Position numbers and translations under genes: made by a program
Notes under the pieces: generated by a model
What the model was told of the DNA's origin: nothing
Seen by the model: only the letters and a program-made list of their open reading frames with translations
Databases searched by the model: none
DNA from: Phenylobacterium sp.
GTDB taxonomy: Bacteria > Pseudomonadota > Alphaproteobacteria > Caulobacterales > Caulobacteraceae
Length of the DNA: 45,133 nt
Reading direction: 5' to 3'
Assembly: GCF_030651755.1 (NCBI RefSeq)
Contig: NZ_JAUSBZ010000053.1
Location: 1 to 45,133, forward strand
Shown here: piece by piece, positions 1 through 45,133 of the stretch
How positions within the stretch are numbered: position 1 is the first letter of the stretch
Layout: each line of letters opens with the position of its first letter

Positions 1-1
1 G

Positions 2-244
2 ATGGATGAAGATGAAAGTGATGCCGATGTCACCGCCACCTTGTCTGCTTTCAGTATTAGCTCAATGACTGGCATCCCCCGCGAGACTGTCCGGCGGAAG
101 CTCCGGATCCTCGTGGACCGCGGTCTGATCACCCCTGGACCGGGTTCGGCCTTCAGCCTCACACTCGCCCGTGAGGAGATCAGCGAATTCGTTCGCCGGG
201 CCCAACCCCTGGAAACGTCCTATGACTGGGAGGCCCTCCAGTGA
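2..244 (+). CDS. Winged-helix DNA-binding protein, possibly 5'-truncated by the window edge
   Basis: Eighty residues are visible from an ATG at base 2. The frame may begin further left, so the true start is unknown. Residues 15-50 look like a winged helix-turn-helix: a helix ending SSMTGIPRETVRRKL (recognition helix), then a wing with RGLITPGPGSAFSLT. This pattern, in which a GIPRETVRRK helix reads DNA, is common in small alphaproteobacterial regulators. Its TGA overlaps the GTG of the next gene (GTGA), so the two are translationally coupled. The downstream partners are an unknown protein and a SciP-like protein, which suggests a regulatory operon. DNA binding is inferred from the fold pattern; the target is unknown. 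Confidence 0.65.
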   Translation: MDEDESDADVTATLSAFSISSMTGIPRETVRRKLRILVDRGLITPGPGSAFSLTLAREEISEFVRRAQPLETSYDWEALQ

Positions 245-951
245 CCCCAAACTCGCCTTCTGGCGCCGAAATAATCCACCTGACGTTGCGTCAAGATCTG
301 GGAGCCCTGGATCATCCCTCGCCGGCGGCGCCCTATTTCTTCGGCTCTGGCGTGCTCAGTGACGATGGTGAACATCGGGTGGTCGAGTACTGCCTGCTCG
401 ACACCTTCGCCACCATCGCGCTGAAGTTCCGCGCCGAGTGGACTGCCGGCTGGGTCGGAACGCGGAGCCGCTGGCAGCCCGGGTCCGAGGCCCTGGCCGG
501 CCTGTTGATGCTGCGCCTGGCCATCGCCCGCCAAACGGTGGTGATCGCCAGCCGGGAGGCCGACGAGTCACGCCTGCCTGTGGGCGCCCTCGAAGAAGCG
601 CGACGGGTCATGGTGGGAAAGGAGTTCTATGACGACCGCCAGATTCGGCGTCATGCGCCTGGCGCCTGCGCCCGCATGGCCGTCGTCCACGCCGAAGCCA
701 TAGAAAGTGAATTCACAGCCTTCCTGGTGGCCGCGCGGCTCCATGAGCTCTGGACCATCCGGGAGGCCACCCTGCGGGCGCCGCCGGAACTGGACGCGTC
801 AGCCGAGATCGTCGCCTTTCCCCTGGAAGAAAGCCGCAGCTTCGATCCCCGATCTGGCGGCGGCGATATTCGTCGCAGCCCCCTCTTCACCCGCCTTCTC
901 GACCCCTTTGGACTCACAGGCGCGCCAGCCCCGGAAGGGCGCCCCCAATGA
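241..951 (+). CDS. Unknown protein between two small DNA-binding proteins
   Basis: I do not recognise this 236-residue protein. The GTG start overlaps the stop of the upstream winged-helix gene, and its own TGA overlaps the ATG of the SciP-like gene (ATGA), so it is the middle of a three-gene coupled unit. It has no signal peptide and no convincing membrane segment. The middle (about residues 75-180) is rich in alanine, leucine and arginine and looks mostly helical. The C-terminal 35 residues are Pro/Gly-rich and probably disordered. The Caulobacterales-like codon use and the two coupled overlaps support it as a real gene. A regulatory partner role is only inference from its neighbours. Confidence 0.6.
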   Translation: MTPNSPSGAEIIHLTLRQDLGALDHPSPAAPYFFGSGVLSDDGEHRVVEYCLLDTFATIALKFRAEWTAGWVGTRSRWQPGSEALAGLLMLRLAIARQTVVIASREADESRLPVGALEEARRVMVGKEFYDDRQIRRHAPGACARMAVVHAEAIESEFTAFLVAARLHELWTIREATLRAPPELDASAEIVAFPLEESRSFDPRSGGGDIRRSPLFTRLLDPFGLTGAPAPEGRPQ

Positions 952-1286
952 GCCAGCCTGGAGACATCCTCCGCGCCGTGGTGGGCCCGCTGGGCTATCC
1001 GATCACCCGCGACACCCTGCCGCCGCCGGACACGGCCCGGTGGAACGCCCGGCGAAAGGCGGAGCTGCTTCTCGCCATTCGGGCGGAGTTGATCACCCTG
1101 CGCGAGGCCGTCAGCCTCTACAGGCTGTCGGCTGAGGAAATCGCCGGCTGGCTGGCCCTGTTTGAACGTCATGGTCTGGACGGCCTGAAGACCACAAGAG
1201 CCCAGACCTATCGCCAAGGCCGGACGCGGCCGCGTCTCCCCCCGACTCATGGCCGCGCCCAGCCCGTGGAGATCTCCGCCCGCTAG
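948..1286 (+). CDS. SciP-like DUF1153 family transcriptional regulator (paralogue)
   Basis: A 112-residue protein. Residues 24-92 carry the DUF1153 pattern: LPPPDTARWNARRKAEL, then AIRAELITLREAVSLYRLSAEEI, then HGLDGLKTTRAQTYRQ. In Caulobacter, SciP (small CtrA inhibitory protein) has this architecture (PPPNTKRW..RRKAEVV..., a helix-turn-helix, HGLAGLR.TR.QQYR) and represses CtrA-activated promoters. This copy differs in several positions and has a basic, Pro-rich tail after residue 90. It sits in an operon with a winged-helix protein, which is not how I recall canonical sciP being placed, so I read it as a divergent paralogue. The ATG overlaps the upstream TGA. Family assignment is firm; a link to CtrA or the cell cycle is inference. 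Confidence 0.82.
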   Translation: MSQPGDILRAVVGPLGYPITRDTLPPPDTARWNARRKAELLLAIRAELITLREAVSLYRLSAEEIAGWLALFERHGLDGLKTTRAQTYRQGRTRPRLPPTHGRAQPVEISAR

Positions 1287-1327
1287 AGCCCAGGCGACGA
1301 GCGAAAGGCTTCTCCGCTCATCTCGCC

Positions 1328-2134
1328 TTAGGCGGGGGTCTCCACGACCTGCACCTGACTGATCCCGGCGTGCGCCAGCACGTCGATGAGTTCAGCGAGC
1401 GTCGCCTCGACCTCCGCCGGGTCGCGACCGCGGATGACCAGGTTCGAACCAAAGCCTTCGGGACCATAAAAAGGATAGCTCCCCAGGGACAGGGCCGGAT
1501 GGGCCTTGGCCAGGCCCTCCAGGGGGGCTGCGATCGCGCCTTCGCCCGATCCCTCCACCCGCAGGGTGCGCGAAACCACCACCGCCCCGCCCTTCAGCCT
1601 TGGCCCCACATCCTGCAGCATGCCGCGCATGATCTGCGGCACGCCGGCCAGGACGAAGACATTGCCGATCATGAAGCCGGGCGGGCCCTGGACGGGATTG
1701 TTCACCAGCTCCCCGCCCACCGGCACCCGGGCCATCCGCCGGCGCGCGGCATTGATCTCTCCGCCCCAGCGGGCGGTCATCATGGCCAGGATGTCGGGAT
1801 GCTCATAGAGCGCGACGCCGAAGGCCGCGGCCACCGCATCGGCGGTGATATCGTCGTGGGTCGGGCCGATGCCGCCGGTGGTGATCACATAATTGTAGCG
1901 CGCGCGCAGGGCGTTCAGCGCCGCAACGATCTCCCCCAGATCATCGGAAACGGTGCGCGCCTCGGCCAGCTCCACCCCGTGGGCGCCGAGATATTTGGCG
2001 ATGTCGCCGAGATTGGTGTCCCGGGTGCGGCCCGACAGAATCTCATCGCCGATGATCAGGACTGCGGCGGTCACGCGGCCCTGGGTGAAGGGGTCGACGG
2101 CGCCGTCCGCCGGAGTGTCTGCGGTGCTGTCCAT
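1328..2134 (-). CDS. Competence/damage-inducible protein A, molybdopterin-binding-like N-terminal domain only (CinA N-domain)
   Basis: A 268-residue MoCF-like domain protein. It has the family hallmarks [19 protein letters not shown] (residues 23-41) and [18 protein letters not shown] (83-100), the nucleotide/pterin-binding loop of MoaB/MogA-like folds. In this family the N-domain acts as an ADP-ribose/CoA pyrophosphatase or is of unclear substrate. The C-terminal CinA domain (NMN deamidase) is missing here and occurs as a separate gene at 39405-39887. The first 15 residues are acidic and disordered. It is divergent from sfsA, with about 59 bases between the two start codons, so they probably share a promoter region. 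It should be cytoplasmic. Confidence 0.9.
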
Positions 2135-2193
2135 CGTTGCGATCCTCGCCTAAACCCTGCCCTAACCTCAGACCCTACGGACTAGCGCGCCCC

Positions 2194-2895
2194 ATGGATT
2201 TCCCGCAACCGCTCAAGCGCGGTCAGCTCGTGCAACGCTACAAGCGCTTCCTGGCCGACATCGTGCTTGAGGACGGCAGCGAGATCACCGCCCACTGCCC
2301 CAATCCCGGCGCCATGCTGGGCCTGAACATGCCGGGGCTACCGGTCTGGGTCTCCCGCTCGCCGGACCCCAAGCGCAAGCTCGCCCATACCCTGGAACTG
2401 GTGGAGATCGATGGCGGCCTGGTGGGGATCAACACCATGCATCCCAACCGCCTCGTGGCCGAAGCCCTGGCGGCGGACGCCATCCCCGAACTCACCGGCT
2501 ACGCCACCCACCGCCGCGAAGTGAAGTACGGCCAGGCCAGCCGGGTCGATTTCCTGCTGGAGGCGCCCGACCGGCCCCGTTGCTGGCTGGAGATCAAGAA
2601 CTGCCATCTGCGGCGCACAGGAACCCTGGCGGAGTTTCCAGACTGCGTGGCGGCCCGGTCGACCAAACACCTGCGCGAGCTGGAAGCCATGGTCGCCGAG
2701 GGGGACCGCGCCGTGGCGCTGTTCGTCGTCCAGCGTACCGATTGTGACGCTTTTTCCGCCTGTCACGACCTCGATCCCGCCTTCGCCCGCGGGCTGGAGG
2801 CGGCGGCTGACGCCGGCGTCGAGGTGCTCGTCTATGGATGTGACCTCACCCCCGAACAGGTAAGGATCGCGCGCGCCATGACCTGGAGACGGTAG
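2194..2895 (+). CDS. sfsA: SfsA family protein (sugar fermentation stimulation protein A)
   Basis: From the ATG at 2194 this is 233 residues, matching the usual length of about 234. An upstream in-frame TTG at 2137 would add 19 residues without homology and is rejected. Family motifs: the N-terminal [15 protein letters not shown], then [14 protein letters not shown], then [12 protein letters not shown] and [10 protein letters not shown] (a PD-(D/E)xK-like nuclease core with D...E-x-K), and the late [18 protein letters not shown] strand (here [14 protein letters not shown]). SfsA is an OB-fold plus nuclease-like protein that binds DNA. The historical name comes from stimulating maltose genes in E. 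coli; a physiological role here is not known. Confidence 0.95.
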
Positions 2896-2918
2896 GCGAG
2901 ATGGAGCAGGTCTGACGC

Positions 2919-4085
2919 CTACCGCCCCCGGGTCAGGGCGCGGTATTCGACCAGCCGTTCCTTGTCGCGCCGCACCTGGTCACCAATAGTGTTGTCCACG
3001 TCGAGGGAGGCGAAGCGGACCCAGCCGTCCAGGCCGAGCTTGTCCTTCACCGCCGCCGTGGGAGTCTGCCACTTGGCGTAGGACAGCCAGGACACAATCA
3101 CCCCCAGGACCAACGCCACAGCCTGCAGGCCGCGGAAACCAGCTGGGTTCACTTCCGGCGCCGGCCAGAAGGCGAAGACCACCAGCCAGATGATCAGCAC
3201 CAGCGGCGTCGTGAACCGGCCGACCCAGCGCATCCAGTAGCGTTCCCGCCGCACCCGCCACAACTCCATCTGGGCGTACTTTTCCAGATACTCCATGCGG
3301 GCGCCGATCCACATGACCAGCCGCGTCAGGAACAGGGCGCGCTGCCCCCAGCCCTTGCCGTCCATCTGGAACTGGGTCTCGGCCTGGTCCGACATGGCCC
3401 GGGCGTTGGTGAACAGGTTCTGCAACTCCCGCGTCCGCTGGACGATCTCGCGGGAGAGCTCATAGGAGTCGTTTTCCAGCCGGAACCGGTACTGGATGAA
3501 CAGTATGGCCGAGACGCCATAGAAGGCGCCCAGGGTGACCAGCATGCCCAGCACCGCCAGACCAAGCCCCTGAGCCTGATCGCCGGTCCAACGCGGGAAC
3601 AGGGTCGGCCCCAGGATCGCCAGGGCCGAAAATCCGACCAGGGCCAGCGCCTGAGTCAGACGCTTGATCCCCACATGCACGAGAAGCGCGCCGAACACCC
3701 GGCGGCCATAGCCGTGCACGCGGCCGCGGATGTCGGCGTCGACGGGAAAACGCTCCTCGATCTGCCGGGTGAAAAGGACGTGAAAGCGGTCGGGCTTGTT
3801 CTCGGTTTCCCAGAACGGAAAGATGTCCAGAGCCTGGTTGAAATACTGATCGATATTGGCGGAAATGACCTGGATCGCCTCAGGATCCATGGTGAAATAG
3901 TCGCTCTCCTGGATCGGACGCAGAATGCCGTCGCGAGCGGCGACTGGCTCTGGCCGCGTGGGCGGTGTGGGCGGCGGCGTCATGCGATTGGGAATGTCGG
4001 CCGCCCCCGGAGGCGGGGCGGGCTGGGCGGCGAATAGGGTCGGGTTCGGAGCGCCGGCGGCGCGCGTCTGGTCATCATCGGACAT
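2919..4085 (-). CDS. Unknown inner-membrane protein with four predicted membrane helices
   Basis: I do not recognise the family. From the ATG at 4085 it is 388 residues; an in-frame GTG at 4115 would add ten. Residues 1-65 are Pro/Ala-rich and probably disordered. A soluble segment (about 65-130) contains SDYFTMDPEAIQVISANIDQYFNQ and an FPFWETENKPDRFHVLF stretch. Two pairs of hydrophobic helices follow, near residues 145-205 and 290-345. They are separated by a charged, coiled-coil-like stretch (YELSREIVQRTRELQNLFTNARAMSDQ) and an aromatic/Arg-rich segment. The C-terminus is cytoplasmic-looking and charged. It faces sfsA tail-to-tail. The helix pairs around a coiled coil are compatible with a mechanical or scaffold membrane protein, but no function can be assigned. 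Confidence 0.7.
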   Translation of the reverse strand: MSDDDQTRAAGAPNPTLFAAQPAPPPGAADIPNRMTPPPTPPTRPEPVAARDGILRPIQESDYFTMDPEAIQVISANIDQYFNQALDIFPFWETENKPDRFHVLFTRQIEERFPVDADIRGRVHGYGRRVFGALLVHVGIKRLTQALALVGFSALAILGPTLFPRWTGDQAQGLGLAVLGMLVTLGAFYGVSAILFIQYRFRLENDSYELSREIVQRTRELQNLFTNARAMSDQAETQFQMDGKGWGQRALFLTRLVMWIGARMEYLEKYAQMELWRVRRERYWMRWVGRFTTPLVLIIWLVVFAFWPAPEVNPAGFRGLQAVALVLGVIVSWLSYAKWQTPTAAVKDKLGLDGWVRFASLDVDNTIGDQVRRDKERLVEYRALTRGR

Positions 4086-4395
4086 GGCGGACGCTTTGAC
4101 CCCCTTGAGCTGCACGGCGAAGCTTAGGATGCAGACACAGTTCGGACGACGGCGTTCTCTCCCAAGGCGAAGCCGCCCGGCTGATATCGCCGTTAACCTT
4201 GGCCTGCGGCAAGTCAGTTTCGAAGACTCTCAGCCGCCGCCAGAGCGCCCGCCGCCGCCGCACCGCGGCCTCGCCGGGTAGCGGCAGACGTTGAAGTTTT
4301 ATGCTAGGATTGCGACATAGCCTTCAATCAGACGTTTCGCCTGCGCCGCCGCAGTGGCTGGCTGACCGCAGACGAACCGGGAGTTTCGCACCGCC
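4086..4395. other. Divergent intergenic region upstream of map
   Basis: About 310 bases between the start of the unknown membrane protein and the start of map. It is GC-rich on the left (repeated cgccgccg) and more AT-rich around 4286-4320. No convincing gene or clear hairpin was seen. It must hold the promoters for both divergent genes; a loose AT-rich stretch at 4291-4310 is a possible promoter for map but matches the consensus poorly. Confidence 0.5.
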
Positions 4396-5220
4396 ATGAG
4401 CACCACCGACGTCCTCGAAGCCGAGTATCGCGACGGCCAGATTCGCACCCATGGGCCTGAGGGCTTTGAGGGCATGCGCAAGGCCGGCCGGTTGGCGGCG
4501 GAGTGCCTGGACATGCTGACCCCCCATGTGGTCCCGGGCGTCGTCACCGACGATCTCGACCGCATGGCCCGGGAGTTCATCCTCGACCACGGCGCCCTGC
4601 CCGCCTGCCTGTTCTACCGCGGCTATTCGAAGACGGTCTGCATCTCGGTCAATCACGTGGTCTGCCACGGCATTCCCGGTGAGCGCGTGCTGCGCGAGGG
4701 CGACATCGCCAATATCGACGTCACCTGCATTGTGGATGGCTGGCACGGCGACCACAGCCGGATGTACGGGGTCGGCCCCGTCTCGGCCCGATCAAAGCGG
4801 CTGGTGGAGGTGACCTATGAGTCCATCGCCCGCGGTATCGCCGCGGTGAAGCCCGGCGCCACAACCGGCGATATCGGCCACGCCATCCAGTCCTATGTGG
4901 AGTCCATGCGCTGCTCCGTGGTCCGCGACTTCTGCGGCCACGGCCTGGGCAAGGTGTTCCACGACGCCCCTAACATCCTTCACTTCGGCCAGCCCGGCCA
5001 GGGCGAGGTGCTGAAGGCGGGCATGTTCTTCACCATCGAACCCATGGTGAACCTGGGCAAGCCGGCGGTGAAGGTCCTGGCCGACGGCTGGACCGCCGTC
5101 ACCCGGGACAAGTCCCTGTCGGCCCAGTGCGAGCACTCCATCGGCGTGACCGAGGACGGAGCGGAGATCTTCACAGCCTCCCCGGCCGGCCTCTTCCAGC
5201 CGCCGATCGAAACGGCCTGA
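4396..5220 (+). CDS. map: Type I methionine aminopeptidase
   Basis: Removes the initiator methionine from nascent proteins in the cytoplasm. The 274-residue protein shows the full metal/catalytic set: His91 (in VCHGIPG), Asp108 (NIDVT), Asp119 (WHGDHSRMY), His182 (CGHGLG), Glu215 (FTIEPM) and Glu246 (CEHSIG). The length fits type I enzymes with a short N-terminal extension. It is followed by a strong hairpin and then by genes on the opposite strand, so it is probably monocistronic. radC lies 2.3 kb downstream beyond the LytTR/acyltransferase pair. No oddities. Confidence 0.97.
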   Translation: MSTTDVLEAEYRDGQIRTHGPEGFEGMRKAGRLAAECLDMLTPHVVPGVVTDDLDRMAREFILDHGALPACLFYRGYSKTVCISVNHVVCHGIPGERVLREGDIANIDVTCIVDGWHGDHSRMYGVGPVSARSKRLVEVTYESIARGIAAVKPGATTGDIGHAIQSYVESMRCSVVRDFCGHGLGKVFHDAPNILHFGQPGQGEVLKAGMFFTIEPMVNLGKPAVKVLADGWTAVTRDKSLSAQCEHSIGVTEDGAEIFTASPAGLFQPPIETA

Positions 5221-5221
5221 G

Positions 5222-5278
5222 GCGCTTTAGCCCGAACGCTGACGTCTGGCGTCGAAGGACGCCCTCTGGGCTGAGCGC
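5222..5278. terminator. Structured inverted repeat after map, likely bidirectional terminator
   Basis: Two nested stems lie between the convergent map and LytTR genes. The inner stem is GGCGTC/GACGCC (5248-5253 and 5258-5263) with a GAAG tetraloop. The outer arms are GCGCTTTAGCCC (5222-5233) and GGGCTGAGCGC (5268-5278), with one bulge. There is no T-run on either side, so it may be a folded 3' end rather than a classical intrinsic terminator. Confidence 0.5.
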
Positions 5279-5381
5279 AGAGGCCCTTCGCCGGCGGTCA
5301 TGACGGCAGGCTGTGCGCGCACCCCGCCGCCGCCGCTGGTTCAGGCCCTGGAAGCGGCGAACAGGCGGCGGGCGCCGATTG

Positions 5382-6293
5382 CTAGCGACGGCCCCGCCCA
5401 CCGAGGCGGCTCAGGGCGTCTGGATAGCGCCGTGACAGGGGCGCCGCGCCCTCGCCGAGCTCGATCTGGAAGTCGCCGGAGCCTTCCGGAACCAGCCCGG
5501 TGACCGCCGCGGCATTGACCAGCCACGAGCGGTGGGTGCGGACGAAGCCCGCCGGTCCCAGTTCTTGCTCCAAGGCCGACAGGGCGCTGCGCATCAGCGG
5601 ACGGCGGCCGTCGCGCAGGTGAAACTCGACATAGTTCCCCGCCGCGCTGATCGCCAAGACATCGGCGAGTTCCACGCGCACCAGCCGGGATCCATCGCGG
5701 ATGTCGAACAGCGCGGCCGGGGCGTCGTCCGCCGCCGGTCGCGGGGCGGCCAGGAGACCGGCGAAGAGGTAGGCGCCCACACACAGCCCATAGGCGATGA
5801 CGTCCTTCCCCGCTTCGAACGGAAAGGCGCCCAAGGTGGCCCAGGGGTCATAGGGCTGGCTCACCGCGGCGAACAGGACCAGCCGGAACAGGATGAAAAG
5901 GCCCACATGGGCGGCGGAGAAGGCCAGCGCCGCCGCCATATGGGAAAGCCCCTGCGCCCACCACGGCCCGTTTCGGGTTGCGCGCAGGATCGTCCAGGGC
6001 AGCCAGGCCAGCAGCGCGATCGACAGCCAGCTTGAGCCCTCATAGATGAGCTGTTCGCCCAGCCGGCCGCGCCCGTGCTGAGTGAATCCCACGACGTTCA
6101 GCAGGCAGACCGCGGCGGCCACCACCAGGATCACCGCCCAGCCGATCACCAGCTCCCTGTGGCCCTCAAGCCGCGACCGCAGGCCGCTGCGCCATTCGTC
6201 CCTGCTAGTGCGCCGCTTATCCCGGGAGGCTTTCTCCACCGGCGCGCCCTGCTGATGAGGAGGCTCATTCGCCTGAGAGGGAGACTGCGCCAT
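5382..6293 (-). CDS. Membrane-anchored LytTR-domain DNA-binding regulator
   Basis: From the ATG at 6293 it is 303 residues. The first ~55 are polar and basic. About four hydrophobic helices span residues 55-185 (VIGWAVILVVAAAVCLL, SWLSIALLAWLPWTIL, MAAALAFSAAHVGLFILF, DVIAYGLCVGAYLFAGLL). The last ~100 residues are a LytTR domain: RVELADVLAISAAGNYVEFHLRDG, then ALEQELGPAGFVRTHRSWLVNAAAV, the typical His-Arg-Ser-Trp-Leu-Val core. This class regulates genes directly from the membrane. Its start is uncertain: ATG 6293 overlaps the start of the divergent acyltransferase gene within one CATG, while GTG 6239, with an AGCAGGG upstream, would leave a 52-base gap. It probably regulates the neighbouring acyltransferase, which is inference. 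Confidence 0.85.
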   Translation of the reverse strand: MAQSPSQANEPPHQQGAPVEKASRDKRRTSRDEWRSGLRSRLEGHRELVIGWAVILVVAAAVCLLNVVGFTQHGRGRLGEQLIYEGSSWLSIALLAWLPWTILRATRNGPWWAQGLSHMAAALAFSAAHVGLFILFRLVLFAAVSQPYDPWATLGAFPFEAGKDVIAYGLCVGAYLFAGLLAAPRPAADDAPAALFDIRDGSRLVRVELADVLAISAAGNYVEFHLRDGRRPLMRSALSALEQELGPAGFVRTHRSWLVNAAAVTGLVPEGSGDFQIELGEGAAPLSRRYPDALSRLGGRGRR

Positions 6294-7488
6294 GAGCGAT
6301 CCGAGCCCGCGCCGATACGATCTGGACTGGATCCGCATCGGCGCCTTTTTCCTGCTGATCCTCTACCACGTGGGCATGTTCTACGTGCCCTGGGACTGGC
6401 ATGTGAAGAGCCCGCAGCCGGTCGCCTGGCTCGAGCCGGTGATGCTGCTGACCAATCCCTGGCGGCTGTCGCTGCTGTTCCTGGTCTCAGGGGCCGCGAC
6501 CCGGTTCATGGCCGACAAGCTGGCCGCCGGCGCCCTGGCCGGCCAGCGCACCGCCCGGCTGCTGCCGCCCCTGGTGTTTGGCATGCTGATCATCGTGCCG
6601 CCCCAGTCCTATTACGAGATCGTCGAGCAACTGGGATTCAGCGAGGGCTACCTCGCCTTTTACGGCCGCTATCTGACGGCCTCGGGCGGCTGGTGTGACG
6701 CGGGAGGCTGCCTGATCACGCCCACCTGGAACCACCTTTGGTTCGTCGCCTATCTCCTGGTCTATACGCTGGCCCTGGCGGCGCTGATCGCCTGGGCGAA
6801 GCCTGCCCTGCGTCGCCTGGAACAGGGTCTCGCCCGTCTGCCGGCCTGGGCCCTGCTGGTCTGCCCGATCATCGTCCTGGGTCTGGCGCGCGCGGTGCTG
6901 CTGCCGCGGTTTGGGATCACCCACGCCCTGGTGGACGACTGGTACAACCACGTCCTGTCCTTCAGCCTGTTTCTGTTCGGCTATCTGACCGCCAAGTCAG
7001 ACGACGTCCGGCGCCGCCTGATCAGCCTGCGCTGGCCAGCCCTGGCAGTGGCTCTGGTCGCCTATGGCCTGTTCAGCCTCTATGCCTGGACCTGGCGCGA
7101 GGCTGTAGCTGAGCCCGCCCCCGGCCTCGTCCTGGCCATGCGGTTCGTCTATGCGGTCGACCAGTGGGGCGCCATCGTCGCCATCCTTGGCTTTGGCGCC
7201 CGACACCTGAACCGTCCGCACCCGGCGCTGGCCTATCTGACCCTGGCGGTCTTCCCCTACTACATCGTCCACCAGAGCGTGATCGTCGTCGCCGGCCACC
7301 ACCTGGCGCAGTCGGGTTTGCCCCAGGGCCTTGAGGCGGGATTGCTGATTGGCGTGACGGTCGCCGCCTGCGGCCTCACCTACGAGGTCGTTCGACGGCT
7401 CGGCTGGCTGCGGCCGCTGTTTGGCCTGAAGTCCGAACAGCACAGCGCGCGGGGGCGCGAACAGGCCTTGCCAATTCAGAACGGATGA
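6292..7488 (+). CDS. Acyltransferase family 3 integral membrane protein
   Basis: A 398-residue membrane acyltransferase (OpgC/OafA-like superfamily). The N-terminal motif RRYDLDWIRIGAFFLLILYHV includes the conserved Arg and the essential His of the first helix. About ten hydrophobic segments follow, including LWFVAYLLVYTLALAALIAW, with FPYYIVHQSVIVV near the C-terminus, the typical late helix of this family. These enzymes move acyl groups across the membrane onto glycans, lipids or antibiotics; the substrate is unknown. A GAGGGAGA ribosome site precedes the ATG at 6292. It is divergent from, and head-overlapping with, the LytTR gene, suggesting a regulator-target pair. radC follows after 15 bases. 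Confidence 0.88.
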   Translation: MSDPSPRRYDLDWIRIGAFFLLILYHVGMFYVPWDWHVKSPQPVAWLEPVMLLTNPWRLSLLFLVSGAATRFMADKLAAGALAGQRTARLLPPLVFGMLIIVPPQSYYEIVEQLGFSEGYLAFYGRYLTASGGWCDAGGCLITPTWNHLWFVAYLLVYTLALAALIAWAKPALRRLEQGLARLPAWALLVCPIIVLGLARAVLLPRFGITHALVDDWYNHVLSFSLFLFGYLTAKSDDVRRRLISLRWPALAVALVAYGLFSLYAWTWREAVAEPAPGLVLAMRFVYAVDQWGAIVAILGFGARHLNRPHPALAYLTLAVFPYYIVHQSVIVVAGHHLAQSGLPQGLEAGLLIGVTVAACGLTYEVVRRLGWLRPLFGLKSEQHSARGREQALPIQNG

Positions 7489-7503
7489 GGAACATTTCGG
7501 CCC

Positions 7504-8244
7504 ATGACCGACGCTGCCGGCCTCTCTGAAGATCTGTCCCGCCAGGCCGACCTATGGGCCGCCGCCAGCGTCAGGCCGCATCATCTGGGTCATCGGGAGC
7601 GGTTGCGCGACCGGGCGTTGAGGGGCGGGATCGAGGCCCTGCCCGACTATGAGCTGCTGGAGATGCATCTCTTCCGCTCCATCCCCCGGGGGGACGTCAA
7701 GCCGCTGGCCAAGGCGCTGCTGACCAGGTTCGGCTCCCTGGCCGGCGTGCTGGGCGCCACCGTGGCCGAGCTGCGAACCGTGAAAGGGGTAGGCGAGGCC
7801 GTGGCCCTGGACCTGAAGCTGCTCCACCACACCGCGTTGCGCATCGGCCGCGAGCAAGTGGCCCGGCGCACCGTGATCACCTCGTGGGCGCAGCTGCTGG
7901 ACTATGTGAAGGTCGCCCTGGCCCATGAGGCCCGCGAGCAGTTCCGGGTGCTGTTCCTGGACAAGAAGAACCAGCTGATCGCCGACGAGGTGCAGAACCA
8001 CGGCACGGTGGACCATGCCCCGGTCTATCCCCGGGAGGTGATGCGCCGGGCGCTGGAGCTGTCAGCCAGCGCCATCATCCTGGTGCACAACCACCCCTCC
8101 GGCGATCCGACGCCGTCGACCACCGATGTGGATATGACCCGTCAGGTGATCGAGGCGGGCCGCGCCCTGCGCATTACCGTCCATGACCACCTGGTGGTGG
8201 GCCGCGACGGCGTGGCGAGCTTCAAGGCCCTGGGTCTGATGTGA
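7504..8244 (+). CDS. radC: RadC family JAB/MPN-domain protein
   Basis: A 246-residue protein. It has an N-terminal helix-hairpin-helix part ([16 protein letters not shown], then [17 protein letters not shown]) and a C-terminal JAMM metal motif [15 protein letters not shown] (His195, His197, Asp208). The family is named for E. coli RadC, whose assigned role in DNA repair is now doubted; metalloprotease or nuclease activity is predicted from the JAMM motif. It lies 15 bases after the acyltransferase gene in the same direction and is closed by a strong hairpin, so it may be co-transcribed with it. Confidence 0.95.
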
Positions 8245-8261
8245 GGCCTGAGAGGCCCGTT

Positions 8262-8283
8262 GGGCGCGGAACGAACCGCGCCC
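8262..8283. terminator. Perfect 8-bp hairpin between convergent genes
   Basis: GGGCGCGG (8262-8269), six-base loop AACGAA, then CCGCGCCC (8276-8283). It lies 18 bases after the radC stop and 13 bases beyond the end of the facing gene, so it can serve both. No T-run is present. Confidence 0.6.
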
Positions 8284-8296
8284 TGGCATGGGTCGT

Positions 8297-8656
8297 CTAC
8301 TGGCGCGCCTTGCGGGCGGCGTAGCGACGGTCGCGGGCTTCTTTCTGCTCGGCCTTGGTCAGGGCCTTGCGGGCCTTGCGTTCGCCGCGCTTGGCGTCGA
8401 GAGCTTCGGCGGCGACGGCTTCTTCCGCGAGGCGGGCGGCCTCTTCGGCTTCGGCGGCGGCCTGCTTCTTGGCGTCCTTGGCCGCCTGGCGCTCCTGGCG
8501 CACGCGCTCCAGTTCGGCTTCGCGCAGGGCCGCGCGTTCAGCAAACTGCGGGTCGGACACGGCCGCCTTGGGCTTCATCTTGGCCAGCAGGGCCTTCTTG
8601 GCCTCCGCGGCGGTCTTCAGGCGTTCAGAGAAACCCGTGCGTTCGTCTTGGTTCAT
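8297..8656 (-). CDS. Small Ala/Lys/Glu-rich coiled-coil protein (DUF6481-like)
   Basis: A 119-residue protein made almost entirely of charged helix: GFSERLKTAAEAKKALLAKM, then long A/E/K/R stretches such as AAKDAKKQAAAEAEEAARLAEE, ending in a basic tail RRYAARKARQ. The N-terminal FxERxxxAxxAKKALLxK pattern matches small alphaproteobacterial DUF6481-type proteins, as I remember them. The basic tail suggests nucleic-acid or ribosome contact, but no role is established. Its ATG overlaps the stop of the upstream small gene (ATGA), so the two form a coupled pair. A short hairpin lies beyond its stop. Confidence 0.72.
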   Translation of the reverse strand: MNQDERTGFSERLKTAAEAKKALLAKMKPKAAVSDPQFAERAALREAELERVRQERQAAKDAKKQAAAEAEEAARLAEEAVAAEALDAKRGERKARKALTKAEQKEARDRRYAARKARQ

Positions 8657-8889
8657 GTGGAGCTTTCATCGTGTTGCGCCGCCTCAGCGGCTTCGGAGGG
8701 CGTATCGGTCGTCTCAGGTGGGTGAAAGGTGGCCGCGCAGATGGCCTGCAGGTGGCGACGCACCGAATAGGTGGCCAAGAGCGCGTCAACCGCACGACAG
8801 CCTTCAATCTTCAGGCGGCTCTTGAGTTGGGCGAGGTCAGCGACCTCCCCGGAGCGGGCGAGAAAATAAGCGCGTTCAAGGGTCGACAT
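8653..8889 (-). CDS. Small hypothetical protein coupled to the DUF6481-like gene
   Basis: I do not recognise the family. The start at 8889 is chosen because GAGAGG lies six bases upstream; a second ATG two codons earlier (8895) sits too close to that site. The protein is 78 residues: an N-terminal STLERAYFLARSGEVADLAQLKSRLK pattern reminiscent of small DNA-associated alphaproteobacterial proteins, a middle RAVDALLATYSVRRHLQAICA helix, and an acidic C-terminal tail. It overlaps the next gene by four bases. The longer open frame reaching 9072 has no homology-like content and is ignored. Confidence 0.6.
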   Translation of the reverse strand: MSTLERAYFLARSGEVADLAQLKSRLKIEGCRAVDALLATYSVRRHLQAICAATFHPPETTDTPSEAAEAAQHDESST

Positions 8890-9008
8890 GGTCATCCTCT
8901 CAAGTTCGGCAGGACTGCGGTTCCAAGGAAAAGCCTCTAGAGCCGGGTCGGTCGTGCATAGGCGTCTGCACCCCCAATGCGGGAGTACGCGGTCAAAAAT
9001 TGCTGGCG

Positions 9009-9037
9009 AGGATCGAAAAAGGCTCGGGCTCGATCCT
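9009..9037. repeat. Inverted repeat between the small-gene pair and the MliC-like gene
   Basis: AGGATCGA (9009-9016) and TCGATCCT (9030-9037) form an 8-bp perfect inverted repeat with a 13-base spacer that contains a run of A. It lies about 90 bases beyond the mliC-like stop and 120 bases upstream of the 8889 start, so it could be an operator for the small-gene pair or a folded 3' end of the lipoprotein transcript. The choice cannot be made from sequence alone. The rest of the 8890-9129 gap shows no gene. Confidence 0.35.
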
Positions 9038-9129
9038 AGGGACAAGCGTGGAGAGCGACCGAACCAATGCAACAGTTCGCCACCCTAGCACCAATGGCCG
9101 ACAAAGGCCAGCGCACGGCAGTCTAGTCT

Positions 9130-9603
9130 CTATTGCGCGGGGGGTCGAACATGGGTGGCTGGCGAAGGGACGTTTTCTATTCGACAGATCATGCCAGCGC
9201 CGCCGGCCAAGGCCTCGTCGCCCGAGAGACGGCTGAGCGTCCCCTCATCTGTCCCCTTGGCCCACCATTGCCGGCCGCCGCCCACATAGCGCGCGCCGCT
9301 GGCCGAGCGGGCGAGCGTCATGAAATGGGTCTCTCCCCGATAGGTGAGCATGATGCTGTCTTCGGACCGGTAGACCACCTGCAGGCGCTCGCCATTCTCA
9401 CATCGATAGGTCTGAGCTTCCGAGCTGATATCCAGCCGGTCGCCCAGGGGCTTGGCGGCCGGCGCAGCGACCAGCTTTTTCGCCGGGGCTGGCGATCCGG
9501 CCGCGGCCCGTGGCTCAGGCGCTGGCTCACAGCCCCCCACAGTGAGGATGGCCAAGCCAATCAGGCTCGCGCAGCGCAGGGGAAAGGGGGCCTTGAGCGT
9601 CAT
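9130..9603 (-). CDS. MliC-like lipoprotein (C-type lysozyme inhibitor family)
   Basis: A 157-residue lipoprotein. The signal peptide ends in a lipobox TVGGC with Cys25, followed by a Pro/Ala-rich linker to about residue 50. The mature domain has the MliC/PliC pattern: YRCENGERLQVVY, then a strand with IMLTYRGETHFMTLARSASGARY, then QWWAKGTDEGTLSRL and a late cysteine (GMICRI) likely to pair with the Cys of YRC. MliC proteins sit in the outer membrane and inhibit C-type lysozymes through a loop with conserved Ser and Lys; the SASGARY and WWAKG elements match. Protection from host or protist lysozyme is inference. Confidence 0.85.
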   Translation of the reverse strand: MTLKAPFPLRCASLIGLAILTVGGCEPAPEPRAAAGSPAPAKKLVAAPAAKPLGDRLDISSEAQTYRCENGERLQVVYRSEDSIMLTYRGETHFMTLARSASGARYVGGGRQWWAKGTDEGTLSRLSGDEALAGGAGMICRIENVPSPATHVRPPAQ

Positions 9604-9673
9604 GGGACAGCAACTCCAGCCCCCAGGCTAACCCTTCCGCCGCGCCGGTCAAAACCCCTTGGCCGACTGCGGC

Positions 9674-10300
9674 CTAGGCATTGGCGGCAGCCTCCCAGAC
9701 CAGGAAGTCTTCATCCGCCAGCAGCCGCGCCACATAGGCTCCAGCCGTCCCGTCGTCGCCGTAGTCCGACAGGTCCTGGCCATAGGTTCGCAGGCGGGTG
9801 GCCACTGGTGTGAAGAAGGCGTCGGCGATGGACCATGGGCCGGCGAGAAAGGGGCCGCCATACTGGTCCAGCATCTGGCGCCACAACCGGACCAGTTTGC
9901 GAATGTCCTCCTGGGTGGCTGGGGAGAGCGCCCGAACCTCTGGCGGCTGGTCCAGGGCCATCGGGCACTCCCCGCGCAGTGAGGCGAATCCCGAGTGCAT
10001 CTGGGCGCTCGCAGCGCGGGCCTGGCCCCGGGCGCGCGGGTCGTCGGGCCACAGCCTGGCGGCGGGATACCTTTCCGCCAGATATTCGCAGATCGCCAGG
10101 GAGTCCCAGATCGTCAGATCCCCGTCTTTCAGAACGGGCGCCAGACCCGAGGGGGCATAGGGCGCAAGGTCGGCTTGGGTGGCCTCGCCCCGGCGAAGCT
10201 CGATCTCGGTTTCCGTGAAGGCCGCCCCTGTCTTTCGCAAGGCCAGCCACGGTCGCAGCGACCAGGTCGACCAGCGCCGGGTGCCGATAATCAGCTCCAT
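9674..10300 (-). CDS. Glutathione S-transferase family protein
   Basis: A 208-residue cytosolic GST-like protein. The N-terminal thioredoxin-like domain contains GTRRWSTWSLRPWLALRKTG (with a Ser at the usual catalytic position), SGLAPVLKDGDLTIWDSLAICEYLAE (cis-Pro and the glutathione-binding ES/DS element, here D-S). The helical C-domain contains GPWSIADAFFTPVATRL, the N-capping/hydrophobic-staple motif. An AGGAGG ribosome site lies a few bases before the ATG. The substrate is unknown. It is divergent from the MFS gene across about 100 bases. Confidence 0.92.
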   Translation of the reverse strand: MELIIGTRRWSTWSLRPWLALRKTGAAFTETEIELRRGEATQADLAPYAPSGLAPVLKDGDLTIWDSLAICEYLAERYPAARLWPDDPRARGQARAASAQMHSGFASLRGECPMALDQPPEVRALSPATQEDIRKLVRLWRQMLDQYGGPFLAGPWSIADAFFTPVATRLRTYGQDLSDYGDDGTAGAYVARLLADEDFLVWEAAANA

Positions 10301-10403
10301 CTGAACCTCCTAGAAATCTGGGTATCGCACTTGCCCAACGCCCGCAGAGCCTGTCTAGAGTGACTTAACGATAAGAAGCCGTCCGCCCAGGAGACAACGT
10401 CCC

Positions 10404-11789
10404 ATGACAGACACCACCGCCCCAGGGGCGCCAAACCCTGACGCCGCTGCGGCGCAACCTGAGGGCATCCAGCCCCTGGCCAAGCCGGCTCGGACCTACG
10501 CCCTAAGCCTGCTGCTTGGCATCTACACGATCAACTTCCTTGATCGGCAGGTGGTGAACATCCTGGCCGAGCCGATCAAGCTGGAGCTCGGCCTCGCCGA
10601 CTGGCAGCTCGGCCTGATGAGCGGTCTGGCTTTCGCCCTCTTCTATACCGTGCTGGGCATCCCGATCGCTCGGCTGGCGGAACGGGGTAATCGCCCCCTA
10701 ATCATCGGCACCGCCGTGGCGGTCTGGAGCGGCTTCACCGCCCTTTGCGGCGTGGCCCAGAACTTTGCTCAGCTGATCCTCTTCCGGATCGGCGTGGGTG
10801 TCGGCGAGGCGGGCTGCACGCCGCCGGCCCACTCCCTGATCAGCGACTATGTCCCCAAGGAAAACCGATCCACGGCGCTGGCCTTCTATTCCATGGGCAC
10901 CCCCATCGGCGGCCTCGCGGGTCTGATTCTGGGGGGGCTTATCGCTGACGCCTATGGCTGGCGCACGGCCTTCTTCGTGGCCGGCGTTCCGGGGATTCTG
11001 TTCGCCATCCTGGCCATCTTCACCCTGCCGGAGCCCCGCAAGGAACTCGCCCGCCGGGCCGTGAAAATCCAAGCCAACTCGGCGACCTTCCCCGAGACGA
11101 TGAAGTTCCTGAAGGGTCGCAAGACCTTCTGGTACATCTCGTTCGCCGCGGCGATCAAAGCCTTCATCGGCTACGGCCATGCCCCCTTCACCGCGTCCTT
11201 CTTCCTGCGGAACTATCCCGAACAGGTTCAGTCCCTGGCCTCCACGGTCGGCGCCACCGTGGGATACAATCTGCAGTCCATCGGCTTCCTCGGCCTGGCC
11301 CTGGGTCTGATGTCGGGCACCGCCGGCGCTCTGGGTTCCTGGCTCGGCGGCTTTGTGGCCGACAAGTTTGCGGCGCGCGACCTGCGCGCCCAGATGATCG
11401 CCCCGGCGCTGGCCTCGCTGATCACCATCCCCATCTTCATCGGCGCCATGACCATCGGCAACGTCCCGCTCGCGCTGCTGCTCCTGACGGTGAACGGCCT
11501 CCTGGGGACCATCTGGTACGGCCCGGTCTATGGCACGGCCCAGTCGATCGTCCCGCCGCACATGCGGGCCACCACCTCGGCCATTCTGCTGTTCATCATC
11601 AACCTCATCGGCCTTGGCCTGGGTCCCCTCGCCGTGGGCCTGCTCAGCGACTATTTCGCCGTTGGGATGGGCATGGGATCGGGCGATGGGGTGCGTTGGG
11701 CGCTCATCGTCTCGGCCAGCTTCGGCCTGGTGGCCTTCTACTGCTTCTGGCGCGCCACCCAGACCATCCGCGAAGATCACGTCGGCTGA
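10404..11789 (+). CDS. MFS transporter (spinster-like)
   Basis: A 461-residue, 12-helix major facilitator. The N-terminal pattern YTINFLDRQVVNILAEPIKLEL, then DWQLGLMSGLAFALFYTVLGIPIARLAERGNR (the A motif), then GVGVGEAGCTPPAHSLISDYVP and YGWRTAFFVAGVPGILFA, is the signature of the large group of sphingomonad/Caulobacterales carriers often found near TonB receptors and catabolic genes. The second half is interrupted by a longer extra-membrane insertion around residues 270-300. The substrate is unknown. A GGAG site precedes the ATG at 10404, and a strong hairpin follows the stop. Confidence 0.92.
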   Translation: MTDTTAPGAPNPDAAAAQPEGIQPLAKPARTYALSLLLGIYTINFLDRQVVNILAEPIKLELGLADWQLGLMSGLAFALFYTVLGIPIARLAERGNRPLIIGTAVAVWSGFTALCGVAQNFAQLILFRIGVGVGEAGCTPPAHSLISDYVPKENRSTALAFYSMGTPIGGLAGLILGGLIADAYGWRTAFFVAGVPGILFAILAIFTLPEPRKELARRAVKIQANSATFPETMKFLKGRKTFWYISFAAAIKAFIGYGHAPFTASFFLRNYPEQVQSLASTVGATVGYNLQSIGFLGLALGLMSGTAGALGSWLGGFVADKFAARDLRAQMIAPALASLITIPIFIGAMTIGNVPLALLLLTVNGLLGTIWYGPVYGTAQSIVPPHMRATTSAILLFIINLIGLGLGPLAVGLLSDYFAVGMGMGSGDGVRWALIVSASFGLVAFYCFWRATQTIREDHVG

Positions 11790-11795
11790 TCGCCG

Positions 11796-11827
11796 CCGCC
11801 CGGCGCCCCGCAAGGGGCGTCGGGCGG
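11796..11827 (+). terminator. Long GC hairpin after the MFS gene
   Basis: Fourteen pairs (one G-U) between 11796-11809 and 11814-11827 close a GCAA loop (a GNRA tetraloop), starting seven bases after the MFS stop. There is no U-run, so it is either a factor-assisted terminator or a 3'-protecting hairpin. It separates the transporter from purB. Confidence 0.55.
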
Positions 11828-11924
11828 GCCTCGCAGATACGCTCTCGACCGCCGAAGACTGATCCCTTCGGCTTGACAGGCAGGCGCCTTGACCCCCATC
11901 AGCGCGGGGCTGAAGGAGCCCCGC

Positions 11925-13229
11925 ATGATCCCCCGTTACGCCCGCGCCGACGCCGCCGACATCTGGTCCCCCCAGACGCGGTTCTCGATCATGTTCGAGA
12001 TCGAGGCGCACGCGGCCGACGCCATGGCCGAGCTGGGGGTCATCCCCAAGGAAGCCGCGGAGACCATCTGGGCCAAGGGCCGCGACGTGGTCTGGGACGC
12101 CGAGCGCATCGACGCCATCGAGCGCGAGGTGAAGCATGACGTCATCGCCTTCCTGACCCATGTCACCGAGGTGGTCGGGCCTGAAGCGCGCTTCCTGCAC
12201 CAGGGCATGACCTCCTCGGACGTCAATGACACCGCGCTGGCCGTCCAGCTCAGCCGGGCCACCGACCTGCTGATCGAGGATGTGGATCTGGTCCTGGCGG
12301 CCCTGAAGAAGCGGGCCTTTGAGCACCGTATGACTCCCTGCGTCGGCCGCAGCCACGCCATCCACGCCGAGCCCACCACCTTTGGTCTGAAGCTTGCCGG
12401 CCACTATGCGGAGTTCCAGCGCGCCAAGGAGCGCCTGGCCATGGCGAAGTTCGAGATCGCCACCTGCGCCATCTCCGGCGCCGTCGGCACCTTCGCCAAT
12501 GTCTCGCCACAGGTCGAAGCCCATGTGGCGCAAAAAATGGGTCTGGCCGTGGAGCCGGTCTCCACCCAGGTCATCCCGCGCGACCGCCACGCGGCCTATT
12601 TCTGCGCCCTCGCCGTGGTCGCCTCGTCCATCGAGCGCCTGGCCGTCGAGATCCGTCACCTGCAGCGCACCGAGGTGCTCGAGGCTGAGGAAGCCTTCGA
12701 TGTGGGCCAAAAGGGCTCCAGCGCCATGCCCCACAAGCGCAACCCGATCCTGACGGAGAATCTCACCGGCCTCGCCCGCCTGATCCGTTCGGCCGCCGTC
12801 CCGGCCCTGGAAAATGTCGCCCTGTGGCACGAGCGCGACATCAGCCACTCCTCGGTCGAGCGCGGTATCGCGCCGGACGCCACCATCCACATGGACTTCG
12901 CCCTGCGCCGCCTGGCCGGGGTCATGGAGCGGCTGGTGGTCTATCCCGAGAACATGGCCAAGAACCTCGACCGCCTGGGCGGCCTGGTCCACTCCCAGCG
13001 GGTGCTGCTGGCCCTGACGCAGAAGGGGTCCTCGCGGGAGGGCGGCTATGCGGCGGTCCAGCGCAACGCCATGAAGGTCTGGCGCGGCGAGGGCAATTTC
13101 CTGGACTTCCTCAAGGCCGATCCCGAGATCACCCTGGCCGACGAGGAGCTCGAGGCCCTGTTCGACCTCGGCTACCACTTCAAGCATGTGGACACGGTCT
13201 TCGCCCGGGTGTTCGGCGAGCAGGCCTAG
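11925..13229 (+). CDS. purB: Adenylosuccinate lyase
   Basis: Catalyses fumarate release from SAICAR and from adenylosuccinate, in IMP and AMP synthesis. The start at ATG 11925 is preferred (GAAGGAG seven bases before it; N-terminus MIPRYARADAADIWSPQTRF matches the family), giving 434 residues. Visible motifs: GMTSSDVNDTA, GRSHAIHAEPTTFGLK (catalytic His region) and the fumarase-superfamily signature GSSAMPHKRNP near residues 264-274. It runs convergently into the antiporter gene with only seven bases between stops. The other pur genes are 2-18 kb downstream. Confidence 0.97.
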   Translation: MIPRYARADAADIWSPQTRFSIMFEIEAHAADAMAELGVIPKEAAETIWAKGRDVVWDAERIDAIEREVKHDVIAFLTHVTEVVGPEARFLHQGMTSSDVNDTALAVQLSRATDLLIEDVDLVLAALKKRAFEHRMTPCVGRSHAIHAEPTTFGLKLAGHYAEFQRAKERLAMAKFEIATCAISGAVGTFANVSPQVEAHVAQKMGLAVEPVSTQVIPRDRHAAYFCALAVVASSIERLAVEIRHLQRTEVLEAEEAFDVGQKGSSAMPHKRNPILTENLTGLARLIRSAAVPALENVALWHERDISHSSVERGIAPDATIHMDFALRRLAGVMERLVVYPENMAKNLDRLGGLVHSQRVLLALTQKGSSREGGYAAVQRNAMKVWRGEGNFLDFLKADPEITLADEELEALFDLGYHFKHVDTVFARVFGEQA

Positions 13230-13236
13230 GGCGCTC

Positions 13237-14469
13237 TCAGGCCTGGGCCTGAGCGGGCGCGTCTCTTTCGCCGCCCGCCGGCGGCTCCTGGTCCTTTGAC
13301 CGCCCTAGCCTATCCGCCAGTCGGAAGACGAAGGGGTTGGCCAGGATCGAGATCAGGGCTCCGGCCAGGACCAGGTCGTGGGTCTCCCGGGCCATGAGGC
13401 CTGCTGACACCCCGACTCCGGCCAGGATGAAGGAGAATTCGCCGATCTGGGCGAGGCTGGCGGCGATCATCAGGCTGGAGCGTTTTTCCAGCCTGAACAG
13501 GCTGGTGATGGCGAGCGCCGCGGCGGACTTGCCGACCACGACGATCAGCACCACAGCGATCAGGGCGAGCGGTCGCTCGACGATCACGGCGGGATCAAAA
13601 AGCATGCCCACCGAGACAAAGAACAGCACGGCGAAGGCGTCCCGCAGGGGCAATGACCGCTCCGCCGCGTTCTGGCCAAGCGGCGAGCTGCTCAGCACCA
13701 CGCCGGCCACAAAGGCTCCAAGGGCGAAGGACGCGCCAAACACCGCATAGGCCAGATAGGCGATGCCGAGCGCGATGGACAGCACGCCCAGGGTGAAGAG
13801 TTCGCGAGACCTGGTGTGGGCGATCCGCACCAGCAGCCAGGGCAGGGCCCGCGATCCGACGATCATCATGAAGGCGATGAAGATGGCGATCTGCAGCAGG
13901 GTCGAGCCGATACTCAACGCCACCTCACCGGCCGAGGCGGCGGCCTGACTGACCGCCATCAACGGCACCAGCACCAGGGCGATGACCATCACCAGGTCCT
14001 CGACGATCAGCCAGCCCACGGCGGTCTGACCGGCCTCGGTCTTGAGCGCCTTTCGCTCCTCGATGGCACGCAACAGCACGACCGTCGAGGCCACCGACAG
14101 GGTCAGGCCAAAGAGCGCCGCCTCCCCGTCGCCAAAGCCCATCAGCCGCCCTGCCCCCCATCCCAGGACCGTGGCGACGGCGATCTGCACCAGGGCGCCC
14201 GGCACCGCCACCTTGCGCACCTTCAGAAGGTCGGCCGGCGAAAAGTGCAGGCCAACCCCGAACATCAGCAGGATCACCCCAATCTCAGCCAGTTGCCCGG
14301 CGAGGGACACATCGGCCACCCAACCGGGGGTGAACGGCCCCACCGCCACGCCGGCCAGCAGATAGCCCACCAGCGGCGAGAGCTTCAGCCGGTTGGCCAG
14401 CATGCCGAACACGAAGGCCAGGACGAAGCCGGCCACCAGGGTCAGGATCAGGGAGTCGTCGTGGGGCAT
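13237..14469 (-). CDS. Cation:proton antiporter, CPA2 family (YbaL/RosB/KefB-like), membrane domain only
   Basis: From ATG 14469 (GGAG eight bases upstream) it is 410 residues with about 12 hydrophobic segments: FGMLANRLKLSPLVGYLLAG, LAEIGVILLMFGVGLHFSP, SVASTVVLLRAIEERK, GWLIVEDLVMVIALVLVPLM (the conserved E-D ion-site helix), ASFALGAFVAGVVLSSSPLG and SLAQIGEFSFILAGVG. This matches YbaL-type monovalent cation/H+ antiporters. Those usually carry a C-terminal RCK/TrkA-N domain; here the protein ends after the last helix with a short charged tail, so the regulatory domain is absent. Ion (K+ or Na+) is not determinable. Confidence 0.9.
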   Translation of the reverse strand: MPHDDSLILTLVAGFVLAFVFGMLANRLKLSPLVGYLLAGVAVGPFTPGWVADVSLAGQLAEIGVILLMFGVGLHFSPADLLKVRKVAVPGALVQIAVATVLGWGAGRLMGFGDGEAALFGLTLSVASTVVLLRAIEERKALKTEAGQTAVGWLIVEDLVMVIALVLVPLMAVSQAAASAGEVALSIGSTLLQIAIFIAFMMIVGSRALPWLLVRIAHTRSRELFTLGVLSIALGIAYLAYAVFGASFALGAFVAGVVLSSSPLGQNAAERSLPLRDAFAVLFFVSVGMLFDPAVIVERPLALIAVVLIVVVGKSAAALAITSLFRLEKRSSLMIAASLAQIGEFSFILAGVGVSAGLMARETHDLVLAGALISILANPFVFRLADRLGRSKDQEPPAGGERDAPAQAQA

Positions 14470-14704
14470 CGCATCTCCGAACGCGGCGCGCGGTCGGACC
14501 AGCATACGCGCAGCCCGTCGCCGTCCGCGATGTCGGCAGGTGCTCTACGGGTAACCGATCTGCGCGCCCGTCGCCACTGAGCGCGGCGTAGGCCTTGGCG
14601 CCTCACGAACAAGCGTCAGGCGGCCGCGCCCTATGGGAGCGCCACCGCCGGCCTGCCGGGACGGATAGAATGGGACGGGAGCGGCCTCAGCCGCCGAAGC
14701 CGAC

Positions 14705-15028
14705 CTACTGGCCGCCGCGAACCTGTTCGCGAGCCTGGGCCATGAACTCGTCCATCTTCATGCGGACTTCGCCCTCGGAGACCTGGACGCCAGAGCCTTT
14801 TAGGTCTTCGAAGACCTTGCGCAGCACGTCTTCCTCGCCCGGCTGCTCCAGATCGGAGCGAACCACGGCTTGGGCATAGGTCGCCACGCTGTCCTCGGCC
14901 AGGCCCATCAGGCCAGCCGCCCATTCGCCCAGCATGCGGTTGCGCCGCGCGCTGGCCTTGAATTCCTGTTCCTGATCGAGCGCGAACTTCTTTTCGAAGC
15001 CCCTCTCACGATCGTCAAACGTGGTCAT
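14705..15028 (-). CDS. DUF1476 protein, F1-ATPase inhibitor subunit zeta family
   Basis: A 107-residue protein from ATG 15028: MTTFDDRERGFEKKFALDQE, then FKASARRNRMLGEWAAGLMG, ending MKMDEFMAQAREQVRGGQ. This is the DUF1476 family, which in Paracoccus is the zeta subunit that inhibits ATP hydrolysis by the F1FO-ATPase, with the N-terminal segment as inhibitory element. An extended start at 15118 lacks homology and is rejected. It is divergent from purC across about 276 bases. Whether it inhibits strongly in this organism varies among alphaproteobacteria and cannot be read from sequence. Confidence 0.9.
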   Translation of the reverse strand: MTTFDDRERGFEKKFALDQEQEFKASARRNRMLGEWAAGLMGLAEDSVATYAQAVVRSDLEQPGEEDVLRKVFEDLKGSGVQVSEGEVRMKMDEFMAQAREQVRGGQ

Positions 15029-15304
15029 GCGTTCCCCGATAAGCGACACATCGCAGGGTGCATACCTCCCGGCGGGCGGCCCCGCAATCGAAACAGACGA
15101 CTTGCCTGACGTTCGCAATCGGCCACCGGGGGGGGCTTACAAAAGGACGCAAGCGCAAGGTTTGCGCACGGCGCGCCCTTCCGCTAATTTCCGCCCGCCT
15201 CATGTCGAACGAGAGGCCGAGTCGGAACCGCGCGTGGAGACCGCTGCGCGCGTTTTTTCATTTCCGATGGCGGCAAGCCCTCGTTCTGGGAGAAGGCGTT
15301 GCAA

Positions 15305-16060
15305 ATGACCCGCCGCAAAAAGATTTACGAGGGCAAGGCCAAGATCCTCTACGAGGGTCCGGAACCTGGCACCTTGATCCAGTACTTCAAGGACGACACC
15401 ACCGCCTTCGACGCGACCAAGAAGGCCGTGCTGGAGGGCAAGGGCGTCATCAACAACCGCATCAGCGAGTTCGTGATGACCCGTCTGAACTCCATCGGGG
15501 TGCAGAACCACTTCATCAAGCGGCTGAACCTGCGCGAGCAGCTGATCCGTGAGGTGGAGATCATTCCGCTGGAGGTGGTGTGCCGCAACATCGCCGCGGG
15601 CTCGCTCTCCACCCGGCTTGGCCTGCCGGAAGGCCAGGCCCTGCCCCGCTCGATCATTGAGTTCTTCCTGAAGGACGACAAGCTCCACGACCCGATGGTC
15701 ACCGAGGAGCACATCACCGCCTTCAACTGGGCCTCGACCCAGGAGATCGACGACATCATGGCGCTCACCCTGCGGGTCAATGACTACCTTACCGGCATGT
15801 TCGGCGCGGTCGGCATCACCCTGGTGGACTTCAAGATCGAGTTCGGCCGCGTCTGGGAGAACGACTTTGGCCGGGTCATCCTGGCCGATGAGATCAGCCC
15901 GGATTCCTGCCGCCTGTGGGACTCGACCACCAATGAGAAGCTCGACAAGGACCGGTTCCGCCGCGACCTGGGCGATGTGATCGAGAGCTACACCGAGGTG
16001 GCGCGCCGCCTGGGCATCATGAAAGAGATGCCCACCGTAATCCAAGGAGGACTGCACTAG
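15305..16060 (+). CDS. purC: Phosphoribosylaminoimidazole-succinocarboxamide synthase (SAICAR synthetase)
   Basis: Joins CAIR and aspartate with ATP in purine synthesis. The ATG at 15305 with GGGAGAAGG upstream gives 251 residues; a TTG two codons earlier is less likely. Motifs: [15 protein letters not shown] (nucleotide loop), [30 protein letters not shown] and [15 protein letters not shown]. It leads a purC-purS-lipoprotein-purQ run; the purS GTG overlaps its stop. The leader between 15029 and 15304 shows no recognisable purine riboswitch. Confidence 0.97.
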
Positions 16061-16299
16061 TGAAGGCCAAGGTTCACGTCTTCCTCAAGCCCGGCGTCCT
16101 GGACGTGCAGGGCAAGGCCGTCGAACAGGCCCTCCACGGCCTGGGCTGGTCGGGCGTCGAGGGCGTCCGCGTCGGCAAGACCATCGAATTCGACCTGGCG
16201 GCCGACGATCGCGCCGCCGCCGAGGCCGAGGTCAAGGCCATGTGCGACAAGCTGCTGGCCAATACGGTCATCGAAAGCTACCGGGTCGAACTGGCGTGA
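16060..16299 (+). CDS. purS: Phosphoribosylformylglycinamidine synthase subunit PurS
   Basis: A 79-residue small subunit that bridges PurQ and PurL in the FGAM synthase complex. It begins MKAKVHVFLKPGVLDVQGKA and contains VEGVRVGKTIEFDLA and the late LLANTVIESYRVEL, all typical. The GTG start shares a base with the purC stop and has AAGGAGG upstream. Its TGA overlaps the GTG of the following lipoprotein gene. Confidence 0.96.
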   Translation: MKAKVHVFLKPGVLDVQGKAVEQALHGLGWSGVEGVRVGKTIEFDLAADDRAAAEAEVKAMCDKLLANTVIESYRVELA

Positions 16300-16682
16300 A
16301 ATTGTGGGGCGTCCTGGCGTCCGGGCTGGTGGCCCTTGGCCTTTCGGCCTGCGCGCCTGCGGCTCCCAGTTCGGGAGCGCCCTTCACGCTGGACTGCGCC
16401 GCGGGGTATGAGGCGATCCGCGCCGGCATCCTCGCTCGCCCCGGCGTCAAGCCCGCGCCAGACGCGCCCGGAGAGCCCTACGAGATCTTCAACGAAGAGA
16501 CCGGTCGGGCTTCCTATATATTCACCAGGCCCGAGGCGCCGGCCCACCCGGCGGTGTTTATCCAGACCGCGACCCGGCGGGATGGGGCTCGAGTGATGCA
16601 GCACGAAGGCTGCGCCCTGGGTGATCCCGCCGCCTATGACGAACTTCTCGACTATTGGGAGTCGATCGCCGCCGCCCGGTGA
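16296..16682 (+). CDS. Small lipoprotein of unknown function inside the pur operon
   Basis: I do not recognise the family. The GTG at 16296 overlaps the purS stop (GTGA) and gives 128 residues. The signal peptide MKLWGVLASGLVALGLSAC has a clear lipobox with Cys19, then a short Pro/Ser linker. The mature part has two cysteines (LDCAAGYEAIRAG and HEGCALGD) that could pair, an EIFNEETGRASYIFTRP strand pair, and a final helix YDELLDYWESIAA. A longer frame starting at 16242 would overlap purS and destroy the signal peptide. Its place between purS and purQ is coupled by translation, but a lipoprotein has no known purine-synthesis role. Confidence 0.8.
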   Translation: MKLWGVLASGLVALGLSACAPAAPSSGAPFTLDCAAGYEAIRAGILARPGVKPAPDAPGEPYEIFNEETGRASYIFTRPEAPAHPAVFIQTATRRDGARVMQHEGCALGDPAAYDELLDYWESIAAAR

Positions 16683-16742
16683 CGACACGCCGCCCGGCCC
16701 CCAGGCCGACTCAACTTTGGAACGACCAGGTTCGAACGCGAC

Positions 16743-17405
16743 ATGAAAGCCGCCGTCATCGTCTTCCCCGGCTCCAACTGCGACCGCGACTGCAAGGTCG
16801 CCGTGGAGCGCTCCACCGGCGCCCAGGTCGAGATGGTCTGGCACGGGGACACCGCCCTGCCCGGCGGGCTGGACCTGATTGTCCTGCCGGGGGGCTTTTC
16901 CTATGGGGACTATCTGCGCTGCGGCGCCATGGCCGCCCTCTCGCCAGTGATGGCCGAGGTCAAGGCCGCCGCTGAGCGCGGCGTGGCGACGGTGGGCATC
17001 TGCAATGGCTTTCAGGTGCTCTGCGAGGCGGGTCTGCTGCCCGGCGCCCTGCTGCAGAACGAGCGGCTGAAATATGTCTGCAAGCCCGTGGCCCTGGAGG
17101 TCACCAACGCCCAGACACGCTTCACCTCAGGCTATGGCGGCCGCCGCGAGGTGGTGATGACCGTGGGCAATGGGGAGGGCAACTATTTCGCCGACGAAGC
17201 CACCCTGGACCGGCTGGAGGGCGAGGGTCAGGTGGTGTTCCGCTACCGCGACAATCCCAATGGTTCGGCCCGGGACATCGCCGGCATCGTCAATCCCAAG
17301 GGCAATGTGTTGGGCATGATGCCCCACCCTGACCGGGCGTTTGAGGCCGAACTCGGCTCGGCCGACGGCGCCATCCTGTTCCAGAGCGCGCTGGCCAGCG
17401 CCTGA
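16743..17405 (+). CDS. purQ: Phosphoribosylformylglycinamidine synthase subunit PurQ (glutaminase)
   Basis: Class I glutamine amidotransferase subunit supplying ammonia to PurL. The 220-residue protein starts [17 protein letters not shown] and has the nucleophile elbow [17 protein letters not shown] (Cys87), the [18 protein letters not shown] loop, and the catalytic His/Glu near the end in [11 protein letters not shown]. It is 60 bases after the lipoprotein gene. purL, normally close by, is 13.8 kb away here. Confidence 0.97.
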
Positions 17406-17476
17406 GCTGAGCGGCGTTTCAACGACCCGTTACGGCGAACAGCGCAATAGATTGGTCTGACTGGCCAAGGCGGGCT

Positions 17477-18685
17477 ATGCGCAACCCCATGTCGTCCGCC
17501 GAGTCCGCCCTGCCGCCCCCCAGTCCTCTCGCCGTTCCTGTCCTGATGGGCGTGGTGTTCCTGAGCCTGATCGGCTTTGGGGTGGTGATCCCGCTCCTGC
17601 CCTTCTACGCCGTGGTGTTCAGCGCCACCGCCTGGCAAGTCACCCTGATGTTTGCGGTGTTCGCCGCCGGCCAGTTCTTCGGCGAGCTGATCTGGGGGCG
17701 GTTGTCGGACAAGATCGGCCGAAAGCCGGTGATCCTCGGCACCATTTTGATGGCCGCGCTCGGCTATGTGGCCCTGGCCTATGCGCCGAACATCTGGTTC
17801 GCCGTCGCCGCCCGCGCCGTGGCCGGAGTGTTCAGCGGCAATATCTCCACCATCCAGGGCTATATCGTCGATGTTACGCCGAAGGAAAAACTGGCGGGCC
17901 GCCTGGGTCTGATCGGCTCAGCCTTTGGCATCGGTTTTGTCGTCGGCCCCCTGCTGGGCGGCCTGTTGGCCCGTCCTGAACTGGGCGCCGCCGGCTTTCA
18001 GCCGCCGCTGCTCACCGCTGCGGCGCTCTGCGTCGCCGGCGCCTTGGGCGCGGCGGTCTTTGTGCGCGAGAGCCGGACGCGGGCGGCGGCTGGCGCGGCG
18101 CGCCCAGGCCCCCTTCAGGCCCTGGCCCACACCCTGAGCGACCCGACCTTGCGGCGGCTGATGGGCGGGACCTTCCTCTCCTTCGCCGGCTTCTCGGCCA
18201 TGTGGTCCATCTTCGGCCTCTGGGGCGCGGCGGAATATGGCTGGGACCCGAGAATGATCGGCTTCGTCATGGCGTTGACCGGCGTCGCGGCGGCGGCCAG
18301 CCAGGGCCTGCTGGCCGGGTGGGCCGTGCGGAAGATCGGTGAGCGGCCGACGGTGCTGATCGGCCTGACCGTGACCTCCGTCTTCCTGTTCCTGGAGGCC
18401 CTGGGGCCGCCGGTCACCGTGGCCATCATTCTGATGATCATTCTGGTGATCGGCCACACCACCAGCCAACCAGCCACCTCATCCCTGATCTCCCGCGCCG
18501 CCCCGGCTGACCGTCAGGGCGAGACCCTGGGCGCCAACAACGCTTCCAGCGCTGCGGCCCGGGTGCTGGGTCCGGTCATGGCGGGATTCCTGTTTTCAGG
18601 GGTCGGGACCTGGGCGCCCTTTGTCCTGGCCGGCGTTCTGATCCTACCCGCCGCCGTCCTGATCGGTCTGGGGGGACGGCGCTGA
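17477..18685 (+). CDS. MFS transporter, TetA-like drug-efflux type
   Basis: A 402-residue 12-helix major facilitator. Signature elements: SLIGFGVVIPLLPFYAVVF (first helix of TetA/YajR-type exporters), GELIWGRLSDKIGRKPVIL (motif A), ARAVAGVFSGNISTIQGYI, and GSAFGIGFVVGPLLGGLLA (motif C, typical of antiporters). The C-terminal half contains GHTTSQPATSSLISRAAPADRQGETLGAN. The pattern favours proton-coupled efflux of small molecules; the substrate is unknown. Its last 42 bases overlap the 3' end of the opposing hemoglobin gene. Confidence 0.92.
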   Translation: MRNPMSSAESALPPPSPLAVPVLMGVVFLSLIGFGVVIPLLPFYAVVFSATAWQVTLMFAVFAAGQFFGELIWGRLSDKIGRKPVILGTILMAALGYVALAYAPNIWFAVAARAVAGVFSGNISTIQGYIVDVTPKEKLAGRLGLIGSAFGIGFVVGPLLGGLLARPELGAAGFQPPLLTAAALCVAGALGAAVFVRESRTRAAAGAARPGPLQALAHTLSDPTLRRLMGGTFLSFAGFSAMWSIFGLWGAAEYGWDPRMIGFVMALTGVAAAASQGLLAGWAVRKIGERPTVLIGLTVTSVFLFLEALGPPVTVAIILMIILVIGHTTSQPATSSLISRAAPADRQGETLGANNASSAAARVLGPVMAGFLFSGVGTWAPFVLAGVLILPAAVLIGLGGRR

Positions 18686-19135
18686 ACGTAGGGGCGGAAG
18701 TTCGCCCCGCGCCATGGCCATGCCCATCTGCAGGCTACGGGCGATCATCTCCGCTCGAGCGATGAACATGTCCGCCGCCAGCGGCGGACATGTCTCCCGC
18801 GCCGTCGCCCGCCAGATCTCCAGCCAATGGGCGAAGTGGGGTCCGCCGACACCGACCAGCCGCGCGTGAGCGGGCATGGGCGCGCCCTTGAACCGCCCCG
18901 TCATCAGCAGGACCGAGGACCAGAAGTCGCACAGCTTAGCCAGATGGGCGTCCCAGTCGTCGATCTTGGCCTCGAAGATGGGACCCAGCATGGGGTCGTC
19001 CCGCACCCGGCCGTAGAAGGCGTGAACCTGGGCGCCGATCAGCTCTTCGGTGACACCGACGGCGACGCCTGGCGCCTCCAGTCGCCGACGGGCGGCCGCG
19101 GCGGCGCGGTGGGCCATCAGTTCCTCATCCTGCAT
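18644..19135 (-). CDS. Group III truncated hemoglobin
   Basis: A heme protein of 163 residues from ATG 19135; alternative starts at 19171 or 19117 exist, and GAGGAAC lies just before the latter. It matches group III globins: HAFYGRVRDDPMLGPIFE (B-helix Tyr41), WDAHLAKLCDFWSSVLLMTGRFKGAPMPAHARL (His90, the proximal ligand), then PHFAHWLEIW. Group III globins are linked to oxygen or nitric-oxide chemistry; a role in NO detoxification is inference. The C-terminal tail is Pro/Ser-rich and is encoded over the end of the facing MFS gene. Confidence 0.9.
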   Translation of the reverse strand: MQDEELMAHRAAAAARRRLEAPGVAVGVTEELIGAQVHAFYGRVRDDPMLGPIFEAKIDDWDAHLAKLCDFWSSVLLMTGRFKGAPMPAHARLVGVGGPHFAHWLEIWRATARETCPPLAADMFIARAEMIARSLQMGMAMARGELPPLRSAPSPQTDQDGGG

Positions 19136-19220
19136 GAGGCCATTGTGCCGCGGGTCCGTCCCGCCCGCCACTCAGGGCGACTACCGAGGCCCTTTGTCGG
19201 TCGACAGGCGGAAGGCGGCC

Positions 19221-21107
19221 TCAGCCATAGGCCTGACGAAGGCGCTCGGTCATCTGCCGGGGCGTCGATGGGCCTTGCGAACCCTGCGTCCCCGATCCCT
19301 CACTAATGCGGAACTCACCCACCAGCCGGCTCAGCTCGGCGGCCTCGCCGCGCAGGGCGTGGCTGGCGGCGGTCGCCTGCTCGACCATGGCGGCGTTCTG
19401 CTGGGTCACCTGATCCATGCGGTTGACCGCATCATTGACCTCGTTGAGGCCCACAGCCTGCTCCTGAGCGCTGGCGGCGATTTCGCCCACCAGAGCGTCG
19501 ATCTGCTCCACCTGCACGACAATCTGGCGCAGGGCTGCGCCAGTCCGTCCGACCAGATCGACACCGGCGCCCACCTGTTGGGTGGAGGTGCTGATCAGGG
19601 TCTTGATCTCCTTGGCCGCATCGGCCGAACGCTGGGCCAGGGCCCGGACTTCGGAGGCGACCACGGCGAACCCGCGGCCGGCGTCGCCCGCGCGGGCGGC
19701 CTCAACCCCGGCGTTCAGGGCCAGCAGGTTGGTCTGGAAGGCGATTTCGTCGATCACACCGATAATCTGGGTGATTTCGGCCGAAGACTTCTCGATCCCG
19801 CCCATGGCGGCGATGGCCTGCTCGACGACCTTGCCCCCTTCGCCTGCGCCGGAGCGGGCGGTCAGCACGGCCGTGCGGGCATGACTGGCGCCTTCGGCGG
19901 ATTTGCGCACCGTGGCGGTGATCTCGTCCAGGGCCGCGGCGGTCTCTTCGAGGCTGGCCGCCTGCTGTTCGGTCCGCCGGGCGAGGTCGTCAGACGCGCC
20001 GGCGATCTCATCGGCGCCGGAGCTGATCTGGGTGACGTTGGCGCTGATCACCCCCATGGCGTCCCGCAGCTTGGCGACGGCGCCATTGAAGTCGGCGCGT
20101 AGCTGCTCGTACTCACTGGTGAAGGGGTCGGTGAGGCGCGAGGTGAGGTCGCCGTCCGACAGGCGCGACAGGCCTGTCGCCAGCGCCTGGACGACGGCGG
20201 CCTGGGCGGCCTGGGTGGCTGCGCGCTCCTGTTCGACCTGATCGCGCATGGCGGCTTCGCGCTGGCTACTGGCCTGTTGAGCCTGGTTCAGGGCGGCCAG
20301 GCTCCGTTGATTGTCCTGGAAGACCCGCAGGCCCCGCACGATGGCGCCCAGTTCGTCGCTGCGTTCCAGGCGGTCGAGATCCTGCGCGTCGTCGCCGGAC
20401 GCCAGGGCTTCAGCCGCGCCGGCGATACTGTCGATGGCCCGCCGTATCCCAAGCACGACCACCACTGACAGGCCCGCCACCGCCAGCAGGGTGATCAGGG
20501 ACCCGATCATGAAGATGCGCCCAGCAAGCTGACCTTGGGCCGCGCTCTGGGCGGCGCGCTGCTCGGCGCCGGACTGGATGGCGGCTGTCGCCTGCTCCAG
20601 GGTCTTGGTCATGCGGGCATAATGTTCTTCGAAGGGCTGGACGAAGGCCACCGCTGTGCCGAAGTCCACCGCCATCATTGAGCCCACGACCTCCACTCCG
20701 TCCCGGTAGTCGGTGAGGTCTTGGGCGAGCTCGGTGAACCTCGCCTGTTCGTCGGCTGGCAGGCGCGGTTTCAGCGCCTCCAGATCGGCCTTGATGGCGT
20801 CGACCTCGCCCACCAGCTCCACAAGCTCCGCCGAGGAATCCGGCGCTGTGAACGGATCGGCCGCGCCGGCCTGGCGTGTCAGCAGCTGATAAATGTTCAG
20901 GTGGGCCACCGCGACCCGCCGGGAGACCGCCGCCAGCTCCAGGCCAGCCTGCATGTCCTCATTGACGATCCGGTCCAGGGCCTGGGCCTGCTGCTGCTGG
21001 CTGATGAAGGCCCCGCCTGTGATCACCGCCAGCATCACCACGGCGAACAGGGGCGCGAGCGCCATCTTCACCACCAGGGACAGATCGGCGAAGCGAAGCG
21101 ATTTCAT
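19221..21107 (-). CDS. Methyl-accepting chemotaxis protein (operon-linked to a TonB receptor)
   Basis: From ATG 21107 it is 628 residues. A first membrane helix lies near residues 12-36, a helical periplasmic sensor of about 150 residues follows to residue ~190, and a second helix (FMIGSLITLLAVAGLSVVVVLGI) lies near 205-230. Next are a HAMP domain, a second HAMP-like segment (LATGLSRLSDGDLTSRL), methylation helices ([20 protein letters not shown]) and the signalling tip [21 protein letters not shown]. No CheR-binding pentapeptide is seen at the C-terminus. The gene lies downstream of a YfiR-like and a TonB-receptor gene on the same strand, so its sensor may read a periplasmic partner rather than a free ligand; this is inference. 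Confidence 0.95.
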   Translation of the reverse strand: MKSLRFADLSLVVKMALAPLFAVVMLAVITGGAFISQQQQAQALDRIVNEDMQAGLELAAVSRRVAVAHLNIYQLLTRQAGAADPFTAPDSSAELVELVGEVDAIKADLEALKPRLPADEQARFTELAQDLTDYRDGVEVVGSMMAVDFGTAVAFVQPFEEHYARMTKTLEQATAAIQSGAEQRAAQSAAQGQLAGRIFMIGSLITLLAVAGLSVVVVLGIRRAIDSIAGAAEALASGDDAQDLDRLERSDELGAIVRGLRVFQDNQRSLAALNQAQQASSQREAAMRDQVEQERAATQAAQAAVVQALATGLSRLSDGDLTSRLTDPFTSEYEQLRADFNGAVAKLRDAMGVISANVTQISSGADEIAGASDDLARRTEQQAASLEETAAALDEITATVRKSAEGASHARTAVLTARSGAGEGGKVVEQAIAAMGGIEKSSAEITQIIGVIDEIAFQTNLLALNAGVEAARAGDAGRGFAVVASEVRALAQRSADAAKEIKTLISTSTQQVGAGVDLVGRTGAALRQIVVQVEQIDALVGEIAASAQEQAVGLNEVNDAVNRMDQVTQQNAAMVEQATAASHALRGEAAELSRLVGEFRISEGSGTQGSQGPSTPRQMTERLRQAYG

Positions 21108-21176
21108 GTCAGGTCTCCGGTGGTCCATCGCCGATTTGACGGGGGTGCGCGCAGAAGAAGGCTGGAAAAGTAGACA

Positions 21177-21206
21177 GGGGACCGCGCCCTGCTCGACGCG
21201 GCCCCC
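21177..21206 (-). terminator. Hairpin between the TonB receptor and chemoreceptor genes
   Basis: On the minus-strand transcript, ten pairs (one G-U) form between 21197-21206 and 21177-21186 with a ten-base loop. It lies in the 148-base gap between the receptor stop and the chemoreceptor start, followed by a weak U-rich stretch (UACUUUU). It could partly terminate and thereby set the ratio of receptor to chemoreceptor. Confidence 0.4.
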
Positions 21207-21255
21207 TGGGGCGGCCCCACCCTCGGGGGAGGGGGGAGGATGGAGCCGATGGCGA

Positions 21256-23265
21256 TCACCAGTCCTTGCTGAGCGTCATGAACACCCGGCGCTCGGCGGC
21301 CAGGCCGCTGGTCTGGCGCTGGGCGTCGTCGAGCAGGTTCTGCCCGCTGACGGCGAGGGTCATGCCGTAGGGAAGCTCGCGGGCGACACGGCCGGCGAAG
21401 GTCATGTGGCCATCCACCGGCTGGAGCGCGGCGTTGTAGTAGAGCGCCTTGTCGCCTTCGTAGCGGGCGAAGGTGTCCACCGACCACAGGTCGTTGGACC
21501 AGCCGATGTTCAGGTTGGCCCGATGCTCGGGCGTGGTCGAAGCGAAGGCCGCATACCGGGTTGCGGCGTTGTAGCCGGCGTTAATCGACTCCTCGACGTC
21601 GGTGAAGACGTAGTTGGCGTTCCAATAGAAGCCGTCGGCGTAACGGCCCTCCGCGGTCAGCTCCACGCCCTTCATCTCGGACTCGCCGATGTTGACGAAG
21701 GTGTAGACCGGCAGACTGACGGGGGTGGCCGGCAGGTCGGCCTGGACCGCATTGGGCTGGCCTTTGATATCCTCGCTCTTCTGGGCGAAGAGGCGGATCC
21801 CGACCTTGCCGCCGAACTGGGGCATGTCGCGGTCATAGGCCAGGCCGAAATTGGTCACCACGGTAGGCTCAAGCGTCGGATTGCCGCCGAAAGCGCCGCG
21901 GAAGGTCGGGGTCACCGCCACCAGTTGCAGGCCGCCAAGATCCACCAGGGTCGGCAGCTGGACGCCGCGGGCGTAGGTGGCCCGGAAGGTGTCAGACGCC
22001 GTGGCGGTCCACACCGCGCCAAGATTGTAGGTGGTCTCCTCCAGGCTCCGATCCCAGAGGGCGTTGCCAAGCGGCGGCAGGCCGGCGGGGAAGACGCCTT
22101 CGCGCTTCAGCTCCAGGGAGTCGTAGCGGGCGGCTGCGGTCACCGCCAAGGCGTCGCTGACCTGCCAGTTCCACATGCCAGAGACCGAGGCCACGTCGTA
22201 GCTGATGGTCGCGCCGCGGACCGGGGCGGTGGGCATCTCGTTGTTGCGATGCTCCAGGCCCACCCGGAAGGTGTGCTGGGCGCCGACCTTGAACAGGTTC
22301 TGCAGGCTGAACACGCGGATGGTGTTCTCATACAGGGTCGGAACCGCGGCGATCTCGGTCTTGACCGTCAGATCGTTCTGATAGGCGGCCGCCTGGATCA
22401 GGCCGAACTGAGAATCCCAGGTCAGGGTGCCCTTGATCGAGTGGGCGAGATATTTGGCCGGAGCGTAGGCATAGGTCGAGATGATGTCGGTCTGCTTGGT
22501 GTTGGCGTAGCCGCCCTCCACCCGCAGCTCGAGCTTGTCGGTCAGTTGCGCCACAGTGTCGAGGTTGGCCGTCAGGCGTTCGGCGTCATAGAACAGGCGG
22601 TCGGCCGAACCGGTGTTGTTGTCCCACTCGTCCTGCTGCGATGCGCCGGCCGTCAGGCGGGCCGAAACGCGGTCGCCGAGCTTGACCGTGTGACCCAGGG
22701 CGAGTTCCCCGTAGCCGCCGGTTCCTGCCCGCGCAGTGGCGAAGCCCTCGTCGTCGAATTTCGGATTATAGGTGATGATGTTCACCACGCCGGCCACGGC
22801 GTTGAAGCCGAACAGGGCGGAGTTGGGTCCCTTCACCACCTCAATCTGGCGGATTTCCTCAAGGCGCACCGGCAAGGTCGACCAGGCCGTATAGCCATAG
22901 TGGTCGAGATAGGCCTGGCGGCCGTTGACCAGCACCAGCAGGCGAGCCGAACGGGCCTGGTTGTAGCCCCGCACGCCCACATCGGCGTGGCCGGCGCTCC
23001 AGGCCTGGATGTCGACCCCGGCCACGCGGGACAGGATGGTCGGCAGGTCAGTGGCGCCTGAGCGACGGATCGCCTCGGCGGAGATGATGTCCATATCGAC
23101 CGGCGCCTGGCTGGCGCGCTGCGGCGAGCCGGTGGCGCTGGTGGTCACCGGCTCATTGAACAGCATCTCGAGCGAGCCGTAGTCGATGGATTGAGCGCCG
23201 GCCGGCAGGGCGGCGGCGAGCACGAGGCCGGCGGCGGCGCCGGCGAACAAGAAGGACTTAGACAT
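21256..23265 (-). CDS. TonB-dependent receptor, signalling-module type
   Basis: A 669-residue outer-membrane receptor. Signal peptide MSKSFLFAGAAAGLVLAAALPAGAQS; then the short N-terminal element YGSLEMLFNEPVTTSATGSPQRASQAP (like the LExLMNxxVTSxSK start of receptors that occur with YfiR-type proteins); plug domain to about residue 170 with VDIQAWSAGHADVGVRGYN and IEVVKGPNSALFGFNAVAGVVNIIT; then the beta-barrel, ending in RRVFMTLSKDW with the expected terminal Trp. No N-terminal secretin/TonB-short signalling domain is present. It is 28 bases downstream of the YfiR-like gene and upstream of a chemoreceptor. Ligand unknown. Confidence 0.93.
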   Translation of the reverse strand: MSKSFLFAGAAAGLVLAAALPAGAQSIDYGSLEMLFNEPVTTSATGSPQRASQAPVDMDIISAEAIRRSGATDLPTILSRVAGVDIQAWSAGHADVGVRGYNQARSARLLVLVNGRQAYLDHYGYTAWSTLPVRLEEIRQIEVVKGPNSALFGFNAVAGVVNIITYNPKFDDEGFATARAGTGGYGELALGHTVKLGDRVSARLTAGASQQDEWDNNTGSADRLFYDAERLTANLDTVAQLTDKLELRVEGGYANTKQTDIISTYAYAPAKYLAHSIKGTLTWDSQFGLIQAAAYQNDLTVKTEIAAVPTLYENTIRVFSLQNLFKVGAQHTFRVGLEHRNNEMPTAPVRGATISYDVASVSGMWNWQVSDALAVTAAARYDSLELKREGVFPAGLPPLGNALWDRSLEETTYNLGAVWTATASDTFRATYARGVQLPTLVDLGGLQLVAVTPTFRGAFGGNPTLEPTVVTNFGLAYDRDMPQFGGKVGIRLFAQKSEDIKGQPNAVQADLPATPVSLPVYTFVNIGESEMKGVELTAEGRYADGFYWNANYVFTDVEESINAGYNAATRYAAFASTTPEHRANLNIGWSNDLWSVDTFARYEGDKALYYNAALQPVDGHMTFAGRVARELPYGMTLAVSGQNLLDDAQRQTSGLAAERRVFMTLSKDW

Positions 23266-23293
23266 GGGTGATGGCTCCTGGCGTCGCGCCGGC

Positions 23294-23821
23294 TCAGACT
23301 TCTTTGATCATCATGCGGAAGGCGGCCTTGAAGGCGGCGCCCACGGCCGAGGCCGTCGCACGATTGACGATGATTTCGACCTTGGGCTGGGTCGCCACGG
23401 CCATGACGCAGGCGCCGGAATTGGCGCAGGCGGCGTCTGACGAGATGGTGATGATCTTCTTGCTCTTGGCGGCGGCGCCGACGGCGGCGTAGTTCACGCC
23501 GGTCGTGACGAACAGGACCTGGGCGTTGGAGCCCGCGACGGCTCCGGCCTCGACCGCTGTACCCACCAGCTTGACGGCGCCGGCGTCATAGCCTGCGCCG
23601 ATGGCGGCCATGACGGCGTTCTTCTCGGCCACCGAGGCCGGTTTGGACGGGTCGAAGACGACCCCCATCCGGGTCGTTCCGGTCGGACCACCTTCCAGGA
23701 AGGTCAGGGCGCGACCTGCGACCTGCAGGTTCTTGGCGGCGTCAGCGTGGGCCACGGCCGGCAGGGCCAGCGCGGCGGCGCACAAAACAGCAAGCGCTGG
23801 CTTGGCGTAGCGTGTGAACAT
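23294..23821 (-). CDS. YfiR-like (DUF4154-like) periplasmic protein
   Basis: A 175-residue exported protein from ATG 23821 (GAGGGG upstream). Signal peptide with hydrophobic core LAVLCAAALALPAVAHA. The mature part has a parallel of YfiR/DUF4154: MGVVFDPSKP, then a helix (EKNAVMAAIGAG), QVLFVTTGVNYAAVGAAAKSKKIITISSDA, and a final KVEIIVNRATASAVGAAFKAAFRMM helix like the conserved xFxINxxAAxxAGLxISSxLL end. Two cysteines, Cys132 and Cys138, sit six apart and could form a disulfide. In Pseudomonas, YfiR is a periplasmic repressor of the diguanylate cyclase YfiN. The match is by pattern only and diverges, so moderate confidence. It is first in an operon with a TonB receptor and a chemoreceptor. 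Confidence 0.65.
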   Translation of the reverse strand: MFTRYAKPALAVLCAAALALPAVAHADAAKNLQVAGRALTFLEGGPTGTTRMGVVFDPSKPASVAEKNAVMAAIGAGYDAGAVKLVGTAVEAGAVAGSNAQVLFVTTGVNYAAVGAAAKSKKIITISSDAACANSGACVMAVATQPKVEIIVNRATASAVGAAFKAAFRMMIKEV

Positions 23822-24379
23822 GAATGATCCCCTCACCCGATTTTTTCGGGCCTGAATGGCCGGATAACGACCTTAGAGAGGCAAACAGAACCTTAACCAC
23901 CGCCACACGAGGGACGGCGCGCGGTCGATTTCCGTCCACACACTACTGTAGTAAGTGAATATATAAGGTGATTTATAGCGTATAGTTTTCCCATAAGACA
24001 GACAAAATCGATCCACGATGTTCGTAACCACCCCCTTTGACGTCAATATTATATAGACATATACATCTATCGCACTTCTCTCAATTGCTAGACGCCTAAG
24101 TGTTTGGCGATGATTACCGCTATTCATCGTCGATTTTATCTCGCAGCCTCGCCAACAGGTGCTAGGAAGTAAGGCGGAATGTCGCAGGGGCCGGCAGGAT
24201 TGTCGCACCCCCCTCCACGAGGCCCTCAAGGTTGCGGCGCAGCATTGAGCGCACGTTGGCAGGGTTGGTTCTTCGACCCGCCTGACCGCGCCGAGAGTCG
24301 CGTCGCCCGCGGATTCGTAGGGGCTTTGTGGCGACGGCCATCTGCCCTATGAACCTGCCGACCTGTGGAGCCCATGACC
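23822..24379. other. AT-rich intergenic region between the sensory operon and the DUF3297 gene
   Basis: About 560 bases with no convincing gene. The part from 23930 to 24130 is strikingly AT-rich for this genome. It holds a near-palindrome CACTACTGTAGTAAGTG (23941-23957), a perfect 10-bp palindrome TTGACGTCAA (24037-24046), a plus-strand promoter candidate, and a stem CGATGA/TCATCG (24108-24113, 24124-24129). An open frame of 118 codons on the minus strand (23873-24229) has unnatural composition and is not accepted. The region must carry the promoter of the YfiR-like/TonB-receptor/MCP operon. Confidence 0.6.
24037..24065 (+). promoter_or_regulatory. Sigma-70-like promoter candidate
   Basis: TTGACG (24037-24042), exactly 17 bases, then TATACA (24060-24065). 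Both boxes are close to consensus, which is unusual in this GC-rich genome. A transcript would start near 24072 on the plus strand. The first gene downstream starts at 24380, giving either a roughly 300-base leader for the DUF3297 gene or a small RNA. TTGACG is also half of a perfect palindrome, so a regulator may bind over the -35 box. Confidence 0.5.
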
Positions 24380-24628
24380 ATGACCGCCGACACGCCCCCC
24401 GATCGCCTGGCCACCAACCCCGACAGCCCGCACTACGACGAGGCCGTCCTGGCGCGCGGGGTGGGCGTCCGGTTCAAGGGCGTCGACAAGAACAATGTCG
24501 ATGAGTACTGCGTCAGCGAGGGCTGGGTGCGGCTGGCGGTGGGCAAGACCCTCGACCGCAAGGGCAACCCTGTGACGGTCAAGCTCCAGGGCGAGGTCGA
24601 GCCCTATTTCCGCGATGCTGAAGCCTGA
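24380..24628 (+). CDS. DUF3297 family protein
   Basis: An 82-residue protein: DRLATNPDSPHYDEAVLARGVGVRFKG, then NVDEYCVSEGWVRLAVGKTLDRKGNPVTVKLQGEVEPYF. This is the DUF3297 family, sometimes wrongly named glutathione peroxidase. Three starts are possible (GTG 24365, ATG 24374, ATG 24380); GGAG at 24367-24370 gives the best spacing (nine bases) to 24380. No function is established. It is small, cytoplasmic and stands alone between two sensory loci. Confidence 0.9.
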   Translation: MTADTPPDRLATNPDSPHYDEAVLARGVGVRFKGVDKNNVDEYCVSEGWVRLAVGKTLDRKGNPVTVKLQGEVEPYFRDAEA

Positions 24629-24696
24629 CTTGAGATCACCACGCCGAGTCGCACAGCGCTATGAATAAATGCATCGCTTGATTTCATTAATCTGAA

Positions 24697-24710
24697 TGGG
24701 AAATTTCCCA
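24697..24710. promoter_or_regulatory. Perfect 14-bp palindrome, operator candidate
   Basis: TGGGAAATTTCCCA is a perfect two-fold palindrome about 145 bases upstream of the second chemoreceptor gene, in an AT-rich intergenic stretch. Its form suits a dimeric regulator. No matching regulator can be named from the window. Confidence 0.4.
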
Positions 24711-24795
24711 CACCTCAGTTTTCATGGTCACGCTTTCTACTCAAAACGCGTATTTCTAGTAGCGCCGGTCTATAAAAATAAACAACTGATTTACC

Positions 24796-24843
24796 CCAAC
24801 CTGACACACGCAGGGCGCGATATTTCTCGCCCTCTGGTTGGAG
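24796..24843 (+). promoter_or_regulatory. Structured leader over the ribosome-binding site of the second chemoreceptor
   Basis: Two nested stems: outer CCAACC (24796-24801) with GGTTGG (24836-24841), inner AGGGCG (24812-24817) with CGCCCT (24828-24833) and a ten-base loop. The likely ribosome site GGAG (24840-24843), nine bases before GTG 24853, overlaps the closing arm, so folding could hide it. This could act as a thermometer-like or ligand-controlled switch, or simply be a leader fold. It does not match the c-di-GMP (GEMM) consensus. Confidence 0.4.
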
Positions 24844-24852
24844 TAAACCTTC

Positions 24853-26757
24853 GTGCATCGGTTCAAGATTTCCACGCGTATCGTTACTGGATTTCTATTT
24901 CTGCTTGTGCTCATGACGGGGCTGACCATCGGTTCGATCGCACAGATCAATCAGGTCAAGGACAACCTGGCTCAGATCAATCAGGTCAACAGCGTGAAGC
25001 AGCGCTATGCGATCAATTTCCGGGGTAGCGTCCATGACCGCGCGATCGCCATCCGAGACGTGGTGATCCTGGAGGATCCCCGGCAGGTGCAGGCGCAACT
25101 GGAGCTCATTGATAGGCTCGCCGCCGACTATGCGCAAAACGAGTCGCTGATGGCCGAGATGATGGCCTCCGCCTCCGCGGACGAGCAACAGATCGTCAAC
25201 GAGATCGCCGCCACCCAGGCCCGCACCAACCCCCTGGTCGCCCAGGTGATCAATCTGCAGTCCCAGGGCCAGACCGACGCGGCCCGCACCCTGCTCAACA
25301 GCGAGGTCGGCCCCCTGTTCGGGGAATGGCTGAAGACGATCAATGTTTTCATCGACCTTCAGGAGTCCCGCAATCAGGCCGTCGGCGGCCAGGTTGAGAA
25401 GGCGGCCAGCGGCTTCCAGACCCTGGCCCTCACCTCCCTCCTGGGCGCCGCCCTGCTGGCGGTTCTGGCCTCCTGGCTCACCACCCGTTCAATCACCCAG
25501 CCCGTCGACCGTCTGTCGCGGGTGATGTCCGTCCTGGCGGGCGGCGACTATCGAATCCCGGTGTCGGAAACCGAGCGTGGGGATGAGATCGGCGTCATGG
25601 CCCGCACCGTCGAAGTGTTCCGCCAGAACGGGCTGAAGGTGGCCGAACTCACCGCCGCCGAGACCGCCCGGGACGCGGCTGCCGCGGCCGAACGGCAGGC
25701 CAACGAGGCCGAGCGCGCCGAGGCCGCCCGGGCCCAGGCCCTGGTTGTCCAGACTCTGGCCGATGGTCTGGAGAACCTGTCCGCCGGCAAGCTGGACTTC
25801 ACCATCGATGTCGCCTTCCCCGAGGGCTATGAGGGCCTGCGCGTCAACTTCAACACCGCCATCGCCCGTCTGCACGACACCATCGCCACCCTCGACGCCT
25901 CCACCAGCAGCCTGCGCAGCAGCGCTCAGGAGGTCAGCTCCGGCGCTGACGAACTGTCCCGGCGCACCGAACAGCAGGCCGCCAGCCTGGAGGAGACCGC
26001 CGCGGCCCTGGAGCAGATCACCGTCACGGTCAGCAAGACCGCCGACGGCGCCCGACAGGCGCACGGCGTCGTCAACGCCGCCCGGGCCGACGCCCAGACC
26101 TCCGGCGAGATCGTCGCCGACGCCGTGGCGGCCATGGGTCATATCGAGAGCTCGGCCAATCAGATCAGCCAGATCATTGGGGTGATCGACGAGATCGCCT
26201 TCCAGACCAACCTTCTGGCCTTGAACGCCGGAGTCGAGGCCGCCCGGGCGGGAGAGGCCGGGCGCGGCTTCGCCGTCGTGGCCTCCGAGGTGCGGGCGCT
26301 CGCCCAACGCTCGGCCCAGGCCGCTAAGGAAATTAAGGTGCTGATCTCCAACTCCGCCCAGCAGGTGGGCGCGGGGGTGGATCTCGTGGGTAAGACCGGC
26401 GAGGCACTGCGGCGCATCGCCGGCCAGGTCAGCCAAATCACCGATCTGGTCACCGAGATCGCCGCCAGCGCTCAGGAGCAGGCGTCGGGCCTCGCCCAGG
26501 TGAACACCGCCGTCAGCCATATGGATCAGATGACCCAGCAGAACGCCGCCATGGTCGAGGAATCCACCGCCGCCAGTCGGACGCTCTCAGAACAGTCCCT
26601 TGAACTGTCCCAGCTGGTGACCGGCTTCCAGATCAGCCGGGTCCGGATGCAGGTCGTAACCCCGCGGGCGAAGCCCCGGCTCTCCGTCATCCGCCAAGGC
26701 GCGACCATGCGCAAGGTGGCGGTCGATGCGGCCCCTGACCGTTGGACCGACTTCTAG
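24853..26757 (+). CDS. Methyl-accepting chemotaxis protein
   Basis: A 634-residue chemoreceptor, GTG start. Residues 1-8 are basic; the first membrane helix ([23 protein letters not shown]) is followed by a four-helix-bundle periplasmic sensor of about 155 residues with [21 protein letters not shown], the pattern of 4HB_MCP_1 domains. The second helix ([19 protein letters not shown]) leads to HAMP ([22 protein letters not shown]), a helical linker, a second HAMP-like part, and a signalling tip [21 protein letters not shown]. The C-terminus (RWTDF) does not look like a CheR-binding pentapeptide. It parallels the minus-strand chemoreceptor 3.7 kb away; no che genes are in the window. A perfect hairpin closes the gene. 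Confidence 0.95.
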
Positions 26758-26766
26758 CGACCTTGA

Positions 26767-26802
26767 TGTCGCCGCCCCAGGCGCAGTCTTGGGGCGGCGA
26801 CA
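26767..26802 (+). terminator. Perfect 13-bp hairpin after the second chemoreceptor
   Basis: TGTCGCCGCCCCA (26767-26779) and TGGGGCGGCGACA (26790-26802) with a ten-base loop, starting nine bases after the stop. It lacks a U-run. Its position and perfection make it the transcript end. Confidence 0.65.
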
Positions 26803-26850
26803 CCATTGGTGCTATCGTCCGGTGGCCGCAGGGAATGAGGTCTGTAACCG

Positions 26851-27303
26851 GTGTCAGTCGCCTTCGCATTCGCACTCGCGCTCCTCGCCCAGGAGGGACA
26901 GGCCACCCTGCAGTCCTGCGTCTTTGAAGCCGACGGCTGGGTCTGCCGCTATCGCGTGCCTGAGGCCATCTACCGCCCGGAAACGGCAGCTCCAGCGCGG
27001 ACCAGCCAGCCGACGCCTGCGCAGGACTTGGCGCCTGGCGTTCCCCGGGACGCCGAAGCCGTCCGCCAAGACCGGCTCATCCGGCGGTGCGCCGACGCCG
27101 GCTGGCTCTCCCTGTGCACCCCAGGCGACCGACGCGAGGCCCAGGCCCTGAAGGCCCGGGCCGATATCCGAGAGTCTCTCCGCCTTGAGGTCACCGCCCT
27201 GGCCGCCAAGAACCAGTGCGCCGACGCCATTCGGGTCGCCCTGGAGGGCGGCGATCTGGACCTCGCCCGAGAAATCCGCGCCTTCTGCGCGCCGGTCGAC
27301 TGA
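26851..27303 (+). CDS. Hypothetical exported protein with six cysteines
   Basis: I do not recognise this 150-residue protein. GTG start at 26851. A short hydrophobic N-terminus (VAFAFALALLAQEGQA) could be a signal peptide. Six cysteines at 23, 32, 80, 89, 123 and 146 include two pairs with the same C-x8-C spacing, which favours a disulfide-bonded periplasmic protein. A Pro/Ala linker (residues 42-66) separates two parts; the second is helical (AQALKARADIRESLRLEVTALA). The next gene follows closely on the same strand. Confidence 0.6.
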   Translation: MSVAFAFALALLAQEGQATLQSCVFEADGWVCRYRVPEAIYRPETAAPARTSQPTPAQDLAPGVPRDAEAVRQDRLIRRCADAGWLSLCTPGDRREAQALKARADIRESLRLEVTALAAKNQCADAIRVALEGGDLDLAREIRAFCAPVD

Positions 27304-27391
27304 GGCTCCAGCGCTGCCGCTCCCCCCACGAGACGCCGCCTCGACGGAGCCCGGTTCCACCTCCTCGGTCACCAAGGCTTCCTTCGCCCCT

Positions 27392-27856
27392 GTGGCCGAC
27401 CACCGCACACGGGTGCTGATCCTTGGCAGCCTGCCCGGCGAGGCCTCCCTGGCCAAAGCCCAGTACTACGCCCATCCCCGCAACCAGTTCTGGCGGCTGG
27501 TCGAGGCGGCGACCGAGCGCCCCCTGCCCGAAGGCTATGAGTCCCGCCTTGGCCACTTGCTGGAAATTGGCGTGGGGCTCTGGGACACCATCGGTTCCGC
27601 CCGCCGACGCGGGAGCCTGGACGGCGCGCTCCGCGACATTGAGGCGAACCCTCTGGCTGAAATGGTGGAAGGCCTGTCGAACCTGCAGGCGGTGGCGTTC
27701 AATGGTCTGACGGCGACGAGGCTTGGGCGACGTCAACTGGCGACCAATCCCAGGCTGAGCTTGATAAGCCTGCCCTCAAGCAGCCCCGCCCACACCCTGG
27801 ATTACGAGGCCAAGCTGGCGCGTTGGCGTGAGATCAGGCGCCATCTGCCGGACTAA
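27392..27856 (+). CDS. DNA-deoxyinosine glycosylase (UDG family 6)
   Basis: Base-excision enzyme that removes hypoxanthine formed by adenine deamination. The core TRVLILGSLPGEASLAKAQY, then YAHPRNQFWRLVEAA, IGVGLWDTIGSARRRGSLD, VAFNGLTATRLGRRQL and LISLPSSSPAH is diagnostic of the HDG family. The coordinates start at the GTG 27392, but homology seems to extend about ten residues upstream (KASFAPVADH), where the only in-frame ordinary start is a TTG at 27185 inside the preceding gene. The true start is therefore unresolved, and a rare start codon is possible. Its C-terminus is followed by a bidirectional terminator. Confidence 0.85.
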   Translation: MADHRTRVLILGSLPGEASLAKAQYYAHPRNQFWRLVEAATERPLPEGYESRLGHLLEIGVGLWDTIGSARRRGSLDGALRDIEANPLAEMVEGLSNLQAVAFNGLTATRLGRRQLATNPRLSLISLPSSSPAHTLDYEAKLARWREIRRHLPD

Positions 27857-27874
27857 CCGCCCACCGACATCAAA

Positions 27875-27906
27875 AACGCCGCCGCCCGGGCCTGGGCGGC
27901 GGCGTT
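27875..27906. terminator. Bidirectional terminator, U-run on the minus side
   Basis: Perfect 13-bp stem AACGCCGCCGCCC (27875-27887) and GGGCGGCGGCGTT (27894-27906), six-base loop. Read on the minus strand it runs directly into TTTTT, making a classical intrinsic terminator for the secreted-protein gene; on the plus strand it closes the glycosylase gene. Confidence 0.85.
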
Positions 27907-27937
27907 CAAACTTCCGCCGATGATCGCGGCGCGACGA

Positions 27938-28390
27938 TCAGGGGTGGGCCACCGGCCCGCACACCCGACCATCCGGGCAAGGCGCGATATGGACCTGCGG
28001 CGGCTCCACCGTCACCTGGGACGGCTTCACCCGCACATCGGGGGCATGGAGATAGATCTGGGCCGGCGCGACGCGGATGGGCGGCGCCTCCACATAGATC
28101 GGCGGCCCCTGAATATCGATCCGACCCGAGGGCACATAGACCGGGGCAGAATAGATCCGGACCGCCGGGCCGCCCGTGTGGCGGACATTCCAGGGGGTCC
28201 CAGGATGATAGAAGGTATGCTCCTGTGGGCAGTAGCAGTTGGCGTGGCCAGCATGTCCGGGATAGTGACCCGGAGGGCAGTTCTGATAGGCCGGCTGGGC
28301 CGCGGTCGGATGATACTGCGCGCTCGCCGCCCCGGCCGAGGCCAGAAGCGCGATCACCGTCAAAGACGCTGTCTTAAGCATAAAAACCAT
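27938..28390 (-). CDS. Secreted Pro-rich repeat protein
   Basis: I do not recognise the family. Signal peptide MLKTASLTVIALLASAGAASA (from ATG 28381; ATG 28390 is three codons earlier), so exported, mature protein ~125 residues. The mature part starts with a Cys/His/Tyr-rich section (NCPPGHYPGHAGHANCYCP) and then shows a run of short beta-like repeats with recurring [IV]x[IV]xxPP units (GPPIYVEAPPIRVAPAQ, YLHAPDVRVKPSQVTVEP) and a final Cys pair PCPDGRVC. The period is about eight residues. The His/Cys content could bind metal; that is speculation. Confidence 0.7.
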   Translation of the reverse strand: MVFMLKTASLTVIALLASAGAASAQYHPTAAQPAYQNCPPGHYPGHAGHANCYCPQEHTFYHPGTPWNVRHTGGPAVRIYSAPVYVPSGRIDIQGPPIYVEAPPIRVAPAQIYLHAPDVRVKPSQVTVEPPQVHIAPCPDGRVCGPVAHP

Positions 28391-28733
28391 CCCCAGTTGA
28401 GAGTCTCCAAGGGCTGGCGAACGGCCATCAGCCCCTTACGCTGACGGTTCCTTGTTAGGGCGGATTGTCGCACCTGACAAGGTTCGGTTAACCATAGTTC
28501 AGGCCAAGGTTAACAGCGTCTTCTCAGTCGACCAGACAGGTTCCCGCAGGAGGCGAGCCGCAGGGTCGGATTGATCAACTCACAAGTGTTCGCGACAGAC
28601 TGGCGGCGCCCGCGCCCGCGGCCCTCCTGCCAGGGCCGCTTGGGTCCCGGGCAAAAAGAAAATGTCTCCTCAGGTGAGCTTATGTTGCGCTGCAGCATTA
28701 TCTAAGGGTGAACCCCCGCCGATAGGAACGACC
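28391..28733. other. Divergent intergenic region upstream of the esterase
   Basis: About 340 bases, no gene seen. The left half, near the secreted-protein start, has two GGTTAAC-type elements around 28485-28512. A perfect stem GCGGCCCT/AGGGCCGC (28618-28625, 28632-28639) lies mid-region. A near-palindrome typical of PHB regulation (28682-28698) is closest to the esterase. Confidence 0.5.
28682..28698. promoter_or_regulatory. PhaR-like operator candidate
   Basis: ATGTTGCGCTGCAGCAT is a near-perfect 17-base palindrome (two pairs off) with TGC/GCA arms, 35 bases before the esterase start. Alphaproteobacterial PhaR, the polyhydroxybutyrate-responsive repressor, binds TGC...GCA-type dyads. The position before a PHB-depolymerase-type gene makes it plausible; no phaR gene is in the window. 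Confidence 0.45.
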
Positions 28734-29870
28734 ATGCCGAGTCTCGGAGACACCACAGCCCTTTTGAAGCGGGCCAGACGCAAGGCGCCGACCGCCGCAT
28801 CGCGCCGGGGGAGACCGGCCGAACAGATGGTCGAGACCGCTGATTTTGGTCCCAATCCCGGGGCGCTGCGCATGTTGAGCTATGCACCGGCCGGCTTGCC
28901 CAAGGGCGCGCCGCTGGTGGTGGTGCTCCACGGCTGCACGCAAACGGCTGAGGCCTTTGCGGCCGACGCCGGCTGGCTGGCCTTGGCTGATCGCTACGGG
29001 CTCGCCGTGGTGGCGCCCGAGCAGAACAGCCAAAACAACCCCAATCGCTGCTTCACCTGGTTTTCATCTGGCGACATCACCCGCGGCGAGGGAGAGGCGG
29101 CCTCCGTCGCCGCCATGACCGCCCATGCGATCGCCACCTACCAACTTGACCCCGAGCGGGTTTTTGTCAGCGGCCTGTCGGCAGGCGGGGCCATGGCCGC
29201 TGTGATGCTGGCGGCCTATCCCGACATCTTCGCTGGCGGAGCGATCATCGCGGGCCTGCCCTATGGCGTGGCGGGCAATGTCGGCCAGGCCATGATGGCC
29301 ATGCGGGGCTCTGACCGGCGCGACGCGTCGGCGCTCGGCGCCTTGGCGCGGGGCGCCTCGCCCCAGGGTGGCCGGACGCCGCGGGTGTCGATCTGGCATG
29401 GCGCGGCCGATCACACCGTGAACCCCGCCAACGCCGCGGCCAGCGCCGGCCAATGGGCCTGGATGCACGGCCTGGCGGTCGAGCCCGACGAGACATGGTC
29501 GCCGCCAGGGCGGAGTCATTCAGTCTGGCGATCCCCAGAGGGCGGCCAGGTGATGATCGAAAAGCACCTAATTGCGGGCCTCGGCCACGGAACGCCGCTG
29601 GCGGTGGATGGCCCCGATGGAGCGGGCGCGGTCGCGCCTTACATGCTGGAGGCGGGGGTGTCTTCGTCCCTTGAGAGCCTGCGGTTCTGGGGTCTCGCGC
29701 CCCCCGCCGCCGACCCGCCGGCGGAGCAGAAAGCGGCCAAGGCCGCCCCCGCCGCCGCCGCCGCCGAAGGGGGCTTGGCCGAGCTGGTGATGCGGTCAGT
29801 ATCTGGTCATGTCTCGGGTCCGGTCCACGACCTGATCGCCAAAGCGCTGAGAAGCGCCGGTCTGAAGTGA
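28734..29870 (+). CDS. Alpha/beta-hydrolase esterase, PHB-depolymerase family
   Basis: A 378-residue hydrolase from ATG 28734 (AGGAA upstream). Motifs: LVVVLHGCTQTAEAFAADAG (oxyanion region), NNPNRCFTWF, DITRGEGEAASVAAM, and the nucleophile elbow GLSAGG with Ser149. A catalytic Asp is likely in HGAADHTVNP and His in GLGHGTPL. This is the Esterase_phb family, which includes extracellular PHB depolymerases and feruloyl esterases, but there is no signal peptide, so it may act on an intracellular polymer. A PhaR-like site lies upstream. The C-terminal 80 residues are Ala/Pro-rich and probably flexible. Confidence 0.88.
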   Translation: MPSLGDTTALLKRARRKAPTAASRRGRPAEQMVETADFGPNPGALRMLSYAPAGLPKGAPLVVVLHGCTQTAEAFAADAGWLALADRYGLAVVAPEQNSQNNPNRCFTWFSSGDITRGEGEAASVAAMTAHAIATYQLDPERVFVSGLSAGGAMAAVMLAAYPDIFAGGAIIAGLPYGVAGNVGQAMMAMRGSDRRDASALGALARGASPQGGRTPRVSIWHGAADHTVNPANAAASAGQWAWMHGLAVEPDETWSPPGRSHSVWRSPEGGQVMIEKHLIAGLGHGTPLAVDGPDGAGAVAPYMLEAGVSSSLESLRFWGLAPPAADPPAEQKAAKAAPAAAAAEGGLAELVMRSVSGHVSGPVHDLIAKALRSAGLK

Positions 29871-29912
29871 TCAGGAGGTCAGCGAGCCAGAGTGGTCGCT
29901 CGCCTCCATCTC

Positions 29913-30590
29913 CTAGTCGTCGAAACCGACGAACACCGTCGCCTCGGCCACCGGCTTGCGTTCAGACACCACGGCGTTGGCGGGGAAGGTCTCGTCGGGC
30001 CAGCCCAGCGCGATGGACTTCATGATCACCTGATCCTCGGCGATGCCGGCGTGTTCGCGGACCACCGGGGACTGCATGATGCCTTGGCTATTGATCACAG
30101 CGCCCAGGCCGCGGGACCAGGCGGCGTTGACCAGGGCCGTCGTCACCGCCCCGCAGTCGAAGGGGGTGTCGTCGCTGCCGTCCAGGACCCGGTCATAGGT
30201 GACGATGATACACACCGGCGCGTCAAACTGGCGAAAGCCGCGCAGCACCCAGTCCTGCCGCATCTCCTTGTCCTCGCGGGCGATGCCCATGGCGGCGAAC
30301 AGCTGCTTGGCCACGCCGACCTGTCGGTCGCGGTGCGGACCCTCGAAGGCCTGGCCGGTGCGGAACTCCCGCGACTGCGGCACGCCGGCCACCATCCGCT
30401 CGGTGTTGCCGGCGCGGATGCGGTCCAGCGGCTCGCCGGTGATGACGTAGAAGTTCCAGGGCTGAGTGTTCATCGATGACGGCGCGCGCATGGCCAGGGT
30501 GAGGATTTCCTCAATCAGCGCCCGGGGAACCGGATCGGGCTTATAGCCCCGGATGCTGCGGCGGCCGAGGATAACGTCGTCAAACTGCAT
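29913..30590 (-). CDS. Nitroreductase family flavoprotein
   Basis: A 225-residue FMN-dependent reductase. Motifs: MQFDDVILGRRSIRGYKPDP, then EILTLAMRAPSSMNTQPWNFYVITG (flavin phosphate-binding helix), and AWSRGLGAVINSQGIM. The final part IALGWPDETFPAN is typical. Substrates of this family include nitroaromatics and quinones; here unknown. Divergent from the small gene at 30758 and tail-to-tail with the esterase. Confidence 0.92.
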   Translation of the reverse strand: MQFDDVILGRRSIRGYKPDPVPRALIEEILTLAMRAPSSMNTQPWNFYVITGEPLDRIRAGNTERMVAGVPQSREFRTGQAFEGPHRDRQVGVAKQLFAAMGIAREDKEMRQDWVLRGFRQFDAPVCIIVTYDRVLDGSDDTPFDCGAVTTALVNAAWSRGLGAVINSQGIMQSPVVREHAGIAEDQVIMKSIALGWPDETFPANAVVSERKPVAEATVFVGFDD

Positions 30591-30690
30591 GAAGGGCCCC
30601 TGGGGTCTCTGGCGCTGTGTCGGTGGAGGGAGAACTGTCAGTTTTCGGCCACGGCGCCAATCTCGGTCCTCGGCTAGGGCCGCCCATGGA

Positions 30691-30732
30691 CCTCTGGCCA
30701 GGGTTTTCCCCGCGGCGCGGGGTGGCCTGAGG
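30691..30732. repeat. Large nested inverted repeat before a small gene
   Basis: Outer arms CCTCTGGCCA (30691-30700) and TGGCCTGAGG (30723-30732), one mismatch, enclose a tight CCCCGC/GCGGGG stem. It lies 25 bases before the next start codon. It could be a leader hairpin or a transcription boundary. Confidence 0.4.
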
Positions 30733-30757
30733 CCCCTGGCCGGGCTAATTCCCTTGG

Positions 30758-31087
30758 ATGGCGCGAACCAAACAGAATCCCGAATTTGAGATCCAGGTCG
30801 ATGGGGACCCCTATGTCTGGCGCATCCAACGTCAGCCCCAGTGGTCCAGCGACGCCGCAGAGTGGCGCGGCATGGCGATCGCCGTGCGTCACCAGGAAGG
30901 CCAGCGTGAAGCCGTGGTGGAGTTTCCCCCCGGCCCGCAGCGCAAGTATGGCGCCCCGCAACTGCAGCCCTCGCAGATCGCCCCCGAACTGGTGGCCAGA
31001 GCCATCGCCTCCGCCATTGAGGCTGGATGGGAGCCCCTGTCCCGGGGCAAGACCGTCGCCATCGTCGTCGACGCCACCGGCGGCTAG
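30758..31087 (+). CDS. Hypothetical protein upstream of purL
   Basis: I do not recognise this 109-residue protein. It looks soluble, with alternating strand-like stretches (FEIQVDGDPYVWRIQRQPQW, AIAVRHQEGQREAVVEFPPG) and a helix (APELVARAIASAIEAGW), ending VAIVVDATGG. The ATG has only a weak ribosome site. It lies 102 bases upstream of purL on the same strand. Confidence 0.65.
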   Translation: MARTKQNPEFEIQVDGDPYVWRIQRQPQWSSDAAEWRGMAIAVRHQEGQREAVVEFPPGPQRKYGAPQLQPSQIAPELVARAIASAIEAGWEPLSRGKTVAIVVDATGG

Positions 31088-31189
31088 GGCGCGCCCGCTG
31101 CGCCTCCTGGCGGCGACCAGAACCGCAAGCTCGATGTTCGTGATCCTCACCCTATCGCCCTGCGGCCCGAACCTCGCTAGAAGGCGGCC

Positions 31190-33388
<2,199 letters not shown>

Positions 33389-33425
33389 GCGGAGCCACGT
33401 GCCGGCCTTCGCGTTTAAGGTCGTC

Positions 33426-34241
33426 ATGTCCCAGAACCTCTCCCGCCTATCCGCCCCCCTCCTGTTGCTCGCCCTGGCCGCCTGTGCCGGGACGCCCCAA
33501 CAGGGGCGGTTCCTGACCAGCTATGAGGGTCTCTCCCCGCGCGCCGACATGGTTCGCGCCGGCGCCCTGGATCGCTCCGACAAGGCCGCCCTCGACCAGG
33601 TCAAGGCGGTGAGGATCGAACCCGCCGTCTTTGCGCCCCAAGCCGAGGCCCGCGCCTGGATGACGCCCGTCGAACAGACCGCCATGCTGCGGGAGGTCGA
33701 CGCCCAGCTATGTTTTGAGCTGTCAGAGCGGTTCGAGATCGCTGGGGCGGACGCTGCCCCCGATGTCCCGCGGGTTCGCGCCGCGGTCACTGAGGTCATC
33801 CCCACGGGTCGGGTAGGGTCAGCGGCGTCCGCCGCCGCCGGCTTCTTCATCCCCGGCCCTATCGGCGTCCGCGTGCCCGGGACCCTTGGGGGCCTGGGCG
33901 CAGAGGCCGAGTTGCTTGACCCCGCGGGCCAGCAGATCGCCGCCATCGTCTGGCGGCGCACCGCCGGCGCCATCGGCACCGACAATCCCTCCCTGAGCCG
34001 AATTGGCGACGCCCTGCAATTTGTCGAGCCCTTCGCCGACGCCGCGGCCGCCGCCATGACGCCAGAGGACCACACCGCCCGCAAGATCACTGCAGAAACA
34101 GATCCCTGCCTGGAATTCGGCTCCCGCTTCCGGGTCGAGGGCTTCGGCGCCCGGTTCATCACTGGCCTCTATGTGCCTGAGGCAAGCGCGGCCCGGCCGG
34201 CGCAGGCTGCGCCCCAGGTCGATCCGGCGTCCCAGCCGTGA
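33426..34241 (+). CDS. DUF3313-like lipoprotein
   Basis: From ATG 33426 it is 271 residues. The signal peptide ends with lipobox ALAAC and Cys20. The mature part begins GRFLTSYEGLSP, typical of DUF3313 lipoproteins, and includes VPRVRAAVTEVIPTGRVGSAASAAAGFFIPGP and a later IGDALQFVEPFADAAAAAM helix. The tail is Pro/Ala-rich. The family is of unknown function. It begins 37 bases after purL, overlaps the next gene by GTGA, and is probably co-transcribed. Confidence 0.78.
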   Translation: MSQNLSRLSAPLLLLALAACAGTPQQGRFLTSYEGLSPRADMVRAGALDRSDKAALDQVKAVRIEPAVFAPQAEARAWMTPVEQTAMLREVDAQLCFELSERFEIAGADAAPDVPRVRAAVTEVIPTGRVGSAASAAAGFFIPGPIGVRVPGTLGGLGAEAELLDPAGQQIAAIVWRRTAGAIGTDNPSLSRIGDALQFVEPFADAAAAAMTPEDHTARKITAETDPCLEFGSRFRVEGFGARFITGLYVPEASAARPAQAAPQVDPASQP

Positions 34242-34651
34242 CCCTGGCTGAACAGGCCGCCCCCTCTACGGACGGGCCCGGCCTGACCGTCTGGTATGAT
34301 GGGGACTGTCCGCTCTGCGCCCGGGAGATCGCCCTGATGCGCCGCCTGGACGATGAGGGCCAGGTGGAGTTCGTCGACCTCGTGACGGCCGCCGAGACGC
34401 CCCTTCCAAGGCAGGCCATGCTCGCCCGGTTTCATGTCACCACCGCCGACGGTGTGACCGCCTCAGGCGCCGCGGCCTTTGCGCAGCTCTGGCGGCGGCT
34501 ACCGGCCCTCCGCCCCCTGGGCCGACTCGCCGCCTGGCCACCTTTGCTCGCGGTGCTGGAACAGGCCTACCGCCTCTTCCTCCGGGCTCGCCCCGCACTG
34601 CAGACCTGGGTGCGACGGTGGGAGGCCGGGCGCGGTGGGCCTCGCTCATGA
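34238..34651 (+). CDS. Thiol-disulfide oxidoreductase of the DCC family (DUF393)
   Basis: A 137-residue protein. GLTVWYDGDCPLCAREIALM holds the DxxCxxC motif (Cys24, Cys27). Later RRLPALRPLGRLAAWPPLLAVLEQAYRLFLR is the usual helical tail. Members are predicted thioredoxin-like redox proteins. The GTG overlaps the DUF3313 stop and the TGA overlaps the next ATG, giving a coupled run. Confidence 0.88.
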   Translation: MTLAEQAAPSTDGPGLTVWYDGDCPLCAREIALMRRLDDEGQVEFVDLVTAAETPLPRQAMLARFHVTTADGVTASGAAAFAQLWRRLPALRPLGRLAAWPPLLAVLEQAYRLFLRARPALQTWVRRWEAGRGGPRS

Positions 34652-35106
34652 CCGCGCCCAAGAAAATCCCGCCGGCGGCTCTGCTGCTTGGCGCGGCCGG
34701 CGTCATCCCCTTCGCCGCCCTGGCCCTGCTGATCGTCCTGGACGGCGCAGGCCTGCTGGCCCCGGAACAGGCCAAACGGGTCCTGCGGCTCTATGGCGCC
34801 GTGATCCTCTCCTTCATGGGCGGGGCGCAGTGGGGTCTGGCGACGGCCCGCGCCGACGGCCCCAAGGCTCGGGCCCTGGCGGTGAGCGTCCTGCCGGCCC
34901 TGTTCGCCTGGGCCGCCTTTCTGGTTCCGGCCGGGCCCGGGCTGCTCGCCCTGTCGGCCGCATTCCTGGCGCTGATGCTGTATGATCTCTGGACTGTGGG
35001 TCGAGGCGAGGCGCCGCTCTGGTATGGTCGTCTGCGGGTCGGCCTGACCCTGGCGGTCGTGGGCGCCCTGCAGATCGCCCTGGTCGCAGGCGGCGGCCTG
35101 AGCTGA
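34648..35106 (+). CDS. DUF3429 family small integral membrane protein
   Basis: 152 residues from ATG 34648, overlapping the DCC stop (ATGA). Five hydrophobic stretches: LLLGAAGVIPFAALALLIVL, YGAVILSFMGGAQWGLA (the characteristic segment), VLPALFAWAAFLV, LLALSAAFLALMLYDLW, and VGLTLAVVGALQIALV. DUF3429 proteins are inner-membrane proteins of unknown function; coupling to a DCC redox protein suggests a shared job. Confidence 0.88.
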   Translation: MTAPKKIPPAALLLGAAGVIPFAALALLIVLDGAGLLAPEQAKRVLRLYGAVILSFMGGAQWGLATARADGPKARALAVSVLPALFAWAAFLVPAGPGLLALSAAFLALMLYDLWTVGRGEAPLWYGRLRVGLTLAVVGALQIALVAGGGLS

Positions 35107-35181
35107 AACGCCCCGCCCCCATGGCCCCGGCCGCGCGACCGGGATAAACATCGCGCAACACGCCAGAAGGAGCGCATCAGC

Positions 35182-35364
35182 ATGGCCGGTCTGAAGGACA
35201 AGCGCGGCTTCATCGACAAGGACCGCCTGGACCTGTCGGAGCGCAAGGCCGTGGAGTACTGGATGAAGCGCTGGGGGGTGACCCGCGACCAGATTACTGC
35301 AGCCCATCGAAAGGTCGGCCGCATGACCAAGGATATCGCGGCCGAACTGGGCAAGCGTCGCTAG
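35182..35364 (+). CDS. DUF3606 family small protein
   Basis: A 60-residue protein: MAGLKDKRGFIDKDRLDLSE, then KAVEYWMKRWGVTRDQITAAHRKVG. This is the DUF3606 pattern; function unknown. AGAAGGAG lies about 11 bases upstream. A palindromic repeat begins at its last base. Confidence 0.85.
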   Translation: MAGLKDKRGFIDKDRLDLSERKAVEYWMKRWGVTRDQITAAHRKVGRMTKDIAAELGKRR

Positions 35365-35411
35365 AGCGCGTTCCGATAGGTGGGAACCGGTTATCGGGAC
35401 GAAACGCGCTC
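35364..35411. repeat. Interspersed palindromic repeat
   Basis: Outer arms GAGCGCGTT (35364-35372) and AACGCGCTC (35403-35411); inner arms CCGATA (35373-35378) and TATCGG (35392-35397); central AACCGGTT; one five-base bulge. Repeats of this gagcgcgtt...aacgcgctc form are, from memory, dispersed in many copies in alphaproteobacterial genomes. Only one copy was found here. The left arm starts at the DUF3606 stop codon. Confidence 0.65.
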
Positions 35412-35428
35412 AAGACTTAGAGTTTAGA

Positions 35429-35444
35429 GCCCGCTGCGGCGGGC
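35429..35444. terminator. Short GC hairpin between convergent genes
   Basis: GCCCGC (35429-35434), loop TGCG, GCGGGC (35439-35444), 28 bases before the end of the facing IclR gene. No U-run. Confidence 0.4.
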
Positions 35445-35471
35445 GGCTGCGCCCCTAGCCTGACGGCGGAG

Positions 35472-36203
35472 TCAGACACCATCCAACTCGCCAATCTCCG
35501 CACAGGTGTCGAGCAGTTGCTCGATAGCGGCGTCAAGGTGTTCTCCTTGCATCACTCTTCGCGGTCCGGAGACGGCGATGGCCGCCACCGGGCGCCCTCC
35601 CTGCCCGTGCAGGACCGCGGCGATCGACAGCGCCCCCGGCGTCAGTCCGCCGCTGAGGGCGTACCCCCGGTCGCGGGTGATCGCGATGTCGGCCATAAGC
35701 TCTTCCACGCTGAATTGGGCGGACGGCGCGGCGCTGAGTCCGCGCTCGACGATGGGACGCGGGTCGGCCATCACACTCAGGAAGGCTCGCCCTGATGCGG
35801 TCATGACCATCGGCGCGCGGGTGCCGTTCATCGGCGTGTATCGCAACAACCTCGCAGCCGCCACGCGATCCAGAAACAGCACCTCGTCGCCGACTGGGGT
35901 CACCAGGATGGCCGTGTCACCCGTCAAGGCGTGAAGTTTCTGCAGGTGGGGCGAGATCGCCCGCCGCAGGGGATGAGCAGAGATAATGCTGACGCCCAAT
36001 TCCCAGGTCCGGAGAGAGGCGCAGTAGCGCGACGTTTCCGGATCCCGCTCCACATAGCCCAGCTCCACCAGTGTGCCGAGCAGGCGGTGGACGTTGCTCT
36101 TATGCAGGCCCGCCGCGTCGCTGATGGCGCTCAGGCGCATGGGGCGGCGGGCATGGGCCAGCATCTCAAGAACCAGCATGCCCTTCGCCACAGTCGTATC
36201 CAT
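35472..36203 (-). CDS. IclR family transcriptional regulator
   Basis: A 243-residue regulator. N-terminal winged helix: AKGMLVLEMLAHARRPMRLS, then SDAAGLHKSNVHRLLGTLVELGYVERDP. C-terminal ligand-binding domain with HLQKLHALTGDTAILVT and VMTASGRAFLSVMAD, and AAIAVSGPRRVM near the end. GGAGGGG lies before the ATG. It is divergent from a large TonB receptor with 155 bases between starts, containing a dyad; it probably regulates that gene and possibly itself. Effector is unknown, often an aromatic or small acid in this family. Confidence 0.94.
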   Translation of the reverse strand: MDTTVAKGMLVLEMLAHARRPMRLSAISDAAGLHKSNVHRLLGTLVELGYVERDPETSRYCASLRTWELGVSIISAHPLRRAISPHLQKLHALTGDTAILVTPVGDEVLFLDRVAAARLLRYTPMNGTRAPMVMTASGRAFLSVMADPRPIVERGLSAAPSAQFSVEELMADIAITRDRGYALSGGLTPGALSIAAVLHGQGGRPVAAIAVSGPRRVMQGEHLDAAIEQLLDTCAEIGELDGV

Positions 36204-36245
36204 CGCTCCCCTCCAGTTTCTGCGAGTCGCCCTAAACCCAACATT

Positions 36246-36264
36246 TGTTCCAAATATCAGAACA
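36246..36264. promoter_or_regulatory. IclR operator candidate
   Basis: TGTTC (36246-36250), nine bases, GAACA (36260-36264), in the space between the iclR-type gene and the TonB receptor. IclR-family proteins bind comparable dyads. The arms are short, so it is only a candidate. Confidence 0.5.
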
Positions 36265-36358
36265 CAATTTCGACAGATAGACTCCTTTCTCGTTTTCGTC
36301 CAGGTTGACGAAATTGCCCGCCGCTATTTGGACAGGGCGTCAAATTCTGGGGGAAACC

Positions 36359-39340
36359 ATGCTGAAGTCCGTGTCCCTTCGCAGCGCGTCCGTCTGCGCC
36401 ATTCTGGCGGGCTCGGCCCTCGCGCTAGGAAGCGGAATCGCCCACGCCCAAGGGACCGAGGTGACCGAGGTTATCGTCACCGGTTCGTTCATCCGCGGCA
36501 CCCCAGAGGACGCCGCCCTGCCCGTGAATGTGCTTTCGGCTCAAGACCTGCAGAAGCAGGGCGCGCCGGCGCTTGTCGATGTCATCAAATCTATTCCCGG
36601 CGTTCAGAGCGTGCTGGGCGAGACCAACCAGTTCGCCAGCCAGGCCACCACGGGCTCGGGGAACATCAATCTTCGCGGCCTGGGGGCTGTCCGCACCCTT
36701 GTCCTGATGAATGGGCGGCGCTTGACCAGTTCGCCGGGCGGCAGCGGCGTTGACACCAATCTGCTGCCCACCGCCGCGATCGGCCGCATCGAGGTGCTCA
36801 AGGACGGCGCGGCGGCGACCTACGGCTCCGATGCGATCGGCGGCGTGGTTAATTTCATCACCCGCCGGGACCTCAACGGCCTGGAGCTGAACGGCAGCTA
36901 TACGCACATTGACGGGTCGGCGGGCGACTACAGCCTCAGCGCCAACTATGGGTGGGTCGGCGAACGCGGGGACATGCTGATCTCACTCGGGCATCGTCAT
37001 CGCTCAGAACTGGACACCCTTGAGCGGGACTGGGCGGTCAACAGCTACCTGGAGAACCCCAACGGCAGTTGGTCGGGCTTCGGCAATCCAGGGACCTATA
37101 TCGCCGGCGCCACGCGGATCGTGGATCCCGCGTGCCAGGCGTTGGGCAACACCCTGGTGACCTCGGCCGCCGGGACGCAGAGCTGCTATTTTCAGTTTGG
37201 CCGCTTCAACAATCTGGTGGAGACCGAGAACCACTATCAGGCCTACGGCCAGCTGAATTGGGATCTCAGCGAAAGGACGAAGCTCCATGCTGAAGTCCTC
37301 TATGCGAGCCACGACGTGCCGCACGAGGGGACCTCCCCTTCCTACGGCCCCACCCAGGCCTTCGGTCCCGGCGCAGCGTCCGGCTCCTTCATCATCCCGC
37401 GCAGCAATCCCGGCCTGTGCGGATCGGCGGGCGCAGGCGCCTGTCTTCCCGGCAGTCTGCTTGGCCAGCTGACCCCGGCTCAACAAGCCGCGGTGAATGG
37501 GTCTGGCTTTGTCGCCGCCAACATTCTGCTGTGGCGGCCCTATGGGGCTGGCGGCAATCCCCTGACCGGCGGCTCCAAGCCCGACCAGCGCTTTTTCGAG
37601 GGACTCCGCTTCTCGGCCGGCCTCACCGGCGAGTTCGGCGGTGGGATGGGCTGGGATCTCGCCGCAACCCACATGATCAATCGCAGCGACATCGTGACCT
37701 ACGACATTCCTGTCGCGCGCCTGCACTACGCCTTGAACGGCTTGGGAGGGCCAGGTTGCGACACCGATCCCGCCACCCCGGGCGTGCAGGGGGGAACCCC
37801 CGGCGTGGGCGCGTGTCTCTATTACAACCCGTTCTCGAGCGGCATCGCGGCGAACGCCGCGACCGGCGAAACCAATCCGAACTATGTGCCTGGCTCTCCG
37901 GCGGCGCTCGCCAACAGTCAGGCGATCGGGGCCTGGCTCTTCCAGCCCTATGGCTACCAGTCCGAGACGACCCTCACGGTGATCGACGCGGTGCTGAACG
38001 GCCAGGCGCCGATCGACTTCGGCGCCGGCCCGGTAGGCTGGGCTCTTGGCGCCCAGCATCGGACCAATGGCTTCTCCAGGGAGGTCAATGACATCAATAA
38101 CATCGCCTTGAATCCCTGCCCCGAGGAGGGGGTCACCAACTGTGTCACGGGCCGCGGCAACGGCGTCTTCGGCTTCCTGGGTCCGCTGAGCGAGCAGGAT
38201 CTTGAAGGCAATGTCTGGGCCGCGTTCGGAGAGCTCCAGGTCCCCATCACCGACGCCCTGTCCATGCAACTGGCCGTCCGCCACGAGGAACACAGCAATG
38301 GCGTCGGCTCGACCACCAATCCCAAGGTGGCCCTCCGCTGGCAGGTGACCGACTGGCTCGCCCTGCGCGGCTCGGCGGGCACCACCTTCCGGGCGCCGAC
38401 CCAGTCGAACCTGCTGCCCGACGCCAACACCACCCAGGCCTTCATCACCCAGACCAGCGGCTATCGGGCGTTCGACACCTTCGGAAACCCAAATCTCCAG
38501 CCGGAGACCGCCAATACCTACAATCTGGGCGCCATCTTCCGCCTGGGCGGCTTCAACGCCACGATCGACTACTGGGCCTTCGACTTCCAGGACACGATCG
38601 AGGCGGAGTCCGGGGCGGGCCTGCTCTCGACGATCTTCCCCAATGGCGCCTCCACGACCTTGCCCAACGGCTGCGTCGATCCGGCGCTATCAGCCCTGGT
38701 GGCCCGCTTCACCTTCCAGAGCGGCGTCTGCGCCCCCAACAATATTCAGCGGGTGCGGCTTGGGGTCATCAACGGCTCGAACATCAAGACCTCCGGGGTC
38801 GACTTCTCCGCCACCTACCGCGCAGACGATGTGTGGGGCGGGGCGATGACTTTTGGCCTCGATGGCTCCTACCTGCTCAAATATGACTCGGCGGCCTCAT
38901 TCATCGAAGGGGTGCAGGTCCAGGGCGCCCAGAAGCTGGCTGGAACCCATGGCGGGACGGCCGGCGGCACGTCGTTCCCCGAACTCCGCGCCAATCTGTT
39001 CGGTGAGTTCACCCGCGACGTCCACAATCTGCGGCTGACCCTGCGATACATTGACAGCATGCAGGACGTGCGGGACGGCCGGTTTGGCGGAACCAATATC
39101 TTCGGCCCGAACGGGGCGGTCGCGGGCTACATCCTGCCGCAGGGCGCCAAACTCGACGCCTTCGTCACGGCGGACGCCAGCTACCGGGTGTTCCTGCCCT
39201 GGGACACCACGGTCACAGCCACCGTCGTCAACCTGTTCGACGCCGACCCGCCCTTCGCCCGCCGCGATCTCAGCTACGATCCGGCGACGGCCAACCCACT
39301 CGGGCGCACCTACCGCTTGAACATGACCAAGCGGTTCTGA
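36359..39340 (+). CDS. Large TonB-dependent receptor
   Basis: A 993-residue outer-membrane receptor from ATG 36359 (GGGGGAAA upstream). Signal peptide ending GSGIAHAQ. TonB-box-like VTEVIVTGSFIRGTPEDAAL; plug with INLRGLGAVRTLVLMNGRRL, IGRIEVLKDGAAATYGSDAI and GGVVNFITRR; long barrel with many extended loops; final YRLNMTKRF with terminal Phe. This is the sphingomonad/Caulobacterales class that takes up plant or aromatic compounds, proteins or sugars; the ligand is unknown. Probably regulated by the divergent IclR protein. A strong intrinsic terminator follows. Confidence 0.95.
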   Translation: MLKSVSLRSASVCAILAGSALALGSGIAHAQGTEVTEVIVTGSFIRGTPEDAALPVNVLSAQDLQKQGAPALVDVIKSIPGVQSVLGETNQFASQATTGSGNINLRGLGAVRTLVLMNGRRLTSSPGGSGVDTNLLPTAAIGRIEVLKDGAAATYGSDAIGGVVNFITRRDLNGLELNGSYTHIDGSAGDYSLSANYGWVGERGDMLISLGHRHRSELDTLERDWAVNSYLENPNGSWSGFGNPGTYIAGATRIVDPACQALGNTLVTSAAGTQSCYFQFGRFNNLVETENHYQAYGQLNWDLSERTKLHAEVLYASHDVPHEGTSPSYGPTQAFGPGAASGSFIIPRSNPGLCGSAGAGACLPGSLLGQLTPAQQAAVNGSGFVAANILLWRPYGAGGNPLTGGSKPDQRFFEGLRFSAGLTGEFGGGMGWDLAATHMINRSDIVTYDIPVARLHYALNGLGGPGCDTDPATPGVQGGTPGVGACLYYNPFSSGIAANAATGETNPNYVPGSPAALANSQAIGAWLFQPYGYQSETTLTVIDAVLNGQAPIDFGAGPVGWALGAQHRTNGFSREVNDINNIALNPCPEEGVTNCVTGRGNGVFGFLGPLSEQDLEGNVWAAFGELQVPITDALSMQLAVRHEEHSNGVGSTTNPKVALRWQVTDWLALRGSAGTTFRAPTQSNLLPDANTTQAFITQTSGYRAFDTFGNPNLQPETANTYNLGAIFRLGGFNATIDYWAFDFQDTIEAESGAGLLSTIFPNGASTTLPNGCVDPALSALVARFTFQSGVCAPNNIQRVRLGVINGSNIKTSGVDFSATYRADDVWGGAMTFGLDGSYLLKYDSAASFIEGVQVQGAQKLAGTHGGTAGGTSFPELRANLFGEFTRDVHNLRLTLRYIDSMQDVRDGRFGGTNIFGPNGAVAGYILPQGAKLDAFVTADASYRVFLPWDTTVTATVVNLFDADPPFARRDLSYDPATANPLGRTYRLNMTKRF

Positions 39341-39368
39341 TCTTCCCCAAAGCGAGGGGTCTCTACGG

Positions 39369-39399
39369 AGGGCTGGCCCGCGGGCCGGCCCTCTTTTTT
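39369..39399 (+). terminator. Intrinsic terminator after the TonB receptor
   Basis: AGGGCTGGCCC (39369-39379) and GGGCCGGCCCT (39382-39392), one G-U pair, then CTTTTTT. Classical rho-independent form; the T-run ends six bases before the facing CinA stop. Confidence 0.9.
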
Positions 39400-39404
39400 C
39401 TGGC

Positions 39405-39887
39405 TCAGGTCTCTGTCGCCCGGCGCAGCAGATCCAGCGCCGCGGCGGCGAAGGCCTCCATATTGGCCGCCCGGTCATCGGAGCCGGTGCGCAGGGTGGT
39501 GACCAGCTCCACAGGCCCAGACAGGGCGATGCAGGTGTGGCCGGCCGGGTCGCCATAGCCATTGCCGGTGGGTCCCGCCGCGCCCGTCTCCGACAGGCCC
39601 CAGTCGGCGCCGAAGCGCTCGCGCACCGTGCGCGCCAGCAACAACGCATAGGGCTCGGACGCCGAGCGCATGCCGGCCACCGCCTCCCGGGGGATCTCCA
39701 GCAGGCTCATCCGCGCCTTGCCCGTATAGACCACCGCGCCCCCCAGATAGTAGGCCGAGGCGCCCGGCACGGCGAGCAGGGCCGCTGAGATCAGGCCGCC
39801 GGAGGAACTTTCAGCCACCGCCACCTTCTGTCCGTGGGCCTTGAGCTGTTCGCCCACCTGCGCCGCCAGTTCCGCCAGATTGCTCAT
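39405..39887 (-). CDS. CinA C-terminal domain protein (nicotinamide-nucleotide amidohydrolase family)
   Basis: A 160-residue stand-alone CinA C-domain from ATG 39887: GQKVAVAESSSGGLISAALLAVPGAS (nucleophile Ser region), YYLGGAVVYTGKARMSLL, GADWGLSETGAAGPTGNGYG. Members deamidate NMN to NaMN in the pyridine-nucleotide cycle (PncC). The N-domain is a separate gene at 1328-2134. The longer frame to 39980 is not needed. Confidence 0.92.
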   Translation of the reverse strand: MSNLAELAAQVGEQLKAHGQKVAVAESSSGGLISAALLAVPGASAYYLGGAVVYTGKARMSLLEIPREAVAGMRSASEPYALLLARTVRERFGADWGLSETGAAGPTGNGYGDPAGHTCIALSGPVELVTTLRTGSDDRAANMEAFAAAALDLLRRATET

Positions 39888-40014
39888 GCCTGTTTCACTC
39901 CCGTTTTCGGCCCCCAGCCTAGCAGGCCAGGATAACGAACGTCTTGGCCGCTGGCGGTCTCGGCCCCATGATGGCGCCAATTAGAAGCGCCGCGATTTTC
40001 GGGAGGATTTTCAC

Positions 40015-41250
40015 ATGGACGCCCAATCACAATGGACGGGCCTGGACGCCAAGCGTCTGGACCGCATCGCCGACCACCTGCAACGCAACTATATCGAGCC
40101 GCAGAAGATCGCCGGCTGTCAGGTGCAGGTCGCCCGCCACGGCCACATCGCCTACGAAAAAGCCTTCGGCTCCATGGATGTGGAGCGGGCCAAGCCGATG
40201 CGCGATGACGCCATCTTCCGCATCTATTCCATGACCAAGCCGATCACCTCGGTGGCGCTCATGACCCTGTATGAAAAGGGTCATTTCCAGCTCACCGATC
40301 CGATCAGCCGATTTGTGCCCTCATGGCGCAACCACCGGGTCTGGGTGTCGGGCGAAGGCGAGGACATGGTCACCGAGGCGCCGCACCGCCCCGTGACCTT
40401 CCGCGACGTGCTGAGCCACACCAGCGGCCTGACCTATGGCGGCGGCCTGCCCGGCATGGGCATCCAGCATCCGGTGGACAAGATCTACCGGGGCCTGAAG
40501 GTCCGCTCGGTCGGCGGCGCGGACTCCATGCAGGAGTTCATGGACAAGCTGTCCCAGGTTCCCCTGCTCTATCAGCCGGGCACGCGCTGGATGTACTCCC
40601 TGGCCACCGACGTCTGCGGCGCCCTGGTCGAGATCATCTCCGGCAAGCCCTTCGACCAGTATCTGAAGGAAGAGATCTTCGAGCCGCTCGGCATGGTCGA
40701 CACCGCCTTCCACGTCGGCCCTGACAAGGTGGAGCGGTTCTGCGCCAACTATCAGCGCGGCCCGGACAAGAAGCTGAAGCTGATCGACGATCCCGGCGGC
40801 GACAGCCAGTTCGTCCGCGAGCCCGGCTTCAAGTCTGGCGGCGGCGGCCTGACCGGCACGGTGGCCGACTATGGCCGCTTTACCGAGATGCTGCGCCGGG
40901 GCGGCGAGTTGGACGGCCACCGGATTCTGGGGCCCCGCACCCTGGAAATGATGCACATGAACCACCTGCCCGGGGGCAAGGACCTGACTCAACTGGCCAT
41001 CGGCGCCTTCTCCGAAACCGCCAATGAGGGCGTGGGCTTTGGCCTCGGCTTCGCCTCCACCATGGGCCAGGTGGAGACCGGTTCGCTCGGCGTCGGCGAC
41101 TACTACTGGGGGGGCGCGGCCTCGACCATCTTCTGGGTCGATCCCAAGGAGGACCTGACGCTGGTCTTCATGACCCAGCTCATGCCGTCCGGCACCTTCA
41201 ACTTCCGCGGCCAGCTGAAGAGCCTGATCTATTCGGCCATCACCGACTAG
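40015..41250 (+). CDS. Serine hydrolase, class C beta-lactamase/esterase family
   Basis: A 411-residue enzyme. SxxK nucleophile motif YSMTKPITS with Ser72 and Lys75; HTSGLTYGGG; second motif around Tyr194 in RWMYSLATDVCG; late WGGAAST in place of the KTG box. This combination is typical of EstB-like esterases and not of true beta-lactamases. There is no signal peptide, so it is probably cytoplasmic. GGAGGA precedes the ATG. Closed by a hairpin. Confidence 0.92.
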   Translation: MDAQSQWTGLDAKRLDRIADHLQRNYIEPQKIAGCQVQVARHGHIAYEKAFGSMDVERAKPMRDDAIFRIYSMTKPITSVALMTLYEKGHFQLTDPISRFVPSWRNHRVWVSGEGEDMVTEAPHRPVTFRDVLSHTSGLTYGGGLPGMGIQHPVDKIYRGLKVRSVGGADSMQEFMDKLSQVPLLYQPGTRWMYSLATDVCGALVEIISGKPFDQYLKEEIFEPLGMVDTAFHVGPDKVERFCANYQRGPDKKLKLIDDPGGDSQFVREPGFKSGGGGLTGTVADYGRFTEMLRRGGELDGHRILGPRTLEMMHMNHLPGGKDLTQLAIGAFSETANEGVGFGLGFASTMGQVETGSLGVGDYYWGGAASTIFWVDPKEDLTLVFMTQLMPSGTFNFRGQLKSLIYSAITD

Positions 41251-41259
41251 GACCACGGT

Positions 41260-41288
41260 CGGCCCGGACGTTCAGCGCGTCCGGGCCG
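41260..41288. terminator. Perfect 11-bp hairpin between convergent genes
   Basis: CGGCCCGGACG (41260-41270), seven-base loop, CGTCCGGGCCG (41278-41288), between the serine hydrolase and the flavin oxidoreductase stops. No U-run. Confidence 0.65.
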
Positions 41289-41307
41289 CGCCGTCGGGCG
41301 CTGTCGC

Positions 41308-42303
41308 CTAGGCTGCGACCGCCAGGGCGTCGCGGGCGGCGCTGGCGATCTCTAGAGAGCGGATGCGCTTGGCCTGATCGAAGATCTGCGCCGTGATGAT
41401 GATCTCGTCGGGACGTTGATCGGCCACGAACCGCTCAAGGCCGGCGCGCACGGTGTCGGGGCCGCCGACCACAGCCTGAGACAAGGGCGAGCCCGGCGCG
41501 ACGGTTCCAGCAAGAATGCCTTCGGCGTCATCGACCGGCGGCGGCAACGGCCCGGGCTGGCCCCGATGCAGGTTCACAAAGGCCTGCTGCAGCGAGGTGA
41601 ACAGAACCTTCGCCTCGGCGTCGGTCTCGGCCGCCACTAGGTTGAGCGCCAGCATCAGGTGCGGCTTGTCCCCCGGTCGGGCGGGTCGGAACTGCTGGCG
41701 ATAGATGTCTGCGGCCTGGTCCATCATGGCCGGCGCGAAATGGGAGGCGAAGGCGTAGGGCAGGCCGAGCGCCGCGGCCAGCTGGGCGCCATAGAGGCTG
41801 GAGCCCAGAACCCAGACCGGCACCTTCGACCCCGAACCCGGCACGGCGCGCACCGTCTGGCCGGGCTGCGGGTCATCCAGCAGGGCCATCAGCTCCATCA
41901 CATCCTGCGGAAACTGGTCGACGCCGCCGGCCAGGTTGCGCCGCAGGACCCGGGCGGTGATCTGGTCGGTGCCCGGCGCCCGGCCGACGCCCAGGTCGAT
42001 CCGCCCCGGATAGAGGGCGTCCAGGGTGCCGAACTGCTCGGCGATGATCAGCGGCGCATGGTTGGGCAGCATGACGCCGCCGGCCCCCAGCCGGATCGTC
42101 GAGGTCCCCTCCCCCACATAGGCCAGCGCCACGGCGGTCGCCGCGCTGGCGATGCCGGTCATGTTGTGATGCTCGGCCATCCAGTAGCGCGCAAACCCCA
42201 GCCGCTCAGCGGCCCGGGCCAGATTGCGGCTGTCGCGAAGGGACTGGCCAGGGCTGCCGCCCTGGACGATGGGCGAAAGGTCGAGAACTGAAAGCGGGAT
42301 CAT
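41308..42303 (-). CDS. Luciferase-like (LLM class) flavin-dependent oxidoreductase
   Basis: A 331-residue monooxygenase-like protein from ATG 42303: [68 protein letters not shown], and [11 protein letters not shown]. This is the MsnO8-type subgroup. It uses reduced FMN on an unknown substrate. The open frame continues 50 codons upstream without homology and is rejected. It borders the lower-GC region. Confidence 0.93.
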
Positions 42304-42498
42304 GGAGGCTATATAGGTGGGTGCGGGGCAATTGCTCGGGCTCGCACCGAGGGACGGCTGTGCGCCAGTGGCAGACATTGGCCCTCCGCCGGAAACCAGA
42401 CGCTGAAGCTGGCTGTCTTGTTTGGTCCGCTTTCGACAGATAACATGGGCCACCTGCGTCGCCGCGCAAGCGATCAGCCGGTGTATGCGCCAAGCTTG

Positions 42499-45133
42499 CT
42501 AGATGGACACGCGCAGGCGACGCGCGCGAGATTTGAACGCACCTTCGCCGCCTTCGAGAATGGCGCACACGCGCGCGCGTATCGATGCTTCATCCAGTCC
42601 TCCAGACGCGTAGCTGATTGACGGCATCTGCCCTGGAACGTGAGTGCCAGCCTCGGCGATGATGATCTGATCGGCATCCGTGTTGATGACGAGGTTTGCG
42701 TTGTGGGTGACCATGACCACCTGCCGTCGCAGCTTGGCGTCCGCGAATAGCGGGACGAGTTCGTCAAAGATCGATTTCGGGTCGAGATTCTCTTCCGGCT
42801 GATCGATGATCAGCGGGCGGTCATCGGAATGATCGAGAGCGAGATACAACAGCAACAAAACGATGCCCCGCGTACCGGGCGAAAGGTTGCGGATGTCCGT
42901 AAAATCGTAGTCAACCGAGTATCGGACCGTGATGTGATCGGTGCTGTATAGCCATTTGGCGAAGGATTTGAGCCACGCCCGGTGGGCCACTGGGTCGGTG
43001 TTCGCGACACGGGAGCTTGCCATCAGAACTTGGTCGTGGTTCGAGCGGAAATCTCGCATCGCGTCTGAGACCTCTTGAGCTGACCCTTCCTCCCACGCCT
43101 TTCGCAGATGCTTGTCCGCTAGCTCCAGCAGGGTGCCTTTGCCTTTGAAGGGACCAGCTTCTCGCAGGTCCACGAACGCTTCGCCCGCCAAAGCCCATTG
43201 CGTCAGGTCCGCTGTGCGGCGCACCGAGAACGCCAACTTCTTCAACGTCCCGGCCGAGTTCTCCAGTCGCGCTTTGATTGGAGAATAGAGATCGTTGAGC
43301 ACCTGCTCCTCGGCGATGATGGAGTTGAACACACTCTCGTAGGCGGCCGTGCGCTCATCGACCAATGCCTCTCGCCGCTCGGCTGCCCCACTCGCGTCTT
43401 CCAACCGCTCTCTAAGGTTGGTCAGCAGATCGGTCTCGGCGATCACACGCGTTGAGAGCTGTGTGAACTTTTCCTGTGTCGCTCGATCGACATTGATGAT
43501 GGCACTGAGACGGCCAACCTCGGCCTCCAGTATTGCGAGATTTTGCTGCTCAAGATCGAGGGTCTCGGCGAGCGGATTGGGCGTCGTGCCTGGGGGATTC
43601 GGCACGCCCTTCCACGATACCGAACTGGCGCGCGCCTCTTGCAGTCGCTGATCTATGACATCAGTGACTTGTCCAACGAAGTCCGTGCCGAACGGGTTCC
43701 AGTCGGTGTCATTCAACCCGCTCGTGCTGAACTTCGCCCTCAAGCTTCGCAGTGCCTCGGGGGACTTGTTGACACGGAAGTCACCCACCTCATCCTGAAG
43801 CGTCAGCAGCTGCTGCTCTCGAATGTTGAAGTGCCGCACGTAGCCACGCACCTTTTCAGCGGCGGCGGTGACAACCATGAGTCGGGCAGCCGTCGTAGCA
43901 TCGCCTTTTTTTACGAGTGCAGCACGCTCCGCCGTGAGCCGACCTAGGTTCTGTTCCTTCTCGGTGATCTGCCGTTGAAGACCGACGATGCTTTTAGTTT
44001 TCTCGATTTCCTCGCCGATCCGTTCAGACAGATTGATCAGGTAGGCTTCATCACGCGAGCGTGCTTCGCGATGACGCAACGCGCGTAGGTCTAGCAGCTC
44101 TTTGAAATCCGTGGCGCCGTCTCTCGTGCTGACCGAGTGGGAATCGAACACGACCCTCTCGACCTCTCGTAGCAACTCGTCGGAGACGCCGTCAGACGAG
44201 CACAAACGTTCGACGAACTGCTGGGACAGATACTGCACTCGCTTGATCTGGAATTCCTCACCGTCAACAGCGTCGGCGATAGTTTGCTCGTCAGTCTCGC
44301 CCGATGCCCAGTTCACGTCGACGGATACGTCGGTCAAAAAATCTCTAGCACGGTAGAGGAACGACTGTTTGTGTCGGTCGAGCGGAAGCGGAACGGCGTC
44401 GCATCCGGCGACGATCAGTTCGGCCAGCGCGGTCTTGCCTGAGCCACGGGCACCAATAATAGTCACCAACCCAGGGTTGAGAGGAACGGCCGGCGTCGCT
44501 GTCCAACTCGCACCTTTGATGAGAACATCGGAGATCACTTGAGACGGAAGCGCGCCGGTCGGGGGAGTTTCGCCGGTATAGGCCCGCTCAGGTGAGATGC
44601 ATGTTTGCCGAAGCGCTTCGAACGTCGGCGCGCCTTTGATCCAGCTAAATCGTTTGCCGTGCGGCTCGCCGACCCGCTCCATCGAATGCGCGTCGCTTCC
44701 GTGTAGGCAGGGTTTCTCACTGCCGTACTTTCGAACGAACTCTTCGCGCGGCAACGTTCGCGCTAGCCAGAAGTCTCGGTCCTTCGGGTTAGCCGAAAAG
44801 ATCGCTCTGGAGAATTTCTCGACCTCGCGCCGAAGCGTTGCGTCCGCTCCATCCTGCATTCCCGATGTCCCGTCAGCTCCCGCTGCGACGGCAACCAGAA
44901 TGTTATCCCGAGCCCACCCAAAGCCCGTAAAAATTTCTTTGAGCTGGTCGAAGCTAACCTTGAACTGGGTCGATCCATACCGCCGCGCTGCGCCCTCATC
45001 CCTGATGTTCGGGTCAGCCTTGAAGCCGAGGCGTGCGAGCTCTGATGGTGTACAACTGAAACGGTCATCTAGTGCATTGAATGTCAGGTTCGACAGAATC
45101 CGGTTCAGTTCATTCAGACGGTTTGGATCATCG
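42499..45133 (-). CDS. TrlF-type PHP-domain plus SMC/RecN-like ATPase, 5' end off the window
   Basis: The frame stays open from the stop at 42499 to the right edge, giving at least 877 residues; the N-terminus lies outside. The right-hand part includes the end of a PHP hydrolase domain with CLHGSDAHSMERVG (metal-binding GSDAH). An SMC/RecN-like ATPase follows: Walker A IIGARGSGKTALAEL, a long coiled-coil middle, signature LSPGTRGIVLLLLYLALD, Walker B PLIIDQPEENLDP and VVMVTHNANLV. PHP-ATPase fusions of this type are annotated TrlF-family and occur in accessory regions and are suspected in defence. Codon use is visibly less GC-rich than in the rest of the window, which suggests acquisition. 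Confidence 0.85.
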   Translation of the reverse strand, partial: DDPNRLNELNRILSNLTFNALDDRFSCTPSELARLGFKADPNIRDEGAARRYGSTQFKVSFDQLKEIFTGFGWARDNILVAVAAGADGTSGMQDGADATLRREVEKFSRAIFSANPKDRDFWLARTLPREEFVRKYGSEKPCLHGSDAHSMERVGEPHGKRFSWIKGAPTFEALRQTCISPERAYTGETPPTGALPSQVISDVLIKGASWTATPAVPLNPGLVTIIGARGSGKTALAELIVAGCDAVPLPLDRHKQSFLYRARDFLTDVSVDVNWASGETDEQTIADAVDGEEFQIKRVQYLSQQFVERLCSSDGVSDELLREVERVVFDSHSVSTRDGATDFKELLDLRALRHREARSRDEAYLINLSERIGEEIEKTKSIVGLQRQITEKEQNLGRLTAERAALVKKGDATTAARLMVVTAAAEKVRGYVRHFNIREQQLLTLQDEVGDFRVNKSPEALRSLRAKFSTSGLNDTDWNPFGTDFVGQVTDVIDQRLQEARASSVSWKGVPNPPGTTPNPLAETLDLEQQNLAILEAEVGRLSAIINVDRATQEKFTQLSTRVIAETDLLTNLRERLEDASGAAERREALVDERTAAYESVFNSIIAEEQVLNDLYSPIKARLENSAGTLKKLAFSVRRTADLTQWALAGEAFVDLREAGPFKGKGTLLELADKHLRKAWEEGSAQEVSDAMRDFRSNHDQVLMASSRVANTDPVAHRAWLKSFAKWLYSTDHITVRYSVDYDFTDIRNLSPGTRGIVLLLLYLALDHSDDRPLIIDQPEENLDPKSIFDELVPLFADAKLRRQVVMVTHNANLVINTDADQIIIAEAGTHVPGQMPSISYASGGLDEASIRARVCAILEGGEGAFKSRARRLRVSI

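Follow-up and report, generated by a model that had tools for sequence, protein, structure and literature searches.

The window, as the whole analysed stretch of 45,133 nucleotides of Phenylobacterium DNA is called here, carries on its minus strand a YfiR-like open reading frame, followed after 28 bases by a gene for a TonB-dependent outer-membrane receptor (TBDR) and after a further 148 bases by a chemoreceptor gene (MCP, or MCP1). Direct reading of the sequence bears out this order, strand and spacing, as described in an earlier note on the same DNA, with the longer gap counted to an MCP start at 21107. The first gene (23294..23821, minus strand) encodes a periplasmic protein of 175 residues comprising a leader peptide and a single alpha/beta domain, the second (21256..23265, minus strand) a receptor of 669 residues with a plug and a barrel, and the third (19221..21107, minus strand) a chemoreceptor comprising TM1, a periplasmic four-helix bundle, TM2, HAMP in two stretches and the MCP signalling domain. 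The open reading frame list places the MCP start at 21128; position 21107 is the most likely start, as aligned relatives begin there and a GGAG lies a few bases upstream. A 175-residue open reading frame (18644-19171, minus strand), which we take to resemble truncated haemoglobin, lies 49 bases past the MCP and has no Pfam or NCBIfam match; its homologue also follows the MCP in L022, L023, L024, L026, L029 and L054 (L-numbers are locus codes and G-numbers genome codes of this analysis). A divergent second chemoreceptor gene, MCP2 (24853-26757, plus strand), has a stronger match to a four-helix-bundle sensor (4HB_MCP_1, 4e-15) than the MCP of the trio, and its position is kept in the close relatives L022 and L024-L027, with none seen in L023 and L029.

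The identity of the first protein as a YfiR is weak by sequence alone and is supported by its fold and by two relatives. The protein has a hydrophobic leader ending in AHA and two cysteines (C132 and C138), of which C138 is invariant across 38 aligned relatives. Its match to DUF4154 (PF13689) covers residues 91-163 only and reaches 20.5 bits (E 5.3e-4) against a cut-off of 24.9, and a profile search of PDB sequences with the protein retrieved no YfiR. Of nine branch relatives, L065 (27.7 bits) and L069 (28.5 bits) pass the cut-off, four fall below it and three have no match. The window protein has the YfiR fold, which is common to ABC substrate-binding proteins too. The YfiR-like label first given from the sequence fails at the DUF4154 threshold and stands by the fold and by L065 and L069. 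In the loci of close relatives the protein is 93-98% identical to that of the window, and a Caulobacter homologue (L043, 10001-10591) contains an internal repeat of about 33 residues.

The plug (1.7e-18, 67.5 bits) and barrel (7.7e-30, 105.5 bits) of the window TBDR both exceed their Pfam cut-offs. Its nearest NCBIfam family is TOL_0244 (NF053590; 9e-44), of which it is not a member, as its 150.1 bits lie below the 645-bit cut-off. TOL_0244 is likewise the best NCBIfam match of four other receptors of the same branch; all five stay below 645 bits, and the N-terminal segment of the branch is related to that of the TOL_0244 type. The four others reach 127-150 bits, against 519, 648 and 710 bits for three receptors that adjoin ordinary DUF4154 genes, so that the window branch appears to be a remote sister group of TOL_0244-type receptors. 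Receptors of the TOL_0243/TOL_0244 type (NF053591 for the YfiR-like protein, NF053590 for the TBDR) adjoin ordinary YfiR genes and histidine kinases in the genomes analysed here; those of L089 and L109 exceed the family cut-off and adjoin ordinary YfiR. The available text of PMC6304351 describes a sevenfold increase of TOL_0244 in T. oleivorans on the n-C28 alkane relative to Tween 80, and 40.3% similarity of TOL_0244 to OmpS, which is involved in alkane chemotaxis in Alcanivorax dieselolei. The likeness of the window TBDR to OmpS goes through this description of TOL_0244, and we assign no alkane ligand to the window TBDR from a score of 150 bits. The mature N-terminus of the window TBDR, SIDYGSLEMLFNEPVTTSATG (23128..23190, minus strand), precedes and covers the likely TonB-box region and is present in most branch receptors with a printed N-terminus, while many ordinary YfiR-linked receptors have a related form (SLEELM..VTSxS). 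This comparison is a reading of printed N-termini, a few rows of which showed another region. A strict regular expression matched 5 of 93 linked and 0 of 8 unlinked receptors and is too strict for a count; with a looser pattern 39 of 81 receptors matched, from which no count is claimed. The resemblance to YfiR-linked receptors noticed at the N-terminus thus holds in kind, with TOL_0244 as the nearest family, and the segment SIDYGSLEMLFNEPVTTSATG could serve for docking.

The third protein is an MCP by its signalling domain (MCPsignal, 2.4e-53, 181 bits) and HAMP (9e-8, 32.8 bits; two stretches), which both exceed their cut-offs, and its match to the sensor family 4HB_MCP_1 (PF12729) reaches 17.9 bits (E 0.0025) against a cut-off of 27. 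A model of the sensor region (20484..21107, minus strand; 208 residues including both transmembrane helices) has four main helices (pLDDT 88.1) in a four-helix-bundle fold, and its best Foldseek matches, none with E of 1e-3 or lower, are MCP sensors including Vc1313 (TMt 0.82) and Tar (0.71). Alignment of ten linked sensors reveals six invariant columns, four of which (M144, D148, F149 and P158) fall within the motif SMMAVDFGTAVAFVQPFEEHY (20619..20681, minus strand). In the sensor model these residues sit at or near the break between helix 3 and helix 4, an end that would face away from the membrane if the bundle has the topology usual for its kind.

The trio recurs elsewhere in the Caulobacterales, as the earlier note had suggested could be looked for, in Phenylobacterium, two Caulobacter genomes and Hirschia maritima. 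The YfiR-like gene is found in 14 of 101 Phenylobacterium genomes, and orthologues of the MCP N-terminus (at least 54% identity) likewise in 14, among 47 genomes with any match. Both are present and adjacent, with the TBDR between them, in 13 genomes: G000, G072, G024, G070, G061, G050, G033, G099, G001, G009, G066 (counted though, of YfiR, just the C-terminal 24 residues lie on its MCP contig), G068 and G038. One genome has YfiR without MCP1, one MCP1 without YfiR and 86 neither (Fisher 2e-14, kinship ignored). The 14th genome with YfiR, G042, has YfiR and the TBDR and then the contig end. In G025 (L054), MCP1 lies amid the usual flanking genes and YfiR, TBDR and MCP2 are absent, reflecting either a loss or an assembly join. 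A single MCP is preceded by two YfiR-TBDR pairs, separated by other genes or open reading frames, at L035 (the same as L055), L037 (the same as L056) and L051, so that perhaps two outer-membrane receptors feed one chemoreceptor. In Caulobacter, 23 of 75 genomes have YfiR; G859 and G918 alone combine it with a linked MCP of this sensor type, their sensors scoring 263 and 223 bits against 104-189 bits for the unlinked ones. The count of 21 genomes without such an MCP rests on a sensor search (E up to 1e-20), some of the genomes being drafts with short contigs, and MCPs with other sensors were detectable only in the loci whose gene content was mapped (L030-L034, L038-L043, L088 and L159-L161). 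MCPs of the sensor type occur in 21 of the 23 Caulobacter genomes with YfiR and in 35 of the 52 without (Fisher 0.04, kinship ignored), an association confounded by completeness and kinship and too weak to make an unlinked MCP the partner of the MCP-less pairs.

The hairpin reported between the TBDR and MCP genes proves to be one of two in tandem, predicted from RNA folding at 21212..21248 and 21175..21208 (both minus strand), the second having 14 pairs, 11 of them G-C, and being followed by TCTACTTTTC. None of 200 dinucleotide shuffles of the 148-base gap of the window folds as well as the gap itself (z -2.74), and strong hairpins of differing sequence are found in six Caulobacteraceae relatives with gaps of 55-58 bases (z -2.5 to -6.2 for the seven, window included); the gaps of L065 and L070 fold not clearly better than their shuffles (z -0.35 and -1.28). 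In 12 of 12 MCP-less Caulobacter loci printed, the hairpin is followed by a T run (three or more together), which is absent or short in the short gaps of the MCP-linked Caulobacteraceae loci. These hairpins would agree with less read-through into the MCP gene. A role as a simple terminator is not favoured, as in tandem loci the TBDRs of the first copy (three cases), which have no MCP directly after them, lack such a T run, and the Hirschia gap and the long gap of L029 have a terminator-like hairpin with a T run before the MCP.

Outside the family, a search of 385 alphaproteobacterial genomes with the YfiR profile found 11 genomes including the window's own, with 12 foreign loci in 10 genomes. 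A phylum sample (398 genomes, with the YfiR profile in 6) overlaps this class sample, and only the class sample is counted. An MCP adjoins the YfiR-TBDR pair in five of the 12 foreign loci, against about 0.1 expected (Poisson 8e-8, with gene number per genome taken as bases/1000). The five occur in three gene orders: YfiR-TBDR-MCP in G226, G448 and G183, MCP-YfiR-TBDR in G371 and TBDR-YfiR-MCP in G404. The fold of the first protein and this conserved linkage are the two points whose absence, by the earlier note, would have spoken against its reading as an outer-membrane-to-chemotaxis module; both are found, the linkage in 13 of 14 Phenylobacterium genomes with YfiR and in 5 of 12 foreign loci, and the reading is supported. 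At three further foreign loci the neighbour is a different output, namely GGDEF/EAL in G426 and G434 and a hybrid histidine kinase in G337. The remaining four of the 12 (G215, two further G404 copies and G135) lack an adjacent signalling gene; one of the G404 copies has an MCP with an unrelated sensor two genes off on the other strand, and no TBDR was recognised at the other or at the G135 locus. Directly after the TBDR at the MCP-YfiR-TBDR locus lies a gene for a family-5 solute-binding protein (L066, 9533-11224).

DUF4154 itself occurs in 94 of the 398 phylum genomes, the window's own included, and 40 such loci, hand-picked to spread over families and with several from single genomes (G570, G404, G705 and G645), served as a control. 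Outputs were sought by phmmer with few probes in up to three genes on each side, some labels falling in the same or overlapping reading frames. A TBDR is near 26 of these loci (two of them from a separate receptor scan), a histidine kinase near 21 and GGDEF/EAL near 11, while eight have no recognised output (two of them at contig ends). No MCP was found within three genes in any of the 40, compared to 5 of 12 foreign YfiR loci (Fisher 3e-4, ignoring kinship and several loci per genome). At one such locus in the window's own family (L089, G817), an ordinary YfiR and a histidine kinase accompany a full TOL_0244-family receptor (710 bits), a kinase version of the relay proposed below. These neighbours bear on the possibility that the MCP senses a compound brought in by the TBDR, directly or through a ligand-loaded YfiR-like binding protein, with the TBDR acting as an importer and not as a signaller. 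A common ligand would keep the three genes together, but the presence of ordinary YfiR-TBDR pairs beside kinases and GGDEF/EAL, seen in scans not designed for transporters, points to an adaptor in signalling and not just to transport, and we regard the shared ligand as an unlikely explanation, if one to be taken seriously.

The sensor region is common to most YfiR-linked MCPs of other families. A profile of Caulobacteraceae and Hirschia sensors (A2), which includes four unlinked paralogues and none of the sequences tested, gives scores of 148, 127, 108 and 74 bits to the linked MCPs of G226, G448, G371 and G404. When whole genomes are searched, the linked MCP scores highest in all four (among 8, 35, 34 and 10 MCPs, respectively), with a close runner-up in G226, where an unlinked MCP scores 134 bits and the linked one 151. 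A2 matches neither the trio MCP of G183, which carries an unrelated sensor, nor MCP2, and MCP2 is rejected as the partner of the trio on this ground and because it adjoins the cluster only in close relatives among the first set of relative loci compared. A profile of linked sensors including those of the foreign loci (A3) hits 28 places, spread over 21 of the 385 genomes, of which places the five linked ones already known and 13 of the other 23 were examined. Two of the 13 (G275 contig 2 and G371 contig 10, which share a genus code) comprise a TBDR, a YfiR-like gene and an MCP, the YfiR-like genes being very divergent and missed by the first profile search and by Pfam; L081 ends at a contig edge. 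The other 11 have no adjoining TBDR, and two of them are kinases. The sensor type occurs on histidine kinases of two other alphaproteobacteria (L078, 6331-9177, and L079, 6508-8607), beside which no YfiR gene was recognised. The sensor is not exclusive to YfiR loci, since related sensors are found in Phenylobacterium MCPs beside SDR and DUF72 genes, in MCPs beside a second MCP (three Caulobacter loci) and in kinases; any sensor match is seen in 47 of 101 Phenylobacterium and 56 of 75 Caulobacter genomes, including places without YfiR or TBDR nearby.

The pair might instead address a partner elsewhere in the genome, the MCP being a neighbour kept for unrelated reasons. Such an arrangement would agree with the 21 of 23 Caulobacter genomes that have the pair without a linked MCP of this type, with separate transcription, which the gap hairpins make possible, and with the MCP standing alone in G025. 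It is improbable in view of the repeated linkage in several families and three gene orders, five cases being seen where 0.1 are expected, and of the sensor ranking of the linked MCPs. Alternatively, a single ancestral cluster could have been passed on as a unit, by descent or by transfer, in which case the linkage of the MCP would carry no functional meaning. The Caulobacteraceae loci are closely related, and in a tree of 43 sensors, where the unlinked Caulobacteraceae paralogues form a single clade (98/99) nested inside the linked ones, only four changes between linked and unlinked are required, which leaves few independent origins or none at all; several long branches make the deep joins unsure. 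However, a passive block would not explain the differing gene orders (MCP-YfiR-TBDR in G371, TBDR-YfiR-MCP in G404), and G183 has the YfiR-TBDR-MCP layout with another sensor, which makes mere descent as a block very improbable.

Taken together, the data indicate that the trio is conserved beyond chance and composed of parts of known kinds, the conserved set being a divergent YfiR-like protein, a TBDR with distant kinship to TOL_0244 receptors and an MCP, mostly with a particular four-helix-bundle sensor. A known system similar in outline is YfiBNR of Pseudomonas aeruginosa, which in the available text of PMC4887326 comprises the periplasmic YfiR, the outer-membrane lipoprotein YfiB and the inner-membrane diguanylate cyclase YfiN, with YfiR repressing YfiN and being sequestered by its outer-membrane partner. 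The trio differs in having a TBDR in place of the OmpA/Pal-like YfiB, an MCP with a four-helix bundle where YfiN has a periplasmic PAS and GGDEF (PMC4887326), and a YfiR-like protein whose match in the window lies below the DUF4154 cut-off. It differs from the TOL_0244 type in its output, an MCP being found at none of the 40 ordinary loci. By analogy to YfiB-YfiR-YfiN, with the TBDR replacing YfiB and the MCP replacing the cyclase, the three proteins could act as a relay that links the outer membrane with the flagellar motor, a reading we favour by a little. The TBDR would bind or import a ligand, which would alter the hold of its periplasmic face, perhaps the N-terminal segment, on the YfiR-like protein; the latter would then bind, or release, the membrane-distal tip of the MCP bundle, the site of the conserved motif, and the MCP would shift CheA activity and thereby alter swimming, as attraction or repulsion either way. 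Docking of the YfiR-like protein on the MCP is our best guess at the mechanism. A periplasmic protein docking on a chemoreceptor sensor is known from phosphate chemotaxis in P. aeruginosa, where PstS docks on CtpL (PMC4926252, as far as its available text goes). PstS serves an inner-membrane ABC transporter, whereas the trio would pair an outer-membrane TBDR with a YfiR-like adaptor. The relay is supported by linkage in 13 of 14 Phenylobacterium genomes with YfiR, two Caulobacter genomes, Hirschia and 5 of 12 foreign loci, and sensor specificity by the first rank of the linked MCP in G226, G448, G371 and G404. Against it stand the 21 of 23 Caulobacter genomes with YfiR and no linked MCP of this sensor type, the weak sequence match of the YfiR-like protein and the occurrence of its fold in ABC substrate-binding proteins, the hairpin between TBDR and MCP, the presence of the sensor type without YfiR and TBDR, the 7 of 12 foreign loci without an adjoining MCP, the retention of the MCP without YfiR and TBDR in G025, the unrelated sensor of G183 and the close runner-up in G226.

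Chemoreceptors are generally held to sense periplasmic ligands, either directly or by means of binding proteins of inner-membrane transporters; the docking of MBP on Tar is a further case of a periplasmic protein acting on a chemoreceptor. A literature search of partial coverage, which leaves prior publication possible, found no paper joining YfiR, TBDR and MCP as a module; the one source containing all three words (PMC8228696) is, in its available text, an E. coli screen for oxidant resistance. Relative to the literature searched, an MCP as the output of a YfiR-TBDR pair is new. It is an even question whether TBDRs act as chemotaxis sensors through a YfiR-type adaptor docking on a dedicated four-helix-bundle chemoreceptor domain, which would constitute a new class of chemotaxis input in which tandem YfiR-TBDR pairs may feed one MCP. 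If so, cells could track compounds that are large or scarce as soon as a TBDR captures them at the outer membrane, and the YfiR relay would be a general adaptor whose outputs include cyclases, kinases and the chemotaxis array.
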